Shown one piece after another: positions 1-64,000 of a stretch of 64,000 nt of DNA. Below the pieces are notes generated by a model that was not told where the DNA came from, searched no databases, and saw only the letters and a program-made list of their open reading frames with translations. The translations under genes were made by a program, and so were the position numbers. Source of the stretch: Dehalococcoidia bacterium. GTDB lineage: Bacteria > Chloroflexota > Dehalococcoidia > Lucifugimonadales > SHYT01. Positions within the stretch are counted from its first letter, which is position 1, and each line of letters starts with the position of its first letter. The stretch lies in contig SHYT01000004.1 in the NCBI GenBank assembly GCA_009692665.1, positions 62,001 through 126,000 of the forward strand, in the 5' to 3' direction.

Positions 1-268
1 TGACGACGGATATGTTCAACTCGTCACACCACTCAATAACCTCAGTAACCTTCTGCCCGCCGAAGCGATGTCCCTCTGAGACGTCTAGGAAACCAAACTG
101 GCGTGCGAAGCGGCGGTTGCCATCCAGAATCATGGCCATGTGCTTGGGGACCTGATGGGCCATGACCTGGGTCAGCAGTTGCCGCGTATACCACTTGTAT
201 AGTAACGAGCGGGCCGGGTGCGCAAATGTGGACCATTTGTGCGCTTTCCAGACTGCGGTGCCTGGCAT
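1..268 (-). CDS. uppS: Isoprenyl diphosphate synthase (cis-prenyltransferase), 5' part only
   Basis: This is the N-terminal part (about 89 codons) of a cis-prenyltransferase, which makes the long polyprenyl diphosphate carrier used in cell-envelope synthesis. The gene runs off the left edge. The diagnostic motif HMAMILDGNRRFAR is visible, equivalent to the family's diphosphate-binding HVAIIMDGN-RWA segment, followed by the EGH..G..KV...IEWC stretch. The sequence before the motif (LLYKWYTRQLLTQV) resembles the longer N-terminus of archaeal-type enzymes more than the short Escherichia coli type; that comparison is from memory. The ATG at 266-268 was chosen as the first start in an otherwise open frame. 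No strong ribosome binding site is visible. An insertion sequence ends only 22 bases upstream, so the native promoter has probably been displaced. Confidence 0.85.
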   Translation of the reverse strand, partial: MPGTAVWKAHKWSTFAHPARSLLYKWYTRQLLTQVMAHQVPKHMAMILDGNRRFARQFGFLDVSEGHRFGGQKVTEVIEWCDELNISVV

Positions 269-290
269 GGCTTTTACGGAAGTCGGAGTT

Positions 291-309
291 ATTGTACACT
301 TGACACCGC
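291..309 (+). repeat. Left terminal inverted repeat of the IS1595-family element
   Basis: The sequence ATTGTACACTTGACACCGC is repeated in reverse complement at 2068-2086. It contains the TTGACA -35 box of the transposase promoter. Read outward it also contains TACAAT, a -10-like hexamer 22 bases from the uppS start codon. Confidence 0.85.
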
Positions 310-328
310 CGATTGTTTGTGCTACTGT
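300..328 (+). promoter_or_regulatory. Promoter of the transposase, embedded in the left inverted repeat
   Basis: A perfect TTGACA (300-305) is separated by 17 bases from TACTGT (323-328). It points inward towards the transposase at 505 and would leave a leader of about 170 bases that is antisense to the small passenger ORF. Confidence 0.6.
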
Positions 329-332
329 AGTC

Positions 333-491
333 CTATGAAAAAGATTGTGGCTGGTCATGTTCATGCGCTACCCTCTTCGCTGCCTTCACGATGGGCTTCC
401 CTAGCACGCGCTCTGCAATCTCCTGTGTTGTCCACTCCCGTGGGTCTTTCCCCTGCTGTTTCGGTTGCGCTACCTTTTTCGGTCTAGGCAT
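333..491 (-). CDS. Small basic passenger protein of the IS1595-family element
   Basis: This 52-residue ORF is divergent from the transposase. It starts MPRPKKVAQP and contains a tryptophan-centred segment DPREWTTQEIAERVLG. The composition is basic and it is probably a nucleic-acid-associated or regulatory protein. I recall small ORFs of this style next to transposases of this family in other genomes but cannot name a family. The start at 491 was preferred over an upstream in-frame Met at 539 because the upstream extension overlaps the transposase start and has no family-like character. Its function is unknown. Confidence 0.5.
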   Translation of the reverse strand: MPRPKKVAQPKQQGKDPREWTTQEIAERVLGKPIVKAAKRVAHEHDQPQSFS

Positions 492-504
492 GAGGAGGCT
501 CCTT

Positions 505-1407
505 ATGGCGGCTACAAAGTACGAGATGAACTTGGTCAAACTCTTCCAGCAATTCCATGACGATGATGCGTGCCGGGATTACTTGGAAACCCTGCGTTGG
601 TCCGAAGGTATACGGTGTATGCGCTGCCAATCCGAACGGGTTTCGGGCCGCTCCAAGCGCGGTCAATATGAGTGCTACGTTTGCAATTATCAGTTCTCCG
701 TCACCGTCGGAACCATGTTGCAAGACTCGCACTTGGAATTGTCGAAATGGTTCCTCGCTACATACCTCATGATTGAAGCCAAGAAAGGCGTCTCTGCCAC
801 TCAGTTGAAGCGGACACTCGATATCAAATCCTATCGCACCGCCTGGTATCTCTGCCACCGCATTAGAGCCGCGATGCACGAAGCCTATCCGTACCCATTG
901 AAGGGCATCGTGGAAGTGGACAAGACATTCATCGGCGGAGAGGTCAAAGGTAAGGGCCGTGGGTTTACGGGCAATAAAGCCGTCGTCGTGGGCGCTGTGC
1001 AGCGTGACGGGAAAATCGTGTTGCAGGTTGCCAAAGACCGCACCCGCGCCACTCTGCATGACTTCATCAACAAGAACGTCGCGGATAGTGCTGAGGCCAT
1101 CCACACGGACGATTGGGCCGCGTACCGTGGCATTGGGGATGCAGACACCCGCCATGAGACGGTCAACCACTCTATCGAGGAATACGTGCGCGGCGACGTG
1201 CATACGAACACTATCGAAGGCGTTTGGTCGCTTTTCAAGCGTTCGGTAATTGGCTCGTTCCACAAGATTTCCGTGAAGCATTTGGACGCCTACCTTGACG
1301 AATTAGAATGGCGGTTCAACAACCGAGATAACCAGTACCTTTTCCGCGATACGCTCATAAAACTGCTTAAATCGGATAACCTCACTTACCAGGCACTAAC
1401 CGAATAA
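505..1407 (+). CDS. IS1595-family transposase
   Basis: This 300-residue transposase begins with a zinc ribbon (CMRC ... CYVC, about residues 36-60) that recognises the element ends, followed by the ISXO2-like DDE catalytic domain. Visible catalytic segments are VEVDKTFIGGE (first D), HTDDWAAYRG (second D) and HTNTIEGVWSLFKR (third acidic residue in NTIEG). The ATG at 505 follows a good AGGAGG (493-498), whereas the frame is open back to 391 without such a site. The last codons overlap the 3' end of a convergent passenger pseudogene by 12 bases. The protein looks intact, so the element may still be able to transpose. Confidence 0.9.
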   Translation: MAATKYEMNLVKLFQQFHDDDACRDYLETLRWSEGIRCMRCQSERVSGRSKRGQYECYVCNYQFSVTVGTMLQDSHLELSKWFLATYLMIEAKKGVSATQLKRTLDIKSYRTAWYLCHRIRAAMHEAYPYPLKGIVEVDKTFIGGEVKGKGRGFTGNKAVVVGAVQRDGKIVLQVAKDRTRATLHDFINKNVADSAEAIHTDDWAAYRGIGDADTRHETVNHSIEEYVRGDVHTNTIEGVWSLFKRSVIGSFHKISVKHLDAYLDELEWRFNNRDNQYLFRDTLIKLLKSDNLTYQALTE

Positions 1408-2021
1408 ACGTGACCAAAGCCAAGGGATGCCGAACCACTTAGAAACCCATCCATCAGCCTGGATCGCCGAACCAAAAATTGTGGCTACAATCACCGCACC
1501 ACCCAAAAGCCATAAGTCCCACCGGTGGTGGCTCCTTAGGGTCTCCATCTGGTCTTGGTGACGTTCCTCGGCGTCAGCGTCTTGATTCTCCTTCCATTTT
1601 TGTCGTCAGCGGCTAACTGCGTCTGGAATCTCTGCCACTCATCCTCGCGCTTAGTTTGAAACTCTAAGAGCCACTTTCTGTCAATCATTTCGCGGTGCTC
1701 TTTGGGGGTCGCGCCCTCCTGCCATTTGGTGAAGTCCGGGCCATCCCACTCTTCGCTAAAACGGCTGTACGTATTACCCCCATCTGAGTGTCAGGCCTGT
1801 TCGACAAATTCCGCGAACTTAGGAACGTGCATGACACAGAGTGGCGTTTCCTCATAACCCGAAGAGGCATCACCGAAAACCGAATGTGTATGACCGAAGA
1901 ATAAGAGTGATCGCCGTTGTTCCTGCCCAACCCCAACGATTGTTGGCGGGAACTTCGACTCCGGAGTAAATGCTGTTTTGAGTCCGAGGAATCCGCAGGT
2001 CGCGCAACTTCCGAGAGGCAT
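1396..2021 (-). pseudogene. Decayed second passenger gene of the IS1595-family element
   Basis: Read on the minus strand, a protein starts MPLGSCATCGFLGL, reaches VPKFAEFVEQA, meets an in-frame TGA (1791-1793), continues in the same frame with NTYSRFSEEW and ATPKEHREMIDRKW, then needs a one-base shift near the T5 run at 1597-1601. It ends with a membrane-spanning stretch (WLLGGAVIVATIFG) and a TAG at 1396-1398. The architecture is an N-terminal CxxC knuckle, a middle helical domain and a C-terminal membrane anchor. That resembles hypothetical passenger proteins I recall beside IS1595 transposases. One nonsense and one frameshift lesion make it a pseudogene. The continuity of protein-like sequence through both lesions is seen directly; the family link is inference. 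Confidence 0.65.
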
Positions 2022-2049
2022 CGCATTACCCTACTCACTGGATGCCACC

Positions 2050-2077
2050 AGTGTAGGGCCGTGATTAGCGGTGTCAA
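2050..2077 (-). promoter_or_regulatory. Promoter of the decayed passenger gene, in the right inverted repeat
   Basis: On the minus strand a TTGACA (2072-2077) is followed after 16 bases by TACACT (2050-2055), pointing at the passenger start at 2021. It mirrors the promoter in the left repeat. Confidence 0.5.
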
Positions 2078-2086
2078 GTGTACAAT
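2068..2086 (-). repeat. Right terminal inverted repeat of the IS1595-family element
   Basis: This is a perfect reverse complement of 291-309 over 19 bases, followed by weaker similarity inward. Confidence 0.85.
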
Positions 2087-2116
2087 CAACCGATTCACTA
2101 GGAATCAAGCCTTGCA

Positions 2117-2563
2117 CTACGGGTGGTTTTTGATGCTGATCACTTCCACAATTTTCAGCGCCAGAGTGCTTTCCACCCCAAGTGTCTTTTGCAGGTCATC
2201 CAGGAACTGCCGCTCTTCCGGTTCCACGGTCCCATCTGCAAGCACCAGGTCCGCAGCGACAAAGAAGGCCGCCACGGCTTGTTCTGTACTGAGCACACCT
2301 TTGGCGGCTTGCACCACAGAGGCCGGCCCACGCCGCTTGATGAGGCCGGCCACTTTATTGAGGGTGCCCGCCAGATCACGCATGTCATAGTCGCGGAACA
2401 TGGGCATTGTCGCCAGGCTCGCTACAGTCCGCCGCACCTCTTCAGGCGCTACGTCGCCGTCAGCAGCTATGCAGGCTACTGCAATGGCAGCGAAGCCTTC
2501 TTGCTTACTCAGCTTGATCGCCTCAGAATCCTTGCCACCCAGGACTTTATCGAAGAGGCCCAC
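2117..2563 (-). CDS. TerB-family tellurite resistance-like protein
   Basis: This 148-residue helical protein has the TerB-like pattern of two related segments, each with an acidic loop: CIAADGDVAPEEVR in the N-terminal half and LVLADGTVEPEERQFL in the C-terminal half. TerB domains are cytoplasmic, bind metal through these acidic residues and occur in stress-response gene sets; the precise role here is unknown. The GTG start at 2561-2563 (VGLFDKVLGG) was chosen because it follows GGAGG by seven bases; a longer reading from 2611 has no such site. It ends 31 bases from the insertion sequence. No other ter genes are visible. Confidence 0.75.
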   Translation of the reverse strand: MGLFDKVLGGKDSEAIKLSKQEGFAAIAVACIAADGDVAPEEVRRTVASLATMPMFRDYDMRDLAGTLNKVAGLIKRRGPASVVQAAKGVLSTEQAVAAFFVAADLVLADGTVEPEERQFLDDLQKTLGVESTLALKIVEVISIKNHP

Positions 2564-2682
2564 GAGCGTTCCTCCAGAAGTATCTGTCAGGTGTCTATTG
2601 TAGGCGCACAACAGAAAAAGGCAAAAGCGTGCAACACCCGCCGCGGCCTGCGCAAGTCGTGCTCAGCCACCGACACAAGCCG

Positions 2683-3012
2683 CTAGAGCAAGAGCGCCCC
2701 AGCCATATTCGCACCCAATTCCCGGGCATTCTTCCGCGTGGCCCCGCGCAGGTCGGCGCCGCTAAAGTCGGCGTACTCCAGATTGGCCTCAGTCAGGTCT
2801 GTGTTTCGTAGATCTGTGAGACTGAGGTCGGCAAAGTGTAAGTCAGCCTTGTGGAAGTTTGCACCAGACAGCACAGCAAAACGCAAATTCGCACGTGCGA
2901 GTGACGCGCCGCTCAAGTCCATGCCAGTGAAGTCTGCTCGCTTCCCATTGGGCTCTCCACGGAGCCACTGGACATGCGCTTCAAGGATCTGCTGCAATTG
3001 TCCACTGTCCAT
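2683..3012 (-). CDS. Pentapeptide-repeat protein
   Basis: This 109-residue protein has about 14 tandem pentapeptide units of the A(D/N)LXX type, for example MDLSGASLARANLRFAVLSG and ADLHFADLSLTDLR, from about residue 30 to 95. Such repeats fold into a right-handed quadrilateral beta-helix. Some family members mimic DNA and protect gyrase, but most have no known function. A short helical N-terminus (LQQILEAHVQWLRGE) precedes the repeats, as in many family members. A GAGGTG lies close upstream of the ATG at 3010-3012. Confidence 0.85.
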   Translation of the reverse strand: MDSGQLQQILEAHVQWLRGEPNGKRADFTGMDLSGASLARANLRFAVLSGANFHKADLHFADLSLTDLRNTDLTEANLEYADFSGADLRGATRKNARELGANMAGALLL

Positions 3013-3270
3013 TAGCGCACCTCATGAAAAGGTGAAATTACTATAAACCATTACATGAGATGTGTGTCATTCTGGGTAGCGCATCAGTTGAACACTTCCC
3101 ATTCTTACCTCACACGCACGCGTTCCTGCGACTTAAGTCAAGTCCCTAATGGCCGAGCGACCATCCCAGAGCGGGCTGATCTGCTCCTACTGACCTTGGC
3201 TGACGTGCCGGTGCTGGCCACTGCCTTCCCCAGTCGGTTTTCTGGGGAGGCCTCGCAGGTCTCTGGGCAG

Positions 3271-3465
3271 CTATCGGGCTCCCGTACTCCAAGGACGGCA
3301 GTCCGCGCCGTTTGCGACATGCTGCCTTGTCCTCGGTTCGTAGCGCACTTCAGGCGGCTGGCCAGGCCGGACGAAAAGCAGGCCGCTAGCAACGAGCGTG
3401 GTCAATTCTGTGCCGTTGCTGCCGCAAAGTGAGCAGGTTGAGTTGTTCTGGTCGTTGGTCGTCAT
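3271..3465 (-). CDS. Small hypothetical protein with a CxxC knuckle
   Basis: This is a 64-residue ORF starting MTTNDQNNSTCSLCGSNG. A CSLC pair near the N-terminus suggests half of a zinc knuckle, but no second CxxC pair follows, so the ORF may be truncated. It lies at the downstream end of a minus-strand run of small ORFs (3552-4621), which supports coding only weakly. The family is not recognised. Confidence 0.35.
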   Translation of the reverse strand: MTTNDQNNSTCSLCGSNGTELTTLVASGLLFVRPGQPPEVRYEPRTRQHVANGADCRPWSTGAR

Positions 3466-3551
3466 CCCGATAGTCCCTTCTGCCGGTCAGGGTTGACCTG
3501 CGCTCCGGCGGAACGTGTGATTACAAAGTTTCGCGGTGCCAGCTACCTCAG

Positions 3552-3902
3552 CTACTCCTCAGTTTGGTCGCCGTCCTTCTGGGAGGGCTGCCGAAACTCG
3601 TCGGGCGTTGTGTCTGACCATTTGAAGAGTGTCGCGTCTGGCCGCTGGTACTGCCGCTGGTGCCCGCAATACTTGCACACGCCGGCGAGAACTGCCTCTT
3701 GTGGCCCGAATCCCGCCTCCGGGAGCACTAGCCAGTGGCGCTTCGTAGGACTTTTCGCGCAATACATGTCCTTGGCAGGAATGACCGTCCCCGATGTACC
3801 AGGGGCAAACTGGCCTGCCCGCACTATCGATATACCCTGCCTCTGAGGTAGCGGTGCTCCCAGGCCAGGTTTGTTGGACTTGGGACGTTTGGACGTTGCC
3901 AC
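3552..3902 (-). CDS. Small hypothetical protein with a zinc-knuckle motif
   Basis: This is a 116-residue ORF. After a basic, proline-rich N-terminus (ATSKRPKSNKPGLG) comes a segment with MYCAKSPTKRHWLVL and then GVCKYCGHQRQYQRPDA, a CxxC motif with the HW...G.C..CG..R.. pattern that I associate with short DNA-binding or phage-type proteins in Actinobacteria and Chloroflexota. The GTG start at 3900-3902 shares one base with the stop codon of the preceding small ORF, a typical translational coupling. Function unknown. Confidence 0.55.
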   Translation of the reverse strand: MATSKRPKSNKPGLGAPLPQRQGISIVRAGQFAPGTSGTVIPAKDMYCAKSPTKRHWLVLPEAGFGPQEAVLAGVCKYCGHQRQYQRPDATLFKWSDTTPDEFRQPSQKDGDQTEE

Positions 3903-4069
3903 TAGGCGGGCTCATTCTTTTCCGGTGTTTTGCCCCACAACGCACGCTGGAGGCCGCGCTTGGAGAGCTCGTGTTTCTTCATGAGCCATGCCATGCGCTG
4001 TTCAGTGGGGAGAGGGCTGTTCAGGTAGTCGTCGTAGACAGCTTGAACTCGCTGAGTTGTTGTGGTCAT
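3902..4069 (-). CDS. 55-residue hypothetical protein, coupled to the downstream ORF
   Basis: This ORF of 55 codons runs from ATG at 4067-4069 to TAG at 3902-3904. It begins MTTTTQRVQAVYDDYLN and ends KTPEKNEPA. The LPTEQRMAWLMKKHELSKRG segment looks like a short helical, possibly helix-turn-helix-like region. Its stop overlaps the GTG of the next ORF by one base, supporting an operon of small genes. Family not recognised. Confidence 0.5.
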   Translation of the reverse strand: MTTTTQRVQAVYDDYLNSPLPTEQRMAWLMKKHELSKRGLQRALWGKTPEKNEPA

Positions 4070-4108
4070 AGCGGAGTCTCTCTTTCTCCCGTCGCTCCCG
4101 CGACGGGC

Positions 4109-4372
4109 TTAGGCCGCTGCCTCGTGATCGTGGAGAAAGCGGTGCATCGCATGTCGAAAAGCGTGGTAGGCAACCATCGGCTCGGGTGACGCGTGGATCG
4201 CCTGCAATGCCAGCGTGACATTGCGCGAGATGTACCACAGCTCCATATCAGTTGCCGCTGCCTCTTCGTGAGTGCGCAAGCCTTCTACAATCCCACTGGC
4301 GAGCTTCAGCGTGTCCAGCATCGCCTGTATGCGCATGTACGTTGGTGGCTTCCCCTGGGTAGCTGCCAGCAT
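4109..4372 (-). CDS. Hypothetical small helical protein
   Basis: This is an 87-residue, mostly helical, soluble ORF. The ATG at 4370-4372 (MLAATQGKPPTYM) follows a strong GGAGGGGG. An upstream in-frame start at 4387 would place that purine run inside the coding sequence and is less likely. The protein has no cysteine motif or membrane segment. It sits in the minus-strand run of small ORFs between the tRNA-Lys gene and the pentapeptide gene. Function unknown. Confidence 0.5.
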   Translation of the reverse strand: MLAATQGKPPTYMRIQAMLDTLKLASGIVEGLRTHEEAAATDMELWYISRNVTLALQAIHASPEPMVAYHAFRHAMHRFLHDHEAAA

Positions 4373-4408
4373 AGCCCCCTCCCTCAATTGTACGTTTCTA
4401 GACCAGGC

Positions 4409-4621
4409 TTATGCGTCTGCCGCCGCTGTAGCCTTGTCCTTGAGCCGCTGGCGCATGAGCCGATACTTCTGCTTCTGCTTGCACTGGTCAGAGCAGTACA
4501 GCCCACGTCCCACAGTCATAAATGCTTTCCCGCAATAAAGACACTTTCGGGTTTTCTTCTGCCGTGAGGCCGCCAATTTCCTGGCAATCGCACTCGGCAG
4601 TGAAAAGCGCTTCTGTGCCAA
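4409..4621 (-). CDS. Small zinc-finger protein
   Basis: This 70-residue protein has a basic N-terminus and a CLYCGKAF ... LYCSDQCKQKQKYR motif (CxxC with a second CxxxC pair about 17 residues on). The pattern is that of short treble-clef or zinc-ribbon proteins found near mobile DNA. The predicted start is TTG at 4619-4621. A GGAGGAATGG lies about 17 bases upstream, farther than ideal, so the start is uncertain. Likely binds nucleic acid; the partner is unknown. Confidence 0.55.
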   Translation of the reverse strand: MAQKRFSLPSAIARKLAASRQKKTRKCLYCGKAFMTVGRGLYCSDQCKQKQKYRLMRQRLKDKATAAADA

Positions 4622-4645
4622 CTCGATTGCCCCCCATTCCTCCCA

Positions 4646-4671
4646 GCATACGGCATAGCAAAGCCGTATGC
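4646..4671. promoter_or_regulatory. Inverted repeat upstream of the small zinc-finger gene
   Basis: Arms GCATACGGC (4646-4654) and GCCGTATGC (4663-4671) are perfectly complementary with an 8-base loop. Lying upstream of the start at 4621 and lacking a T-run, it is more likely an operator or leader hairpin than a terminator. Confidence 0.4.
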
Positions 4672-4707
4672 TACTCCGATAGCAGAAAACAGGTAAAACT
4701 CAATACA

Positions 4708-4720
4708 AATACTGTGTATT
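4708..4720. promoter_or_regulatory. Operator-like palindrome
   Basis: AATAC-TGT-GTATT is a perfect 13-base dyad in an AT-rich patch upstream of the minus-strand small genes, of the size bound by small phage-type repressors. Confidence 0.3.
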
Positions 4721-4990
4721 CGACTATCTGACTAGTCCGCGTCTACTGCCTGTGGAATTCGCGTGTTCCTGTGGATCGTTTCGTTCCGCACTGCGCCGTG
4801 CCGTGCAGCAAGAGCGGGAGCGGCTAGGAGCTGCAGCCGGGCTGTCCTGCGGCTAACCTCCTATGCACTTGTGCTCGATTTCCGACGCCATGCTCCCTGC
4901 AAAATCAACGCCAGCCCCACGCGAGGGTTGTTTGACCATAATCCCGCCCTGGGAAGGTGTGGCGGCCCCGCCTGAGCCCGTCAATAATCA

Positions 4991-5326
4991 ATGTCGGAGA
5001 GAGGCATCGCTAAGGAACTAGGAGTGAGCCCCGCGCTATTGAGCCTGTGGGGGAAGGGCAAGCGGAAGCTGTCTCCCGAATTGCAGGCTCGGTATTATCA
5101 GCTTGTAAACACTCGCACTGTAAACGTTTACAAAGAGGACGATTCCCAACGGCCCCCGAAGGGGGCCAATATGCGCGATAGTAACGGTGCGGGCTGTTTG
5201 GTGGGCCGAGGGGGATTTGAACCCTCGACACGCGGATTAAAAGTCCGCTGCTCTGCCAAGCTGAGCTATCGGCCCACAAGATACGCGACAGCCATTTTAG
5301 CAGGTGACGCCCGCCGGCGCTGCTAG
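4991..5326 (+). CDS. Short helix-turn-helix ORF, possibly a fragment
   Basis: The first 40 residues (RGIAKELGVSPALLSLWGKG) match a Cro/CI-type helix-turn-helix: a recognition-helix pattern with G-V-S-P at the turn and a following LSPELQARY. The rest of the 111-residue frame runs antisense through the tRNA-Lys gene and is probably not native coding. This suggests a regulator truncated by or fused across the tRNA end. It may be a remnant of the same mobile region as the small ORFs on the other strand. Confidence 0.35.
   Translation: MSERGIAKELGVSPALLSLWGKGKRKLSPELQARYYQLVNTRTVNVYKEDDSQRPPKGANMRDSNGAGCLVGRGGFEPSTRGLKVRCSAKLSYRPTRYATAILAGDARRRC
5119..5132. promoter_or_regulatory. 14-bp perfect palindrome, operator-like
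   Basis: TGTAAACGTTTACA is a perfect dyad resembling LacI/GalR-family operators, with an extra half-site TTGTAAAC at 5103-5110. It lies inside the helix-turn-helix ORF and about 70 bases past the tRNA-Lys 3' end. Confidence 0.3.
5151..5167 (-). terminator. Hairpin downstream of tRNA-Lys
   Basis: GGCCCCC-gaa-GGGGGCC is a perfect 7-bp GC stem 32 bases beyond the encoded CCA of the minus-strand tRNA. There is no clear T-run, so termination is likely but not certain. Confidence 0.4.
5199..5275 (-). tRNA. tRNA-Lys (anticodon TTT)
   Basis: The minus strand folds as a full cloverleaf. The acceptor stem is GGGCCGA/TCGGCCC, the D-stem GCTC/GAGC, the anticodon stem GCGGA/TCCGC with loop CTTTTAA (anticodon TTT), the variable loop GTGTC, and the T-loop TTCAAAT. 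The discriminator is A and the CCA is encoded (5199-5201). The T-stem as drawn (GAGGG/CCCCC) has one A-C mismatch. The 3' end faces the island of small ORFs, the usual side for integrative elements, but I found neither an integrase nor a second copy of the tRNA end. Confidence 0.93.
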
Positions 5327-6744
5327 ACAACTGCCGGCTTCCGTCCCACCCACGGCCGCGCTTCTTCAAATGCCATGCACGCCCGCAGTACCGTTACCTC
5401 ATCCGCCGGCCGTCCAACCACCTGCAAGCCCACGGGTAACCCCGCTGATGTGAATCCGCACGGCAGGCTGGCTGCCGGATGGCCCGTCACGTTGAACGGA
5501 AACGTGAATGGCGCCGAGCTCCAGAGCGGGTCCACCGGCTGCCCCGCAATCACCCTGGGCCGCTGCCCCAGCGGAAACGCCGTGGTGGGCGTGGTTGGCA
5601 TCAGCAGCAGATCAAACTGCGTGAACAAGTCGGCAAACTGCGCGGCCATGTACTCCTGCGCCGCCAGCGCCTGCGAGAACTCTGCGCCTGTGACCAGCAT
5701 CCCCGCTTCTAGCGAAATAATCGTCAGTCCGCCAAGTTCTTCGCGGTGCTGCTCCAGCAGTTCGCCCTGAGCGGCGTACGCCCCGGCGGCAAAGATGTCC
5801 CAGAACGGCTGGAACGGTTCGTGGAGTGCAATGGTGGATGGCTCCACCACCGCGCCTAGCCCCTCAAACGCCTTGGCGGCAGCTTCCGCCACCGCGCGCA
5901 CTTCCGGGTCTACTGGGTAATACCCCAGGTCCTCGCTCCAGGCAATGCGCAGACCGCGCACTCCTGCGCGTAAGTGCGCGGCGAAGTCCGGCGGCGGTGT
6001 CCGCATCGCTGTGACGTCCCCCGCGTGTGGCCCGGCGATTGCGTTCAAGAGGAGCGCCGCATCTTCCACCGACCGCGTGATTGGCCCGGGCTGGCTCAAA
6101 TTACTCCATGGCCGCTGGCCCTCAGACCGCCGCAACCGTGGCACGCGCCCCTGCGATGGCTTCATGCCGAACACACCACAGTAGCTGGAAGGCATTCGGA
6201 TGGAACCGCCGCCGTCGTCGCCCATATCCATGGGCGTCAGTCGCGCCGCTACCGCCGCCGCGCCGCCGCCGCTGGAGCCTCCGGTCGTGCAGCGCGTGTC
6301 CCACGGGTTGCGCGCCGCGCCTACCAGCGCGTTCTCCGTGATAGCGGAAAGCCCAAATTCAGGCGTGCTGCTTTTCCCCAGGATGACCACGCCCGCCTGG
6401 CGCAGGCGCTCCACCGCCACCGCGTCCTCCTTGGGCACGCGGTCCTTGTAGAGCCGTGACCCGGATGTGGTCCGCAGTCCCTTCGTGGCGAACAAGTCTT
6501 TAATCGACATTGGCACGCCGTGCAGTGGCCCCCGAAGCGCACCCCGCGCCGTCGCCGCCTCGGCCTCCCGCGCGGATGCCAGCGCTCCCTGCGCGTCAAC
6601 CGTAATGAACGCGTGGAGCTGCGGGTCAAGCGCGCCAATGCGGTCAAGAAATAGCCGCGTCAGTTCTACGGGCGATACGTGTCGCGCCGCAACCAGCCTC
6701 CCAAGCGTGGCGGCAGACGCCTCAATGAGTTCATCAGAATGCAC
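5323..6744 (-). CDS. Amidase-signature family hydrolase
   Basis: This 473-residue enzyme belongs to the amidase-signature family, which hydrolyses C-N amide bonds with a Ser-cisSer-Lys triad. The visible triad is K81 (SIKDLF), S156 in GGSSGGGAA and the nucleophile S180 in DDGGGSIRMPSS. The length fits single-domain amidases. The residues between the last two (MDMGDDGGGS) differ slightly from the usual GTDGGGS. It resembles GatA but stands alone without gatB or gatC, so a small-molecule amidase is more likely than the aminoacyl-tRNA amidotransferase; the substrate cannot be predicted. The GTG start at 6742-6744 follows GGAG by seven bases. Confidence 0.85.
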   Translation of the reverse strand: MHSDELIEASAATLGRLVAARHVSPVELTRLFLDRIGALDPQLHAFITVDAQGALASAREAEAATARGALRGPLHGVPMSIKDLFATKGLRTTSGSRLYKDRVPKEDAVAVERLRQAGVVILGKSSTPEFGLSAITENALVGAARNPWDTRCTTGGSSGGGAAAVAARLTPMDMGDDGGGSIRMPSSYCGVFGMKPSQGRVPRLRRSEGQRPWSNLSQPGPITRSVEDAALLLNAIAGPHAGDVTAMRTPPPDFAAHLRAGVRGLRIAWSEDLGYYPVDPEVRAVAEAAAKAFEGLGAVVEPSTIALHEPFQPFWDIFAAGAYAAQGELLEQHREELGGLTIISLEAGMLVTGAEFSQALAAQEYMAAQFADLFTQFDLLLMPTTPTTAFPLGQRPRVIAGQPVDPLWSSAPFTFPFNVTGHPAASLPCGFTSAGLPVGLQVVGRPADEVTVLRACMAFEEARPWVGRKPAVV

Positions 6745-6927
6745 CAGCGTCTCCTAACAGATATGCGACGCAGAGCGCGACTGTACCTACCGCCATGTTG
6801 AGTGTAGTAGATAACCACCGATGGATGCACATGGATCCACGATGACAGCGACCATAAAGGGGTATGTCAGCGACCGTACTTGAAGCCTTAGAACACCCTA
6901 AGACACCTGTATACTGTGCCTGCGCCC

Positions 6928-7092
6928 ATGCGTGGTGACAATCCCACGCGTGACCACCAGGAATACCAATACAGCACCGCTTCTGCCGCCACGCGCACTT
7001 CAGGTCTCAAGCTCGAATTGGTCTATGGTGGTAAGACGTACGTCTACCATTCCAACAAAGATAAGGCAACGCTGATGAAAGAACGTCCTTAG
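6928..7092 (+). CDS. Small hypothetical protein (54 residues)
   Basis: This ORF, shorter than most real genes, encodes MRGDNPTRDHQEYQ to KDKATLMKERP. The middle (LELVYGGKTYVYHSNKDKA) looks protein-like, with alternating beta residues. A -10-like TATACT lies at 6910-6915, only 12 bases before the ATG, so a nearly leaderless message is possible. No ribosome binding site is seen. Coding is plausible but unproven. Confidence 0.35.
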   Translation: MRGDNPTRDHQEYQYSTASAATRTSGLKLELVYGGKTYVYHSNKDKATLMKERP

Positions 7093-7159
7093 CACATCCG
7101 TGAACGCGTAAGAGGCTTTCTGCTCCTACCGCCACCAAACTAACCATCTATCAAACTAA

Positions 7160-7196
7160 TTCCCCTCTCCTCGTGGGAGAGGGACTAAGGGTGAGG
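7160..7196. repeat. Palindromic repeat, CCCTCTCC...GGAGAGGG type
   Basis: This stretch carries CCCCTCTCC ... GGGAGAGGG followed by CTAAGGGTGAGG. It is the reverse orientation of the module found inside recG (33552-33591, 35101-35139) and at the hisF end (45591-45627). It lies between genes just upstream of the broken DUF559 gene. Confidence 0.6.
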
Positions 7197-7245
7197 TTGG
7201 CGGGGCGGATGGGAGGGGCGTACACTCTCCCCTCGGAGGTAACCA

Positions 7246-7592
7246 GTGGGAAAGCCGCTGTCTCAGCAAATCGTTCTGGGCCAAACCGTCTCTGCCGCCC
7301 TTCGGCAAGGCTCCCGCGCCCTGCGCCAGCGAATGACTGACGAAGAAAAGCTCCTCTGGGAAGCCCTGCGAGGTGACAAACTTCATGGTCTACACTTCCG
7401 CCGACAACAAATCATCGACGGCTACATCGCCGACTTCTACTGCCACACCCCCCCCGCCAACCCGACGACGCAGCCCGCGACCGGGTCATGAAAGCGAGAG
7501 GCCTTCGCGTCCTCAGAGTGCGAAACAGCTAGGTAAACAAGGACCTAGTCGGTGCCCTAAGGCTGATTGCCACAGCTGCCGGACTATCGTAG
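7246..7592 (+). pseudogene. Broken DUF559 (Vsr-like endonuclease-fold) gene
   Basis: The first frame, from a GTG at 7246 behind GGAGG, encodes the start of a DUF559 protein: RALRQRMTDEEKLLWEALRG and LHFRRQQIIDGYIADFYC. After a C-rich run near 7447-7456 that frame becomes nonsense. The family's C-terminal block resumes in another frame as RVMKARGLRVLRVRN, interrupted by an in-frame TAG at 7530-7532, and ends at TAG 7590-7592. Part of the middle is missing. DUF559 proteins share the very-short-patch-repair endonuclease fold and are often found on mobile DNA. Lost middle, frameshift and nonsense codon together show a pseudogene. Confidence 0.7.
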
Positions 7593-7810
7593 CTCGGTAA
7601 CTAAGGGGATGGGGTGCGGTTATGGGGAAGTTCCTCTCCTCGTGGGACACAATTTAGGTCGAAGACCCCGAGTCGCAGACCATGAGCGTAGTCGAAGGGG
7701 AGCCGAACGGGGCGTGGGACTCAGCAACCTTCTAACAACCTTGCTGACATGGGACAGGCAGTCGCCCGATGAGCGTGCGATGAGCAGGGTGCCGCTGCCG
7801 TCACCACAAA

Positions 7811-7842
7811 GAAGAACCGCCACAAGGTCGTGGCGGTTCTTC
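7811..7842 (-). terminator. Strong hairpin terminator
   Basis: GAAGAACCGCCAC (7811-7823) and GTGGCGGTTCTTC (7830-7842) form a perfect 13-bp stem with a 6-base loop. On the minus strand it follows the stop of the small gene ending at 7868 and is followed by TTTG, so it most likely terminates that gene. Confidence 0.65.
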
Positions 7843-7867
7843 CGACCTTAAGCTCTGGATAGGAACT

Positions 7868-8095
7868 CTAGCCCTGTCGCCGTCCTTCACGCGCTGGCGC
7901 GGGAGCCGGTGCTTGCGCAGGTGCGGGCTGGCTGGCCGTCTGGGCCACAGGCTGCTTGCTCGTGCAGTTCTGGCACAGCCGCAACGTGGTCTTGCGCATC
8001 AGGCCGGGGTGCTTTATTCGCGCGGTCTGGCGGTGGCAGTTTGGGCACACCACCGAATACCAAACACGCTTGGTCGGGTTCTTCCACAACGTCAT
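7868..8095 (-). CDS. Small protein with two CxxC zinc-binding pairs
   Basis: This is a 75-residue ORF with CPNCHRQTARIKHP and LCQNCTSKQ, two CxxC pairs about 22 residues apart, typical of a zinc ribbon. They are followed by a low-complexity Ala-Pro-Gln tail (APAQAPAPAPAREG). A perfect 14-bp palindrome (8110-8123) lies 15 bases upstream of the start, and a strong terminator follows the stop, so it appears to be an independently controlled single gene. Function unknown; a nucleic-acid-binding role is only an inference from the ribbon. Confidence 0.55.
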   Translation of the reverse strand: MTLWKNPTKRVWYSVVCPNCHRQTARIKHPGLMRKTTLRLCQNCTSKQPVAQTASQPAPAQAPAPAPAREGRRQG

Positions 8096-8109
8096 GTGCT
8101 TCTCACCTC

Positions 8110-8123
8110 TACCCTATAGGGTA
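8110..8123. promoter_or_regulatory. 14-bp perfect palindrome upstream of the small zinc-ribbon gene
   Basis: TACCCTATAGGGTA is a perfect dyad located 15 bases before the ATG of the minus-strand gene at 8095, a position suited to an operator. Confidence 0.35.
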
Positions 8124-8261
8124 CACAGAGCAGACGGATTCCTCAAGTGGCTAAGAGGTAGAGCGATTGCAGAGAGGTATGCGCCCAGCAAGACCAAAGT
8201 GCGGTACGCTGAGAAGCGCAGGCGAGCCTATTCCGGAAGAACACCATCTGGAGTCAGGTGC

Positions 8262-8678
8262 ATGAATATACGTACCGCCCACTATATTAGCTACGTGCTC
8301 TGGGCAGTCCTCGCCCTGGCGGTCGTCATCGCATGCATGCGCGCCCGCCAACCGCATTGGGGCCTGTTCGTCGGCGCATTGTTCCTCGTTGCCGGTATGG
8401 GGTTCATGTCCGCGGGGGAGGTTGCGCCCTGGGCCGCCCGGCGCGGCATCCAGCGCCCAACCCGCTTCGCCATCCGTGTCTGGCTCGTCGGCAGCTTCGC
8501 TTGGGCCGCCTACATTGCCCTCGTCAGCCTGCCCATCGCCTTCCTCACCAACATCCCCAGCACAAAGCCCGGCCGTGACCTGCTCGGCGTAATAACCTTC
8601 TTGCCCCTTCCCCTTTTCTACACCCTTGCCTGGTGGGCCTACGCCCGCCTCGTCCGTCACCATACCAGCGCTCGTTAG
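8262..8678 (+). CDS. Hypothetical membrane protein, about four TM segments
   Basis: This 138-residue protein has hydrophobic segments at about residues 8-26 (YVLWAVLALAVVIACM), 33-50 (LFVGALFLVAGMGFM), 75-95 (WLVGSFAWAAYIALVSLPIAF) and 108-125 (ITFLPLPLFYTLAWWAYA). The ATG at 8262 was preferred over upstream in-frame starts because it begins just before the first membrane segment. There is no recognisable family. Its neighbours are repeats and a small zinc-ribbon gene, so context gives no function. Confidence 0.5.
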   Translation: MNIRTAHYISYVLWAVLALAVVIACMRARQPHWGLFVGALFLVAGMGFMSAGEVAPWAARRGIQRPTRFAIRVWLVGSFAWAAYIALVSLPIAFLTNIPSTKPGRDLLGVITFLPLPLFYTLAWWAYARLVRHHTSAR

Positions 8679-9040
8679 TGCCTCTGGACAACGAACCCTT
8701 GCCTTACATGCACCTACCAATGCATTCTGTACGTATGGGCTGCGCATACCCCCAGTCATACGATCATCCGCCAAGCATACTAAGTCTTAGCCATTGCCTC
8801 TCCTCCTCGACAGGGGAGGGTTGGGAGAGGGTGAAAGAAAGCATCAGCCAAAAGCAACCAACAAGGAGCACTCACATGACTACCGTATCTATGCGCCTAG
8901 CGGCTTTGCTGAATAAGTCGCTTCACGAGGCTACTTTTGCATCAACCATCCGACTTATGCATCAGAGGCCACTTATTCAGCAAAGCCCACAATAGACAAC
9001 GTTTCGCAGTGGAAGAAGCTATGCTCCAAGAGCGCCAGTG
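8679..9040. other. Gene-free stretch with repeat remnants and a MITE
   Basis: It contains a degenerate copy of the CCTCTCC/GGGAGAGGG palindrome (8796-8837), a short ORF start with an AAGGAG site and ATG at 8876, and the 86-bp MITE at 8902-8987 that interrupts this ORF after about nine codons. Nothing else coding is seen. Confidence 0.5.
8902..8987. mobile_element. 86-bp MITE with IS903-like ends
   Basis: Perfect 17-bp terminal inverted repeats, GGCTTTGCTGAATAAGT (8902-8918) and its complement (8971-8987), enclose 52 bases with no ORF. The ends resemble the IS903 (IS5 family) terminus GGCTTTGTTGAATAA as I remember it. No target duplication is evident. It is a non-autonomous derivative that would need a transposase supplied elsewhere. 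Confidence 0.7.
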
Positions 9041-10417
9041 CTACTTCTCCGGCGTTCCGCTGATGGCCTGTGCTACGCTGCTCTCAAGCCCAGCCACCGC
9101 CGCCTCAGAAGGCGTTGCGTCGCCGTAGCGCACCGCGGCAAAGTCCTGGCTCAGTGCAACTGCCTCGCTGCCGGGCAGCACCACAGCGAGTGTGGGTGCA
9201 TACTCGTTCGGCGTTTCCTCCGGCCTGCGGGGGTGCCCGCGCACCACCGCTGCATTTAGCGCCTGAAAGTAGACGCGCAGCAGACGGGAGCGCAGGTCAG
9301 CGCCTTCCGGCAGCGGGTACAGATGTGGCCGTTCCCTTGGCCGCAAGTGCGGGATGAACACGCTCAGCAGCGAAGCCTGGTTTTCTTTGTCCGTCTCGCC
9401 GCGCAGCGATTCCCGCTCCTCGCTCTCCTCTCCAGCGCCCGCACGAGACCTTCTCCAGAACAGCCAGGCAATAAACCCCAAAATACCAACGATGAGCAAG
9501 ACCAACAGGCCCCACTTAAAAAGGAACGCGGCCACCGCAAAAATGCCGGTAACTTCCCCACGCTCCACCTGTTGCTGTGTGGGCCGCAGAAACTCAGGCG
9601 GGTTAGGCAGCTGGAGCGGCCGGCCGCCGTTGAGTGCCTGCGCCAGCGCAAACAGCACGTTGAAAAAGCCGCGGAGCAGTTTCTCCGCCAGGTAGAACGC
9701 AACGTACGTGACGTAGTAGGCTGCCTGCCCCAGCAGGTGAAAGAACTGCTGCGTAGCACCCGTGAGCACTCCGCCCACCGCCAGCGTGCTGAGCGCACCA
9801 ATGCCCAGTGTCCCGCCAATGAACGTCAGCAAGACTCGCTGCCATTTCGATTGTGTTTCCTCTTGCTCCAGCGTGAGCAGCGCCAGCCCAGCCAGCGACG
9901 TTGCGAAGAACGGGAAAGCAACCAGCCCCACGCGCAGCGTGGCGCCGTACGCCACCTCAGCAATTCCAGCAATGACCAGCACTATCAGCCCAACGCGGAA
10001 TCCGGTACGCAGCGTGGGCTCATAGTTGGTCAGCGTCCCAATGCGGGTGCCGCGCCACCAGAGGCCAAGCACGGCTGCGAACACCAGGACAGTCCGCCCA
10101 CCAGCAAATGCATCGCCGCCGTTGTCCAGGAACACGCCGGGCCAGAACACTCCGTACTGCAAGGCGATGATGCTATACATCAGCACCACCGAAATGCCCA
10201 GGCCAACAACGATAGCCCAACGCTGTGGGAACGATGACACATTGAGAAGTCGTGAGAGGTTTGAGGAAGTAACCAGGGCCAGGAATACGCATGGGAAAAT
10301 GAGCAGCTTGCCGAGGCTGCCTACAAAGACGCCAAAAATCCCGGTAAGCAGGAAGAGCCAGCAACTCTCTGAGAAGATAATAGACCAGTACACCGCAATG
10401 TTACGCCATCCCGACAT
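9041..10417 (-). CDS. Multi-pass membrane protein with C-terminal DUF4129 domain
   Basis: This 458-residue protein has about eight hydrophobic segments in the first 330 residues. After a cytoplasmic linker rich in Arg/Glu comes a C-terminal DUF4129 domain (LRVYFQALNAAVVRG ... TPNEYAPTLAV). In related genomes DUF4129 proteins sit beside MoxR ATPases, DUF58 proteins and transglutaminases, as here without the transglutaminase. Such sets are thought to act in envelope or exoprotein maturation. The ATG at 10415-10417 was chosen. It overlaps the 3' end of the DUF58 gene by 17 bases, and the longer reading from 10588 is implausibly basic and Trp-rich. Confidence 0.7.
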   Translation of the reverse strand: MSGWRNIAVYWSIIFSESCWLFLLTGIFGVFVGSLGKLLIFPCVFLALVTSSNLSRLLNVSSFPQRWAIVVGLGISVVLMYSIIALQYGVFWPGVFLDNGGDAFAGGRTVLVFAAVLGLWWRGTRIGTLTNYEPTLRTGFRVGLIVLVIAGIAEVAYGATLRVGLVAFPFFATSLAGLALLTLEQEETQSKWQRVLLTFIGGTLGIGALSTLAVGGVLTGATQQFFHLLGQAAYYVTYVAFYLAEKLLRGFFNVLFALAQALNGGRPLQLPNPPEFLRPTQQQVERGEVTGIFAVAAFLFKWGLLVLLIVGILGFIAWLFWRRSRAGAGEESEERESLRGETDKENQASLLSVFIPHLRPRERPHLYPLPEGADLRSRLLRVYFQALNAAVVRGHPRRPEETPNEYAPTLAVVLPGSEAVALSQDFAAVRYGDATPSEAAVAGLESSVAQAISGTPEK

Positions 10418-11741
10418 CGCGAGCCTCCAAATGCTCTTGCTCGGGCAGTGGTTTCTCCTTGGCGGGCTCAAACTCTCCAGTGGCCATGTACCGGGAGGCC
10501 AGGCCCTCCATGTACGATGCTTCCTGCCTCTTCTCCAGGCCAGCCAGGTGGTCCCGAAGGTTGATGACGGATACGCCTCCCGGCACATCCTCAGGCTCCC
10601 AGTCCGCTACCCATAGCATGACCGGCTTGCGCCGTGCACCGGAGGATGCAATGAGCATTTGCAGCGTTTCCCTTACGCCCTCCGTGAGAATACCCGTGAT
10701 CAAGACGAAGGTGGTTCCAGCCGGCAATCGCCTGGATTGATCCAACAACAGATCTTCCATTGACGTCGCTAGGTACGGGCCTACCATTGCCAGCGTTTCC
10801 ATCATAAGCGCATGTTGCTGCGGATGCCGTCCCGGCGGCACGCGCATGGGATGGTCGTAGAGCACGGAGCGGCTGTTGGTGTAGAGCGCAAGCGGCAAGC
10901 CGTCCGCAAGCATCTGGTCTGCAACGGACGCGGCCACCGCCACTACCCGTTCAAGGTTTATAGGGATCACGCCGCCGTAGTTGAGCCCCACCGTGTCCGC
11001 GTTAACAAACAACGCTATCAGCGGCGAGGAGCCGGGCTCAAACTGCTTGACCTGCAGCGCCGCACGCCGGGCGCTTGCTTTCCAGTCAATGTACTTGGGC
11101 GGGTCGCCGGGCTGGTAATCGCGCAGGCCGGATTGACGGGCGTGGTCTGCCTGCGGGAACCACGGGCTGCCACGCGCGTCGCCCAAGGGCCGCTGCGGCA
11201 CGAGGTTCATGGGAGGCAAAGGCATTGGCTTGGGGAACACAAGCAAGAACTCCTCTTCCGGTGCGTGCACGACGCGTGGAAAGAAGTTGAACAGGTCACC
11301 CGTGTGCAACTCCGCCGGCCCCAGCCGATAGAACCCGCGCTGCTTACCGCGCAGCCGGTAGTGCCAGCGCACTCGCTCGTATGCGCCGAGCGTTGTGCTC
11401 CTGCTGAAACGCAGCGTGTTAGGCACCGGGGAAGAGCTCATACCTTGCCCCAGCAGTTCCACCTGGATTGGATAGGTGTCCGCCAGGCGGACGCGCGCCA
11501 ACGGCAGGCTTTTGCGGTTATTGATGACCATCTCCACGTCCACCTCTTCACCCTGGAAGATGCGGCGTCGAGAGACAGTGCGCCGGTAGGAGATGCGCTC
11601 CACAGCCAGACGGCTCCACAGCCACGTGCCTGTGGCAAGCACCAGCCCAATGCCGCTGATGCTCACCAGGGTCGCATTTCGCGTGGCAAGGCCCACAGTC
11701 AGGAGCACCACGAAGAGGTAGACCCAGAATTCACCGAACAT
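10401..11741 (-). CDS. DUF58 domain protein (vWA-like, MoxR partner)
   Basis: This 446-residue protein has two N-terminal membrane helices (residues about 5-45), a beta-rich middle, the conserved DUF58 block with LRDYQPGDPPKYIDWKASAR near residue 205, and a von Willebrand A-like C-terminal half (LIALFVNAD ... TTFVLITGIL). DUF58 proteins are the usual partners of MoxR AAA+ ATPases and are thought to act as adaptors or metal-binding chaperones at the membrane. It lies 80 bases downstream of moxR, in the same direction, and overlaps the DUF4129 gene, so the three are probably co-transcribed. Confidence 0.85.
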   Translation of the reverse strand: MFGEFWVYLFVVLLTVGLATRNATLVSISGIGLVLATGTWLWSRLAVERISYRRTVSRRRIFQGEEVDVEMVINNRKSLPLARVRLADTYPIQVELLGQGMSSSPVPNTLRFSRSTTLGAYERVRWHYRLRGKQRGFYRLGPAELHTGDLFNFFPRVVHAPEEEFLLVFPKPMPLPPMNLVPQRPLGDARGSPWFPQADHARQSGLRDYQPGDPPKYIDWKASARRAALQVKQFEPGSSPLIALFVNADTVGLNYGGVIPINLERVVAVAASVADQMLADGLPLALYTNSRSVLYDHPMRVPPGRHPQQHALMMETLAMVGPYLATSMEDLLLDQSRRLPAGTTFVLITGILTEGVRETLQMLIASSGARRKPVMLWVADWEPEDVPGGVSVINLRDHLAGLEKRQEASYMEGLASRYMATGEFEPAKEKPLPEQEHLEARDVGMA

Positions 11742-11821
11742 GCGCTTGGTCGACGCCTTCCAGCTATTCCTATAGGGGGCTACACCAGAATAGGTTCCAA
11801 AGCTGCTCGTTGGGGGCTGTA

Positions 11822-12781
11822 TTAACGGATGACAGGCACCGGCTCAGCCGCCAATATCTCGGACACAATCTGCTCTGCTGTACGTCCGCGCAAGCGGGCC
11901 TGCGGCGTGAGCACCAGGCGGTGCGCCAGTACTGGCTCCGCCAGTGCCTTCACATCGTCGGGCAGCACGTAGTCCCGATTGGAGATGGCGGCAAGGGCTT
12001 GGGCGCCACGGTGGAGTGCAAGGGCCGCGCGTGGGCTTGCGCCCAACTCCACTTGGGTGTGCGTTCGTGTGGCCTGTACCAACCGCACAATGTACTCGCG
12101 TAGCGATTCGTCCAGCCGCACCTCCGAAACACACTTTTGGGCAGAGCTGAGTTGATCCGTGCTTACCACTGCGGCAAGGTTATCTCCCACGTGGTTCCGC
12201 TGGAAGCGCACCAGGATGTCGCTTTCTTCTTGGGGGCTTGGATAGCCGAGCTTAATACGGAGCATGAATCGGTCAAGCTGCGCTTCCGGCAATGGAAAGG
12301 TGCCTTCCAGTTCCACTGGGTTTTGTGTGGCCAGCACCAGGAACGGCCATGGCAGCTTGTGGGTGACGCCGTCAATAGTAACCTGGCGCTCTTGCATTGC
12401 CTCTAGCAGCGAGGACTGCGTGCGCGGCGTGGCGCGGTTAATTTCGTCGGCTAGCAAAATTTGCGTAAAGATGGGGCCAGGGTGGAACACGAATACCCCC
12501 CTCTGCTGGTTGAAGATGCTCACGCCGAGCACATCGCTTGGTGTGAGGTCCGGCGTGTTCTGCACGCGCCGGAATGTGCATCCTAGCGAGGAAGCCAGCG
12601 CCTTGGCTAGTGTTGTCTTTCCCACACCAGGTACGTCTTGGATGAGCACGTGTCCGTCGCACAGCAGTGCTACTAGCGCCAGATCCAAAGGCGCACTTTT
12701 ACCAACGACCACCTGTCCGACGTTTGCCCGTACCCGCCGGGCAAGGTGCTGTACGTCTGGGACAGTACTTGGTTGCGTCAT
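11822..12781 (-). CDS. MoxR-family AAA+ ATPase
   Basis: This 319-residue ATPase has a Walker A (GVPGVGKTTLAKALA, about residue 53), Walker B (LLADEINRATPRTQSSLLEA) and the MoxR signature ATQNPVELEGTFPLPEAQLD with the sensor and arginine-finger region, followed by the C-terminal lid. MoxR proteins are cytoplasmic chaperone-like ATPases that assist maturation or metal insertion of partner complexes. It is adjacent to DUF58 and DUF4129 genes and starts two bases after the stop of the upstream membrane gene, indicating a single operon from 13302 to 9041. Full length for the family. Confidence 0.92.
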   Translation of the reverse strand: MTQPSTVPDVQHLARRVRANVGQVVVGKSAPLDLALVALLCDGHVLIQDVPGVGKTTLAKALASSLGCTFRRVQNTPDLTPSDVLGVSIFNQQRGVFVFHPGPIFTQILLADEINRATPRTQSSLLEAMQERQVTIDGVTHKLPWPFLVLATQNPVELEGTFPLPEAQLDRFMLRIKLGYPSPQEESDILVRFQRNHVGDNLAAVVSTDQLSSAQKCVSEVRLDESLREYIVRLVQATRTHTQVELGASPRAALALHRGAQALAAISNRDYVLPDDVKALAEPVLAHRLVLTPQARLRGRTAEQIVSEILAAEPVPVIR

Positions 12782-12783
12782 GG

Positions 12784-13302
12784 CTAGCTACTATCGCTGC
12801 TGGTTTGCGGCGGTGGTTGCGAGTCGCTCGCCGACTTCTCAGCTGGTGGCTCTGGCGAGGGCTGCGTGATGCGGCCCTGTATGACCTGCAACAGGCGACG
12901 GGTGCGGTCGTCGCCGTCATCCTGGATGCGCCAGCGGCTTTGGTTCGCCTTGCTCAGCGCGGCGCTTTGCACGGTCCATACCGTCTTTCGGTTCAGAATC
13001 CCGTAGATAAGGAAGATGAGTCCGGTAATCATCATGACAGCCTTGAGCACTGGACCACCCTGGGCGCTTCTTGCTGGGTCTAGGAGCCCCAGCAGAAATA
13101 CGACAAAGCTAATAACGACCAGGCGATATCGTGTCTGCACGCCGGCCTTGAGCCCCTGAATCTGCACGTATTCCAGCGCTTCCGCCTGCGGCCCGGTCAC
13201 GGGGGCGGGCTCATAGCGCACCAGTCTGAGGTCCGTGGCGTAGAAAAATGCAGAAGACGCCAAGACAACTTCGCCCGGCATCAAATGGTCTTCAATGGGC
13301 AT
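12784..13302 (-). CDS. Hypothetical protein with two TM segments, first gene of the MoxR operon
   Basis: This 172-residue protein starts MPIEDHLMPGEVVLASSAFF, with a beta-rich N-terminal part that resembles a bacterial PH-like domain. Two hydrophobic segments follow (about residues 60-75 and 86-105), then a Ser/Pro-rich C-terminal tail (EPPAEKSASDSQPPPQTSS). The ATG at 13300-13302 follows GAGAGGAG by seven bases and was preferred to a longer reading from 13353. It is the first gene of the moxR-DUF58-DUF4129 transcription unit. The PH-like assignment is tentative; no catalytic motif is visible. Confidence 0.6.
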   Translation of the reverse strand: MPIEDHLMPGEVVLASSAFFYATDLRLVRYEPAPVTGPQAEALEYVQIQGLKAGVQTRYRLVVISFVVFLLGLLDPARSAQGGPVLKAVMMITGLIFLIYGILNRKTVWTVQSAALSKANQSRWRIQDDGDDRTRRLLQVIQGRITQPSPEPPAEKSASDSQPPPQTSSDSS

Positions 13303-13516
13303 ACCAGTGCTCCTCTCCGTAAGTCGGGGACACCGCGTATTTTCTGGAGGCACTATGATAACACGGTGACAGATGTATACAGCACCCCTTGGCGATGGGA
13401 TTCATGGACAGCCCTGCACGTCTGTGATCTGCAATAAGCGTTGAGACGGGTCAAATAATAGAACTCTTCACAAGTAGATTGCTTTGGCTCTGATAGCACG
13501 CGCCCGCAGGCCGTAA

Positions 13517-13545
13517 TTGACAGCCATGCGGCGCGCGGGTATCAT
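13517..13545 (+). promoter_or_regulatory. Sigma-70-type promoter of the rplU operon
   Basis: Perfect TTGACA (13517-13522), 17-base spacer, TATCAT (13540-13545). The predicted start of transcription is about 33 bases before the rplU ATG. Confidence 0.8.
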
Positions 13546-13584
13546 GGTTCCTCAGCATTATCCCTGAAAAGGTGGGCGTTCATC

Positions 13585-13905
13585 ATGGCAATCAGTGCAG
13601 TTGTTCAAGCAGGTGGCAAACAGTACCGTGTCAAGCCGGGCGATGTCATTGACGTCGAGTTGGTCTATTCCGACGCCGGTTCCACGGTCGAACTGACGGA
13701 CATCCGCCTCGTTGAGTCAGACGGCCAAGTGACAGTTGACCCGGAGGCGCTGACGACTAGCAGGGTCGTTGCGGAAGTGGTTGAGAATGGCATCAAGGGC
13801 CCGAAGATTGTGATTGGTAAGTTCAAGGCCAAAACACACTTTCGGCGCAAGACGGGTCATCGCCAAAAGTATACCAGGCTGCTTATTAAGGATGTGGTAG
13901 CGTAA
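13585..13905 (+). CDS. rplU: 50S ribosomal protein L21
   Basis: This 106-residue protein of the large ribosomal subunit binds 23S rRNA. The N-terminal AVVQAGGKQYRVKPGDVIDVE and the C-terminal FKAKTHFRRKTGHRQKYTRL are the standard L21 signatures, and the length is typical. It is the first gene of the rplU-rpmA-rpmE unit behind a strong promoter, 33 bases upstream of rpmA. The ATG at 13585 follows AAAGGTGG. Confidence 0.97.
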   Translation: MAISAVVQAGGKQYRVKPGDVIDVELVYSDAGSTVELTDIRLVESDGQVTVDPEALTTSRVVAEVVENGIKGPKIVIGKFKAKTHFRRKTGHRQKYTRLLIKDVVA

Positions 13906-13938
13906 GCACGCTGCCCACCGCAAAATTAGGGGCACGGA

Positions 13939-14214
13939 ATGGCACACAAAAAGAGCGGCGGTTCAGTTCGCAATGGTAGGGACAGCCAGGGTCAGCGTTT
14001 GGGCGTGAAGCGATATGACGGACAGGTGGTTGCGCCTGGCGCTATTATCTTAAAGCAGCGGGGCACGCAAATTCTGCCTGGTGACAATGTTGGCGTGGGC
14101 AAGGATTACACGTTGTTTTCGCTTGTGCATGGGCGCGTAAAGTTCAAGCACGTCACCCGTGATCGGCGCGCGGTAACGGTTATTCCGGTAGATACATCAG
14201 AGGCGATAGCGTGA
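13939..14214 (+). CDS. rpmA: 50S ribosomal protein L27
   Basis: This 91-residue large-subunit protein has an N-terminus that reaches towards the peptidyl-transferase centre. The sequence opens [20 protein letters not shown], the classical L27 start without the cleavable extension found in Firmicutes, and continues [21 protein letters not shown]. Its stop overlaps the GTG of rpmE (GTGA), coupling their translation. Confidence 0.97.
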
Positions 14215-14417
14215 AAGAGAAGATTCATCCAGCGTGGTACCCGGAGGCTACGATCACATGTCTCTGTGGGAACACCTTTACAGTAGGTTCCACAAAACCT
14301 GAACTTCGAGTGGAAATTTGCGGTCGGTGCCACCCGCTCTATACTGGAGCGGAGCGAACGATCGTGGACACCGAGGGCCGGGTGGAGCGCTTGAAGCGCA
14401 GGTACAAGCTCAAATAA
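14211..14417 (+). CDS. rpmE: 50S ribosomal protein L31, zinc-binding type
   Basis: This 68-residue protein shows [19 protein letters not shown] and [16 protein letters not shown], so all four zinc-ligand cysteines of the C+ form of L31 are present. The GTG start overlaps the rpmA stop by four bases. It is followed after 21 bases by a strong intrinsic terminator, which closes the ribosomal unit. Confidence 0.96.
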
Positions 14418-14438
14418 GTGCTTCCTGGTCAAAGGCTC

Positions 14439-14474
14439 TCGGGGTGAGTAGAATTACTCACCCCGATTTGTTTT
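14439..14474 (+). terminator. Rho-independent terminator after rpmE
   Basis: TCGGGGTGAGT (14439-14449) and ACTCACCCCGA (14456-14466) make a perfect 11-bp stem with a 6-base loop followed by TTTGTTTT. Confidence 0.92.
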
Positions 14475-14567
14475 AGTGACGTCCAATCCTTTTCGCTGCT
14501 TGCGGGAGGTAGGTAGAGAGCAAAGTGCGGACGCACATAGAAGTTGAAGAAGCAGAGGAAGGTTTCT

Positions 14568-15506
14568 GTGACGCAGCAGCAGATTATTTACGGTGGTCAG
14601 GCAGTCCTAGAAGGCGTTCTCATTCGCGGGCGCCGTTCGCTTTCGTTGGCGGTGCGTTTGACGAATGGCTCCATTCATAGTGAACTTCTTCCCTATAATC
14701 CGAACTCAGCGATAGGGGTTAAGAAAATCCCGTTCGTTCGCGGTGCGGTCGTCCTTTGGGAGACGCTGAGCATGGGCATTCGAGCGCTCAATCGCTCTGG
14801 CGAGCTCGCCATGCGGCCCGCAACTGCAGCCACACCCGTAGTAGAGGATGTGAAGCGGCCCGAAGCATTTGGGAAGGGTGCTATTACCGGGACAGTGATT
14901 CTTGCCCTCATCCTCGGCATCGGCATTTTTTTCTTGCTGCCTCATTTTGCTATCCGCGCCCTTGATCCAATCATCCCCTCCTCGATTGCGAGCAATGCTT
15001 TAGAAGGTGTAGCACGGCTCGCGCTTTTATTGGGGTATATCGTCAGTATCAGCAGACTGCGAGATGTGCAGCGGCTATTCGCTTACCATGGCGCGGAGCA
15101 CATGGCCGTGCATGCACATGAGCATGGTGACCAACTCACCCCGAAAAGCGTCGCCAAGTACCCAACTGCCCACCCACGGTGTGGTACCGCATTCCTTCTT
15201 TTAGTTGCCCTTGTTTCTGTTATTGTTTTCTCCTTCCTTGGTAGACCCGACCTCTGGATCAGTATTAGCTCCCGCGTGGCCCTCATTCCTGTTATTGCAG
15301 GCATCAGCTATGAAATCTTACGCATGAGCGCCCGTATGGAGAATAGTTTCTTTGTGAAGCCCATTGTTTGGCCCGGCCTGCTGCTACAAAAGCTCACGAC
15401 GCGTAAACCGGACACTGCACAGATTGAGGTAGCCATCGCATCGCTCACGCAAGCGATCCAAATGGATGAAGGCACGAAGGCTGGGACAACCGAAACTATT
15501 AAGTGA
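14568..15506 (+). CDS. DUF1385 family membrane protein
   Basis: This protein of about 312 residues starts MTQQQIIYGGQAVLEGVLIRG, the hallmark of DUF1385. It has membrane segments near the middle (TVILALILGIGIFFLLPHF, LLLGYIVSI) and towards the end (FLLLVALVSVIVFSFL). The motif RLFAYHGAEHMAVHAHEHG, followed by HPRCGTAFLL, supplies several conserved His/Glu/Cys residues that could bind metal. The biochemical role of DUF1385 is not established. The GTG at 14568 has GAGGAAGG five bases upstream; an in-frame TTG at 14544 is the alternative. It sits between the ribosomal unit and argJ, 10 bases before the argJ start. Confidence 0.85.
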   Translation: MTQQQIIYGGQAVLEGVLIRGRRSLSLAVRLTNGSIHSELLPYNPNSAIGVKKIPFVRGAVVLWETLSMGIRALNRSGELAMRPATAATPVVEDVKRPEAFGKGAITGTVILALILGIGIFFLLPHFAIRALDPIIPSSIASNALEGVARLALLLGYIVSISRLRDVQRLFAYHGAEHMAVHAHEHGDQLTPKSVAKYPTAHPRCGTAFLLLVALVSVIVFSFLGRPDLWISISSRVALIPVIAGISYEILRMSARMENSFFVKPIVWPGLLLQKLTTRKPDTAQIEVAIASLTQAIQMDEGTKAGTTETIK

Positions 15507-15516
15507 GGTAAGGCAT

Positions 15517-16740
15517 ATGCAAGGTTCCTCCACCACGACCATCATCAAGGATGGTTCAGTTACCACACCCAAAGGGTTTGAAGCAGGGGCCACATTTGCG
15601 GGGTTGAAAGCTCCCAAAGAGGGACAGCTTGACCTAGCAATCTTGCTTTCCACGCGACTCGCTGCGGCTGCCGGGACATTTACCACAAGTCGGGTGCGGT
15701 CACCGTCGGTGACGCTCAGCCAGGCGAACTTGAAAGCTGGCCCAACACGCGGCGTAGTGGCGAATAGCGGCTGCGCAAACTGCTGCGTGGGGGACCAAGG
15801 CCTCCGCGATGCGGAAGAGACCACACGTTTAGCATCTAGCAAAAGTCGTGTACCCGCCAATGAATTGATGATGTGTAGTACGGGCCTTATTGGCGCGGAA
15901 CTGCCCATGGCGCTCATCCGCGCTGCCATTCCCAACATTCAGCTTTCCGCCAGCGGCGGCCACGATTTTGCCAAGGCTATTCTTACCACTGATAAGTTCA
16001 ACAAAGAAATCGCGGTCTCTTTCAATCTTGCGGGGACGCAAGTGATATTGGCTGGTTGTGGCAAAGGTGCCGGTATGATTCACCCACAGATGGCCACCAT
16101 GCTTTGCTTTCTTACTACGGACGCCAATATTGAGCCGAAGTTCCTTCAACAGGTGCTGAACGAAGTAGTGGATGGCACCATGAACATGATTAGTGTGGAT
16201 GGCGATACAAGTACCAACGATACTGTGCTGCTCTTTGCCAACGGCGCTGCGGGTGGACCGCAGGTGCGCGCCGGCACACCGGAGGCTAAGCAGTTCCAGG
16301 AAGCTCTGTACTACGTTTGCGCGCACTTGTCGCACGAAATTGTGCGTGATGGTGAGGGGGCAACCAAGGTCATTGAGGTCACGGTAGAAGGCGCCAAGTC
16401 TGTAGCCGATGCTCGACTAGCGGCACGATCGGTTTCCAGCTCGCTACTGGTCAAGGCGGCGGTCCATGGGAACGACCCCAACTGGGGCCGGGTGATGATG
16501 GCCATTGGTAAGAGCGGCGCGTACTTGGAAGAGAACAAAGTTGCGCTTTACCTGAACGATGTGTGCCTGATGGAGCATGGACTCCCCATTCCGTTCTTCC
16601 GAGAGGCAGTGGTGGCAACCATGCGAGCCACAACGGTCCGATTCCGAGTCGACCTCAACATAGGCTCGTCGGCGGCAACTGCCTGGGGATGTGACATCAG
16701 TCAAGAGTACGTGCACTTTAACAGCGCGTACGTGACGTAA
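15517..16740 (+). CDS. argJ: Glutamate N-acetyltransferase / amino-acid acetyltransferase
   Basis: ArgJ transfers the acetyl group from N-acetylornithine to glutamate, recycling acetyl in arginine synthesis; bifunctional forms also use acetyl-CoA. The 407-residue protein contains the autocleavage region KGAGMIHPQMATML, where Thr194 would become the nucleophile of the beta subunit. VVANSGCANCCVG and the C-terminal SSAATAWGCDIS are also conserved. The ATG at 15517 follows GAGGTAAGG; a longer frame from 15466 overlaps the upstream gene. It is followed 18 bases later by a GNAT gene and then argB, consistent with an arginine operon. Confidence 0.95.
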   Translation: MQGSSTTTIIKDGSVTTPKGFEAGATFAGLKAPKEGQLDLAILLSTRLAAAAGTFTTSRVRSPSVTLSQANLKAGPTRGVVANSGCANCCVGDQGLRDAEETTRLASSKSRVPANELMMCSTGLIGAELPMALIRAAIPNIQLSASGGHDFAKAILTTDKFNKEIAVSFNLAGTQVILAGCGKGAGMIHPQMATMLCFLTTDANIEPKFLQQVLNEVVDGTMNMISVDGDTSTNDTVLLFANGAAGGPQVRAGTPEAKQFQEALYYVCAHLSHEIVRDGEGATKVIEVTVEGAKSVADARLAARSVSSSLLVKAAVHGNDPNWGRVMMAIGKSGAYLEENKVALYLNDVCLMEHGLPIPFFREAVVATMRATTVRFRVDLNIGSSAATAWGCDISQEYVHFNSAYVT

Positions 16741-16758
16741 GTAGGAGAGATAACGCAC

Positions 16759-17322
16759 ATGGCAAAGAACGCTTCAGGGACGGCGACTGTGTCGCGGCCT
16801 GGGGGCAGGGACGCGGCATACGCATTGACTATCCGGTCAGCGACCGTGACAGATGTTCCCGTTATCACCGAAATTTTTAACCAGGGGGTAGAAGACAAGA
16901 TCGCTACCTTTGACGCCGCGCACACGGTTACACAGCGCCAGGCTTGGTTTGCCACGCATGGCACAACTGAGCCAGTCATTGTTACGGAGAGCAGCGGACA
17001 GGTTGTGGGCTGGGCATCGTTAAGCCAGTTTTCACAGCGTAGTTGCTTTGACCTGGTAAAAGAGCTTTCTATCTATGTCCGGCGCGAATGGCGTAATAAG
17101 GGTGTGGGAGACGTGCTCATGGCCGATCTTCTCCAGCGTGGCGCTGAGGCTAGACTGCACAAAGTCATCCTCTTTGTTTTTCCAAGCAACCTGCGCGGTA
17201 TCGCTTTGTATAAGAAGAACGGTTTCACTAAAGTCGGCATCTTCCGCAACCACGGTTTCCGCGATGGCGAATGGCTGGACTCAATGGCGATGGAACGCAT
17301 CATAGACTCAAACGGGCGGTAA
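16759..17322 (+). CDS. GNAT family N-acetyltransferase
   Basis: This 187-residue GNAT acetyltransferase has an N-terminal extension of about 22 residues, then LTIRSATVTDVPVITEIFNQGVED and the acetyl-CoA binding motif VRREWRNKGVGDVLMADLL (R/Q-x-x-G-x-G/A type). The overall pattern (IFNQGVEDKIATF ... GFTKVGIFRNHGFRDGEWLDSM) resembles phosphinothricin acetyltransferase-like proteins. It sits between argJ and argB with gaps of 18 and 1 bases. A role in acetylating glutamate or another arginine-pathway intermediate is possible, but that is inference from location only. Confidence 0.8.
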   Translation: MAKNASGTATVSRPGGRDAAYALTIRSATVTDVPVITEIFNQGVEDKIATFDAAHTVTQRQAWFATHGTTEPVIVTESSGQVVGWASLSQFSQRSCFDLVKELSIYVRREWRNKGVGDVLMADLLQRGAEARLHKVILFVFPSNLRGIALYKKNGFTKVGIFRNHGFRDGEWLDSMAMERIIDSNGR

Positions 17323-17323
17323 G

Positions 17324-18145
17324 ATGCCCTCCTTGGGAGGATCCGTGGTTAGTAAGACGCAGCAGCGTCCAATTGTGATAAAGATCGGCGGGAGCACCTT
17401 AGGCAGTAATGACACTACATTCCAGGATGTGGCGACGCTCCAGCAACGTGGAATGCCGGTCGTTATCGTCCATGGCGGCGGTGCAGTCATTTCTAGCTGG
17501 CTCTCCAAAATAGGAGTCAAGGCCACATTTGTGCGAGGCTTGCGCGTCACGGACGCGGCCACGCTCGAAGTGGTCGTTGCCGTTCTTGGGGGCCTGGTCA
17601 ATAAGCAGATCGTGGCTGATCTCCAGGCATGTGGCGTGAAGGCCGTTGGTATCAGCGGAGTGGACGCAGGCATTATGAAGGGCAAGATGCTTGACCCCGA
17701 GTTGGGGTTTGTGGGCGGAGTCACACACGTGGACGCACAGCCGGTGCTGGACATGCTACGATTGGGCTACATTCCGGTGGTTGCGCCGGTAGCGCTGCAA
17801 CCTGCACAAGGTGCAAGCAGCACATGGAGCTTTCTGAACTTGAATGCGGATACCGCTGCCGGCGAGCTTGCGGTGGGGCTTGATGCCGGTCGTTTGCTGT
17901 TTCTCACGGACGTGGAAGGCATACTGGACAGCGCCAAGAAGCTGATTCATCGATTGACGCCAGCAAATGCAAAGGCACTTATTAGCTCAGGTGTAGTAGG
18001 CGGCGGCATGATCCCCAAAGTGGAAGCCTGCCTGACCGCACTTTCCTCTGCACCAAACGCTCAGATTATTGATGGTAGAGTACCACACGCTCTCTTGGAG
18101 TGCGTTTCCGGGAAGGCCATGGGCACGCTCGTGGAGCGTGGATAA
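17324..18145 (+). CDS. argB: Acetylglutamate kinase
   Basis: ArgB phosphorylates N-acetylglutamate, the second step of arginine synthesis. The 273-residue frame shows the amino-acid kinase signatures IVIKIGGSTLG, VVIVHGGGAVIS, the NAG-binding RGLRVTDAATLEVV, NADTAAGELAVGL and FLTDVEGI. Two starts are possible: ATG at 17324, one base after the GNAT stop, and GTG at 17345 directly behind GGGAGG. Starting at 17345 would remove seven residues that carry no conserved sequence. It is followed seven bases later by the UPF0182 gene. Confidence 0.93.
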   Translation: MPSLGGSVVSKTQQRPIVIKIGGSTLGSNDTTFQDVATLQQRGMPVVIVHGGGAVISSWLSKIGVKATFVRGLRVTDAATLEVVVAVLGGLVNKQIVADLQACGVKAVGISGVDAGIMKGKMLDPELGFVGGVTHVDAQPVLDMLRLGYIPVVAPVALQPAQGASSTWSFLNLNADTAAGELAVGLDAGRLLFLTDVEGILDSAKKLIHRLTPANAKALISSGVVGGGMIPKVEACLTALSSAPNAQIIDGRVPHALLECVSGKAMGTLVERG

Positions 18146-18152
18146 GGAGCAT

Positions 18153-20906
18153 ATGTCGCTATTCTCTAATGATCCCAGGAACGGTATCCCCGGAGACCTA
18201 GGGCTTCCGCCTCAGTGGAAGAGTGCCGCGGTGGTTGGAGGAGCGATTGTTGGTGCGGTGCTGCTATTCACATTGCTTGCGTGGCTGCGTCAGGTGTGGA
18301 CAGACCTGCTGTGGTTCGGGAGCTTGGGCTACGATGATGTCTACAAAACTATCCTGGTATCTCGCATCGAGTTGTTCCTAGTAAGCGCTTTTTTATTTGC
18401 GGTCATCGCGGCAGTGAATGTCTGGTGGGTGTACCGGTATAGCCGTGGGCCTCAACTAGAGCCCATTCCACCTGCGGCTCTCAAAGTTCTCCGCCGCCTC
18501 GCTGTTGGCGGTGTCATTTTTGTACTGGCAGTGGCGGCGCTCATCTTTGGCGCCACGGCCGCCGGGCGCTGGGAAATGGTGCTTAGCTACCTGAACGCTG
18601 TCCCATTTGGCACTACAGACCCCCAATTCGGCAAGGATATCAGCTTTTTTGTATTCACCTTGCCCATGTTTCACTTTATCCAGGGATGGGTTGTTGGCGC
18701 GCTTATTGTCAGCCTGTTGATGAGCGGAGCGCTCCATGTGGCATTGGTTAGCCTCCGTGGCGCCGCGATTACTTTGACCGGAGCCTTCCGCACACACATC
18801 TCCATTCTGGGCGCCCTTATCCTGGTTGCCTTCTTTTTCAACTACTGGCTTAGCATTTTCGATCTCTCATTTTCGGATCGCGGCGCTGTATTTGGCGCGA
18901 CTTATGCGGACGTAAATGCGCGAATGTTTGCCCAACGCTCGCTCATGCTGGTGGTCCTGGCCGGGGCCGGAGTCCTACTCCTGAACGCTTTTATCTGGAG
19001 AGAAACTCGGCTGGTGGTAGGCGTGCTAGTACTTTGGATTGGCGCGGCCATCATCGTTGGGTCAATCTACCCATCAATGATCCAGCGCTTCCAGGTGCAA
19101 CCTAGCGAGCTGGCAAGGGAACGTCCCTACATAGAGCGAAACATTGCCCTTACAAGGGAAGCGTTCAATCTGAATAAAATTCAAGAACAAACGTACTCTC
19201 TGCAAAACCAGGCGGTTACTGCGCAAACTGTAGCCAGTAACCCAGAGACGTTCGCCAATGTGCGTCTATGGGATCACAGGCCGTTCAAGGATGTGCTCAA
19301 TCAGATCCAGTTTATCCGTCCGTACTACGACTTTAATGATGTAGACATCGACCGCTACACGGTCAACGGCCAGTACCGGCAGGTGGCCATTTCAGTCCGT
19401 GAATTGAGTCCGGAGAAGCTGCCAGCCCAAGCCCAGAACTGGGTCAACCAGCGGCTGCAATTTACGCATGGTCAGGGCGTGGCAATGGCGCCGGTCACCG
19501 AGTTCACCCCGGACGGACGCCCGATATTCTTTATTAAGGACATTCCGCCTGCTGGAGCTCTGGAGATCAAGCAGCCGGCGGTTTATTTTGGTGAGACGAA
19601 TCAGCACTACGTTATCGTGAACTCCAAACAAGCGGAGTTTGACTACCCCACCGATGCGGACGTAGGCGTTTACACAAAGTATGCTGGAAAGGGCGGAGTT
19701 CAACTGAGCAGCTATATACGCCGAGTAGCCTACGCCTGGGAGTTTCGCGATATCAATATCTTAATATCTCCTGAATTGACGCCGGAGAGCCGCATCATGT
19801 ACCGGCGGACGGTGCAGGACGGCATTGGCGCTATTGCTCCATTCCTACGGCTGGATCGCGACCCTTATGTGGTAGTGAGTGATGGAAAGCTGTACTGGAT
19901 TCAAGACGCCTATACAGTGACCAATCGGTATCCGTACTCCACGCCCTCGGCAAGCGGGTTCAACTATATCCGCAATAGCGTCAAGATTGTTATGGACGCT
20001 TACGATGGCGCACAAACGTACTATATTGCTGACACAACAGACCCACTGGTGCTGACACTCAACAACGTATTTCCTACACTGTTCAAGCCGCTCAGCGAGC
20101 TTCATGCTGGTTTGCGCTCCCACCTGCGCTACCCGGAAGACATGTTCACGGTGCAAGCGCAGAAGTACCTGCAGTACCATATGCAAGATCCAACGGTGTT
20201 CTTTAACAAGGAAGACCAGTGGAGCGTCCCGCAAGAGCGTTTCTTTGATGTCGACCAGCCAATGGAGCCGTACTACCTGAACATGAAGCTGCCCGGGCAG
20301 ACCGCACAAGAGTTTGTCATGTTGCTGCCGTTTACGCCGGTCAACCGTCCCAACCTGGTGTCTTGGCTAGCCGCACGCAGTGATGGCGACCACTATGGAA
20401 CCCTGGTTGCATACACGTTCCCAAAGGATCGGCAGGTGGACGGTCCACAGCAGATTGAAGCGCGCATAGACAATGACGGGGTTGTCCGCGAACAGATGGC
20501 GCTGTGGAAGCAAGGCGGCCAGAAGGTGCTACGCGGAAACCTGCTCGTCATACCCGTTGGAAATGGCCTTGTATACGTGGAACCGATCTACTTGCAGCCG
20601 GCAAGTCTACCGTTTCCTGAGCTAACCCGCGTGATCATGGTGGATGGCACGAGAGTGATCATGCGGAATTCCGTGAATGAGGCGATTGCTGGTCTGACGG
20701 GCGCAGCACCACCGGTCACATCAGGTACTACAATTCTTCCAAGCACAACGGCATCCGCAATACGACCGTCTGGCAGCCCAGCACCATCGCCAGCCCAGAC
20801 TATAGATGACGCGACGCGAGCCATTCAGGAGATGCAGAGCAGTTTGCAGAAGCTGCAACAAGCCCTGGATGCACTTCGTCGCCAAGTCGGAGGAAATGGC
20901 AAATGA
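18153..20906 (+). CDS. UPF0182 family large membrane protein
   Basis: This 917-residue protein has seven hydrophobic segments in the first 330 residues (for example AAVVGGAIVGAVLLFTLLAW and LIVSLLMSGALHVALVSL). A large predicted extracytoplasmic domain follows (HRPFKDVLNQIQFIRPYYDF ... DVDIDRYTVNG), matching UPF0182. It ends in a low-complexity Ser/Thr/Pro linker and a short coiled coil (IQEMQSSLQKLQQALDALRR). The function of UPF0182 is not known. The ATG at 18153 follows AAGGAG; the frame upstream overlaps argB. Its stop overlaps the argD start (ATGA), so it is translated as part of the arginine operon. Confidence 0.9.
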   Translation: MSLFSNDPRNGIPGDLGLPPQWKSAAVVGGAIVGAVLLFTLLAWLRQVWTDLLWFGSLGYDDVYKTILVSRIELFLVSAFLFAVIAAVNVWWVYRYSRGPQLEPIPPAALKVLRRLAVGGVIFVLAVAALIFGATAAGRWEMVLSYLNAVPFGTTDPQFGKDISFFVFTLPMFHFIQGWVVGALIVSLLMSGALHVALVSLRGAAITLTGAFRTHISILGALILVAFFFNYWLSIFDLSFSDRGAVFGATYADVNARMFAQRSLMLVVLAGAGVLLLNAFIWRETRLVVGVLVLWIGAAIIVGSIYPSMIQRFQVQPSELARERPYIERNIALTREAFNLNKIQEQTYSLQNQAVTAQTVASNPETFANVRLWDHRPFKDVLNQIQFIRPYYDFNDVDIDRYTVNGQYRQVAISVRELSPEKLPAQAQNWVNQRLQFTHGQGVAMAPVTEFTPDGRPIFFIKDIPPAGALEIKQPAVYFGETNQHYVIVNSKQAEFDYPTDADVGVYTKYAGKGGVQLSSYIRRVAYAWEFRDINILISPELTPESRIMYRRTVQDGIGAIAPFLRLDRDPYVVVSDGKLYWIQDAYTVTNRYPYSTPSASGFNYIRNSVKIVMDAYDGAQTYYIADTTDPLVLTLNNVFPTLFKPLSELHAGLRSHLRYPEDMFTVQAQKYLQYHMQDPTVFFNKEDQWSVPQERFFDVDQPMEPYYLNMKLPGQTAQEFVMLLPFTPVNRPNLVSWLAARSDGDHYGTLVAYTFPKDRQVDGPQQIEARIDNDGVVREQMALWKQGGQKVLRGNLLVIPVGNGLVYVEPIYLQPASLPFPELTRVIMVDGTRVIMRNSVNEAIAGLTGAAPPVTSGTTILPSTTASAIRPSGSPAPSPAQTIDDATRAIQEMQSSLQKLQQALDALRRQVGGNGK

Positions 20907-22099
20907 CAGACTGGATAGCCGAAGAAAAAAAATACTACATGCAGACCCGCCGTCAGCCCATCGTCATTGTGCGTGGGCTGGGCGCCAAAGTCTGGGACGA
21001 GCATGGGAAAGAGTACCTGGACTTCACAGCCGGATGGGCTGTGAACAACATCGGCCACTGCCACCCCGCGGTGGTGAAAGCGGTGCAGGAACAAGTTGCT
21101 ACTCTCACGCAGACGTCCAACCAGTTTTTCACGGTACCACAGTTGAAGCTAGCTAAGCTGCTTGTGGAAAGCAGCGGCATGGGTAAGGTGTTCTTCTGCA
21201 ACAGCGGCGCAGAAGCGAATGAGGGCGCTATTAAGCTCGCACGCAAGTACGGCAAATTGCACAAGAGCGGCGCATATGAAGTCATTGCCGCTGATAACTC
21301 ATTCCATGGCCGCACACTGACGACCGTGGCTGCTACAGGCAACGTGCACTATCAGGAGCCGTTTACGCCAATGCCGGACGGCTTTAAGCATGTTCCCTTT
21401 GGCGACATTGAGGCCATTAAGCTTGCCACTACGCCGAAAACCGTTGCCGTCTTGCTTGAGCCGGTACAAGGCGAGGGCGGCGTGAACGTGCCGCCACCGG
21501 ACTACCTCCGGCAGGTGCGCCAGTGGTGTACGGAGCGCGGGTTGCTACTCATCCTTGACGAGGTGCAGACAGGCATGGGCCGTTTGGGAACACTGTTTGG
21601 CTTCCAAAGGTACCAGGCTGATCCAGATGTCATAACATTGGCTAAAGGGCTTGGTGGCGGTGTGCCTGTAGGCGCTTTCCTGGCAAAGGACTCATGTGCT
21701 GTGCTTGTTCCGGGTGAGCATGGGTCTACCTTTGGCGGCAACCCCCTGGTCTGTGCGGCGGCGCTTGCTTCTACCGAATGGCTCATCGACCACAAGATCT
21801 GGGAGAATGCGCGCAAGATGGGTGAACGGCTCATGCGCGGCCTGAACGACTTGTACAAGAGCTTTCCCAAAGAGATCAAGGAAGTGCGCGGCGTCGGACT
21901 GTTGCAAGGTGTTGAGACGCGGGAAGACGTAGCTGGAGCGGTGATAACAGCTTGCAATGCTGAAGGTTTGCTGCTCAATCCGGCTCGCCCTAACGTGGTC
22001 CGGTTCATGCCTCCTTTGACCATTACTGAGCAGGACGTCGATGAGGCGCTAGTACGTCTGAGCCGCGCGTGCGCCAAAGTATTCTCGGTCAAGGCGTAG
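20903..22099 (+). CDS. argD: Acetylornithine aminotransferase
   Basis: This 398-residue class-III, PLP-dependent aminotransferase converts N-acetylglutamate semialdehyde to N-acetylornithine. Visible signatures are FFCNSGAEANEGAIKLARK, the cofactor-contacting FHGRTLTTVAATG, LLILDEVQTGMGR and the Schiff-base lysine in VITLAKGLGGG. The C-terminal block NVVRFMPPLTI is also typical. The start codon overlaps the UPF0182 stop by four bases. Its place between argB and argG supports ArgD over other class-III aminotransferases such as ornithine or GABA enzymes. Confidence 0.93.
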   Translation: MTDWIAEEKKYYMQTRRQPIVIVRGLGAKVWDEHGKEYLDFTAGWAVNNIGHCHPAVVKAVQEQVATLTQTSNQFFTVPQLKLAKLLVESSGMGKVFFCNSGAEANEGAIKLARKYGKLHKSGAYEVIAADNSFHGRTLTTVAATGNVHYQEPFTPMPDGFKHVPFGDIEAIKLATTPKTVAVLLEPVQGEGGVNVPPPDYLRQVRQWCTERGLLLILDEVQTGMGRLGTLFGFQRYQADPDVITLAKGLGGGVPVGAFLAKDSCAVLVPGEHGSTFGGNPLVCAAALASTEWLIDHKIWENARKMGERLMRGLNDLYKSFPKEIKEVRGVGLLQGVETREDVAGAVITACNAEGLLLNPARPNVVRFMPPLTITEQDVDEALVRLSRACAKVFSVKA

Positions 22100-22137
22100 C
22101 CAAGCACACAGGAATAACACTCGGAGGAAATGGTCCA

Positions 22138-23379
22138 GTGAGCAGCGGCAGCAGAAAGGCGCGGATCGTCTTAGCGTACAGCGGCGGCCTTGATACCACT
22201 ACGGCCATTCCATGGCTTAAGGAAAAATTTAACGCTGAGGTTGTCACGGTGACGGCCGACATGGGTCAGGGTGGCGACCTGGAAGGCGTCCGCAAGCGCG
22301 CACTAGCTGTCGGTGCTGCCAAGGCCCTCGTGGTGGATGGGCGTGAGATGTTCGTCCGCGAGTTTGTGTGGCCAGCGTTCCAGGCGGGCGCGCTCTATGA
22401 GGGCGAGTATCCGCTTGCCACCGCCCTCTCCCGTCCGCTCATCGCCCGGTCGCTCGCTGAAGCTGCCATTTCTGAGGGAGCTTTTGCCGTAGCGCACGGC
22501 TGCACCGGCAAAGGTAATGACCAGGTGCGTATTGAAGTCGGCATCATGGCGCTTGCACCGGAGGTCAAGGTTATTGCGCCCGCGCGTGAATGGGGCATGA
22601 GCCGCGATGAGGAAGTAGAATTCCTTCGCGCTCGCAATCTGCCTGCTCTCGCGAAGAAGACCAGCCAGTTTTCGGTTGACGAGAATATCTGGGGGCGCTC
22701 TATTGAAGCGGGGCCGTTAGAGAACCCTTGGAGCGAGCCGCCGGAAGAGGTCTACGCATGGACGGCGTCCGTTGCGAAGGCACCCGCAGAGCCGCTGTAC
22801 ATGGAGATTGATTTCGAGTGCGGCATTCCCGTTTCCGTGAACGGCGAGAAGCGCAGCCCGCTGGCGTTGGTTGAGCACCTCAACATGGTGGCTGGTAAGC
22901 ACGGCGTTGGGCGAATTGACCACCTGGAGAACCGGTTGGTTGGCATCAAATCGCGTGAGATTTACGAGGCGCCTGCAGCAGTGCTGCTGCACAAGGCGCG
23001 CCGGGCGCTGGAGACTATCACGCTGGCCAAAGAGCAGGTGCGTTTTAAGGACTACGTAGCGCAGCAATATGCCGACTTGGTGTACAACGGACTATGGTTC
23101 ACTCCACATCGGGAAGACCTGGATGCCTACGTGCAGAGCGTGGAGCGCTCTGTCACTGGCTCTGTGAGGATGCGTTTACACAAGGGAAACGCTACTGTGG
23201 TGGGCCGCAAATCTCCAAACGCGTTGTACTCTTATGAGCTTGCGACGTACGATAAGCAAGACCAATTCGACCACCGTGCCTCCGAAGGGTTTATCAAGGT
23301 GTTCGGCCTGCCAAGCAAAACGCAGAACCGAGTACAGCGTTCGCAGCCGGCGGCCAAGAAAGGGCGCGGCAAGAGGTAA
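22138..23379 (+). CDS. argG: Argininosuccinate synthase
   Basis: This 413-residue enzyme joins citrulline and aspartate with ATP. The N-terminal P-loop-like IVLAYSGGLDTT, the citrulline/aspartate binding GCTGKGNDQVRIE and SVDENIWGRSIEAGPLENPW are all present. The GTG at 22138 was chosen because it follows GGAGGA and begins directly before the conserved N-terminal strand; the frame is open back to 22069, inside argD. The C-terminal 15 residues are basic (QPAAKKGRGKR) and variable. Length fits the family. Confidence 0.95.
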   Translation: MSSGSRKARIVLAYSGGLDTTTAIPWLKEKFNAEVVTVTADMGQGGDLEGVRKRALAVGAAKALVVDGREMFVREFVWPAFQAGALYEGEYPLATALSRPLIARSLAEAAISEGAFAVAHGCTGKGNDQVRIEVGIMALAPEVKVIAPAREWGMSRDEEVEFLRARNLPALAKKTSQFSVDENIWGRSIEAGPLENPWSEPPEEVYAWTASVAKAPAEPLYMEIDFECGIPVSVNGEKRSPLALVEHLNMVAGKHGVGRIDHLENRLVGIKSREIYEAPAAVLLHKARRALETITLAKEQVRFKDYVAQQYADLVYNGLWFTPHREDLDAYVQSVERSVTGSVRMRLHKGNATVVGRKSPNALYSYELATYDKQDQFDHRASEGFIKVFGLPSKTQNRVQRSQPAAKKGRGKR

Positions 23380-23415
23380 AAGGCAGCGCGAGAGGGGGAT
23401 TTTGGAGATGATGCC

Positions 23416-23616
23416 GTGATCATCAAGACATTCTCAGCGACGATTCGCAAAGAGGGTGGCCTGTATATTGCGGAGTGCTCTGAAATAGGCACCATCAGTC
23501 AGGGGAAAACCCGAGACGAAGCCCTTGCGAACCTCAAGGAAACCACACAATTGTACCTTGAGGAGTTTCCTATCATTCAAAAGCGAATCCGCCATGGTGG
23601 GGCATTCACCGACTAA
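23416..23616 (+). CDS. Orphan HicB-like (UPF0150) protein
   Basis: This 66-residue protein has the HicB/UPF0150 fold signature: FSATIRKEGGLYIAECSEIG, then QGKTRDEALANLKETTQLYLEE. In type II toxin-antitoxin pairs HicB neutralises the HicA mRNA interferase, but no hicA is present here: argG ends 36 bases upstream and argH starts 18 bases downstream. The C-terminal DNA-binding domain of full HicB antitoxins is also absent, so this is a stand-alone short version, common in Chloroflexota and Cyanobacteria. The GTG start follows GGAG. Inserted within the argG-argH gene pair. Confidence 0.75.
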   Translation: MIIKTFSATIRKEGGLYIAECSEIGTISQGKTRDEALANLKETTQLYLEEFPIIQKRIRHGGAFTD

Positions 23617-23634
23617 TCTTACTATCGGAACATC

Positions 23635-25005
23635 ATGACAACTGACGATGTCGGCTCAAGCTTCAAGTCCTTTACTGTCTCTCTTCACTATGACCGGCGG
23701 CTGTACAAGCAGGACATTGCTGGCTCCATAGCGCACGTGCGGATGCTCGCCAAGCAAGGCATCGTCACGAAGCAAGAGGCAGACCAGATTGTCAAGGGTC
23801 TTGCTGCCATACGGGAGGAGATTGAGGCGGGTCAGTTTCCCTGGCGCGAGGACCTAGAAGACATTCACATGAATATTGAATCTCGTCTGCACGCTAGGAT
23901 TGGCGACGTGGCGGGCAAGTTGCATACAGGCCGCTCCCGCAACGACCAGGTGGCCACTGACACCCGCCTGTACACCAAAGAGGCTATAACCAAGACTATA
24001 GCTGGTATCCGCGGCGTGCAGCGCTCTCTGCTCGCCCAAGCGGAGGCGAATACCGAAACCATACTGCCAGGCTATACACATATGCAACGCGCCCAGCCTG
24101 TGCTATTGGCGCACCACTTCCTGGCGTACTTCCAGATGTTTGAGCGTGACATCCAGCGTTTCCGAGATGCTCTCAAGCGTACCGATGTCATGCCTCTTGG
24201 CAGTGCAGCGATGGCAGGCGCGGCGTATTGGCTTGATCGTGAATGGGTAGCAAAGGAGTTAGGCTTTAGCGCCATCTCGCAGAACAGCATGGACGCTGTG
24301 TCTGACCGCGACTTTTTACTGGACTATCACGCGGCCGCAGCTACGTGCATGATGCACCTCTCGCGGCTGTCAGAAGAGTTAGTGTACTGGTCCAGCGAGG
24401 AGTTTGGCTTCATCCGCATGGCGGCGGAATTCACGACGGGCAGCAGCATCATGCCACAGAAGCGCAACCCGGACTTTGCGGAGATTGCACGCGGCAAAAC
24501 GGGCCGTGTATACGGACATCTTATGGGCCTGCTCACCATTATGAAAGGCCTGCCACTCACCTATAACCGTGACCTGCAAGAAGACAAAGAGGGCTTCTTT
24601 GACACGGTCGACACGCTTCTGGCAACCCTGGAAGTCTTTGCACCGATGCTCATCTCCATGGAAATCCGTTGGGAGCGCATGCGCCAGGCCACTGGGGCGG
24701 GCTACATGCTTGCTACCGATCTTGCTGACTACCTAGTGCGGCGCGGCGTGCCATTCCGCATAGCGCACGGTATCGTGGCCGAACTGACTCGCTATGCAGC
24801 CTCGAAGAGCATGACGTACGGCCAACTGACTATGGATGAATTCAAAAAATTCTCACCGGACTTTGCGCAGGACGTAAGTGAGATCACGGAAGAGAAGTCC
24901 GTTGCTGCGCGTGACGTGCCTGGCGGTACCGCACCGGGACGTGTGCGGCAGGCGCTGGAGGAAGCCAAAAAGCTGTTGGCGGCCACTAGCGAGAAGCCAG
25001 AATGA
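23635..25005 (+). CDS. argH: Argininosuccinate lyase
   Basis: This 456-residue fumarase-superfamily enzyme splits argininosuccinate into arginine and fumarate. It shows MNIESRLHARIG, LHTGRSRNDQVATD, GYTHMQRAQPVLLAHH and the superfamily signature GSSIMPQKRNPD with the catalytic serine loop. The ATG at 23635 lies 18 bases after the hicB-like gene. The stop overlaps the ATG of the next small gene (ATGA). Complete and typical in length. Confidence 0.96.
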   Translation: MTTDDVGSSFKSFTVSLHYDRRLYKQDIAGSIAHVRMLAKQGIVTKQEADQIVKGLAAIREEIEAGQFPWREDLEDIHMNIESRLHARIGDVAGKLHTGRSRNDQVATDTRLYTKEAITKTIAGIRGVQRSLLAQAEANTETILPGYTHMQRAQPVLLAHHFLAYFQMFERDIQRFRDALKRTDVMPLGSAAMAGAAYWLDREWVAKELGFSAISQNSMDAVSDRDFLLDYHAAAATCMMHLSRLSEELVYWSSEEFGFIRMAAEFTTGSSIMPQKRNPDFAEIARGKTGRVYGHLMGLLTIMKGLPLTYNRDLQEDKEGFFDTVDTLLATLEVFAPMLISMEIRWERMRQATGAGYMLATDLADYLVRRGVPFRIAHGIVAELTRYAASKSMTYGQLTMDEFKKFSPDFAQDVSEITEEKSVAARDVPGGTAPGRVRQALEEAKKLLAATSEKPE

Positions 25006-25208
25006 ATGGGCGCACGTTAATCAAACTCCTGCTCGGGAATTGGCTGGCTGGCTTTGGACTACTCCTGGCTGTAGAACAGTTCACTGTCGGCATTAAGCCT
25101 GACGCTCTCCCAGCGCTTGTTCTAGTTTCTTTTATGCTATCGCCTATAGGGCTGTTTCTTTTCTGGTTGATCCATCGAGACAAGGGATCGCCGGGGAGGT
25201 ACATATAG
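25002..25208 (+). CDS. Small membrane protein, two TM segments
   Basis: This 68-residue protein has two predicted helices (LIKLLLGNWLAGFGLLLAVEQF and LPALVLVSFMLSPIGLFLFW) and a short charged C-terminus. It overlaps the argH stop by four bases and precedes rpe, so it is co-transcribed. The family is not recognised; the close coupling argues that it is real. Confidence 0.6.
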   Translation: MNGRTLIKLLLGNWLAGFGLLLAVEQFTVGIKPDALPALVLVSFMLSPIGLFLFWLIHRDKGSPGRYI

Positions 25209-25232
25209 TTGGTGCGGAAGAGGCACACGCGC

Positions 25233-25916
25233 ATGATTGCTAAGCCCACGTGGAAGCTCGCTCCGTCAATCCTTGCCGCGGACTTTTCGCGTTTGGGTGA
25301 GCAGATGGCGGAAGCGGAAGCTGCGGGTGTGGATTACTTCCATGTGGATGTCATGGACGGCCACTTCGTGCCCAACATTACCTTTGGTCCGTCTGTTGTC
25401 GAGTCCATTCGCAAAATCACCAAGCTGCCGCTGGACATCCACTTGATGATCGAGAACCCAGACCAGTACATCCCGCAGTTCGCTAGGGCTGGCGGCGACT
25501 TCCTCACCGTCCATGCGGAAGCATCCAAACACCTTCACCAGACGGTTCATCTCATCAGAGAACATGGTAAGAAGCCGGGCATCGCACTGAATCCCGCAAC
25601 ACCTATCACCGCCATTGAAGAGTTAGTAAATGACGTTGACCTAATTCTTATCATGACTGTAAATCCCGGCTTTGGCGGGCAGCAGTTTATCAAGAGCGGC
25701 GTGGATAAGATTAAACGTATGCGGCAACTGCTTGACGCCTGTGGTTCTAAGGCGGAACTTGCGGTGGACGGCGGCGTTAACGCACAGACTATTGCCGACG
25801 TGGCGGGTGCGGGTGCGACTATGCTAGTGGCCGGCTCCGCTATCTATACGCCCAAAGAGAGCGTAGCAACCGCAGTGCAGCGGCTCCGGGGTACGCTGGC
25901 AAAGGCTACTACCTAG
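25233..25916 (+). CDS. rpe: Ribulose-phosphate 3-epimerase
   Basis: This enzyme interconverts ribulose 5-phosphate and xylulose 5-phosphate in the pentose phosphate pathway. The TIM-barrel signatures are all visible: LAPSILAADFSRLG, FHVDVMDGHFVPNITFG (metal-binding His/Asp), IHLMIENP, MTVNPGFGGQ and LAVDGGVNAQT. ATG 25233 gives 227 residues, the usual length. Alternative TTG (25209) and GTG (25212) starts lie nearer a GGGGAGG site and would add eight or seven residues, so the exact start is open. Last gene of the plus-strand block, followed by a terminator. Confidence 0.95.
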   Translation: MIAKPTWKLAPSILAADFSRLGEQMAEAEAAGVDYFHVDVMDGHFVPNITFGPSVVESIRKITKLPLDIHLMIENPDQYIPQFARAGGDFLTVHAEASKHLHQTVHLIREHGKKPGIALNPATPITAIEELVNDVDLILIMTVNPGFGGQQFIKSGVDKIKRMRQLLDACGSKAELAVDGGVNAQTIADVAGAGATMLVAGSAIYTPKESVATAVQRLRGTLAKATT

Positions 25917-26098
25917 CGGTTCTGGGGCCAGACTATATCCTCGAGCTTGAAAGAGTTCAAGAAGCGAGTGGCCTCTAGTGACATCTTGCTAGTGTGTGTG
26001 ATCACCATCCCTGTCGCGCTTTGTGCAGAAACTGAATTACATCCGCACTCTAATAGAGCACATAAAGGCGGTCAATGGAGAGGACGTAAAGAAACAGT

Positions 26099-26132
26099 GA
26101 AGGGGCGGCCTTCGTCAGGGGGTCGCCCCTTC
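26099..26132. terminator. Bidirectional hairpin between convergent genes
   Basis: GAAGGGGCGGCC (26099-26110) pairs with GGTCGCCCCTTC (26121-26132) over 12 bp with one G-T pair. It lies between convergent rpe and the MfnB-like gene and is followed by AAAAG on the plus strand; on the minus strand TCACTGTTTCTTT follows. Confidence 0.6.
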
Positions 26133-26155
26133 AAAAGACTTAGTTCTGGGACTGA

Positions 26156-27145
26156 TTAACGGGCAGGGACGCTGGCCTTGGGCTGGAAGAGGATACGGAT
26201 GGAGCCGTCCCCTTCCTTACGCTGTGTGATGATCTTGTGGCCACCGCGCTCGGACCAGACGATGAGGTCATAGGTGTTCAGCACGTCGGAGATGATGACT
26301 TCTACGAAGGACCTGTCGTCGTGCTTAATCTGCTCGCCTAGGGAGGCGATGATGCCGGCGCAGTTCTGGCCGCGCCCATCGATGACCACCCAGCCGCTGC
26401 TGTTTGCCACAGGCGCTTTGCCATGCACGAGAATTTCGCCGATCTTGCGCAGTTCCAGTTGGTGTTTGAACTCGGCGACTGCTTCCCAGTGGACTGCGGA
26501 CTCACGGTCGCCCTTGCGGCAGGCAGCGCCGCGCACACCCACAATGTCTGGGTTGCAACGCGCCAGCTCGTCCAGGTTCTCAATGCGAAGGTGACCGGAG
26601 AGCGCAGTGCTCATGCCGGCCTCTTTGCCCTCCAGAACAATCTCACGGAGCTGCGATTCAGGCATAAAGTCAAACAGGTTGCGGCCGTCCTTGGTCAGGG
26701 TGTCGATCAGCATGCCGTCGCAGTTGGTCTCTTTGCACATTTTGATAATGAAGCCTGCATCCAGACCGCCATATAGGGGGTTGTCGGCAAACAGCGAGCC
26801 GATGAGCTTGGTCTCGGAGCCTTCCAGCGCGCGTTTGCACTGGTTCAGCACGTCCACTGCGGTCTTGTAATCGCTCTTCATAAAGCCGACTTTCACTGAC
26901 GTTGCTTGTAACTGTGCGGCGGCATAGCACGCCATCGCAACAGTGCCAGCCTGGTTCGGCACAACGCCGAGGGTGATGCTAACGTGTCGGTCTTTAGGAG
27001 CCTGAGCTTTTACCTCTTTGGCAACCATTGGGTGCGCGGAGCCAACCAGAGCTTCCTGCAGGTTTTTGATGTCCACAATGTCCGCGCCGCCCTTGAGCGC
27101 TTCAAGCGCTTCCGGCAGGTTCTGGACGCTTACCATCAGCATCAT
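26156..27145 (-). CDS. MfnB-like (5-formylfuran-3-yl)methyl phosphate synthase with C-terminal TusA-like domain
   Basis: Residues 1-238 match the MfnB/DUF556 TIM-barrel that, in methanogens, condenses two glyceraldehyde 3-phosphates to 4-(hydroxymethyl)-2-furaldehyde phosphate, a methanofuran precursor. GGADIVDIKN carries Lys27, SVKVGF carries Lys85, and MLIDTLTKDG carries Asp148 and Lys152, matching lysine/aspartate positions I recall as essential in the Methanocaldococcus enzyme. From about residue 252 a second domain follows (VVIDGRGQNCAGIIASLGEQ ... VWSERGGHKII). It has the TusA/SirA layout, with Cys262 but CAGI in place of the usual CPxP. The ATG at 27145 follows GAGGAGAAG. The next gene upstream (27186-28163) is a DapA-family enzyme in the same direction. 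The substrate in this organism is unknown. Confidence 0.7.
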   Translation of the reverse strand: MMLMVSVQNLPEALEALKGGADIVDIKNLQEALVGSAHPMVAKEVKAQAPKDRHVSITLGVVPNQAGTVAMACYAAAQLQATSVKVGFMKSDYKTAVDVLNQCKRALEGSETKLIGSLFADNPLYGGLDAGFIIKMCKETNCDGMLIDTLTKDGRNLFDFMPESQLREIVLEGKEAGMSTALSGHLRIENLDELARCNPDIVGVRGAACRKGDRESAVHWEAVAEFKHQLELRKIGEILVHGKAPVANSSGWVVIDGRGQNCAGIIASLGEQIKHDDRSFVEVIISDVLNTYDLIVWSERGGHKIITQRKEGDGSIRILFQPKASVPAR

Positions 27146-27185
27146 GGTGGTCTTCTCCTCAGGCAGCTTTCGTTGCGTCTGCTCG

Positions 27186-28163
27186 TTACTTAACGACGAT
27201 GGGGTGGTTGATGGACTTAAGGTCCTTTTTGATTGCTTCCTTTTCCTCAGCCGTGAACGGGCCCAAGGGCAGGCGCACGTGCCCGCCCGCCATGCCCATT
27301 AGCTCGCCCCAGTACTTACACAGCGTGACCGGCCAAGTACCAAATTTCTGCACAGTGTAGCCCCACCACTTATCCGAGATGTTAGCCACCGGGCGGAGGT
27401 AGAGGTCATAGAACTCAGTATCAATATCGCCGCGAGAGGCTTTGTCGATGAACTGAACGTAGTAGTTGCGGCCCGGCTGGTCGAACCGCCAGTCCGAGGT
27501 GTTGGCGAACATGACTTGCTGGTTGAAGCCGTACTGCTTTCCGGCGAAGTAGATCCAGTCAAATGGAGTGCTGATGATCTTCTTCTTACCCAACGTGACG
27601 TGTGTAGCGATGGAGATATCCCGGTTAGTGCTGGCTTCCTTGACGCCCACAACGTTAGGAATCTCGCAGAGGCGGCTCAGGCCCTGGGCGCTCATGGTGA
27701 TGCCGAACTGGCCCGAGTTATAGAACATAATCGCCAGGTTGGTCTGATCAGCAATAGCCTTGGTGAAGTCCACGACCTGCTGCTCGGATTTGGTAACGAT
27801 GTACGGCGGGGCAACGATGAGCAGGTCGAACCCTGCGTTTTCAGCGTGCTTTGCCAGCGCAATTGACTCTTTGTATGATGTGTGTGTCACGTGCGCGGCA
27901 ATAGGCCACTGGCCTTTTGCCTCATCAGCGGCTATGTCCATGACGCGAATGCGCTCTTCACGGGTGAGGGACCAGAACTCCCCCATACCCCAGGTAACGC
28001 CAGCGCCGCGAGTGCCAAGCGCGCGGATGTGGCGGATATTGTTGCGGAGACCTTGCTCGTCGAGCTGGTCATCTGGCGTGAAGGGGGTCATGACGGTAGA
28101 CCACTCGCCCTTAATAGTCGCCCAAGCCCAGTCCTGTGCTTCTCGCTTGGTATATTTTGCCAT
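27186..28163 (-). CDS. DapA/NAL-superfamily aldolase or synthase
   Basis: This protein of about 325 residues belongs to the N-acetylneuraminate lyase/dihydrodipicolinate synthase superfamily. It has the Schiff-base lysine in VVGVKEAS, the catalytic tyrosine in AIMFYNSGQFG and the fold start GEWSTVMTPFTPDDQLDEQG. The usual GTTGE substrate-carboxylate loop reads GVTWGMGEFWSLT, without the tandem Thr. It is therefore unlikely to be a standard dihydrodipicolinate synthase and may act on another aldehyde or keto acid. The ATG at 28161-28163 follows AAGGGG. It precedes the MfnB-like gene by 40 bases, suggesting a shared pathway. A promoter was not identified. Confidence 0.75.
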   Translation of the reverse strand: MAKYTKREAQDWAWATIKGEWSTVMTPFTPDDQLDEQGLRNNIRHIRALGTRGAGVTWGMGEFWSLTREERIRVMDIAADEAKGQWPIAAHVTHTSYKESIALAKHAENAGFDLLIVAPPYIVTKSEQQVVDFTKAIADQTNLAIMFYNSGQFGITMSAQGLSRLCEIPNVVGVKEASTNRDISIATHVTLGKKKIISTPFDWIYFAGKQYGFNQQVMFANTSDWRFDQPGRNYYVQFIDKASRGDIDTEFYDLYLRPVANISDKWWGYTVQKFGTWPVTLCKYWGELMGMAGGHVRLPLGPFTAEEKEAIKKDLKSINHPIVVK

Positions 28164-28328
28164 TGGCGTCCCCTTCATGCTGTAGACGATTGGATTAATT
28201 GTACTGCTGGGTGGTAATCACCAGGCGAATTGTACCTGGGTGGGGTACCAGTGTCAACGCGATCAACCCAACTACGACGCAGGTAACGATGCGCTGGAAG
28301 GATGCTTGAGAGCCCAGAGTTAAACGCG

Positions 28329-28354
28329 TCTGGCGAGCCTCGAAGCCCGCCAGA
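28329..28354 (-). terminator. Hairpin downstream of rpmB
   Basis: On the minus strand TCTGGCGGGC and GCTCGCCAGA pair over 10 bp (one G-T) with a 6-base loop, 20 bases beyond the rpmB stop. The T-run is weak. Confidence 0.5.
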
Positions 28355-28373
28355 AAACAGTAGCAGTGGGTGG

Positions 28374-28574
28374 TTAGGCCTTAGTGGAGACCTTCTCCTG
28401 CTTGTACTGCGTGCGGACGCAGCGGGTGCATGCGTATAGGCTGGTCTTCTCGCCGTTGATGACGAGATTGCGCTTGTGCACGTTTGGCAAGTTGCGGTGG
28501 GGCGTGTGCCGTTTAGAGTGGCTGACCGCCCTGCCCATGATACCTTCTTTACCGCAGACCCAACACCTGGCCAT
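28374..28574 (-). CDS. rpmB: 50S ribosomal protein L28
   Basis: This 66-residue large-subunit protein opens MARCWVCGKEGIMGRAVSHS and continues with KRHTPHRNLPNVHKRNLVI, both L28 signatures. A CWVC and a CTRC pair give the zinc-binding form. It is divergent from the fakA-like gene, an arrangement I recall from Dehalococcoidia and Firmicutes. Confidence 0.95.
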   Translation of the reverse strand: MARCWVCGKEGIMGRAVSHSKRHTPHRNLPNVHKRNLVINGEKTSLYACTRCVRTQYKQEKVSTKA

Positions 28575-28585
28575 AGTTCCACCTT

Positions 28586-28614
28586 TTGACGATAAAATCT
28601 GTGGACGTTAGAAT
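28586..28614 (+). promoter_or_regulatory. Sigma-70-type promoter for the fakA-degV unit
   Basis: TTGACG (28586-28591), 17-base spacer, TAGAAT (28609-28614), on the plus strand in the divergent region between rpmB and fakA. It leaves a leader of about 105 bases. Confidence 0.65.
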
Positions 28615-28725
28615 CCGATGCGTGACCGTGGTCATGGAAAAGCGGCTTAAGCATAGCACAGGCACCTATCCCGTTCAACTTAGCGGCTCCTGCGGAGCAT
28701 CTCCATTCTGTCCTAGGCGGACTTC

Positions 28726-30381
28726 TTGAAAGCACGTCAGACCGGCAAGGTGTCCGAAACGTCCCAGTCCAAAGTGTTTGATGGGAAAGACTTGAAGCGT
28801 GTTTGCCAGGCGTTTGCTGCCGTGCTGGAGCGGAACGTGGAGTCTATCAACGCCCTGAATGTCTATCCGGTGCCGGACGGAGATACGGGCACCAACATGT
28901 TCCTCACGATGCGCACCGTCAACGAAGAGCTTGCGCAGTGCACTGACAACGGGTTGAGCGCTGTGGCAGCGGCCATGGCACGTGGGGCGCTGCTGGGCGC
29001 ACGCGGCAACAGCGGCGTCATCTCATCCCAGTTCCTGCGGGGGATGGCGGGCTGCTTTAAGGACGTAGACCAGGTCACAGCGGCACAGCTTGCCGAAGCG
29101 TTTGCTCAAGGCGCGGCGAGCGCGTACAAGGCGGTGAGCAAGCCGCAGGAAGGCACCATGTTGACCGTCATGCGCGCGGCGTCCGAGGCGACAGCACGCG
29201 GCGTGAAGCGCGGCTTAGGCACCTCAGCCGAGGTGTTCCGCACTGCATACCTGGCAGCATCGCGGGCGGTGCAGAAGACGCCGGAGCAGCTGCCGATTCT
29301 GAAGCAGGCGGGCGTTGTGGACGCGGGCGGCAAGGGGTTTGCGCTGATGTTGCAGGCGGCGGCTTACACACTTCAGGGGAAGAACCTTGGCAGCATCCGG
29401 TTCAAGTCGTCCGTGGACGGATTGGGGCGGGTGCGCGAGTCGTTCTTGACGGCGGTGCAGCAAGAGGAGTTCGGGTACTGCATCCAGTTCACGCTGGAAC
29501 ACATTGGCGTGGGCGTGGACGTATTGCGACAGGAATTGGCAAAGCGCGGCAACTCGGTGGTGGTCATTGGTGATGAGGATTTGGCGAAGGTGCATGTGCA
29601 TGGACGGGAGCAGGAACCGGTGCTGGCGTATGGGCGCAGCGTCGGTGTGCTGGAGCGGCTGAAGGTAGACAACATTGACGCGCAACATGAAGAGTTTGTC
29701 GCCGCGCGCCGCGCCGCACGGCCACGCGTGGCCGTGGCTGTGGTGGCGGTGGCGTGGGGGCAGGGTATCGAAAAAATGTTTGGCGATTTGGGCGTAACGG
29801 TGATTAAGGGCGGGCAGACGATGAACCCCAGCGTGCAAGACCTGCTGCAAGCGGTCGAGGCGGCGAACGCCGACGCGGTGGTGGTGCTGCCGAACAACTC
29901 GAACATTATCGGCACCGCAAACCAGGCGGCGGGCCTTTCGCAAAGACAGATGCACGTCATTCCCACGCGCTCCTTGCCGCAGGGAATCGCGGCGGCGCTG
30001 GCGTTCAACCCTGAAGAGCCGGCGGCAGCAAACCTGGAAGCGATGGAGCGGGCCGTGCAGTCTGTGCGGAGCGGCGAAGTGGTTGCTGCGGTGCGCTCGA
30101 CGAAGGTGCTGGACGTGCACGTGCCCCAGGGTGCCATCATGGGGCTGCTGGACGACGAGCTGATCTCCTCCGGCCCGGACCGGACGGCTGTGCTCACTGG
30201 CCTGGTCAAGCGCGGCATCGCTGCGGGCGGCTCTCTCGTCACACTCTACCTTGGCGGTGACCTGTCCCAGGCCGACGCAGACCGCGACGTGCAAGCGCTC
30301 AAAGCCACATTCCCGGGTATTGAGGTTGAGCTGGTACAGGGCGGACAGCCGCATTATTTGTACCTGGTATCCATAGAGTAG
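28726..30381 (+). CDS. fakA: DAK/DhaL-domain kinase, FakA (YloV)-like
   Basis: This 551-residue protein has an N-terminal DhaL (DAK2) domain with INALNVYPVPDGDTGTNMFL (metal/ATP-binding aspartates) and ALLGARGNSGVISSQFLRG. A middle DUF1949-like and a C-terminal FakA domain follow, including QTMNPSVQDLLQAVE and VVVLPNNSNI. In Firmicutes FakA phosphorylates fatty acids presented by DegV-type FakB proteins; a degV gene follows at 30916, so the pair is probably a fatty-acid kinase. The TTG start at 28726 is behind AGGCGG; a GTG at 28750 is the alternative. Confidence 0.88.
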   Translation: MKARQTGKVSETSQSKVFDGKDLKRVCQAFAAVLERNVESINALNVYPVPDGDTGTNMFLTMRTVNEELAQCTDNGLSAVAAAMARGALLGARGNSGVISSQFLRGMAGCFKDVDQVTAAQLAEAFAQGAASAYKAVSKPQEGTMLTVMRAASEATARGVKRGLGTSAEVFRTAYLAASRAVQKTPEQLPILKQAGVVDAGGKGFALMLQAAAYTLQGKNLGSIRFKSSVDGLGRVRESFLTAVQQEEFGYCIQFTLEHIGVGVDVLRQELAKRGNSVVVIGDEDLAKVHVHGREQEPVLAYGRSVGVLERLKVDNIDAQHEEFVAARRAARPRVAVAVVAVAWGQGIEKMFGDLGVTVIKGGQTMNPSVQDLLQAVEAANADAVVVLPNNSNIIGTANQAAGLSQRQMHVIPTRSLPQGIAAALAFNPEEPAAANLEAMERAVQSVRSGEVVAAVRSTKVLDVHVPQGAIMGLLDDELISSGPDRTAVLTGLVKRGIAAGGSLVTLYLGGDLSQADADRDVQALKATFPGIEVELVQGGQPHYLYLVSIE

Positions 30382-30417
30382 TAGGCTCAAGTCCGAACCT
30401 TTGGTAAGGAGAGCATC

Positions 30418-30825
30418 ATGAAGGAACTGATCACGTAACTGAACTTTGATGGCAAGGCGCGCGAGGCAATGAAGTTCTATGAGAAGATTTTGGGCGGCAA
30501 GCTCGAGCTTATGACCTTTGGGGAGTCGCAGATGCCCAACGTCCCGCCAAGTGCCAAGGAACGCATCATCCACTCGCAGCTCACGAAGGGGGCACTCACC
30601 CTCATGGGGTCGGACACGATGCCCGGCATGCCGTTCAAGCAGGGCAACAACTTTTCCGTTACCATCACTTGCGAGAGCGCCAAGGAAGCAGAGCAGCTTT
30701 TCAAAGCACTGAGCGATAGGGGCCAGGTGCAGATGCCGCTTGCCCCAACCTTCTTTGCAGAGCAGTTCGGTGGGCTTACAGACAAGTATGGAGTGGGCTG
30801 GATGATCAGCTACCAGGGCAAGTGA
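30418..30825 (+). pseudogene. PhnB-like VOC protein interrupted by an early stop
   Basis: The frame from ATG 30418 (behind AAGGAGAGC) reads MKELIT, then TAA (30436-30438), then LNFDGKAREAMKFYEKILGG in the same frame, followed by a complete PhnB-like vicinal-oxygen-chelate domain to 30825. Related proteins have a tyrosine where the stop lies, so a single TAC-to-TAA change explains the lesion. Internal initiation at ATG 30469 could still give a 118-residue protein, but it would lack the first beta strand. It lies between fakA and degV. PhnB-like proteins are mostly of unknown function. Confidence 0.75.
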
Positions 30826-30915
30826 GCAACCCCCTTTACACAGCACTAAGCCGTAGCGCCTTACGCGCAGGTGGGCCTTCCTGTCCCCAACCGATTTCGG
30901 CGAGAGAGGTGAAGC

Positions 30916-31752
30916 ATGACTGTACGTGTGGTGACTGATAGCACCTCTGATTTGCCGCCGGATGTGGCCGCGAGGCTGGGAATTACGGTGGTGCCGCTGA
31001 ACGTCCATTTTGGGACGGAGATGTTGAAGGACGGGGTGGATATCCTGCCGGACGCGTTTTACAAGCGGCTGGTGAGCGGGACGGTGCTGCCCAAGACGTC
31101 GCAGCCGAGCGTGGGGGAGTTCTTGCAGGTGTACGACAAGGTGGGCAAGGGCGCGGAGGCCATCGTGTCTATTCTTGTGTCGTCCAAGCTGAGTGGGACG
31201 TACAACTCGGCGGTGCAGGCGGTGCCGGAGTACAAGGGCGCGTGCAAAATAGAGGTCATCGACACGCTGCAGGCGTCCATGGGGCTGGGGCTGATCGCAA
31301 CGGCGGCGGCTCGCGTGGCGCAGGCCGGGGGCTCGGCGCAGCAGGTGGCGGAGGAGGCTCGGAGGGCGATGGGCAAGGTGGACTACTTTGGCGTAGTGGA
31401 CACGCTGGAGTACCTGGAAAAGGGCGGGCGGATTGGGAAGGCGCAGGCGTTCCTGGGCGGCATTCTGAAAGTGAAGCCGGTGCTGATGGTGAAGGACGGG
31501 ATTGCGCACCCGGTGGAGCGCGCCCGCACGCTGCAGAAGGCAATGGACAAGGTCATGGAGATGGCGCGGCTGTCCGCTCCGCTGGCTGAGGCAGGGGTGC
31601 TGTACGCGACGACTCCGGACGTGGCGCAGGCACTGGCCGAGCGGCTGAAGCCGCTGACCAACGACGGGCAGGTGCTGATGGGCCGGATTGGGCCGGTGGT
31701 TGGGACGTACCTGGGGCCGGGGGCTCTGGCCGTGGGGATTCGGCGGGCCTGA
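30916..31752 (+). CDS. degV: DegV family fatty-acid-binding protein (FakB-like)
   Basis: This 278-residue DegV protein has VVTDSTSDLPPDVAARLGI at the start, LPKTSQPSVGEFLQVY (the TSQPS loop that holds the fatty-acid carboxylate), SSKLSGTYNSA and the GGRIGKAQAFLGGILKVKPV block. FakB/DegV proteins bind a fatty acid and deliver it to FakA for phosphorylation, so it probably works with the product of the gene at 28726. GAGAGGTG precedes the ATG. Complete. Confidence 0.93.
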   Translation: MTVRVVTDSTSDLPPDVAARLGITVVPLNVHFGTEMLKDGVDILPDAFYKRLVSGTVLPKTSQPSVGEFLQVYDKVGKGAEAIVSILVSSKLSGTYNSAVQAVPEYKGACKIEVIDTLQASMGLGLIATAAARVAQAGGSAQQVAEEARRAMGKVDYFGVVDTLEYLEKGGRIGKAQAFLGGILKVKPVLMVKDGIAHPVERARTLQKAMDKVMEMARLSAPLAEAGVLYATTPDVAQALAERLKPLTNDGQVLMGRIGPVVGTYLGPGALAVGIRRA

Positions 31753-32321
31753 GCGTTTGACGAACAGGCTCGGACTTTCGGATTATTTGAGGGTTTCAAC
31801 AGCGGCCTGGTTAGGGCTGCTTTGCCGCATCGGACGGTGCGGAGATGCCGGGTGCTGATGCGCTGCGAAGGCGCGTTTGGTGGGCCGGAAATGGTCACAA
31901 GTGGCCCACCCTGTGGTGTTTTTGTGGGCCACAACAGGTTTTCGTGCATGCGAACCATGTTCCCCCGTTAGTGGCCTATTGGTGGCGTGGTAGACAGACG
32001 CATGTGGTCTTGCCGCAGCAGCCAACTGGCCCATAAAAAGCCCACACTTTGGGACTTTGGCCCACAGGGATATTTCGCCGGCAGGGCAAAGGGGGCGCCA
32101 TGAGAAGCGTTGCGTTGCGGACATGTTTTCCACCTCCACTACTGCACCACTGCCGTCATTTGTGAACATAACGCGACCAATGAGCGCGGAACACGCGCCT
32201 TAGGTAGAAGGATAACGCCGCGCGCGGGTGGGTCAAGGGGAAGATGGCGTGGCAACTTCAGCGCGGATTTGGCTTTTCTCAGTGCTAGGATTGTGGTGCG
32301 TAGGACTCGGGGCGATAAAAC
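31753..32321. other. Gene-free stretch
   Basis: These 569 bases show no convincing gene on either strand. A perfect 9-bp inverted repeat GTGGCCCAC/GTGGGCCAC (31901-31909, 31924-31932) and several further TGGCCCA-like words lie in it. It separates degV from the AbiU2-like gene and may mark the left edge of an acquired segment. Confidence 0.45.
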
Positions 32322-33044
32322 GTGAACTCGAAAGAACACTTGCACAATCTGGAAAACAATTTTGACGCTTGGCGGTTGGTGGTAACGGAAGAATACCGAA
32401 GCGCCTACAACCATTTCGAAATATGGGCGACTCTGGATGCCTACAGGGACGACCATCTCAATGAACTTAATATGGCCACCGCCTTCTGGGGACTAACAAT
32501 GCAAGCCCATACGCGCATCGCCCTGATACACATGTACCATCTTGTCGAAGAAAACAATCAGGTCGTTAGCATACCCGTGCTATGGGAGTGGATTGAAAAG
32601 AACCTCGCGCTTTTTTCTGTGGAACCGTTCGCAGCGCGCCTTAAGAAAAAATATCCACAAATAAGTCTTGATGAACAAAATGAGTGCACCGAAGGTCAAA
32701 AGCAACGGCAAATTACCCTCGCCAAAAAAAATGAGCATCGGAAAGCTCCCGAAGAGAGTGCGCAAACGATTGATCACCTCAAAGTATGGCGTGACAAAGT
32801 GCTCGCACATGTCGACAAGGATTTTCTGAAACACAGGAAAGAGCTCGACGAAAAATATCCGCTTTCAATCGATCAAGTAAGGAATTTGTTGAAGACTTTG
32901 GGTGAGATTCTGAATGTTTATTCTTTGGCCTATTACTCTAGTAGCTACGCTTGGGATATCCCATACAAGTCCGGATTCGACTTAACTATGAAAGCCCTCA
33001 AGACCTATAGTGAAGCCCGCAATAAGCTTCTTAGGGAACCATGA
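32322..33044 (+). CDS. AbiU2-like HEPN-domain protein
   Basis: This is a 240-residue, strongly helical protein. The pattern WGLTMQAHTRIALIHMYHLV near residue 57 and the later VWRDKVLAHVDKDFLKHR resemble AbiU2-type HEPN proteins. RDKVLAH fits the Rx4-6H motif of HEPN ribonucleases. AbiU2 was first described in a lactococcal abortive-infection system; HEPN proteins often cut RNA during phage defence. The gene is visibly AT-richer than its neighbours (runs such as AAGAAAAAATAT), suggesting transfer. It lies alone between degV and recG, with no obvious nucleotidyltransferase partner. The GTG start at 32322 lacks a clear ribosome binding site. Confidence 0.5.
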   Translation: MNSKEHLHNLENNFDAWRLVVTEEYRSAYNHFEIWATLDAYRDDHLNELNMATAFWGLTMQAHTRIALIHMYHLVEENNQVVSIPVLWEWIEKNLALFSVEPFAARLKKKYPQISLDEQNECTEGQKQRQITLAKKNEHRKAPEESAQTIDHLKVWRDKVLAHVDKDFLKHRKELDEKYPLSIDQVRNLLKTLGEILNVYSLAYYSSSYAWDIPYKSGFDLTMKALKTYSEARNKLLREP

Positions 33045-33081
33045 ACTGACCGTGTTGTGGGCAATATGAAGTCGAGGAGTA

Positions 33082-35994
33082 ATGACGACACCGTCACGGA
33101 TTGAGGCGTTCCGAGGCATCTTGCGGCTGGAGGAGCGGCGCGGGTTTGATGACCGCGCGGTGACGAAGGGGCTGGATGCGTTTTTGGCCGGGTGGCAGCG
33201 GGAGCTGGAGGCGGCTGGAGAGATGCCTGGGCGGGCGCTGCTGCTGCGGCTGAAGGGCGCTCGGATCATTGGAGTGACATATGCGCAGATGGCGGTGGAG
33301 GCGAGGAGGGCGTGGGCGGAGCGGGCGTGGGGAGTTGTGGGGGGACGGGGGACGGCCGTGCCCCACCCCGCCCCATCCAACCCCCCTAACTCCCCTTCCC
33401 TAAAAGGAAGAGGAGAACAGGTACCGGAGACGACGGGCACTCACCGGGAGGTGGCGTCCGTTCATGGTTCGAGTGCCTCACCACGAACGGGTTCTGCCAC
33501 TGTGGTTGCGGCAAATACGCGAGGGACGGCCCCGCGTCCCGCCGCTCCTTCCCCTCACCTTAGCCCTCTCCCACAAGGGGAGAGGGCTAAGAAGGCGGTA
33601 GGGCCGCCGGTGGAGTCTGGGGTGACGATGGTGCGGGGGGTGGGGCCGGGAATCGCTGAGAAGCTGGCGGCGCTGGAGATTTCGACGGTGCGGGACTTGC
33701 TGTACCACTTTCCTCGCAAGCACATCGTGCCGGTGAAGATTTCCGAGCTGACGGCGGGCGAGGAGCAGGCGATTATCGCCACCGTGTGGGAATCGCGGAT
33801 CGTCAGAATGGGCGCGCGCATGGAGGCGACCGAGGCGACGGTGGTGGACGAATCGGGGAACCTGCGGATTGTGTGGTTCAACCAGCCGTTTGTGGCGCGA
33901 TCGCTGCACACGAATGACCGGGTGCTCATTACGGGGAACCTGCGGCCTTCCCGTGTACAAACTCGCGGGGGGCAGATGCCGTTTGAGCCGACGGGGTATG
34001 AGACACTGCAGCCGGACGATGACCTGTTCAAGCTTGGACGCCCGTTCCCGATTTATCCGGCGACGGAAGGGCTGACGCAGCGGATGTTGCGGCGGACCAT
34101 CCGCGAGGCGCTAGACGTGTGGCTGCCCCGACTAGAGGACAGCGTGCCGCAGCGCGTGCTGGCGAAGCTGGGGCTGCCGGGCCGGCAGGATGCGCTAGCC
34201 CGCTACCACTATCCGAACGACGAGGCGGCGCTTGCAAAGGCGCGGCGGAGGCTGGCGTTTGATGAGCTGTTCCTATCGCAACTGGGGGTTCTCACGCGGA
34301 AGCGGCGGTGGCAAGAGCAGGGCTCGGGCGTGGTGCTGAAGCCGCCGCCGGGAGTGCTGGAGACGTTCTTGAAATCGCTGCCGTTTGCGCTGACGGGGGC
34401 GCAGCAGCGGACGCTGGACGAAGTGCTGGACGACCTATCAAAGCCGGTGCCGATGAGCCGGTTGCTGCAGGGCGAGGTCGGCAGCGGCAAGACGGTGGTG
34501 GCGCTGGCGGTGATGCTCGCGGCGGCGACGTCCGGGTACCAGGCGGCGCTGATGGCCCCGACGGAGATACTCGCTGAGCAGCATTTCCTCACCGTATCAA
34601 AGTTGCTACAGGGGCTGTCGAAGCCGGTGCAGGAGCAGTACGTGACGGTGGTGTACGTGGAGCCGCACCCGCAGCCGATTGCGGTTGGGCTGCTGCTGGG
34701 GAGCATGCCGAAGCGGGCGAAGGACGAGCAGGTGGCGCGGATTGCCAAAGGGGGCATAGACATTCTGATTGGGACGCACGCGGTGATTCAGGGGGACGTG
34801 GCGCTGAAGAACCTGGCGTTGGCGGTGGTGGATGAGCAGCACCGGTTTGGAGTGGAGCAGCGGGCGGCGCTGAGGGGGAAGGGGGCTGCCTCTCCCCTAG
34901 TCCCTCTCCATCTGAGAGATGGCGAGGGGGACTTTGCGGGTACTCCGCGAGAGGTGGCGTCCGTTCATGGTCCGACAGGCTCACCACGAACGGGTTCTAC
35001 GACTCGGGCTAGCGGCAAACGTTCGGGTACGGATTTCCCTCATTCTTCGGGGCAAGCTTCGACCTCCGTGCCGCTTCCAGCTTCGCTCGAGACAGGCTCC
35101 CTTCACCCTAGCCCTCTCCCACAAGGGGAGAGGGGAAAGGGGGGGCGGATGGTGCCGCATCTTCTGGCGATGTCGGCGACGCCGATTCCGCGGTCGCTGG
35201 CGCTTACGGTGTATGGGGATTTGGACCTGTCTGTGCTTGACGAGCTGCCGCCGGGGAGGCAGAAGGTGCGGACTCGGTGGGTGCGGCCGGACCAGCGGGG
35301 GAGCGCGTACGAGTTTATTCGGAAGCAGGTGGGAGAAAGGCGGCAGGCGTTTGTGATTTGCCCGCTCATCAATGAGTCGGAGGCGTTGCAGACGCGGGCG
35401 GCGCTGGAGGAGTACGAGACGCTGTCGAAGCAGGTGTTCCCGGAGCTCCGGGTGGCGCTGCTGCACGGGCGGATGCCGCTCAAAGAGAAGACGGCGGCGA
35501 TGGACGCGTTCCGGAACCACCAGTCGGACATTCTGGTGTCCACGCCGGTGATTGAGGTGGGCGTGGACGTGCCGAACGCGACGGTGATGATGATTGAGGG
35601 GGCGGACAGGTTTGGGTTGGCGGAGCTGCACCAGTTCCGTGGGCGCGTGGGGCGCGGGCAGCACGCGAGCTATTGTATGTTGCTGGCGGACGACCCCTCG
35701 GAGGTGGCGCAGCAGCGGCTGACGCTGCTGGAAAAGGAGAGCGACGGGTTCAAGGTTGCGGAGGCGGACCTGGCGCTGCGGGGGCCGGGCGAGGTGCTGG
35801 GGACCAGGCAGAGCGGGATGCCAGATTTTCAAGTGGCGACGCTGACGGACCAGGAACTGCTGCTGCTGGCGCGGTCGGAGGCGACGGCGCTGCTGGCGGG
35901 GGACGCGGAGCTGCGGCGGGCGGAGCACCGTGCGCTGGCGCGGGAGTTGAAGCCGTACTTGAGGGGCGAGGCGGAACGGGCGGATGTGAGTTAG
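33082..35994 (+). CDS. recG: ATP-dependent DNA helicase RecG with two in-frame repeat insertions
   Basis: RecG remodels stalled replication forks and Holliday junctions. The wedge/OB region starts near residue 176 (VTMVRGVGPGIAEKLAALEI, YHFPRKH). Helicase motif I is LLQGEVGSGKTVVALAV (about 462-478), motif II VVDEQHRFGVEQR, motif III LAMSATPIPRSLALTVYGDL, then VCPLINESE-type domain 2 motifs and the Arg-finger block HQFRGRVGRG. The frame is 970 residues against the usual 700-830. The excess lies in about residues 85-175 and 602-689, which are low-complexity Pro/Ser/Gly stretches encoded by palindromic repeats; both contain the peptides REVASVHG and SPLPQGER. The second insertion lies between motifs II and III. 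No stop is introduced. ATG 33082 follows GAGGAG. Confidence 0.92.
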   Translation: MTTPSRIEAFRGILRLEERRGFDDRAVTKGLDAFLAGWQRELEAAGEMPGRALLLRLKGARIIGVTYAQMAVEARRAWAERAWGVVGGRGTAVPHPAPSNPPNSPSLKGRGEQVPETTGTHREVASVHGSSASPRTGSATVVAANTRGTAPRPAAPSPHLSPLPQGERAKKAVGPPVESGVTMVRGVGPGIAEKLAALEISTVRDLLYHFPRKHIVPVKISELTAGEEQAIIATVWESRIVRMGARMEATEATVVDESGNLRIVWFNQPFVARSLHTNDRVLITGNLRPSRVQTRGGQMPFEPTGYETLQPDDDLFKLGRPFPIYPATEGLTQRMLRRTIREALDVWLPRLEDSVPQRVLAKLGLPGRQDALARYHYPNDEAALAKARRRLAFDELFLSQLGVLTRKRRWQEQGSGVVLKPPPGVLETFLKSLPFALTGAQQRTLDEVLDDLSKPVPMSRLLQGEVGSGKTVVALAVMLAAATSGYQAALMAPTEILAEQHFLTVSKLLQGLSKPVQEQYVTVVYVEPHPQPIAVGLLLGSMPKRAKDEQVARIAKGGIDILIGTHAVIQGDVALKNLALAVVDEQHRFGVEQRAALRGKGAASPLVPLHLRDGEGDFAGTPREVASVHGPTGSPRTGSTTRASGKRSGTDFPHSSGQASTSVPLPASLETGSLHPSPLPQGERGKGGRMVPHLLAMSATPIPRSLALTVYGDLDLSVLDELPPGRQKVRTRWVRPDQRGSAYEFIRKQVGERRQAFVICPLINESEALQTRAALEEYETLSKQVFPELRVALLHGRMPLKEKTAAMDAFRNHQSDILVSTPVIEVGVDVPNATVMMIEGADRFGLAELHQFRGRVGRGQHASYCMLLADDPSEVAQQRLTLLEKESDGFKVAEADLALRGPGEVLGTRQSGMPDFQVATLTDQELLLLARSEATALLAGDAELRRAEHRALARELKPYLRGEAERADVS
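33381..33418. repeat. Purine/pyrimidine palindrome, first module of recG insertion 1
   Basis: CCCCTAACTCCCCTTCCC followed by TAAAAGGAAGAGGAGAA forms an imperfect hairpin. It is read in frame in recG as NSPSLKGRGE. Confidence 0.55.
33458..33490. repeat. CCGTTCATGG...CCACGAACGG repeat, recG insertion 1
   Basis: A 33-base dyad with arms CCGTTCATGG and CCACGAACGG (9 of 10 pairs), preceded by GAGGTGGCGT and followed by GTTCT. Further copies lie at 34961-34993 and 39315-39348. In recG it encodes SVHGSSASPRTGS. Confidence 0.85.
33552..33591. repeat. CCCTCACC...CCCTCTCCC/GGGAGAGGG repeat, recG insertion 1
   Basis: The arms TTAGCCCTCTCCC and GGGGAGAGGGCTAA form a long near-perfect hairpin. Other copies are at 35101-35139 and 45591-45627, and in reverse orientation at 7160-7196. 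It encodes HLSPLPQGER in recG. Confidence 0.8.
34891..34932. repeat. Palindrome, first module of recG insertion 2
   Basis: CCCTC-t-CCATCT-gag-AGATGG-c-GAGGG (34902-34928) is a near-perfect hairpin preceded by CTCCCCTAG. It occupies the same place in the second recG insertion as the 33381 module in the first. Confidence 0.6.
34961..34993. repeat. CCGTTCATGG...CCACGAACGG repeat, recG insertion 2
   Basis: A 33-base dyad like that at 33458-33490, again preceded by GAGGTGGCGT and followed by GTTCT, and read in the same frame (SVHGPTGSPRTGS). Confidence 0.85.
35101..35139. repeat. CCCTCTCCC/GGGAGAGGG repeat, recG insertion 2
   Basis: TCACCCTAGCCCTCTCCC and ACAAGGGGAGAGGGG repeat the 33552-33591 module, read in the same frame (HPSPLPQGER). 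Confidence 0.8.
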
Positions 35995-36130
35995 CGCTCA
36001 GGCGCGCGCCAAATGCCGCAGGGAATGTGGTGCTCAGATCGAAGGAAACGCGGCTGAGATGTTTGTGCGTATGGAAGGGAAGGTATAGGCGAGTGAAATG
36101 TCTCTAACATCAAACCTCGATAACAAACTA

Positions 36131-36152
36131 ACCTTCTCCCTTAGGAGAAGGT
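36131..36152 (+). terminator. Hairpin downstream of recG
   Basis: ACCTTCTCC (36131-36139) pairs perfectly with GGAGAAGGT (36144-36152), 4-base loop. No T-run; it resembles the CTTCTCC/GGAGAAG repeat family as much as a terminator. Confidence 0.4.
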
Positions 36153-36164
36153 AATTGCTGGCTC

Positions 36165-36362
36165 CTAGCCGAGCTTGGTGTACTCGCCCCCCCCCACGTG
36201 GTGAAAAAGTCGTGGCCTTGGTTGTCGGCGAGGATTTAGTGCACATCCCTGGCTAGCGTCGGGTTCTGCAGGCGCACAATGATAACGTAGTGGCCGCTGA
36301 CAGCTTCCGCCTTGTGGCATTCGCGGATTTCGCGCAGTGCCAGCGGTGTGAGGATGGCGGTT
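36165..36362 (-). pseudogene. Possible remnant of a small gene
   Basis: On the minus strand the frame reads PLALREIRECHKAEAVSGHY, VRLQNPTLARDVH, a TAA stop, then ILADNQGHDFFTTWGG in the same frame. It meets a run of nine G residues, after which a shifted frame gives GEYTKLG and a stop. Protein-like sequence on both sides of the stop suggests a short gene with one nonsense and one homopolymer lesion. Sequencing error in the G-run cannot be excluded. The family is not recognised. Confidence 0.3.
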
Positions 36363-36411
36363 AGTATGTAGGGACGACAGCGGGACAAGGGTAGCTAGGG
36401 AGGAAGCAGCG

Positions 36412-36774
36412 ATGATCAAGGCAGCCAACCGCATCATGTTTTTTGTCAGCAATATGAGGCGCTCGCAGAAGTTCTACCGCGACGTGCTGGGGCTTACGCC
36501 AACGGACGAGCATCCGGAGTATTCGTCCTACGCGCTGGGCAAGGGGTTTGCGATTGCGCTGTACAAGGGGCGCGGGCAGACGGCAGGCACGTCGCCGGTG
36601 CTGGCGCTGGAGGTGGCGGACATGGCGGCTGCACGTAGGGCGCTGCAGGCGGCGAAGCGCACGATTGTGCGGGACTTCCATGAGGTGCCTGGCGGCATCA
36701 GCCTGGACTTCAAGGACCCGGACGGGCATGTGGTGCAACTGGTGCAGTTTATGAAGCCGCCGAAGAAGCGCTAG
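36412..36774 (+). CDS. Glyoxalase/VOC superfamily protein
   Basis: This 120-residue single vicinal-oxygen-chelate domain has NRIMFFVSNMRRSQKFYRDV at the start, where most members have a metal-binding His, and SLDFKDPDGHVVQLVQF at the end (glutamate replaced by glutamine in VVQLVQF). The replacement of both usual metal ligands suggests a binding protein rather than a metal-dependent enzyme. It stands alone 114 bases upstream of argS on the same strand. Substrate unknown. Confidence 0.8.
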   Translation: MIKAANRIMFFVSNMRRSQKFYRDVLGLTPTDEHPEYSSYALGKGFAIALYKGRGQTAGTSPVLALEVADMAAARRALQAAKRTIVRDFHEVPGGISLDFKDPDGHVVQLVQFMKPPKKR

Positions 36775-36887
36775 GGGAATCTTTAAGCGGTAGGTGCAGG
36801 TTTGTGGCCGGCACGAGGTGGCGCAGTAGGTGGTGAGCTTCGGGCAGGGTGCAAGCAGAGGCGCGCGGATGCTACGATACTCGGGCA

Positions 36888-38567
36888 ATGTTGATAAAAG
36901 AGCTTTTGGCCCAACGGCTGACTACCGCCTTCACGACCGCGCAGGCGCAGGGCTTGCTGCCTCCCGGTGACCTTCCGGAGGGGGTCATCGAGAGGCCGCA
37001 AGACACGAAGCACGGTGATTTTGCGAGCACGCTGCCCATGAAGGCGGCGAAGACGCTACGCAGTAACCCAATGAAGATCGCGCAAACGCTGCAGCAGCTT
37101 GTCGAAAAGGGCCATGAGATACAGAAGGTGGACGTGGCACCACCGGGGTTCATCAACATCACGCTGAGCACCGCCTGGCTGCAGCAGCAGGTGGAAGCCG
37201 TCCGGCACGAGGGCGAGCGGTTTGGGCACGTAACCTCGGGGGCTGGACATAAGGTGCAGGTGGAGTTTGTGAGCGTGAATCCCACGGGGCCGGTGCATGT
37301 GGGCCATGCGCGGGGCGCGGTGCTGGGAAGCACGCTGGCCACGGTGATGCAGGCGGCGGGCTACAACGTGACACGCGAATACTATGTGAACGACGCGGGC
37401 AACCAGATGGAGCTGTTCTACCGGTCGCTCTGGGCACGGTACCAGCAGGCGCTGGGCAAGCAGGCCGAGATTCCGGAGAACGGGTACCGCGGGCAGTACA
37501 TGGTGGAACTTGGGCAGCGCGTTGTGCAGGAGCATGGCGATAGATTCCTGAAGATGCCGGAGGCCAAGGCGATTGCGGCGATTGGCGCCGTAGGGCTGGA
37601 CCACATGATTACCGCTATCAAGGCCGACCTGGAGATGATTGGCGTCACCTTCGATAACTGGTTCCGCGAGAAGTCGCTGTTCCAAGATTCGACGTACGCC
37701 ACTGCGATGAAAATGCTGGAAGAGCGCGGCTACGTGGTCAGGCGAGACGGGGCGCTCTGGTTTGAGTCGACCAAGCTGGGCGAGGACAAGGACAACGTGC
37801 TGGTGCGCAGCAACGGCTTGCCGACGTACTTTGCGTCGGATGCGGCGTACCACTACAACAAGTTCATGCTGCGCGGCTATGAGCGCGTGATAGACATCTG
37901 GGGCGCTGACCACGCGGGCCACGTCAGCCGCCTGAAGGCGGTGGTGGAGGCGCTGGGCGCGGACCCGTCCAGGCTGACGGTGCTGCTGGGGCAAATGGTG
38001 GCGCTCAAGCGCGGCGGCGAGGTGGTCAGGGCATCGAAGCGCACCGGGGAAATCGTGACGCTGCGGGAGCTGGCGGAAGAAGTCGGCAAAGACGCGGTGC
38101 GGTTCTTCTTCCTGGCACGCTCACCTGAGGCGCAGATTGAGTTTGACCTGGAGTTGGCGAAGCAACAGTCGCAGGAGAACCCGGTGTACTACTTGCAGTA
38201 CGCGCACGCGCGCATTGCGGGCATCCTGCGGCATGCCGAAGAACGGCACATCGAGTATCGGGACGGTGACGTGGCGCAGCTCAAGGTGGACGAGGAGCTA
38301 GCGCTCATTCGCAAGCTGCTGGAGCTGCCGGAGCTGGTGGAGAGCATTGCGAAGTCGCTGGAGCCGCACCGGCTGCCGCACTACACGATGGACCTGGCGG
38401 CGACGTTCCACAGGTTCTACGACACGTGCCAGGTGATTCCGAAGGAGTACTCGCCAGAGCATGACGGCGCGCTGACGAAGGCGCGGCTGAAGCTGGTGGA
38501 CGCTTCGCGGATTGGGCTGGCGCAGTGCCTGACGCTGATGGGGATGGCCGCGCCGGAGCGGATGTAG
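36888..38567 (+). CDS. argS: Arginyl-tRNA synthetase
   Basis: This 559-residue class I enzyme charges tRNA-Arg. It has the ArgRS N-terminal domain, the HIGH motif as VSVNPTGPVHVGHARGA, the YYVNDAGNQMELF block, and DIWGADHAGHVSRLKA. The KMSK-equivalent region reads VVRASKRTGEIVTL, lacking the exact KMSK, as is common for ArgRS. The DALR C-terminal anticodon domain is present. A -10-like TACGAT lies at 36873-36878, ten bases before the ATG, so the message may be nearly leaderless; no clear ribosome binding site is seen. Confidence 0.96.
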   Translation: MLIKELLAQRLTTAFTTAQAQGLLPPGDLPEGVIERPQDTKHGDFASTLPMKAAKTLRSNPMKIAQTLQQLVEKGHEIQKVDVAPPGFINITLSTAWLQQQVEAVRHEGERFGHVTSGAGHKVQVEFVSVNPTGPVHVGHARGAVLGSTLATVMQAAGYNVTREYYVNDAGNQMELFYRSLWARYQQALGKQAEIPENGYRGQYMVELGQRVVQEHGDRFLKMPEAKAIAAIGAVGLDHMITAIKADLEMIGVTFDNWFREKSLFQDSTYATAMKMLEERGYVVRRDGALWFESTKLGEDKDNVLVRSNGLPTYFASDAAYHYNKFMLRGYERVIDIWGADHAGHVSRLKAVVEALGADPSRLTVLLGQMVALKRGGEVVRASKRTGEIVTLRELAEEVGKDAVRFFFLARSPEAQIEFDLELAKQQSQENPVYYLQYAHARIAGILRHAEERHIEYRDGDVAQLKVDEELALIRKLLELPELVESIAKSLEPHRLPHYTMDLAATFHRFYDTCQVIPKEYSPEHDGALTKARLKLVDASRIGLAQCLTLMGMAAPERM

Positions 38568-38596
38568 ATCGCTCAGCCGCGACGGGCAAATTAGGT

Positions 38597-39100
38597 TCAG
38601 TGCGACTTGTCTTTCGTTGCCCCATTTTGCTTGGCCATCCAGAGCCCAAACAGCCCGCTAATCCAGGACACAGCGGCCAGCATGAGAAGACCGTAGACGA
38701 CGAGCATCAACAGGATATGCGGTGGGATGTGTACGGATGGGAAAATCCGACTCCAAATGATTTTGAACAGAATGCCCATGCCTACCAGAAGTGCCAGAGT
38801 AAAAATCGTTCTGACCACTCCAAAGGAGACGAAAACTCTGTGTTCCCACGGTTCCAGTTGTATGGGCGGGAGCACTGGATGCCGGATGCTCCGCAGCATC
38901 CTGATAAACCGCACGTTGGAAGCAACCGCTGCCCTGACAGTGGGCACGAGCGAAAACGCCGCTAGCCCATCGATCACCCAGATGCAGGCAATAAGCCCGC
39001 TCTTCCAGAACTTCGCAAACATCGGCGCAACCACAAGTAGCCCTGCTAGGGAAACTCCTAGCGCCACCACCGCTACCTTATTATTTGTCGTCATCCTCAT
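38597..39100 (-). CDS. Hypothetical membrane protein, four TM segments
   Basis: This 167-residue protein has four hydrophobic helices (VAVVALGVSLAGLLVVAPMF, IACIWVIDGLAAFSLVPTV, VVRTIFTLALLVGMGILF, LLMLVVYGLLMLAAVSWISG). The start lies within the 3' end of the disrupted small gene 39081-39293, an overlap that suggests coupled translation. No known family was recognised. Confidence 0.6.
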   Translation of the reverse strand: MRMTTNNKVAVVALGVSLAGLLVVAPMFAKFWKSGLIACIWVIDGLAAFSLVPTVRAAVASNVRFIRMLRSIRHPVLPPIQLEPWEHRVFVSFGVVRTIFTLALLVGMGILFKIIWSRIFPSVHIPPHILLMLVVYGLLMLAAVSWISGLFGLWMAKQNGATKDKSH

Positions 39101-39293
39101 CCCGCTCTCCCTCTCTTCTCTTCGACTTCGCGAGCTTTGCTAAGTCGGCTTCGACTTGGCGGTTGTAGGCAGGTAACCAATTTTCTGCGGGCTCCAACCA
39201 GTCTTGGGCAAACTGAATTGCCTATTCGGCAAAGAATCCGTAGCCCTCTTCCATGAGGCGCTCATCTTCAGTTTGCTTCTTCTTGGAAGGCAC
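39081..39293 (-). pseudogene. Small acidic/basic protein gene interrupted by one TAG
   Basis: The frame from GTG 39293 reads PSKKKQTEDERLMEEGYGFF then AE, TAG (39222-39224), and continues in the same frame AIQFAQDWLEPAENWLPAYN with a charged end RREGERDEDDDK and TAA. Both halves look like one helical protein of about 70 residues. Its 3' end overlaps the start of the downstream membrane protein by 20 bases, as expected for a native operon. A single Gln/Glu-codon change to TAG would explain it. Confidence 0.5.
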
Positions 39294-39314
39294 GTTGCAC
39301 GTCCTATGTGGCGT

Positions 39315-39348
39315 CCGTTCATGGATTCGACAAGCTCACCACGAACGG
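39315..39348. repeat. CCGTTCATGG...CCACGAACGG repeat, intergenic copy
   Basis: Third copy of the dyad found twice in recG, preceded by GTGGCGT as in recG, here between genes just upstream of the small disrupted gene. Confidence 0.85.
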
Positions 39349-39384
39349 GAACAAATGAGGTTTCTACCTCTGTAGAACGATGAG

Positions 39385-39900
39385 TTAGCTCCCTAGGTTC
39401 CCCTGACGCCTATAGCGCTTGGACTTCTCTATGTAGCTCTGTGAGGTGCGGCGGATGAGGTTGTGGTGCCTCTCCTGCGTCTGGGCGCGCACCTGGCCGG
39501 GGATGCCGACGACCATGGAGTGCGGCGGAATCTTAGTGTTCTCCAGCACCACTGCGCCGGCCGCGATGATGGAGTACTCGCCGACCTCCACGCCGTCGTT
39601 GATGATGGCGCCGTTGCCGAGGAGCACGTAGTTGCCCAGCTTCTTGGCGTGGCAGACCACGCCGTGGCCGAGGGTCACATAGTCGCCGTACTCGGCGTCG
39701 GCATCGCTGTGGATGGTGCAGTTGTCCTGGATGTTGGTGCCTTTGCCGATTTTGATGTGGCCCGTGTCGCCGCGCACGACGGCGCCGGGCCAAATGCTGC
39801 TGTCCTCGCCAAGCTCAATGTCGCCGATGACGTAGGCCGCCTCGCTCACCCAAGCGGTGGGATGGAGTTGCGGCTTTTTGCCGTCCAGTTCACGCAGCAT
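39385..39900 (-). CDS. Gamma-carbonic-anhydrase-like hexapeptide-repeat protein
   Basis: This 171-residue left-handed beta-helix protein has hexapeptide repeats from ELGEDSSIWPGAVVRGDTGH to VEVGEYSIIAAGAVV. The three metal-ligand-type histidines are visible in TIHSDA, TLGHGVVCHAKK. Members are trimers; some are zinc carbonic anhydrases, others (PaaY/CaiE/YrdA) have unclear roles. The ATG at 39898-39900 follows AAGGAG; a longer reading from 39975 overlaps the ABC-F gene. Last gene of the long minus-strand unit. Confidence 0.88.
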   Translation of the reverse strand: MLRELDGKKPQLHPTAWVSEAAYVIGDIELGEDSSIWPGAVVRGDTGHIKIGKGTNIQDNCTIHSDADAEYGDYVTLGHGVVCHAKKLGNYVLLGNGAIINDGVEVGEYSIIAAGAVVLENTKIPPHSMVVGIPGQVRAQTQERHHNLIRRTSQSYIEKSKRYRRQGNLGS

Positions 39901-39971
39901 GAGAGGCTCCTTGTCCGGTATTCGCCTGCATTGTAGGGCAAAAGAATTAGAGAGGGCTGCGAGCCGCCGCG

Positions 39972-41897
39972 TCACGCCTGCCAGGCCGCCCAGGCTTTTT
40001 CCAGCACGGCCCGCGCTTCCGCATGCTCACGGCTCAGGCGCGTTACTGCGGCGAAGGCGTTTTGCTCGGCGGCAGCCTGGAGCTGCTGCTCTAGCGATTG
40101 GAGTTGTGCCTCCAGCTCAGCAATAGTGTTTTCGTGGTCAACGGCTGGAGTTTTGGCGTGAGGCTTGCTCGTAGGCGCCGGAGCGGGCTTTGGCTCTACA
40201 GGCCTGGCGATTGGCTTTGCGACCTGTGCCGGAAGAGCCGTCGGGCGTGAAGCCTTGGCGCGCTTGGCCGCGGCATCGAGCTGCTTGGTGGCTTCCTCTT
40301 CTGCTTCTTCCCACTCCTCAAACGTGCCGTCGAACACTTCAATCCGGCCGTTGCGCGCGATCCACAATTGGTCCGCGAGGAGGGAGACGAACTTGCGGTC
40401 GTGGGAGACGAAGATGAGTGTGCCATCGTACGCCTCCAGCACGTCTTCCAAAGACTCGCGGCTGGGTATGTCCAGGTGGTTGGTGGGCTCGTCCATAACA
40501 AGCAAATTGGGTTGGCTGACGATGAGGCGCGCCAATCCCAACCGGGCGCGCTGGCCGCCGCTGCACTCGCCGACGCGGCGGTCAACGTCGTCGCCGCGGA
40601 ACTGGAAGCGGGCCAGGTACGAGCGAGCTTCGGCACCGGACATAGCGGTGGTCTGGAGGAAAGCGTCAAGCACGGTGAGGTTGGCGGGAAGATCTTCCAG
40701 ACCCTGGCGGTAGTAGCCGACGTTCACGCCGTTACCCAAGGTGGCGCTTCCACGTTGGGGCGGCTCCTGGCCCAAGAGGGTGCGGAGCAGCGTCGTCTTG
40801 CCGATACCGTTCTCGCCGATGATGCCGATGCGGGAACCGCGCTCAACGCGCATGTCTGGCACCTGCAGCAGTGTGCGCGCGCCTTCCGGCGTGGCGACGC
40901 CGATGGCGAGGTCCTTTGTGGCGCAGACGACGAGCGCGGTGTGGCTGGCGCCGATAGTGGGCATGGAGACCGTGCGCTCGCGCTGGACGGCGTTCACGCG
41001 CTCCAGGCGGTTGAGGCGCGTTTGGCGGCCCTGGGCCTGTGCCGCGCGTTGTCCGGCCCGGTAGCGGCGAATGAATGATTCTTCTTTGGCGATGAACTCT
41101 TGTTGCTTGTCGTATTCGCGCTGCTGCCGGAGGGCATACTCCGCTTTGAGCAGACGGTACTTGGTGTAATTACCGGGGTACGAACGAAGGCGGCCGTTCT
41201 CTAATTCCCAGATGGTGGTGGCGACTTTGTCCAGGAAGTAGCGGTCGTGGGAGACGGCGATGAACGCGCGCGAGTAGGCGGAGAGGTAGCGGTCAAGCCA
41301 GGCGAGGCCCTGTAAGTCCAGGTGGTTTGTAGGCTCGTCCAGCACCAGGATATCCGGTCGCGAGAGCAGGGCACGCGCAAGAGCGGCACGTGTTCGCTCG
41401 CCGCTGCTGGCGACCGCTCCGGGCGTAGCGAGTGCCTGAGCGTTTAGTCCCAGGCCCATTGCTGCGCGCTGTACCGCGCTTTCCGGGTCGTCGTCACTCA
41501 TCGTCTGATACCGCTCCAGGAGCGTGGCGTACCGCGCTTCAGCTTGGGCGCGCGTTGCGGGCGTGGCGTCCTGAAGGGCGATTGCGCTGGCGGTAAGCTC
41601 TTCTTCCAGGAAGCGCACCTCGTCGAACGCGATCATGATTTCGTCGTGAAGGGTGCCGTCTGTGGACAGCACAGGGACTTGCGGGACGTAGCCGATGCGC
41701 GCGGTTTTCGCTCGATGAACCGAGCCGACAGAGGCTTCTGTCTCGCCAATCAGCACGCGCAGGAGAGAGGTCTTACCAACGCCGTTGGGGCCGACGATGC
41801 CGATGTGCGCGTTATCTTGGACCTCCAGGCTTATGCCGGAGAAAACGCTGTCAGCGCCGTACTGAAGGCCGAGCTGTGATGCGGTCAGAAGGGCCAT
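39972..41897 (-). CDS. ABC-F family ATPase (ribosome-associated type)
   Basis: This 641-residue protein has two ABC domains in tandem and no membrane domain. The first has GPNGVGKTSLLRVL and SSGERTRAALARALL, the second GENGIGKTTLLRTL and SGGQRARLGLARLI, each followed by LDEPTNHLD. A linker with basic residues (RRYRAGQRAAQAQGRQTRLN) lies between, and a C-terminal coiled coil (IAELEAQLQSLEQQLQAAAE) ends it, as in Uup/YdiF-type proteins. ABC-F proteins act on the ribosome in translation or antibiotic protection; which is not predictable. It lies 6 bases after lysC. Confidence 0.93.
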   Translation of the reverse strand: MALLTASQLGLQYGADSVFSGISLEVQDNAHIGIVGPNGVGKTSLLRVLIGETEASVGSVHRAKTARIGYVPQVPVLSTDGTLHDEIMIAFDEVRFLEEELTASAIALQDATPATRAQAEARYATLLERYQTMSDDDPESAVQRAAMGLGLNAQALATPGAVASSGERTRAALARALLSRPDILVLDEPTNHLDLQGLAWLDRYLSAYSRAFIAVSHDRYFLDKVATTIWELENGRLRSYPGNYTKYRLLKAEYALRQQREYDKQQEFIAKEESFIRRYRAGQRAAQAQGRQTRLNRLERVNAVQRERTVSMPTIGASHTALVVCATKDLAIGVATPEGARTLLQVPDMRVERGSRIGIIGENGIGKTTLLRTLLGQEPPQRGSATLGNGVNVGYYRQGLEDLPANLTVLDAFLQTTAMSGAEARSYLARFQFRGDDVDRRVGECSGGQRARLGLARLIVSQPNLLVMDEPTNHLDIPSRESLEDVLEAYDGTLIFVSHDRKFVSLLADQLWIARNGRIEVFDGTFEEWEEAEEEATKQLDAAAKRAKASRPTALPAQVAKPIARPVEPKPAPAPTSKPHAKTPAVDHENTIAELEAQLQSLEQQLQAAAEQNAFAAVTRLSREHAEARAVLEKAWAAWQA

Positions 41898-41903
41898 AGT
41901 ACG

Positions 41904-43121
41904 CTACGTATTCTGCTCAAGACGGAAACTGCGGTGGAGGACGCGCACGGCTTCGTGGACCTGGTCCTGGCTGACGATACAGGTGATGCGGATTTCTGAC
42001 GTGGTGATCATCTCGATGTTCACGTTGGCGTCGGCGAGCGAGCGGAACATACGGGCGGCGTAGCCCGGCGCGAACTGCATGCCGGTGCCCACGATGCTGA
42101 TTTTGCCCAGCTTGTCGTTGAAGTTGACGCCTTTGGCGTGGATGCGCTCGGCGACGGGCTTGATGACGCCCATCGCCTTTTGCAGGTCGTTTCTGGATAT
42201 CGTAAACGAAAGGTCGGTCATCTTTTCCTGGCTGGCGTTTTGCACAATGGTGTCGATGCTGACGCCGGCGTTAGCCAGCGGCTCGAAGATGGTGGCGGCG
42301 ATGCCCGGCCGGTCAGGCACGCTCATCACTGTGATCTTGGCGACGTTCATATCGTAGGCGACACCACGGACGCGGTCTCTGACTTCCATGCGGACCTCCC
42401 TGCGAATCATGGTGCCGGGCACGTCTTCAAATGACGATGCCACCAGCATGGGCACGTTGTACATCTCTGCCAGCTCAATGGAGCGCGGCTGCATCTTGGC
42501 GCCGGTTGCGGCGAGCTCCAGCATCTCTTCGTAGTCAAGCTCGTCCAGCTTGCGCGCGTCTTTGACCACGCGAGGGTCGGCGGTGAAGATGCCTGCCACA
42601 TCGGTGTAGATTTCGCACGCGTCGGCCTTGAGGGCTGCGGCGAGCGCGACGGCAGTGATGTCTGAGCCGCCACGGCCAAGCGTCATGACGTCCATGCCTT
42701 CCGTAATGCCCTGGAAGCCAGCGACGATAACGACGCGGCCTGACTCAAGTTCGCGAACCACGCGCTCGGGATCAATTTCTGCGACGACGCCTTTGCCGTA
42801 CAAGCCGGTGGCCCGGATTCCCGCCTGCTGGCCGGTGAGACTCACGGCGGGGCACGGGATGTCGTTGAGCGCCATGGCTACGAGAGCGCAGGAGACCATT
42901 TCACCGGTAGCGAGGAGCACATCCAACTCGCGGCCTTCCGGTCTTTGGGACACCTCATGCGCGAGCTTGAGCAAATCGTCCGTGGTGTCGCCCATGGCGG
43001 AGACAACGGCGACCACCTGGTGGCCCTGCGCGCGCGCGCGGGCGATGCGGTTGACCACGTTCTTGATTTTGGCGGCGTTCGCTACAGAACTGCCGCCGTA
43101 TTTGTGCACGACAAGTGACAT
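41904..43121 (-). CDS. lysC: Aspartate kinase
   Basis: This 405-residue enzyme makes aspartyl phosphate, the entry to lysine, threonine and methionine. KYGGSSVANAAKIKNV and the catalytic FQGITEGMDVMTLGRGGSDI are at the N-terminal kinase domain. Two C-terminal ACT domains follow (VMSVPDRPGIAATIFEPLAN; KISIVGTGMQFAPGYAARMF), the site of feedback inhibition by Lys/Thr in this family. It is in the same transcription unit as thrB, 79 bases downstream of it. Confidence 0.95.
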   Translation of the reverse strand: MSLVVHKYGGSSVANAAKIKNVVNRIARARAQGHQVVAVVSAMGDTTDDLLKLAHEVSQRPEGRELDVLLATGEMVSCALVAMALNDIPCPAVSLTGQQAGIRATGLYGKGVVAEIDPERVVRELESGRVVIVAGFQGITEGMDVMTLGRGGSDITAVALAAALKADACEIYTDVAGIFTADPRVVKDARKLDELDYEEMLELAATGAKMQPRSIELAEMYNVPMLVASSFEDVPGTMIRREVRMEVRDRVRGVAYDMNVAKITVMSVPDRPGIAATIFEPLANAGVSIDTIVQNASQEKMTDLSFTISRNDLQKAMGVIKPVAERIHAKGVNFNDKLGKISIVGTGMQFAPGYAARMFRSLADANVNIEMITTSEIRITCIVSQDQVHEAVRVLHRSFRLEQNT

Positions 43122-43200
43122 AGTGCGATAGACCTCGTGCTTCCAGACGTGAATGTTGCCGCTCGATACGACCTAGTTAGGGTAAGGCATTTACGGCGTG

Positions 43201-44112
43201 TTATTCAACAGAGACCACCGTGGCGCCCTGTTCTATGGGATGTGTGATGAGCAGGGTGCCTTCCAGGCCGGCCTTGCGCGCCTCGTCCGCCAGCTCGTAC
43301 GCCACCGTCATCTCGTTGCCCTTGGCGAACGCCAGCACGCTGGAGCCTGCGCCGGAGAGGAACACGCCGTACGCCCCACCTTGAAGAGCGGCGCGGAACA
43401 GGAGGCGCATCTGCGGGAAGATGGTCTGGCGCTGTGGCTGGTGCAACCTGTCTTCGGTGGCGACTTTCAGCAACTCCAGGTTGCCGGTGGCGAGGGCGTT
43501 CACTAGCAGTGCCGCGTGTCCGACGTTGAAGACGGCGTCCTCGCGCGAGTAGGACTGGGGTAGCACGGCGCGAGCCTTGGCGGTGGCCATGGGCATGTTG
43601 GGGATGAACAGCACGGCGCCCAGGCCTTCCGGCAGCGGCACACCTGAGGTCACGATGCTGTCGCCGTTGTGGACGACGACCTGGCACCCTCCGAGGAGTG
43701 CTGGCGTGACGTTGTCCGGATGGCCTTCGATTTCGATGGCGAGCTTGAGCAGTGCTTCTTGCGATGCAGGGTTGCCGCAGAGCGCGTTGGCGGCGACTAG
43801 TCCGCCGACGATGGCGGCGGAGCTGCTGCCGAGGCCGCGTGAGAGCGGGATATCGTTGTGGCAGACCAGGCCTAGAGGCGGCACCGGCTGACCGATATGG
43901 TGGAAGAGCGCTTGGGCCGCTCGATAGATAAGGTTGCCTTCGTTGCGGTTCAGGCGGTCTGCTCCCTCACCAGTCACCGTAACACCTTGGCCGCCGCGTT
44001 CCAGGCGCACGGTGTTCCACACGTCCAGCGCCATGCCCAGGCAATCGAAGCCCGGGCCGAGGTTGGCCGTGGTGGCGGGCACGCGGACCTCTACGCTTCG
44101 TTTCAAATCCAC
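43201..44112 (-). CDS. thrB: Homoserine kinase
   Basis: This 303-residue GHMP kinase phosphorylates homoserine on the way to threonine. It has the N-terminal VRVPATTANLGPGFDCLGMA, the GHMP ATP-binding motif PLSRGLGSSSAAIVGGLVAA, and the C-terminal GVFLSGAGSSVLAFAKG. It lies between hisIE and lysC in the minus-strand unit. Full length. Confidence 0.95.
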   Translation of the reverse strand: MDLKRSVEVRVPATTANLGPGFDCLGMALDVWNTVRLERGGQGVTVTGEGADRLNRNEGNLIYRAAQALFHHIGQPVPPLGLVCHNDIPLSRGLGSSSAAIVGGLVAANALCGNPASQEALLKLAIEIEGHPDNVTPALLGGCQVVVHNGDSIVTSGVPLPEGLGAVLFIPNMPMATAKARAVLPQSYSREDAVFNVGHAALLVNALATGNLELLKVATEDRLHQPQRQTIFPQMRLLFRAALQGGAYGVFLSGAGSSVLAFAKGNEMTVAYELADEARKAGLEGTLLITHPIEQGATVVSVE

Positions 44113-44125
44113 TGACGTTTACTCG

Positions 44126-44767
44126 CTAATGGCTGGGGTGCAGGCCCACGCCGCCGTGGCGTTCGCGCAGCACTCTCCAAACTTCTTCCGGCTGCACGCC
44201 GGAGGCCGCTAGGAGGACCAGCGTGTGGTACAGCAAGTCGGCTACCTCACCGGGGAGGGCCTTCTTGTCACCGGTGGCGGCGGCGAGCGCTGTTTCGCCC
44301 GCCTCTTCGATGACCTTTTGGGCAATGCGCGTGGTGCCTTCCTGGAACAGCTTGGCGGTGTAGCTGCCTTGCGGCATGGCCTGTTGGCGGTCCTTGACGA
44401 CCTTCATCAGCTCATCAAGGACGGTGGCGCCGACGCGCGGGCTTGGCTCGAACGCGGGCAGTTCCTTGATTTCGGTGAAGAAGCAGGACGTGTTGCCGGT
44501 ATGGCAGACAGGGCCGGTGGGTTCCACCTGTAGCAGCAGCGTGTCGCCGTCGCAGTCCTGGAGGACTTTGCGGATTTTCATGTAGTTGCCGGAGATCTCG
44601 CCCTTGTGCCATAGTTCCTCGCGGCTGCGCGTGTAGAACCACACGTCGTCGCCCTCAATGGTGCGCTTGAGCGCGCCCGCGGACATGTAGCCAAGCATGA
44701 GCACCTGGCCGGTGTGGACGTCCTGCGCGATGGCCGGGATAAGTCCTTGCGGGTCTTGCCTCAACAT
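44126..44767 (-). CDS. hisIE: Phosphoribosyl-AMP cyclohydrolase / phosphoribosyl-ATP pyrophosphatase
   Basis: This bifunctional 213-residue protein catalyses steps 2 and 3 of histidine synthesis. The N-terminal HisI domain shows VWFYTRSREELWHKGEISGN and the zinc/magnesium site QDCDGDTLLLQVEP ... VCHTGNTSCF. The C-terminal HisE domain (from about residue 120) shows KVIEEAGETALAAATGDKKA and EVADLLYHTLVLLA. HisF is encoded further upstream in the same unit, with an HAD gene between. Confidence 0.96.
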   Translation of the reverse strand: MLRQDPQGLIPAIAQDVHTGQVLMLGYMSAGALKRTIEGDDVWFYTRSREELWHKGEISGNYMKIRKVLQDCDGDTLLLQVEPTGPVCHTGNTSCFFTEIKELPAFEPSPRVGATVLDELMKVVKDRQQAMPQGSYTAKLFQEGTTRIAQKVIEEAGETALAAATGDKKALPGEVADLLYHTLVLLAASGVQPEEVWRVLRERHGGVGLHPSH

Positions 44768-44831
44768 GGCTGCCTGCCTTCTGGGTGAGGAAATGCCCTC
44801 ACCCGAGTTCTGAACCTCCGGTTCAGAACTG

Positions 44832-45584
44832 TTACGCCTTTGCCGTTCGTGCGCCGGGTCTGTTCCCTAATTCGATGAGCGCTTTGGGAAGCTCCAACAA
44901 TGTTTTGATTTCTGCGTCTGGTACCGCGTCGCCAGCCTGGGGCGCGTCATTTGTGCGGTTGATCCAGACGCCGCGCATACCCACGCTTTGCGAACCCTGC
45001 ACGTCGTCCAGGATTGTATCGCCAACGTAGGCGATTTCGTCCGGCGTGAGGGCGAGCCGCTTGATGATGGCCTGGAACGCGGAAGGGACCGGCTTGTACG
45101 CTTGCGCTTCTTCCGAACTGAGAACGACATCCATGTCCTTGGTGAGGTTGTTGCTGTCCATCAAGGTGCGCAGGGAGCCCGCGTCGGCGTTGGAGAGTGC
45201 CGCCAGCTTATATTTACCACGGAGTATGTTCAGGGCCGGGCGCGTCTCGCCGAAGAGCTGGCGCGTGGCCTGACCCTCCACAAACAACCGTGAGCCGAAG
45301 TGCGTATCAGCGGTGAAGTGGAATTTCTTGTACACCTGCACCAGGCAGTCGTGCCAGGCGCGCTCGTAGGTTTCATAAGGAAGCACTTGCGTTATAGTGT
45401 CCCAGTTGATGCGGCGCTTGCGGAACTGGCGCTCCAATGCGCGCCATTCGGCGTAGAGCGTCATGGGATCAACGGGCAGCTTCTGCTCACTCACAATGCG
45501 CGCAAACGTTTGCTGCCACAGGCTCTGCTCGTTGTGGAACAGAGTGCCGTAGACATCGAAAACGACAGCTCGAATGGCTGGCAT
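44832..45584 (-). CDS. HAD superfamily hydrolase
   Basis: This 250-residue protein is of the HAD subfamily I (haloacid dehalogenase/phosphatase) type. Motif I is AVVFDVYGTLF (nucleophile Asp), motif II AALSNADAGSL, motif III lysine in EEAQAYKPVPSAFQ, motif IV VGDTILDDVQGSQSVG. Within the his cluster it could replace the missing histidinol-phosphate phosphatase, but this is inference from position only. The ATG at 45582-45584 was chosen; the ribosome binding site GTGAGGGA is provided by the palindromic repeat at 45591-45627. Confidence 0.82.
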   Translation of the reverse strand: MPAIRAVVFDVYGTLFHNEQSLWQQTFARIVSEQKLPVDPMTLYAEWRALERQFRKRRINWDTITQVLPYETYERAWHDCLVQVYKKFHFTADTHFGSRLFVEGQATRQLFGETRPALNILRGKYKLAALSNADAGSLRTLMDSNNLTKDMDVVLSSEEAQAYKPVPSAFQAIIKRLALTPDEIAYVGDTILDDVQGSQSVGMRGVWINRTNDAPQAGDAVPDAEIKTLLELPKALIELGNRPGARTAKA

Positions 45585-45590
45585 ATGTTC

Positions 45591-45627
45591 CCTCACCCTA
45601 GCCCTCTCCCCTTGGTAGGAGAGGGAA
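45591..45627. repeat. CCCTCTCC/GGAGAGGG repeat at the hisF-HAD junction
   Basis: CCTCACCCTAGCCCTCTCC and GGAGAGGG (arms 45602-45609, 45617-45624) form a copy of the module in recG. The stop and the last ten or so codons of hisF, and the ribosome binding site of the HAD gene, lie in or against it. Confidence 0.8.
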
Positions 45628-46414
45628 TTGTGGGAGACTGCACTGGCCGCATGGGGATGCCGCGCGAGGCCAGGTACTGCTTCACGTCGGAAACCTTATA
45701 CTTGCCGTAATGGAAGATGCTGGCGGCGAGCACCGCGTCTGCATGGCCGATGAGGATGGCGTCCGCAAAGCTTTCCAAACTGCCGGCGCCGCCGCTGGCT
45801 ACGACCGGCACTGAAACAGCGTCCGAGATTGCCTTCAGCAATTCGAGGTCGTAGCCTTTCTCAGTACCATCCGCATCAATACTATTGACCACGATTTCGC
45901 CAGCGCCCAGCTTGACCGCGCGTATGGCCCATTCGATGGCGTCCATGCCGGTTGGCCTGCCCACCCCGTCTCCGGTGTGCGTGCGAACTTCCCAGGTCAC
46001 CAGGCCACCATGCGCCCGCCGCACGTCCATGCCTAGGACGATGCACTGGTTGCCAAAGTGGTCTGCTGCCTCCTGAATCAGGTTCGGGTTCAGGACAGCG
46101 GCAGTGTTGATGGAGACTTTGTCAGCACCAGCCTTCAGCATAGTCTTAATGTCCTGCACCGTGCGGAGGCCGCCGCCGACAGTGAGCGGGATGAACACTT
46201 GCTCGGCGATCTTGGTGACCACGTCCAGCATGATGCTCCGTTCTTCTGTGCTCGCGGTGATGTCATAGAAGACCAGTTCGTCAGCACCATGGCTGTTGTA
46301 GTGCGCAGCGAGCTCCACCGGGTCGCCCGCGTCACGATGGTTCAGGAACTGGACGCCCTTAACGACACGGCCTGCTTTCACGTCTAGACACGGAACAATG
46401 CGCTTGGTGAGCAC
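45593..46414 (-). CDS. hisF: Imidazole glycerol phosphate synthase cyclase subunit
   Basis: This 273-residue TIM-barrel cyclase uses ammonia from HisH to make imidazole-glycerol phosphate and [23 protein letters not shown] contains the catalytic Asp11, and [17 protein letters not shown] the second catalytic Asp; [10 protein letters not shown] and [15 protein letters not shown] are phosphate-binding. The native end should be near [12 protein letters not shown]; about 15 extra residues ([15 protein letters not shown]) are encoded by a palindromic repeat that also supplies the stop. No hisH is in the window. First gene of the long minus-strand unit. Confidence 0.95.
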
Positions 46415-46548
46415 TAGAGGGCTCCTTGGCGGGACAACGCCTGCGATTAAGTGATATTTAAGTATAGCAAGGGCAGCGCATGACCGCAGGGTAAAGGGTT
46501 AATGATAGATGCAGTCTCGTAGGGATGTGGATGCCACTTCGGGGACGT

Positions 46549-46588
46549 GGGGACGTAGGGGCGTAGCATGCTATGCCCCTACGTCCCC
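46549..46588. repeat. 40-bp near-perfect palindrome
   Basis: GGGGACGTAGGGGCGTAGCA and its inverse meet at 46568/46569; 19 of 20 positions pair and the other is G-T. It lies between convergent or divergent-reading ends of hisF (upstream side) and gdhA (downstream end) and could act as a terminator for gdhA. It shares GTAGGGGC with the palindrome at 50906-50934. Confidence 0.7.
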
Positions 46589-46609
46589 GATCGACACGGG
46601 GTTACTGAG

Positions 46610-47848
46610 TTATGGCAACCCCTGCAACTGCACTGCGCTCACTACCCGTTCAACCGCCACCAGGTATGCGGCCTCGCGGTGGCTGATCCGTTCTGCCCTT
46701 GCCCTATTCGTGACAGCGCGGTACGCGCGCTGCATGTAATTGGTGAGCTCGTTGTTCACGCGCTCAAGGTCCCACGAGAAGCGCTGCACGTTTTGTACCC
46801 ACTCAAAGTAGGAGACAGTGACGCCGCCTGCATTGACGAGTAAGTCCGGCAACACGGGGATACCTTTTGCCGCAAGCACCAGGTCGGCGTCGGGCTCCAG
46901 TGGGTGGTTGGCAGCTTCCACAACGCAGCGCGCGTGCACCTTTGCAGCATTGTCCGCTCTTAGGACACTACCGAGCGCCGCTGGGATGAGCCAGTCGCAC
47001 GGGAGGGCGAGGAGTTCATCGTTGGTGAGCGGCTCGCCGCCAGGGAAGCCCGCAACGCTGCCGCTGTGCTGCAGCGCGTAGACCAGCAACGCGGGAATCT
47101 CCAAGCCCTTTGCGTTGTACACTCCGCCCTTCACGTCCGCAATGCCGACGATGTGACAGCCATGCTCATGCAAGTATTTGGCTGTGTACGAGCCCACGTT
47201 GCCAAAACCCTGGATAGCGACGGTGCTGCCCGCCAGCGAAATGCTTAGGTCTTTGGACGCAAGGCCGACCATCAGCGCCACGCCGAAGCCGGTGGCCTCC
47301 TCCCGTCCCAGCGAGCCACCAAGTTCAACAGGTTTCCCCGTCACGACTCCCGGGTTGTAGCCGTGCTCCTCAGCATACGCGGCCATCATCCAGGCCATGG
47401 TCTGCGCGTTGGTGCCCACGTCCGGCGCCGGAATATCCCGGTTTACCCCGATGATATGGCTGATGGCGCGGGTAAACCCGCGTGTGAGGCGCTGGAGCTC
47501 CGTCTTGCTCATAGTCGTGGGGTCGCACTGCACGCCGCCTTTGGCACCGCCAAACGGCACGCCCACCAGCGCGGTCTTCCAGGTCATGAGCGCAGACAGG
47601 GTGCGGACCTCGTCGACATCCGCTTCCTGGTGATAGCGGATGCCGCCCTTGTACGGCCCGCGCGCACCGTTGTGCTGGACGCGGTAGCCAATGAAGACCT
47701 TGAGCTGGCCGTTGTCCATGCGGACTGGCACTTCCACGCGCATCTCGCGGTCCGGGGTTCGGACGATTTCACATATCTCCATGCTCACAGCGAGGCGCCG
47801 GCACGCATGCTCGAAAAACTCGGTCACGGTATCAAAGGCCTGTGGCAT
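46610..47848 (-). CDS. gdhA: Glutamate dehydrogenase
   Basis: This 412-residue Glu/Leu/Phe/Val dehydrogenase interconverts glutamate and 2-oxoglutarate plus ammonia. It shows GPYKGGIRYHQEADVDEVR, the catalytic-lysine loop VPFGGAKGGVQCDP and the Rossmann segment VAIQGFGNVGSYTAKYL. The length is that of the hexameric, small-subunit class, whose cofactor preference cannot be set from sequence here. AAGGAG precedes the ATG at 47848. Single gene, ending beside a 40-bp palindrome. Confidence 0.95.
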   Translation of the reverse strand: MPQAFDTVTEFFEHACRRLAVSMEICEIVRTPDREMRVEVPVRMDNGQLKVFIGYRVQHNGARGPYKGGIRYHQEADVDEVRTLSALMTWKTALVGVPFGGAKGGVQCDPTTMSKTELQRLTRGFTRAISHIIGVNRDIPAPDVGTNAQTMAWMMAAYAEEHGYNPGVVTGKPVELGGSLGREEATGFGVALMVGLASKDLSISLAGSTVAIQGFGNVGSYTAKYLHEHGCHIVGIADVKGGVYNAKGLEIPALLVYALQHSGSVAGFPGGEPLTNDELLALPCDWLIPAALGSVLRADNAAKVHARCVVEAANHPLEPDADLVLAAKGIPVLPDLLVNAGGVTVSYFEWVQNVQRFSWDLERVNNELTNYMQRAYRAVTNRARAERISHREAAYLVAVERVVSAVQLQGLP

Positions 47849-48634
47849 AGCTGCTCCTTGTCGTTACAACGGCATCACAAAAAGTAACACGAGGGGAATT
47901 GTACTCTTTGCGGGTAAGAGACTCCCCATTGTGGTACGGAGGGTTGAAACGGTAGGCCTGTTTCTGGACTACCCACGCAACCTCTAATCTTGCTGAAATG
48001 GGGCTTTCTTTTCTCTGAAACGCCAGATGGTTTCTGCTGCACTCTGGCGTGTATATGACGAGAATATATGTAAAGTGTCACCATGACTTCGCGCGGCATG
48101 GTTTTAGATGCAAGCATCTTGCAACAACTGGCCCGCAAAGGCCCATGTGCTGGGGAGATCGCAGGATGCTTATCCGAACTGGATATGGGACGCCGATTTG
48201 GAAGTGAAGGCTCAAGGTACTGGAGAGGACGTCGAAGTCTAAGCCTCGTGGCCAAGCCCATATCCAAGCCTCCATCTAGGAAAGCACCGTGTGTTGGTGG
48301 GGTCAAGCGTTTGTTGTCATGAGGTGGTTGAAAGAGTTGTTTTCAGGTAGAAATTGCTGTGATGGTTAACGCCTTTGTGGGGCTGGCGCAGAGCTAAACG
48401 CTTCGATGAAGGCGCCTACTCATTTGCGCGTGGCATAGCCTGCCACGCCACCTTATCCTCCCCATAGGTGTGTTATACTCCCGTGCTGAAACCGAGGACT
48501 GAGAGCTATCTCAGAACCTGTCTCCCAAGGAGGGACAGGCCGGCAGACAAGGCATCCACACCAATGGCGACCACACAGGAAAGTGCGCGGACGCGTCCTA
48601 TCCAGATCCAACCGGCACAGGCAAAGGGGGGAAC
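47849..48634. other. Gene-free stretch upstream of ppsA and gdhA
   Basis: 786 bases between divergent genes. A 44-codon ORF (48108-48242, starting MQASCNNWPA) has no ribosome binding site and is doubtful. A -10-like TATACT lies at 48474-48479 and may begin the ppsA message, but I see no good -35. An imperfect hairpin CCTGTC...GGACAGG (48520-48541) lies in the putative ppsA leader. Confidence 0.45.
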
Positions 48635-50902
48635 GTGAGCCAGACCATCCGGTTGATCGCCGATGTTGAGAAAGGCGATATCGCTTCTGTTGGAGGCAAG
48701 GGCGCAAGTCTAGGAGAAATGACGCGGGCGGCCATTCCGGTGCCGCCCGGTTTCGTCGTTACGGCTGAAGTCTTCACCCAGTTTATGCAAACCTCTGGGC
48801 TTGCCGCCCGCGTGCGCGAGTTGCTGGCCGGTCTGGACGTTAACAATGGCAGCGCCCTCAATGACCGCGCTGAGCGCATTAAGAAGCTCATTAATGCCGC
48901 TACTCTTCCCGCCGATGTTGGCGTGGAAATCGTACACGCGTACCGCAGGCTTGGGGGCGGCTTTGTGGCCGTCCGGTCGTCCGCCACGGCGGAGGACCTG
49001 CCAGACGCATCTTTTGCCGGGCAGCAAAGCACCTACCTAAACATCAATGGGGATGACGCGGTGCTCAACGCCGTGCGTGCGTGCTGGGCGTCCCTCTTTG
49101 AGGGGCGAGCCCTCTTTTATCGGGCGGAGAACGGCTTTGACCACAACCAGGTGGCGATAGCCGTGGTGGTCCAACGCATGGTGCAGTCGGAGTTATCCGG
49201 CATCATGTTTACTGCTGAGCCTGTGACGAATGACATGTCCAAAATCGCCATTGAGGCTGTCTTTGGCCTAGGCGAGGCGGTGGTTTCCGGCCAGATTACG
49301 CCGGACTACTATTCCGTGGACAAGAAGAGCCGCAGCGTGGTGCGGCGGGAGATTGCCAAGCAAGACTGGAAGCTGGTCCGCAACCCGGACTTCTCCGCGC
49401 ATCTGGACGAAGCCAACAAAAAAGTCTCCATTCCGGTTGACGACCAGAACGTCCAGAAACTGACAGACAAGCAACTCATTGATTTGGCGCGTTTGGGCAT
49501 GCACATTGAGCAGCACTACGGCCACCCGCAGGACATTGAGTGGGCGTACGAGAACGGCAGCTTCTTCATAGTTCAGAGCCGCCCCATCACCACGCTGGAT
49601 GCCGCGAAGGCACAGCAGCACGAGATCAAGGCTAAGGTATTGCTCAAAGGCTCACCGGCCAGCCCGGGTATTGGCGTGGGGCGCGTCATCATTGTGAAGG
49701 ACTTCACGCAGCTTGAGAATGTGCAGCGCGGCGACGTGCTGGTCACCGAAATGACGACGCCGGACTTTGTTCCCGCCATGAAGCGCGCAGTCGCAATTGT
49801 GACTGACAAGGGCGGGCGCACCTGCCACGCAGCCATTGTCAGCCGCGAGTTGAGCATTCCGTGTGTTGTCGGCACAGAAATCGCATCCTCTACATTGAAG
49901 GACGGCGATTGGGTCAGCGTTGACGGCTCAGCGGGCGCTGTCTACGAGGGCAAGGTAGAGATTGAGCAGACCAATGGCAACGGTGTGCATCCGGTTATGA
50001 AGACCGCCACTCGCATCTACGTGAACCTGGCCGACCCGGAACTAGCGGAGAAAATCAGCCAGCGGAACGTGGACGGTGTGGGCCTGCTGCGTGCGGAGTT
50101 CATCATCGCCAACGCCATCAAGACGCACCCGCGTTATATGATGGACCGCGGCCAGGGTGAAATCTGGCGTGACCAGCTTGCCACCGGCGTCGAGACGTTT
50201 GCGCGAGCGTTCCACCCCCGCCCGGTGGTGTACCGCACCACCGACTTCAAGACGAACGAGTACCGTGGTCTCAAGGGTGGCGAGCAATACGAAGGCCACG
50301 AAGAGAACCCGATGATTGGCTACCGAGGCGCGTCCCGCTACATAGCGGAGCCGGACCTGTTCAAGCTGGAGCTAGAGGCGCTGAAGAAGGTCTGGGAGCG
50401 CTATCCGAACCTGTGCATCATGATCCCGTTCATCCGCTCGCCCAAAGAACTGGCCAAGGTCAAAGACATGATGGAAGCCAGTGGCCTGAAGCGCGAGAAC
50501 GGCCTGAAGCTGTGGATGATGTGCGAAGTGCCGACCAACGTCATTCTGTTGGAAGAGTTCCTGGACGTTGGCATTGACGGCGTGTCCATTGGCTCTAATG
50601 ACTTGACGCAGTTGACGTTAGGCATTGACCGCGACAACGGGCGGTTCAGAGACTCGTTTGACGAACGCGACCCCGCGGTGATGAAGTCGCTTGAGCGTGT
50701 GATCAAGACCTGCGCGTCCCGTGGCGTCTCTTGTTCCATCTGCGGCCAGGCCCCGTCCGATTTCCCAGACCTGACCGCCAAGCTGGTCGAGTGGGGCATT
50801 ACCTCCGTCTCGGTTAGCCCAGACATGATTGACAGGGGCCGAGAGATTGTGGCTGCGGCTGAGAAGCGCGCAGGGAAGCTGCCCGCGCAAGAACTGGCGT
50901 AA
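48635..50902 (+). CDS. ppsA: Phosphoenolpyruvate synthase (PEP/pyruvate dikinase family)
   Basis: This 755-residue enzyme makes PEP from pyruvate and ATP. The N-terminal ATP-grasp domain shows VGGKGASLGEMTRAAIPVPP and FVAVRSSATAEDLPDASFAG. The swivelling domain has the phosphohistidine in KGGRTCHAAIVSRELSIPCV, and the C-terminal PEP-binding barrel ends VSCSICGQAPSD with the catalytic Cys. PEP synthase rather than pyruvate phosphate dikinase is favoured by the length and the RTCHAAIVSRE pattern. GTG start at 48635 behind GGGGGAAC. It is followed by a palindromic terminator and dnaG. Confidence 0.93.
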   Translation: MSQTIRLIADVEKGDIASVGGKGASLGEMTRAAIPVPPGFVVTAEVFTQFMQTSGLAARVRELLAGLDVNNGSALNDRAERIKKLINAATLPADVGVEIVHAYRRLGGGFVAVRSSATAEDLPDASFAGQQSTYLNINGDDAVLNAVRACWASLFEGRALFYRAENGFDHNQVAIAVVVQRMVQSELSGIMFTAEPVTNDMSKIAIEAVFGLGEAVVSGQITPDYYSVDKKSRSVVRREIAKQDWKLVRNPDFSAHLDEANKKVSIPVDDQNVQKLTDKQLIDLARLGMHIEQHYGHPQDIEWAYENGSFFIVQSRPITTLDAAKAQQHEIKAKVLLKGSPASPGIGVGRVIIVKDFTQLENVQRGDVLVTEMTTPDFVPAMKRAVAIVTDKGGRTCHAAIVSRELSIPCVVGTEIASSTLKDGDWVSVDGSAGAVYEGKVEIEQTNGNGVHPVMKTATRIYVNLADPELAEKISQRNVDGVGLLRAEFIIANAIKTHPRYMMDRGQGEIWRDQLATGVETFARAFHPRPVVYRTTDFKTNEYRGLKGGEQYEGHEENPMIGYRGASRYIAEPDLFKLELEALKKVWERYPNLCIMIPFIRSPKELAKVKDMMEASGLKRENGLKLWMMCEVPTNVILLEEFLDVGIDGVSIGSNDLTQLTLGIDRDNGRFRDSFDERDPAVMKSLERVIKTCASRGVSCSICGQAPSDFPDLTAKLVEWGITSVSVSPDMIDRGREIVAAAEKRAGKLPAQELA

Positions 50903-50905
50903 GCA

Positions 50906-50934
50906 GTAGGGGCGGGTTTCAAACCCGCCCCTAC
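50906..50934 (+). terminator. 29-bp perfect palindrome after ppsA
   Basis: GTAGGGGCGGGTTT and AAACCCGCCCCTAC are perfectly complementary (14 bp) around a single C. No T-run follows. It is also a member of the GTAGGGGC palindrome group (46549-46588). Confidence 0.6.
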
Positions 50935-51041
50935 GCGGCTTGTAAAACTAACCAAATTCCACCCTATTCTTCCCTTCATATCGTGCAAAAGCGTACGTAC
51001 AATGGCCCCCAAGGCGTGATATATCCTGCTCAGAGGCCTTT

Positions 51042-52904
51042 GTGACGCTACTAGATGATGTAAAACAGCGGGTGGACATCGTAGAAGTTGTCTCCCGCTA
51101 CGTTCAGCTCCAGCCAGCGGGGCGCAACATGAAAGCGCCCTGCCCGTTCCACACCGAGCGTACGCCGTCGTTCGTGGTGTTCCCGGAGTCGCAGACGTGG
51201 CGGTGCTTTGGCGCATGCGCCACCGGCGGCGACGCCATTGGCTTCGTGATGAAGCGGGAAGACCTGAGCTTTGCTGAAGCGCTGCGCCGTTTGGCAAAAG
51301 ACGTGGGTGTCGCGCTGCCCACGCCGACCGCGACACCCGCCGCGAGCAACCCACTTATCACCGTCAACAAGGCAGCCGCCGAGTTTTACACGCGTTATCT
51401 GCTGGCCGCGCCGGAAGCCGCCGAGATGCGCGCCTATGTCCAGAAGCGCGGCCTCACCAATGACACCATTACCGCTTGGGCCATAGGCTACGCGCCTACT
51501 GAGCCTGACCGCCTTCACCAACACCTGCTGGGGCGCGGCTTCAACGCCGACGTCATGGTGAACGCGGGGCTGGTGCTGCGCGGCGATGACGGACGCACGC
51601 GGGACATGTTCCGTGGGCGGCTCATGTTCAGCATCGCGGACGCTTCGGGGAATATCGTTGGGTTCAGCGGGCGCTCTATGGACGGCAGCAACCCCAAGTA
51701 TATGAACACCACCAAGACGTCGCTTTTTGACAAAGGCAGCATCCTGTACGGCTTCCATCGCGCCGCGGACGCCATCCGCGCCTCCGGCGAAGTGGTGATT
51801 GTGGAAGGCTACATGGACGTGGTGATGCCCCACCAAGAGGGTTTCCGCAACGTAGTGGCCTCTATGGGAACGGCGCTCACGCAGCAGCAGGTGGCTTTGC
51901 TGGAAGGCCTGGCCAAGACGGTGGTGCTGGCGCTTGACCCGGACGCCGCCGGCCAGGAAGCAATGTACCGCAGCCTGGACACCTCATGGCGCATCTTTCA
52001 GCGGCCGCCGAGTGGGCAGACTGGGGGAAGGAACGTCACCTTCCGCCAGCGCGGCATTGAACTGAAAGTTGCGCAGTTGCCGGACGGCAAGGATCCGGAC
52101 GAAATCGTGCTGGAAAGCCCGGACGCGTGGAAGCGGCACATTGCAAACGCCGCCAGCGTGCTGGACTTCCTCTTTCTGAACATGCCCAAACGCCATGACC
52201 TGAAGACCGCCGAGGGGCGGATGGAGCTAGCGCAGAAACTCGGGGGGCTCATTGTGACGCTGGAGCCGGGAGCGCAGGGCCGCTACATGGCGCAGCTCTC
52301 AGCCATCGTCGGCGTGGACCAGCGCACACTGGACCAGGTACTGGGCGTCTCTCGCCAGGCGCTACTCCGGCAAGCAGGCGTGCGCCCGCCGCAACGAGTT
52401 TTGGCGGCTCCTGGAGCTATGCCTTTCCGTGGCGCTCCGGGGAATTCCCTGGAGCGCCACACCCTTGGTCTGCTGCTAAAGACACCGGAGTTACGGGATG
52501 CGGCTGCGGGCCTTGCGCCCGACCATTTCCGCAACGCGGAGAACCGGGAAGTGTTTATAGCCTGGTGGCAGGGGGCTACACTAGGAAAATTGAAATCTTC
52601 GCTGGACCCACTGCTTTTGCCACACTTGGAGACGCTCCTGGACGCGTCGGCTATTCGTGCTTCACTCAGCACCTCTCGCACCGACCTTGCAGAGTGCGTG
52701 TATCGCTTGCAGCAGCGGTTGCTGCAAGAAAAGAAGCATCAAGAGGGCGGGAATTACATCAAACAAAGTGAAGAGGCATCTGCTGAGGGTGTCCAAACAG
52801 GAGTGCCGCCAGAAGCGTTGGCAGTGAATAAAGAGATGGTTGAGCTCTTTAAAGAGCGGCATGAGCGGAGCAACGCCTGGCGAAAGGGGCTGAGGACGAC
52901 ATGA
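51042..52904 (+). CDS. dnaG: DNA primase
   Basis: This 620-residue primase makes RNA primers for replication. The N-terminal zinc-binding domain reads [18 protein letters not shown] then [11 protein letters not shown]. The RNA-polymerase core has [20 protein letters not shown], the TOPRIM segment [11 protein letters not shown] and [14 protein letters not shown]. The C-terminal helicase-binding region is helical and poorly conserved. GTG start at 51042. The stop overlaps the rpoD start (ATGA), the classical dnaG-rpoD coupling of the macromolecular-synthesis operon. Confidence 0.95.
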
Positions 52905-54586
52905 CGACGAAGACACGAGCTAAGGAACAAGAGAAGGCGAAGGCAAAGGTTGTTGTAAAGGCAGCGTCCGTGACTGTCAAGGCTACGGTAAAAACTAAAG
53001 TTGCACCACCAACTGCCAAGAAAGTCCAGAGGCTGCCTGAGGGAGGACCTATGGGCGGCGTAGAAGAAAGCGGCGTGGTCATTCATGTACCGACTGCTTC
53101 TTCCGACTTGGATGGCGCGCCTAAGAAAGTAGTCGTCGTAAGGCCTAAGAAAGAACTGGACGTCGCCGTTGCCTCCGATGAAGAGACGGAAGAGGAGCCC
53201 GCTGCGGAAGAAGAAGCGGAGGGGCCGAGCCCTGCTGACCTCATGGAAGAAGAGCCCATTGAGGAAGAGGAAGAGCATGACACCGCGGAGATGGTGGACG
53301 ACCCTGTCCGCATGTACCTTCGTGAGATTGGCCGCGTTCGCCTGCTGACCGCCGCGGATGAGCGCACCCTGGCGCGCAAGATGGAGAGCGCCGTGTACTA
53401 CGACAAGCTTGTGGCTGAGCTTGCCGGCGAGGAAGAACGCCCGGTCCGCGCATCGCAAGTGGTTCTTGAGCTGCTCCGGCGCACTGCTGAGCGGCAGAAC
53501 ATTGCCGCCCAGATAGTCGAGTACCTGGGAACGCCGCGCAAGCAGGTTGCCCCAAAGCTGACGTTGGCGTATGTCACCAAAGACCAGCAGTTCCGTACCG
53601 AAATTGACAGTGCGCTCAAGCTGGAGCTGGTAGCAGCTGTCGCCCCAAAAATCGCGGGGGGCAATCAAGGACTGGCCGCCCCTCGCGTGATTGAGTTCAC
53701 CATTATGACCCGGCTCATACCGGAAGCAGCGGTGCATGAGCTTGGTGAGAACACATTGCTGGAAGTGCTGGGGCAGAAGGCAGAATCCCGGAGCACCCAG
53801 CAGAAACTGTCTGCCATTGAACGCGATTTGCAACGCTCCTTTGAGCGTGTGAAGGCTGAAGGCGAACGCTCCAGGAGGCACCTGGCTGAAGCAAACCTCC
53901 GTCTTGTGGTAAGCGTGGCCAAGAAATACATTGGCCGCGGCATGACGCTGTTGGACCTTATTCAGGAAGGGAACATTGGCCTTATCCGTGCGGTAGAGAA
54001 GTTTGACTACCGCAAGGGTTTCAAGTTCAGTACGTACGCAACGTGGTGGATACGGCAGGCCATCACTCGCGCCATCGCCGACCAGGCCCGCACCATTCGT
54101 ATCCCGGTGCATATGGTGGAGACCATCAACAAGCTGTTCCGCCAGCAGCGCCGTTTGGTGCAGGAGTACGGCCGCGAGCCCACCAGCGAAGAGGTAGGCC
54201 GCGCCCTGGAAGTACCGCCGGAGAAGATTCGCGAGATTATCCGCGTCTCTCAAGAGCCGGTCTCACTGGAGATGCCAATTGGTGAGGAGGGAGACTCCCT
54301 CCTGAGCGACTTCATCGAAGACCGTACGGCCCTTGCGCCGATTGACGCCGCATCTTACCAGCTCCTCAAGGAGCAGGTTGCCGAGGTGCTGGACACGCTC
54401 ACGGAGCGCGAGCGCAGCGTGCTGGAGCTCCGGTTTGGCCTTAAGGACGGACGCAGCCGCACGCTGGAAGAGGTGGGCCGTGCGTTCGGCGTCACCCGTG
54501 AGCGCATCCGCCAGATTGAGGCGAAAGCGCTCCGCAAGCTGCGCCACCCGTCCCGCAGCCGCAAGCTGAAGGACTTTTTGGAATAG
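52901..54586 (+). CDS. rpoD: RNA polymerase primary sigma factor
   Basis: This 561-residue housekeeping sigma factor has a Lys/Ala-rich then Glu-rich N-terminus, [19 protein letters not shown] (region 1.2), [16 protein letters not shown] with [20 protein letters not shown] and [20 protein letters not shown] (regions 2.1-2.4), ENIKE-type region 3, and the region 4 helix-turn-helix [20 protein letters not shown]. An insertion of about 190 residues separates regions 1.2 and 2, as in primary sigma factors. It overlaps dnaG by four bases and is followed by a terminator. Confidence 0.96.
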
Positions 54587-54637
54587 GCAGGGCAGTGCCC
54601 TGTACCAACATCAAGGCACGGAAGAGCGGAGAAAATT

Positions 54638-54667
54638 AGGAGAGGCAGTCTGACTGCCTCTCCTTTT
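54638..54667 (+). terminator. Rho-independent terminator after rpoD
   Basis: AGGAGAGGCAGTC (54638-54650) and GACTGCCTCTCCT (54652-54664) form a perfect 13-bp stem around a single T, followed by TTT. Confidence 0.9.
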
Positions 54668-54689
54668 ACCCCTCTGGTACACTGGGCGC

Positions 54690-55631
54690 ATGCCTGAAGC
54701 GCCAGACCTCCACGTCATTAAAGAAGTCCTCAACGAAAACCTGAAAGGTGTCGCTATTACGGGCGCGCACGTGCTCCGCCCTAGCGTGCTGCGCTCGATG
54801 GTGAAAGGGGACTTTGTACAGGACATCACCGGCAAAGTATTCCTGAGTTTCTGGCGTAAGGGCAAAGTGCTCGGCTGTGAGCTTGGCAACGCTGCGTCAG
54901 CCGGTGATGCAACCCCCAACGAGTTGGGGATGTCCGGGTTTGGGCCTGCGCGTGGAGCACCTGCGCGGCTGCTGGTCATTAACCCCATGTTGAGCGGCGG
55001 CCTGCAATTCTGCGACCCGAATTCCCGTGTCACCAAGAAGACATTCCTGACGCTGAGCCTCAGCAACGAGTACGAGCTGCGGTACTTTGACGACGACCAG
55101 ATGGGCATGGTCTATTACATTGAGCCGGACCAGCTCTTTGACATACCTAGGCTGCTGGACCAGGGGCGGGACGTGCTGGACATGCCCATGTCGCTGGATG
55201 CGTTTACCGCCGCGCTCAAGCCGTTCCGAGGCGAGATCAAAGGCATCCTCACCCGCGGCGAGTTGGTGTCCGGCATCGGCAACGCGTACGCGGATGAAGT
55301 GTGCTTTGCGGCGGGGCTGTTCCCGTTCCGCAAAGTGACCCAACTGGAACCTGAAGAGGTTGAGCGCTTGTGGCGCGCGGTGTATGCAGTACCCAGGGAG
55401 GCCATACCTATCCTCCGCGAGCGCGTGGGCTACAACATTCATCTGAAGGTGCGGGATTTCCTGAAGGTACACGGGAAGGCAGGCCAGCCGTGCCCACGCT
55501 GTGGCGGACGCATCACAGAAATCCGCGCCAACGGCAGGCTCCACAACTACTGCCGCACCTGCCAGCCGGGGCTCCCTCTTTGGGAACGGGTTGACGGCGC
55601 GGGCGCCACGGACCAAAACGGAGTAACGTGA
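54690..55631 (+). CDS. Fpg/Nei-type DNA glycosylase with an apparent in-frame insertion
   Basis: This is a 313-residue formamidopyrimidine-DNA glycosylase/endonuclease VIII family protein, which removes oxidised bases. The N-terminus is MPEAPDLHVIKEVL (Pro and Glu catalytic, usually MPELPEV). The lysine of the beta-hairpin is in FWRKGKV, a helix-two-turn-helix carries RGELVSGIGNAYADEVCFAA, and a zinc finger CPRCGGRI ... NYCRTCQPG closes it. About 28 residues (66-93, NAASAGDATPNELG...) with a CCCCAAC-ga-GTTGGGG palindrome sit before LLVINPMLSG and look like a recent insertion. Fpg versus Nei specificity is uncertain. A -10-like TACACT ends about 8 bases before the ATG. Confidence 0.83.
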   Translation: MPEAPDLHVIKEVLNENLKGVAITGAHVLRPSVLRSMVKGDFVQDITGKVFLSFWRKGKVLGCELGNAASAGDATPNELGMSGFGPARGAPARLLVINPMLSGGLQFCDPNSRVTKKTFLTLSLSNEYELRYFDDDQMGMVYYIEPDQLFDIPRLLDQGRDVLDMPMSLDAFTAALKPFRGEIKGILTRGELVSGIGNAYADEVCFAAGLFPFRKVTQLEPEEVERLWRAVYAVPREAIPILRERVGYNIHLKVRDFLKVHGKAGQPCPRCGGRITEIRANGRLHNYCRTCQPGLPLWERVDGAGATDQNGVT

Positions 55632-55632
55632 T

Positions 55633-56025
55633 ATGACCGTTGAGACGTCGGTCACTATCGAAAACTCCAACAGCCACGAGGCATTTGACGCGATCTTGGA
55701 CGAGGCGAACGCGCAGTTCTGGATGCCCTTCGTGTTCATCATCGAGCCAAAAGTCGGCGGGTACTTCGCCTTCAAGCGGGAGGCGTGGAAGGAGCCCGCC
55801 ACCGGACGCATTGAAGCGCTTGACCAAAACAAGTCCCTGCGTTTGCATTTCGGCGGCGCCGTGAGCGGCATCGCCACCCTGGAGATTGCGGAGCAACCGA
55901 ACGCCGTGGCCATTACCGTCCGTCATGAAGGCGCCTTCAATGAAGCCGAGTGCCAGGAAATCTGGGACCTCATGTTGGGGCGGCTGAAAGAGTATCTAGA
56001 AAGCCTTGATACCAACCGCGTCTGA
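55633..56025 (+). CDS. SRPBCC (AHSA1-like) domain protein
   Basis: This 130-residue protein has the helix-grip pattern of START/SRPBCC ligand-binding proteins: VTIENSNSHEAFDAILD at the N-terminus, then a beta sheet (KVGGYFAFKREAWKEPATG, LRLHFGGAVSG) and a long C-terminal helix (CQEIWDLMLGRLKEYLESL). It begins one base after the glycosylase stop, so the two are co-transcribed. Ligand unknown. Confidence 0.65.
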   Translation: MTVETSVTIENSNSHEAFDAILDEANAQFWMPFVFIIEPKVGGYFAFKREAWKEPATGRIEALDQNKSLRLHFGGAVSGIATLEIAEQPNAVAITVRHEGAFNEAECQEIWDLMLGRLKEYLESLDTNRV

Positions 56026-56228
56026 CTGTGAATAGCCCACACCCATGTGCAATTTTAAAAGCTCACGCAGCCCGTAACGGCCTGCTATCCGCCTTCTAAG
56101 AGCCACCTTCACCTATGCAGAATGTCTCATTGACGCTCCGCGTATAGATACCGAAGATAGGCCAGTAGTCGTCATCGGGGACTACTCATTGCGGCGTTAC
56201 CTTCAAATCGACGGGGAGGGGTGCTCAC

Positions 56229-56333
56229 ATGCAAGTTATTCGTAAGAACTCGCAAACAGCGGTACAGGCAATGCTAAAGAGCGTCAACGCCGCACAAGCC
56301 GCCGCCGAAAATTCATGCTCGTGCCTCCCGTAG
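56229..56333 (+). CDS. Short overlapping ORF upstream of the hemerythrin gene
   Basis: This 34-residue ORF (MQVIRKNSQTAVQAMLKSVN ... ENSCSCLP) has a strong GGGGAGGGG site 10 bases before its ATG. Its last 19 bases overlap the start of the hemerythrin gene in another frame. The hemerythrin ATG has no ribosome binding site of its own. Either the short ORF couples translation, or it is the native N-terminus of the hemerythrin protein joined by a frameshift. CSCLP near the overlap is followed in the other frame by VESHFVCDF. Confidence 0.5.
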   Translation: MQVIRKNSQTAVQAMLKSVNAAQAAAENSCSCLP

Positions 56334-56875
56334 AGAGCCACTTCGTCTGCGACTTTCAGGTTGACGAGCACCGAGTTATCTCACGCCATCTCCAGCTCTT
56401 GCTGGCGACGGTTGAATCCATCGGCAAGCTTTCAGATGCGGCACTACGTCAACATCTTGGCGACATTTCCTATTTCCTCATCCATTACCTGGTGCCCCAC
56501 ATTCATGCCGCGGACCATGTGCTCTACCCTGCGGCGGCGCCGACAGTTGGCGCCTCAGAAGTTGTAGTGCCTCTACTCAAGGCTGATAATGCTGCAATCA
56601 TTGCACTAGCTCAACAACTGGAAAGCTTCCAATCTCTGGTTTCGACGAAGGCCCCGACGCCGGCGCAACTCAAACTTCTTCGTGGGATTCTCTACAGCCT
56701 CTACATTTGCATGGAAGCCCATATTTCCAAAGAGGAAGCCATCCTGCTGCCGCTCCTGCCCTCACAGCTCACCCCGGAGGAGTACGCGCATCTCCAAGCG
56801 GAGATAGCTAAAGAAGCGAAAAGCGTATCCACTAGCCGCCCCGTCCGGGCGCGCCGCACAGCAGCCTTTCCCTAA
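56315..56875 (+). CDS. Hemerythrin HHE-domain protein
   Basis: This 186-residue, four-helix protein has the pattern DEHRVISRHLQLLLATVE, HYLVPHIHAADHVLYPAA and the C-terminal MEAHISKEEAILLPLL, which supply the H...HxxxE metal ligands of hemerythrin-like domains. Such domains bind a di-iron centre and can sense or carry oxygen or nitric oxide. The C-terminus is a short basic tail. Translation probably depends on the overlapping upstream ORF. No partner gene is recognised nearby. Confidence 0.75.
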   Translation: MLVPPVESHFVCDFQVDEHRVISRHLQLLLATVESIGKLSDAALRQHLGDISYFLIHYLVPHIHAADHVLYPAAAPTVGASEVVVPLLKADNAAIIALAQQLESFQSLVSTKAPTPAQLKLLRGILYSLYICMEAHISKEEAILLPLLPSQLTPEEYAHLQAEIAKEAKSVSTSRPVRARRTAAFP

Positions 56876-57083
56876 AGCTGCAAACTGGTCCAGTCGTGGA
56901 AACCATCGCTGACTCAGGCTTGAGTACGGCTGCGCTCGTCGCGCCCACATATACGCCAGGCGCCGTGCTTACACCGCGGTTGGTGACTCTATTAAGCTGA
57001 GCGGGAATCCGAGTGGACAGGTGCATTCTGCGAAGGCTGTTGGAGGTGAGGCACTGCTCCTCCGGAGAACAAGAACTCACAGA

Positions 57084-58358
57084 CTAGGCCGGTTGCCTTT
57101 GCTTCGGCTTCGGCGCAAAGAGCATAGCAATCGCCGCCAGCACCATCATCACCGCCGCCACCACAAGAATGCTTGTGTAACTGCCAGTCAGGTCAAATAC
57201 GAATGATGCCGCCAGCGGTCCGCCCGCATTCCCCGCCATCTGTATCGGCACGGCCACGCCTCTGATCGCGCCCAGGTGTCTTCGCCCAAAGTAATTGGCA
57301 AAGACAAGGTTGTACATCAGCAGCGCGCTGGCAAAGAATACCCCATAGATCACTCCATACAGTAACGCCAGCGGCAAGCTGTCCACGATGGCCAGGATGG
57401 CGATCGCGACCGCCAGGCCCACGTACGCAATGGCCACCAGCGGTCGCAGGGAGAACCGATCGCAGAGGTACCCTGCAATGTAGGCGGAGGGAATGCCGAT
57501 GAAGCCTATAAGGCTGGCAACCAGCGCTGCCTGCGTGGGCGAAAGGCCCTGGTCCGTCAGCAGCGGCTGCAGGTTGAAGTTGACGCCGGCCGCTGAAAAT
57601 AGGTGCACCGTGGTAATGGCGACCAGAATGTAAAACGCGCGCGTGTGGAGCACCTCGCGGAGGGAGAACGACGCTTCCGGCTCCTCGACCTTTGTCAGCA
57701 CACGCTTCGCCTGCCCAGCAGGGCTGCTGCCATCCACTTTCAGCCCCATGTCCTCCGGCTGCCTGCGCATCCAAATCGCGATGGGAACCACCGTGAGCGT
57801 CAGTGCGAACGCGCCCATGGCAACTACCGCTATCCGCCACCCAAACCCAGATACCAGCGATTGGATGAGGATGGGCAGCCCCGCATTGGCTATTCCGGCT
57901 CCCAGGTTTGTAATGCCAATCGCCCGCCCGCGCTTTAGGTTGAACCACTTGGCAATGGCTATGCCGTCTGCAAGCTGGATGACACCTTGCAGCATCATGC
58001 GCGTGGTGATGAATACGGCATACAACTGCCAAAGCTTGTTGATAAAGCCTAGCCCAATGAGCGCGCCACCCATCAGTAAGAAGCCGCCGACAAGCACGCA
58101 TCTGGTGCCGTACCGGTCGACCAGCGGCCCAATGGCGATGGCGAGCAGCCCACCGGCAAATGTCCCAATTGTGGCGGCGCTTGCGATAGTCGAACGGGGC
58201 CAGCCGAATTCCTGTGTGATGGGCTTGATGAGAATGCTGATACTGGGGTTGAGTTGCACCGTCAGCGCGGTGGATGCCAGTGTCACCAGCCCAATAATGA
58301 CCCAGCCGTAATAGAACCGCGGCGCCGCTTTGCCCGCGTTGGTTGGTGAAACGTTAAT
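57084..58358 (-). CDS. MFS transporter (oxalate/formate-antiporter-like), likely ATT start
   Basis: This major facilitator protein of about 424 residues has twelve predicted helices. TM1 begins FYYGWVIIGLV, the loop 2-3 motif reads GPLVDRYGTRCVLVGGFLL, and the central loop (MRRQPEDMGLKVDGSSP) is cytoplasmic. The pattern is nearest to the oxalate/formate-type family; the substrate is unknown. The first standard start in frame (GTG 58286) lies inside TM1. Upstream the frame is open to a TAG with no ATG, GTG or TTG. An AGGAG (58366-58370) sits seven bases before an ATT at 58356-58358, so initiation at ATT is proposed. Confidence 0.8.
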   Translation of the reverse strand: MNVSPTNAGKAAPRFYYGWVIIGLVTLASTALTVQLNPSISILIKPITQEFGWPRSTIASAATIGTFAGGLLAIAIGPLVDRYGTRCVLVGGFLLMGGALIGLGFINKLWQLYAVFITTRMMLQGVIQLADGIAIAKWFNLKRGRAIGITNLGAGIANAGLPILIQSLVSGFGWRIAVVAMGAFALTLTVVPIAIWMRRQPEDMGLKVDGSSPAGQAKRVLTKVEEPEASFSLREVLHTRAFYILVAITTVHLFSAAGVNFNLQPLLTDQGLSPTQAALVASLIGFIGIPSAYIAGYLCDRFSLRPLVAIAYVGLAVAIAILAIVDSLPLALLYGVIYGVFFASALLMYNLVFANYFGRRHLGAIRGVAVPIQMAGNAGGPLAASFVFDLTGSYTSILVVAAVMMVLAAIAMLFAPKPKQRQPA

Positions 58359-58507
58359 GCGAATGCTCCTAAGGGCAGGGCCTACAACGGCGAAAGAACA
58401 GCCATCAGTCTATCGACAGGACAGGCAGGATGTAAACAGGTAACCGTTGCCATGTGATCGTTATACTGCGTAGGGCAGAGGCAAACGGTTTCTGGAGGTC
58501 GGAGACT

Positions 58508-59233
58508 ATGACACGAGGACAGCGAAAGCCAAAGCAGCCGAAGTACCAGCGTGCCATGGTCGTAGTGGCGCATGCGGATGACGCCGAGTTTGGCTGCTCC
58601 GGCACTGTGGCCAAGTGGTGCAAGGAAGGTATGGATGTCGTCTATGTCATCGTTACCGATGGCAGTAAGGGCATTGACGACCGCACAATCACCCCGCAGC
58701 AGCTGGCTAGTATGCGCAGCGATGAGCAGATTGCCGCGGGCAAAATTCTGGGCCTGAAAGACGTGCGTTTCCTGGGCTTTCCTGACGCCTACCTGGAGCC
58801 AACGCTGGAAGTCCGCAAAGCGATCACCCGTGAGATCCGCCGCTTTAAGCCGGACGTGCTCATCACCACCAGTCCCACGCGCACATTGACGGGCCGCGGC
58901 TACATTGGCCACCCGGACCACTTTGCCGCCGGCGAAGCCGCTCTCTCCGCCGTCTACCCCGCCGCTCGTGATCACTTAACGTTTCCCGAGTTGCTCGCGG
59001 AAGGCTTTGAGCCGCACAAAGTGAAAGAAGTCCTTATTATGGTTTCTGACAAGCCCGACTTTTGGGTGGATGTTACCAAAACCATCACCATTGCAATCCA
59101 GGCCCTCGCAGCCCATGTTAGCCAGGTAGGCGACTGGGACGCGGAGAAAATGCTTCGACGCTGGAAGCGCGCCGAGGGCAAGAAGCGGGGCGTGCAGTAC
59201 GCGGAAGCGTTTAAGAGGTTTGTGCTGGACTAG
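58508..59233 (+). CDS. PIG-L (LmbE) family N-deacetylase
   Basis: This is a 241-residue zinc-dependent deacetylase of the LmbE/PIG-L family. The metal-binding motif is VVVAHADDAEFGCSGTVAKW (H-x-DD-x-E), and the distal histidine is in YIGHPDHFAAGEAALSAVYP. Such enzymes deacetylate N-acetylglucosamine conjugates, for instance in mycothiol/bacillithiol or antibiotic synthesis; the substrate here is unknown. The ATG at 58508 follows GGAGGTCGGAG; the frame is open upstream to 58454. Confidence 0.9.
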   Translation: MTRGQRKPKQPKYQRAMVVVAHADDAEFGCSGTVAKWCKEGMDVVYVIVTDGSKGIDDRTITPQQLASMRSDEQIAAGKILGLKDVRFLGFPDAYLEPTLEVRKAITREIRRFKPDVLITTSPTRTLTGRGYIGHPDHFAAGEAALSAVYPAARDHLTFPELLAEGFEPHKVKEVLIMVSDKPDFWVDVTKTITIAIQALAAHVSQVGDWDAEKMLRRWKRAEGKKRGVQYAEAFKRFVLD

Positions 59234-59462
59234 CTCTTCTTTTCCAGTGACCATCTAACCTGTCCAGCAATAGCCTGCACGCCTTCAACATTTGATACCA
59301 CTCAACCGCTGGGACTGTCATAATCCAGAACTTTATATAAGAACTTTCTGAAAACCTCTTTACATTTCCATCCGATGCTATTACGCTTCATTCTACCTGG
59401 GCTATCCTAAGGGGGTAGCCTCATATAGCTTCCGGCGCACTGACGCCGAGGAGATCGATCGC

Positions 59463-60014
59463 ATGGGTATCCGCCTCAGTGGTGGTGGCGCCAAGGGCCT
59501 GCGCGTTCCCGCAGCCAAGAGCAGTGGAACGCGGCCAACTTCCGGCCTTGTGCGCTCCGCCCTCTTCTCCATCCTCGGCGATGCTGTCCCCGGCGCGCAC
59601 GCGCTGGACCTGTTCGCCGGCACGGGCGCTATGGGCATGGAAGCGCTCAGTCGCGGCGCCGCGTGGGTGGACTTTGTGGAGATGAACACGCACCAATGCA
59701 ATGCTATCCGGGACACGCTGAAGGCGATGGACTTTACCAAACATTCCGCCGTCTACTGCACCAAGGCCGAACGCGCCGCCAGCGTACTGCAAGGCCCGTA
59801 CGATATCATTATCATGGACCCGCCATACGAGATGGAAGGCGTTGACCACCTCGTCGAGGAGATAGGCATCTCACGATTGGTGGCGCCGGGAACGCTGCTG
59901 GCGCTGGAGCACTCCACGCATCATCTAACGCCGGAAGTCCTTGGAACATTTTTCCTGGCTAAGCACCGCCGCTATGGTGACACAGTCTTGTCGATCTATC
60001 AGCGCGGAAATTGA
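59463..60014 (+). CDS. rsmD: 16S rRNA (guanine966-N2)-methyltransferase
   Basis: This 183-residue SAM-dependent methyltransferase modifies 16S rRNA. It has the RsmD N-terminus KGLRVPAAKSSGTRPTSGLV, the SAM-binding HALDLFAGTGAMGMEALSRG and the catalytic IIIMDPPYE motif. It precedes coaD by 11 bases, the usual rsmD-coaD pair. Confidence 0.94.
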   Translation: MGIRLSGGGAKGLRVPAAKSSGTRPTSGLVRSALFSILGDAVPGAHALDLFAGTGAMGMEALSRGAAWVDFVEMNTHQCNAIRDTLKAMDFTKHSAVYCTKAERAASVLQGPYDIIIMDPPYEMEGVDHLVEEIGISRLVAPGTLLALEHSTHHLTPEVLGTFFLAKHRRYGDTVLSIYQRGN

Positions 60015-60025
60015 GGAAGTAGAAA

Positions 60026-60514
60026 ATGGTGACAGCGCTCTATCCCGGCACCTTCGACCCCGTCACGAATGGCCACGTGGACATCACCTCGCGCGCGGCC
60101 AAGCTGTTTGAGCAGATCATCGTGGCGGTGTACGATACGCCGCCCAAGAGCAACATCGTGTTTTCCACGCAGGAGCGTGTAGACCTATTCCAGGAATCGG
60201 TGAAACATCTGAAGAACGTGAAGGTCCAGCCTTTTAAGGGCTTGGTGGTGCATGCCGCCCGTGCGGTGGGTGCGCATGTCATGCTCCGCGGCCTGCGCGC
60301 TAATCCGGACTTCGAGTACGAATTTGAAATGGCCATGATGAACAAGCGGTTGGCGCCGGACATTGAGTCCGTGTACCTGATGAGCAGCTTGGAATCGCAG
60401 TTCATCAGCGCCTCCCGCGTCAAAGAGGTAGTGCAGCTGGGCGGTGACGTCACAAACCTCGTGCCTGATCACGTGGTTCAGATGTTGCGTGCCCGGCTCC
60501 AAAGAGGCGGCTAG
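60026..60514 (+). CDS. coaD: Phosphopantetheine adenylyltransferase
   Basis: This 162-residue enzyme adenylates 4'-phosphopantetheine in CoA synthesis. It shows ALYPGTFDPVTNGHVDI (the (T/H)xGH nucleotidyltransferase motif as NGH), HVMLRGLRANPDFEYEFEMA and SQFISASRVKEVVQLGGDV. Immediately after rsmD; complete. Confidence 0.97.
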   Translation: MVTALYPGTFDPVTNGHVDITSRAAKLFEQIIVAVYDTPPKSNIVFSTQERVDLFQESVKHLKNVKVQPFKGLVVHAARAVGAHVMLRGLRANPDFEYEFEMAMMNKRLAPDIESVYLMSSLESQFISASRVKEVVQLGGDVTNLVPDHVVQMLRARLQRGG

Positions 60515-60541
60515 AAAGCCGTTCAATGAAAGGAGGCCCCC

Positions 60542-61129
60542 ATGGAAATCCTGGCGCTCTTGGACAAACTAGAAAGCACGGTGCAATCCAGCGGGAAAAT
60601 CCCCGCGACCAAGAAGGTGGTCATCGATGGTGATCGTCTGCTTGACCTGATCGACCAGATCCGCCTGGCGATCCCGAAGAGTGTGCAAGAGGCGGACGAA
60701 ATCCTGATGAAGCGCGAGAGCGTCGTCAACCAGGCCCTGCTTGAGGCACGCCGCATGAAGTCGGAAGCGGACGTAGAGTCCCGCAAGCGCATTGATACGA
60801 ATGAGGTCGTCAAAGAGGCCAACAAAAAGGCGGAAGAGATTGTCTCTGAAGCCAAGCGCCGCGGCGACATGATGGTCCAGGACGCGCAGCGCAAGGCGCA
60901 CCAGATCACAGGGGAAGCCGAGCAGTTCGCCGATGGCCGCATCCAGGAAGCCAGCCACTACGCACAGGAGACTCTGCTCAGCATGGAGAAGCAGCTCTCC
61001 ACGACGCTGAACACCATCCGCCGTGGCTTGGACAGCCTGGAAGCGCCCGCACCAATGAGCGCCAGCCGGAACGGGAACCGGTCCGCGACCAACGGCAAGC
61101 CCCAACACGAGATGGTGGCAGAGCGCTAA
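60542..61129 (+). CDS. Coiled-coil protein conserved after coaD
   Basis: This 195-residue, highly charged, helical protein has long heptad runs (ARRMKSEADVESRKRIDTNE, AEEIVSEAKRRGDMMVQDAQ) similar in character to DivIVA or ATP-synthase b subunits. It lies 27 bases after coaD, behind AAAGGAGG. I recall such an ORF following coaD in other Chloroflexota. A structural or cell-division role is only a guess; no domain is diagnostic. Confidence 0.75.
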   Translation: MEILALLDKLESTVQSSGKIPATKKVVIDGDRLLDLIDQIRLAIPKSVQEADEILMKRESVVNQALLEARRMKSEADVESRKRIDTNEVVKEANKKAEEIVSEAKRRGDMMVQDAQRKAHQITGEAEQFADGRIQEASHYAQETLLSMEKQLSTTLNTIRRGLDSLEAPAPMSASRNGNRSATNGKPQHEMVAER

Positions 61130-61917
61130 GCCTGGCGCCGTCCCGCAGCCTGCGTTTTCGGACTGCGGCGATGACCGCGGTCCGTGGCGCCGCGCAGGCT
61201 GAAGGCCTGCGCGGCAAGGCGCATTTCTAACTCCAGCGCTTGCGGAAGGGGAAGGTCCGCCCCTTCTCGCAGGGTGCGCTTTGCCAGCCCGACTACCTGA
61301 GGGTCGAGGCGGGTGAGCTGGCCTGCCCACTGCGCCGCTGTTCCCAGCAGGCGGTCCCTGCTCACCACGCCATGTACCAGCCCCAACTGGAGCGCGTCAG
61401 CCGCCGTGTAGCGACGTGCTGTCAGCAGCGCCTCAAGCCCCGCGGACAACCCTGCCTGGCGCGGAAATGTCTGCGTGCCGCCCGCCGCCGGAATCATGCC
61501 CAGGCCCACCTCCGGCAATCCAAACACCCCGTCCTGCGATGCTAAGCGCAGGTCGCACAACAGCGCCATCTCCATCCCGGAGCCAAACGTGTATCCGTGC
61601 AGCGCCCCTACAAACGGCTTCGGGATGCTCAGCCATAGCTCCCACACGCCGCGCTCAAACCGTACCTGCCGCGCCACGTGTTGCGACGGCGCGCTGCCAA
61701 ACTCGCTCAGGTCAGCCCCTGCGCAGAACCCCTTCTCGCCCGCGCCGGAGAGCACCACGGCGCGCACATCGGGGTCATCGCGCACCGCTTCCAGCGCGCT
61801 CCACAGCGAATCGCGCATGGCAACGTTGAACGCGTTGATGACCTGCGGCCGGTTCAGCGTGATGAACGCAATATGATCGCGTTTGTCATAGAGGAGTGGA
61901 GACTGTTTGGTGGTCAT
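61126..61917 (-). CDS. Enoyl-CoA hydratase/isomerase family protein
   Basis: This 263-residue crotonase-superfamily enzyme has HIAFITLNRPQVINAFNVA at the start, VLSGAGEKGFCAGADLSEFG (oxyanion-hole loop), and GLPEVGLGMIPAAGGTQTFP, with glutamate in PEVGLGMIP at the catalytic position. Family members hydrate, isomerise or cleave acyl-CoA thioesters. It is the second of two adjacent copies; its ATG overlaps the stop of the copy upstream by four bases. The 3' end overlaps the coiled-coil gene end by four bases in convergent orientation. Confidence 0.88.
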   Translation of the reverse strand: MTTKQSPLLYDKRDHIAFITLNRPQVINAFNVAMRDSLWSALEAVRDDPDVRAVVLSGAGEKGFCAGADLSEFGSAPSQHVARQVRFERGVWELWLSIPKPFVGALHGYTFGSGMEMALLCDLRLASQDGVFGLPEVGLGMIPAAGGTQTFPRQAGLSAGLEALLTARRYTAADALQLGLVHGVVSRDRLLGTAAQWAGQLTRLDPQVVGLAKRTLREGADLPLPQALELEMRLAAQAFSLRGATDRGHRRSPKTQAAGRRQA

Positions 61918-62675
61918 CGCCCCTCAAACTTCGGCGTGCGCTTCTTCAGAAACGCCTCTAGCCCCTCGGCGCGGTCCGCGCTGGTGTGCAGCAGCAGCGC
62001 CAGGTCCGCCTCCAGCCGCAGCGCCTGCTCCAGCGGCATGTCCGTGCCTTTCCAGAGCGCCTCCTTCGCGTATCGCAGCGCGATGGGGGCATAACTGGCA
62101 ATTTTACTCGCCAGCTCTTCTGTCGCGTCCTTAAGTTTGCTTGCGGGCACTACCCGCTGGACGAGACCGATGTCCAACGCCTGCCGCGCCGTCAGCCGCT
62201 TGCCGGTGAGGAGCAGTTCGGACGCCCGCGACGGCCCAACCAGCCGCTGTAGCCTCTGCGTGCCGCCGTCCCACGGTAGCAAGCCGTGCGCCAGGTGCGG
62301 CATCGCAAACGACGCGGCTGCGCTCGCGATGCGAATGTCACACGCCAGCGCCAGCTCAAACCCCAGGCCACTCGCCGGGCCGTTGATAGCGGCGATGACC
62401 GGCTTATCCACGGCGGCTACCGGTGCCGCAATGCGCAGGCGCGCAAGCTGCTCCGGCGATGTAAAACCATCCGGCGGAAACGTGTCCGGCCCAAATCCAC
62501 TGCCGCTGCCAATCACCACGAGCACGCGAACAGCATCATCCTGCTGTATCTGCCGGCAGGCGTCAGAGATCTCTATAGCCAACCGCTCAATGGCTTCGAC
62601 CGTGGCCCGCACGGGCGCAATGGTCAGCAAAACGACAGCGCCCTTTCGGGTTTGCTTGATGGAGTTAGACAACAC
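61914..62675 (-). CDS. Enoyl-CoA hydratase/isomerase family protein
   Basis: This is a 253-residue crotonase homologue. The oxyanion-hole region reads VIAAINGPASGLGFELALACDI and the active-site region SFAMPHLAHGLLPWDGGTQRL. The residue that is glutamate in true hydratases (PE-x-GLG) is His/Leu here (MPHLAHGLLP), so hydratase activity is doubtful and an isomerase, decarboxylase or thioesterase-type role is possible. It is translated together with the second copy downstream. No other fatty-acid genes are adjacent. Confidence 0.82.
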   Translation of the reverse strand: MLSNSIKQTRKGAVVLLTIAPVRATVEAIERLAIEISDACRQIQQDDAVRVLVVIGSGSGFGPDTFPPDGFTSPEQLARLRIAAPVAAVDKPVIAAINGPASGLGFELALACDIRIASAAASFAMPHLAHGLLPWDGGTQRLQRLVGPSRASELLLTGKRLTARQALDIGLVQRVVPASKLKDATEELASKIASYAPIALRYAKEALWKGTDMPLEQALRLEADLALLLHTSADRAEGLEAFLKKRTPKFEGR

Positions 62676-62729
62676 GGCTCACCCTCTGTGTCTACGACGT
62701 GCGTGTTCAAAAACGCGGCGGCACACTCC

Positions 62730-62758
62730 TTTACAGCGCGCCGCAGCCACCCTATAAT
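62730..62758 (+). promoter_or_regulatory. Sigma-70-type promoter for greA-lysS
   Basis: TTTACA (62730-62735), 17-base spacer, perfect TATAAT (62753-62758), upstream of greA at 62832. Confidence 0.75.
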
Positions 62759-62831
62759 AGCGCCAAGTGCTGGGGTGTGGCCGCTCGGAGTCCCGAGGCC
62801 ACCTCAGTTTTTTGTATTATGGTAGGTCGTT

Positions 62832-63305
62832 ATGGTACAGCGAAAAGTTCACTACCTGACCGCAGGAGGGCAAACGAGGCTCCGCGAAGAGCTGGACGTG
62901 CTCCGTATGGAGCGCCGGCGTGACATTGCGGAAAAGTTGAAACTTGCCGCCGAAGTTGGTGGCACCGTGGACAACGCCGAGTACGACGACGCCAAGCGGG
63001 AGCAGTCGCGCGTCGAGGGGCGCATCCAAGATCTGGAAGAGATGCTTCAGGATGTGCAGCTCATCCCCAACAGAGTGAAGGCGTCTGGTGGCGTGCAGGT
63101 TGGCTCACATGTGACCGTCAAGGGGCCACGGGGCTCCCCCACCGAGTACACCATCGTTGGCAGCGCGGAGGCAGAACCAGCTAGGGGGCGTATCTCCAAC
63201 ACGTCTCCTGTCGGCACCGCGCTCATAGGGAAGAAGCCCGGTGCCGACGTGACCGTGCAGACCCCCAACGGCCCCATGAAGCTCAAGATCGTCTCCATCA
63301 AGTAA
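62832..63305 (+). CDS. greA: GreA-family transcription factor with altered tip residues
   Basis: This 157-residue GreA/GreB-type protein inserts its coiled coil into the RNA polymerase secondary channel to stimulate transcript cleavage. The N-terminal coiled coil (REELDVLRMERRRDIAEKLK) and the C-terminal domain (GTALIGKKPGADVTVQTPNG) are both present. At the tip, where E. coli GreA has GDLKENAEY with the metal-holding Asp41 and Glu44, this protein has GGTVDNAEY: Asp to Gly44, Glu to Asp47. Cleavage activity may be reduced or changed. It precedes lysS by nine bases, a common pair. Confidence 0.9.
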   Translation: MVQRKVHYLTAGGQTRLREELDVLRMERRRDIAEKLKLAAEVGGTVDNAEYDDAKREQSRVEGRIQDLEEMLQDVQLIPNRVKASGGVQVGSHVTVKGPRGSPTEYTIVGSAEAEPARGRISNTSPVGTALIGKKPGADVTVQTPNGPMKLKIVSIK

Positions 63306-63314
63306 TGGTGCCGC

Positions 63315-64000
63315 ATGCCTGATCGCGGCGATGAGTTATTTGAAGTACGAGTCAAGAAGCGCGAGCAACTGATCGCTCGTGGCGTCAATCCCTACCCTGC
63401 GCGCTTCAAGCGCACGCATACTAATCAGGCCGCGCTGCACCTGTTCGAAGCGTTTGAGCTAGAAAAAGGGAAGACCGAAAGCCTCCGTTCTGAGCCCGTG
63501 CGCGTTGCCGGCCGCATCACGGCCATGCGTGGCATGGGCAAGGCGAGCTTCAATAAGCTCATGGACGGGACGGCTTCCATACAAGCATACCTGCGCAAAG
63601 ATATCCTCGGCGCTCAGTACGATCTGCTCCCTGACCTGGACCTGGGCGACTTTCTGGGCGTGAGCGGGCCTATGTTCCGCACGCGCACCGGCGAAGTCAC
63701 CGTCGAAGCCAAAGAGATTGTCATCCTCTCCAAAGCTCTCCGCCCGCCACCGGAGAAGTGGCACGGCCTGAAAGATGTAGAGCAGCGTTTCCGCCAGCGC
63801 GAGCTAGACCTCATGGCCAGCGAAGAGATTCGCAACCGCTTCCGCATGCGTAGCACAATCCTGCACAGCATCCGCAATTTTATGGACAACCGCGGCTTCA
63901 TTGAAGTCGAAACACCCATTCTAGTGCCAATCCCCGCGGGCGCCATGGCGCAGCCGTTCGTGACCAAGCACAATGCGCTGGACCGCACGCTGTTCCTGCG
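63315..64000 (+). CDS. lysS: Lysyl-tRNA synthetase (class II), 5' part only
   Basis: The gene runs off the right edge. The first 228 codons show the anticodon-binding OB fold (VRVAGRITAMRGMGKASFNK, SIQAYLRKDILGAQYDL) and the start of the class II catalytic core: DVEQRFRQRELDLMAS, motif 1 region FMDNRGFIEVETPIL and PFVTKHNALDRTLFLR. ATG at 63315, nine bases after the greA stop. The catalytic motifs 2 and 3 lie beyond the window. Confidence 0.95.
   Translation, partial: MPDRGDELFEVRVKKREQLIARGVNPYPARFKRTHTNQAALHLFEAFELEKGKTESLRSEPVRVAGRITAMRGMGKASFNKLMDGTASIQAYLRKDILGAQYDLLPDLDLGDFLGVSGPMFRTRTGEVTVEAKEIVILSKALRPPPEKWHGLKDVEQRFRQRELDLMASEEIRNRFRMRSTILHSIRNFMDNRGFIEVETPILVPIPAGAMAQPFVTKHNALDRTLFL

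Follow-up and report, generated by a model that had tools for sequence, protein, structure and literature searches.

The recG gene of this Dehalococcoidia genome carries two in-frame inserts which, with a probability that we put at roughly 0.85, are dispersed, non-autonomous palindromic repeats of a REP/MITE-like kind, inserted at loop-coding positions and predicted to be tolerated as spacers. That these inserts are real and behave like Rickettsia palindromic elements (RPE) is well supported, and the comparative pattern behind them is unusually clear. Coordinates given without a further label are those of the window, the whole 64,000-nucleotide stretch of DNA that was analysed.

The two inserts of recG

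The 970-residue product of the frame at 33082-35994 is a complete RecG. It contains the Pfam domains RecG_wedge, DEAD, Helicase_C and RecG_dom3_C, its best fold match in structure comparison is the RecG of 1gm5, and the GSGKT, DEQH and SATPIPR motifs are all intact. A preliminary description of this DNA had reported two in-frame low-complexity stretches within the 970 codons, one before the wedge domain and the other between helicase motifs II and III; open reading frame and Pfam analysis bore out both the stretches and their positions, with sizes of about 83 codons (insert 1) and about 85 codons (insert 2). The features are as follows.

33082-35994, plus strand: recG, 970 codons, host of both inserts (open reading frame; Pfam; fold match 1gm5)
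33343-33591, plus strand: insert 1, residues about 88-170, N-terminal linker ahead of the wedge domain, approximate boundaries (pLDDT; dispersed repeats; variable linker in relatives)
33390-33415, plus strand: M1 hairpin of insert 1, CTCCCCTTCCCTAAAAGGAAGAGGAG (hairpin; dispersed copies)
33458-33490, plus strand: M2 dyad, copy 1, REVASVHGSSASPRTG (dyad search; dispersed copies)
33559-33591, plus strand: M3 hairpin, copy 1, encoding SPLPQGER (repeat search; hairpin)
34872-34885, plus strand: left arm of a 14-bp direct repeat flanking insert 2 (13/14 match; possible target-site duplication)
34888-35142, plus strand: insert 2, residues about 603-687, between helicase motifs II and III (absent in relatives; pLDDT)
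34902-34928, plus strand: first hairpin of insert 2, CCCTCTCCATCTGAGAGATGGCGAGGG, of a family other than M1 (hairpin; copy on contig C7)
34961-34993, plus strand: M2 dyad, copy 2, REVASVHGPTGSPRTG (dyad search; dispersed copies)
35112-35134, plus strand: M3 hairpin, copy 2, encoding SPLPQGER (repeat search)
35130-35143, plus strand: right arm of the 14-bp direct repeat, overlapping the end of M3 (13/14 match)
39308-39349, plus strand: solitary M2 copy, outside any open reading frame of at least 150 codons (BLAST)

Neither insert contains a stop or shifts the frame, and insert 2 separates motif II (DEQHRFG, residues 584-590) from motif III (SATPIPR). When the protein was compared with solved RecG structures the match began only at about residue 180 and was broken between about residue 602 and residues 683-688. 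AlphaFold2, run with an alignment of 37 RecGs, modelled most of the chain with good confidence; two long segments, 89-170 and 604-686, fell below a pLDDT of 50, and these coincide with the two inserts. The model thus predicts a folded RecG core in which exactly the two inserts are disordered. The inserts are also rich in proline, glycine, serine and threonine (51% versus 23%) and have GC3 values of 0.58 and 0.53 as compared with 0.85 in the remainder of recG, a composition to be expected of non-coding DNA that was recently read as protein. As RNA, both fold more strongly than shuffled sequences (z = -4.0 and -2.8), a score that was uninformative for several short G+C-rich inserts.

In the preliminary description each insert was held to contain the same three modules in the same order. 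The central dyad, M2 (CCGTTCATGG...CCACGAACGG, 33 bp), was indeed found exactly at 33458-33490 and 34961-34993, with an expectation of 0.00 in shuffles of the window, and on either side of it the two inserts are homologous (83% over about 83 bp). The M3 hairpin (CCCTCTCCCACAAGGGGAGAGGG, 23 bp) is likewise present in both, at 33564-33586 and 35112-35134, a few bases downstream of the positions first given for it (33552 and 35101). The first hairpins are different dispersed repeats: CTCCCCTTCCCTAAAAGGAAGAGGAG of insert 1 matches contigs C2, C22 and C27 and has no match to CCCTCTCCATCTGAGAGATGGCGAGGG of insert 2, which is found at C7:27055-27081 with 27/27 identity. Judged by these alignments, the two cassettes have two homologous modules in common, arranged in the same order, where three had been described.

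The peptides REVASVHG (residues 122-129 and 623-630) and SPLPQGER (residues 161-168 and 677-684) do occur twice in the same frame, as previously noted. The M2 consensus has no stop in any of the three sense frames, M3 being open in two and M1 in one, and since the sole open frame of M1 is the one used in RecG and Mfd, the reading frame common to both recG copies is largely forced. The direct repeat around insert 2 is compatible with a target duplication, a reading that is only suggestive because the repeat consists largely of purines and shares part of its length with M3.

Copies elsewhere in the genome and in relatives

A search of the genome for the modules showed them to be dispersed. M2 was found in 15 copies at up to 3 mismatches (control 0) and in about 27 copies by BLAST in the 1.58 Mb genome, genome-wide counts being drawn from searches and selected regions. 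M2 is commoner than M1 and the M3-like hairpins, and the majority of repeat copies lie outside supported genes. A loose M1 pattern gave 18 matches against 15 in the control and so did not rise above it; M1 as a dispersed repeat therefore rests on BLAST, by which further copies were located at C22:5718 (85% over 62 bp), at C27:28194 (88% over 52 bp) and in mfd.

One M2 subfamily lies at the centre of a MITE of roughly 200-260 bp, present in about 9 copies (loci L002, L003, L010-L013, L015, L113 and L114), whose terminal inverted repeats, TAGTGGGTCAATTTGA, and flanking duplications of about 9 bp were recognized by eye in an alignment. This element suggests that part of the M2 copies were spread by a transposase. 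The TAGTGGGTCAATTTGA ends are absent from the window within 3 mismatches, and the recG inserts are without them. The Y1/RAYT transposase (PF01797) had no match in the genome, which is about 91% complete, while controls gave matches; no transposase linked to the repeats, and none cognate to the MITE, was identified. Other repeats were also observed in the window. Palindromes at 46543-46587 and 50906-50934 (GGGGACGTAGGGGCG... and GTAGGGGCGGGTTTCAAACCCGCCCCTAC), which have similar copies elsewhere in the genome, are situated outside likely genes or at a gene edge, and a 128-bp dispersed repeat at 48044-48171 occurs also near mfd (L093:4735-4858, 75% identity).

In addition to recG, three genes of the same genome contain the repeats in frame. 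The mfd gene has a composite of 86 amino acids with the module order seen in recG and a second insert of 36 amino acids containing an M1-type hairpin, both missing in 7/7 relatives aligned. Ribonucleotide reductase has about 14 amino acids around an M3-type hairpin, read in a frame other than that of recG, and in sbcD about 26 amino acids are derived in frame from M2 on the opposite strand; the latter gene encodes a Pfam metallophosphoesterase, putatively named SbcD from similarity and loop context. In all, six inserts were counted in four genes (two each in recG and mfd, one each in the others), and the mfd, ribonucleotide reductase and sbcD insert sequences are not present in relatives. Copies of M2 or M3 in open reading frames without Pfam support were left out of the coding count, as were those upstream of the likely true starts of TGT, SerA and HAD. 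The similarity between recG and mfd may extend upstream of insert 1, as an alignment at 64% suggests. All four host genes act in the repair or recombination of DNA or in making its precursors, a DNA-metabolism role thus being found in 3/3 genes other than recG, which was the source of the query. Differences among the RecG1, RecG2 and Mfd1 composites are not concentrated at third codon positions in this small sample, and the peptide therefore shows no sign of selection.

The exact absence of both inserts from the recG of relatives had been raised as a check on their origin, and insert 2 is precisely absent. The loop between motifs II and III has just a few residues in 27 RecGs of the same order (LRAKGERPHLL in one of two genomes of the same family) and at most about 18 residues in 37 distant RecGs. 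A quick RecG tree places the order together with a Dehalococcoidia assembly, which makes Chloroflexota its probable phylum; a RecG scan across named organisms gave no close named relative. At site 1 the N-terminal linker varies in length and content throughout the order, so that no clean empty-site comparison is available there. One of the distant RecGs, from Patescibacteria, holds an in-frame perfect palindrome, GTAGGAACAGGGC-ATT-GCCCTGTTCCTAC, with arms of 13 bp, in the very loop that insert 2 occupies here (L058:4282-4310; RNA z = -7.1). The site 1 linkers of three relatives (G050, G051 and G030) contain unrelated hairpin repeats that recur in their own genomes, abundantly so in G050 and G051. 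The preliminary description regarded unrelated inserts at the same sites as evidence against an RPE-like origin; such inserts do exist in form at site 1, and the idea withstands them because those inserts, too, consist of palindromic repeats from the genomes that carry them.

The other loops gave a similar picture. In the ribonucleotide reductase loop, G002 has a hairpin of which its genome contains over 20 additional copies, and G001 has another palindrome, further copies of which were not among the matches listed. The SbcD loop contains GTAGGGGCGACCC-GCC-GGGTCGCCCCTAC in G002 and an M2-like dyad in G001, each repeated elsewhere in the respective genome. On this comparative evidence, the recG, reductase and sbcD loops of relatives hold different palindromes that are mostly dispersed repeats of their own genomes. 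Relatives of M2 were detected in 12 of the 59 genomes searched, and between genomes its stem differs by paired changes (GTTCATGG/CCACGAAC, GTTCATCC/GGACGAAC and GTTCATGC/GCACGAAC), so that the conserved feature of M2 is the dyad. G001 was also seen to have two full-length mfd-like genes (C10:13785-17360 and C11:102729-106244), 75% and 70% identical to that of the present genome over the C-terminal half, which points to a paralogue or to contamination of the assembly (8%).

Origin and meaning of the inserts

We propose that REP/MITE-like palindromic repeats insert into loop-coding positions of recG. The modules would bring few stop codons in the frames used, the open frames coming from the repeats themselves, and insertions into loops or linkers that stay open would be translated as disordered, low-complexity spacers which the enzyme tolerates. 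The repeats may escape purging because they carry few stops in those frames and because the sites are linkers or surface loops. Modules would pile up side by side to form composites, of which one may have spread between genes at least once (recG and mfd), and whatever palindrome family a lineage has would repeatedly invade the same loops of orthologous genes. The insert peptide itself is most likely without function. No composite was found outside coding sequence, a distribution that is not predicted by simple random spread and that counts against this explanation.

It is unlikely, in our estimation, that the inserts are adaptive, that is, that palindromes in genes for repairing, recombining and replicating DNA change the enzymes or the way they are expressed, such as through a mutator effect or through hairpins that retard translation or make the mRNA more stable, a speculation of Di Nocera et al. 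The roles of the four host genes match the bias reported in PMC3733652, both recG inserts fold as RNA beyond shuffles, and relatives were hit repeatedly in the same loops; however, the peptides show no sign of selection, the same loops are filled by different, unrelated palindromes, and four genes are a tiny sample that is uncontrolled for protein length or loop content. A plain intragenic duplication of the first cassette, with no mobile repeat involved, which the preliminary description had also allowed, would explain why M2, its flanks and M3 are common to both inserts in order and orientation. It is nevertheless very improbable and contradicted as a full account by the unrelated first hairpins, by the third composite in mfd and by the solitary copies of all modules elsewhere, a recent duplication of the M2-M3 part alone being possible.

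Still less credit can be given to an ancient, family-specific loop domain of RecG: the length of the N-terminal linker varies throughout the order, but the loop at site 2 is just a few residues long across the order, the two same-family genomes included, the insert sequences match dispersed repeats, and no homologous long segments at site 2 were seen in relatives. An assembly artefact is about as improbable, for while the assembly consists of 31 contigs and repeats cause misjoins, these would not leave all six inserts, spread over four genes, in frame with the protein halves in order, and comparable inserts are present in independently assembled relatives. The inserts are sharp and in frame, as would be those of an intein, intron or other removable element, yet this account is scarcely conceivable, as they comprise only 83-85 amino acids that are open in frame, Pfam recognizes no intein or other splicing domain, and Rfam finds no catalytic RNA fold, matching only a tRNA in the window.

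If the inserts are tolerated palindromic repeats, protein-tolerated palindromic DNA is probably extended to Chloroflexota, with new repeat families, and the different palindromes in orthologous recG, sbcD and reductase loops make insertion, turnover and tolerance traceable in related lineages. Peptides such as SPLPQGER, SVHGS..SPRTG and IPASAGMT in environmental proteins would be explained as repeat-derived and should not be read as domains. A wider reading is offered as speculation that we ourselves doubt. Throughout the order and outside it, as in the Patescibacteria RecG, palindromes particular to each lineage would land again and again in loops of DNA-metabolism enzymes: in ribonucleotide reductase, SbcD, Mfd and, within RecG, the N-terminal linker and the motif II-III loop. 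If true, it would mean that palindromes preferentially enter, or are kept in, DNA-metabolism genes and in this way tune genome maintenance.

Comparison with known systems

Palindromic repeats read in frame have been described before, and the preliminary suggestion of a perhaps undescribed kind of repeat system has to be withdrawn. RPE, dispersed palindromes lying in frame in unrelated housekeeping proteins, were reported by Ogata et al. in 2000 and 2002 (summarised in PMC10969869 and PMC3733652). Like RPE, the recG repeats are dispersed palindromes that occur in frame within unrelated protein-coding genes as well as outside genes and are apparently tolerated, as the site 2 absence, the genome dispersal and the copies in Mfd, ribonucleotide reductase and SbcD indicate. 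They differ in belonging to another bacterial lineage and in forming composite cassettes of several repeat families. The recG repeats would thus work like RPE, a likeness in behaviour by which membership is not claimed.

In 2013, Di Nocera et al. reported in-frame REPs of the GTAG and CGTC families, with clusters encoding 43-82 amino acids and with many of the REP-bearing genes acting in DNA synthesis and repair; in one case, recB, different REPs were found at about the same site in orthologues (PMC3733652). The main text of that work does not name recG, mfd, sbcD or ribonucleotide reductase, and records Chloroflexi for GTAG repeats only (PMC3733652); a literature search that covered few subscription journals returned no paper on such insertions in Chloroflexota. 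The present inserts share with intragenic REPs the in-frame clusters, the host genes of DNA synthesis and repair and the orthologous sites hit by different repeats, and they provide an independent data point, testable in one order, for the 2013 claim that DNA-repair functions are over-represented among REP-bearing genes. In contrast, M1, M2 and M3 fall outside the GTAG and CGTC formats. The CGTC format has an 8-9 bp stem starting with A/T pairs and a loop of 4-5 bp, whereas in M2, though CGTC or TGTC precedes it, the stem has 10 bp and begins with CG and the loop far exceeds 4-5 bp, and M1 and M3 have neither tag. Since the formats do not fit and RAYT was not found in the genome, we do not file the repeats under GTAG/CGTC REPs. 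The likeness to MITEs lies in the M2 subfamily at the centre of an element with TAGTGGGTCAATTTGA ends and flanking duplications, and the difference in the lack of those ends in the recG inserts. The phenomenon being already described, the novelty of the recG inserts lies in the composite cassettes and in repeat formats outside GTAG/CGTC.
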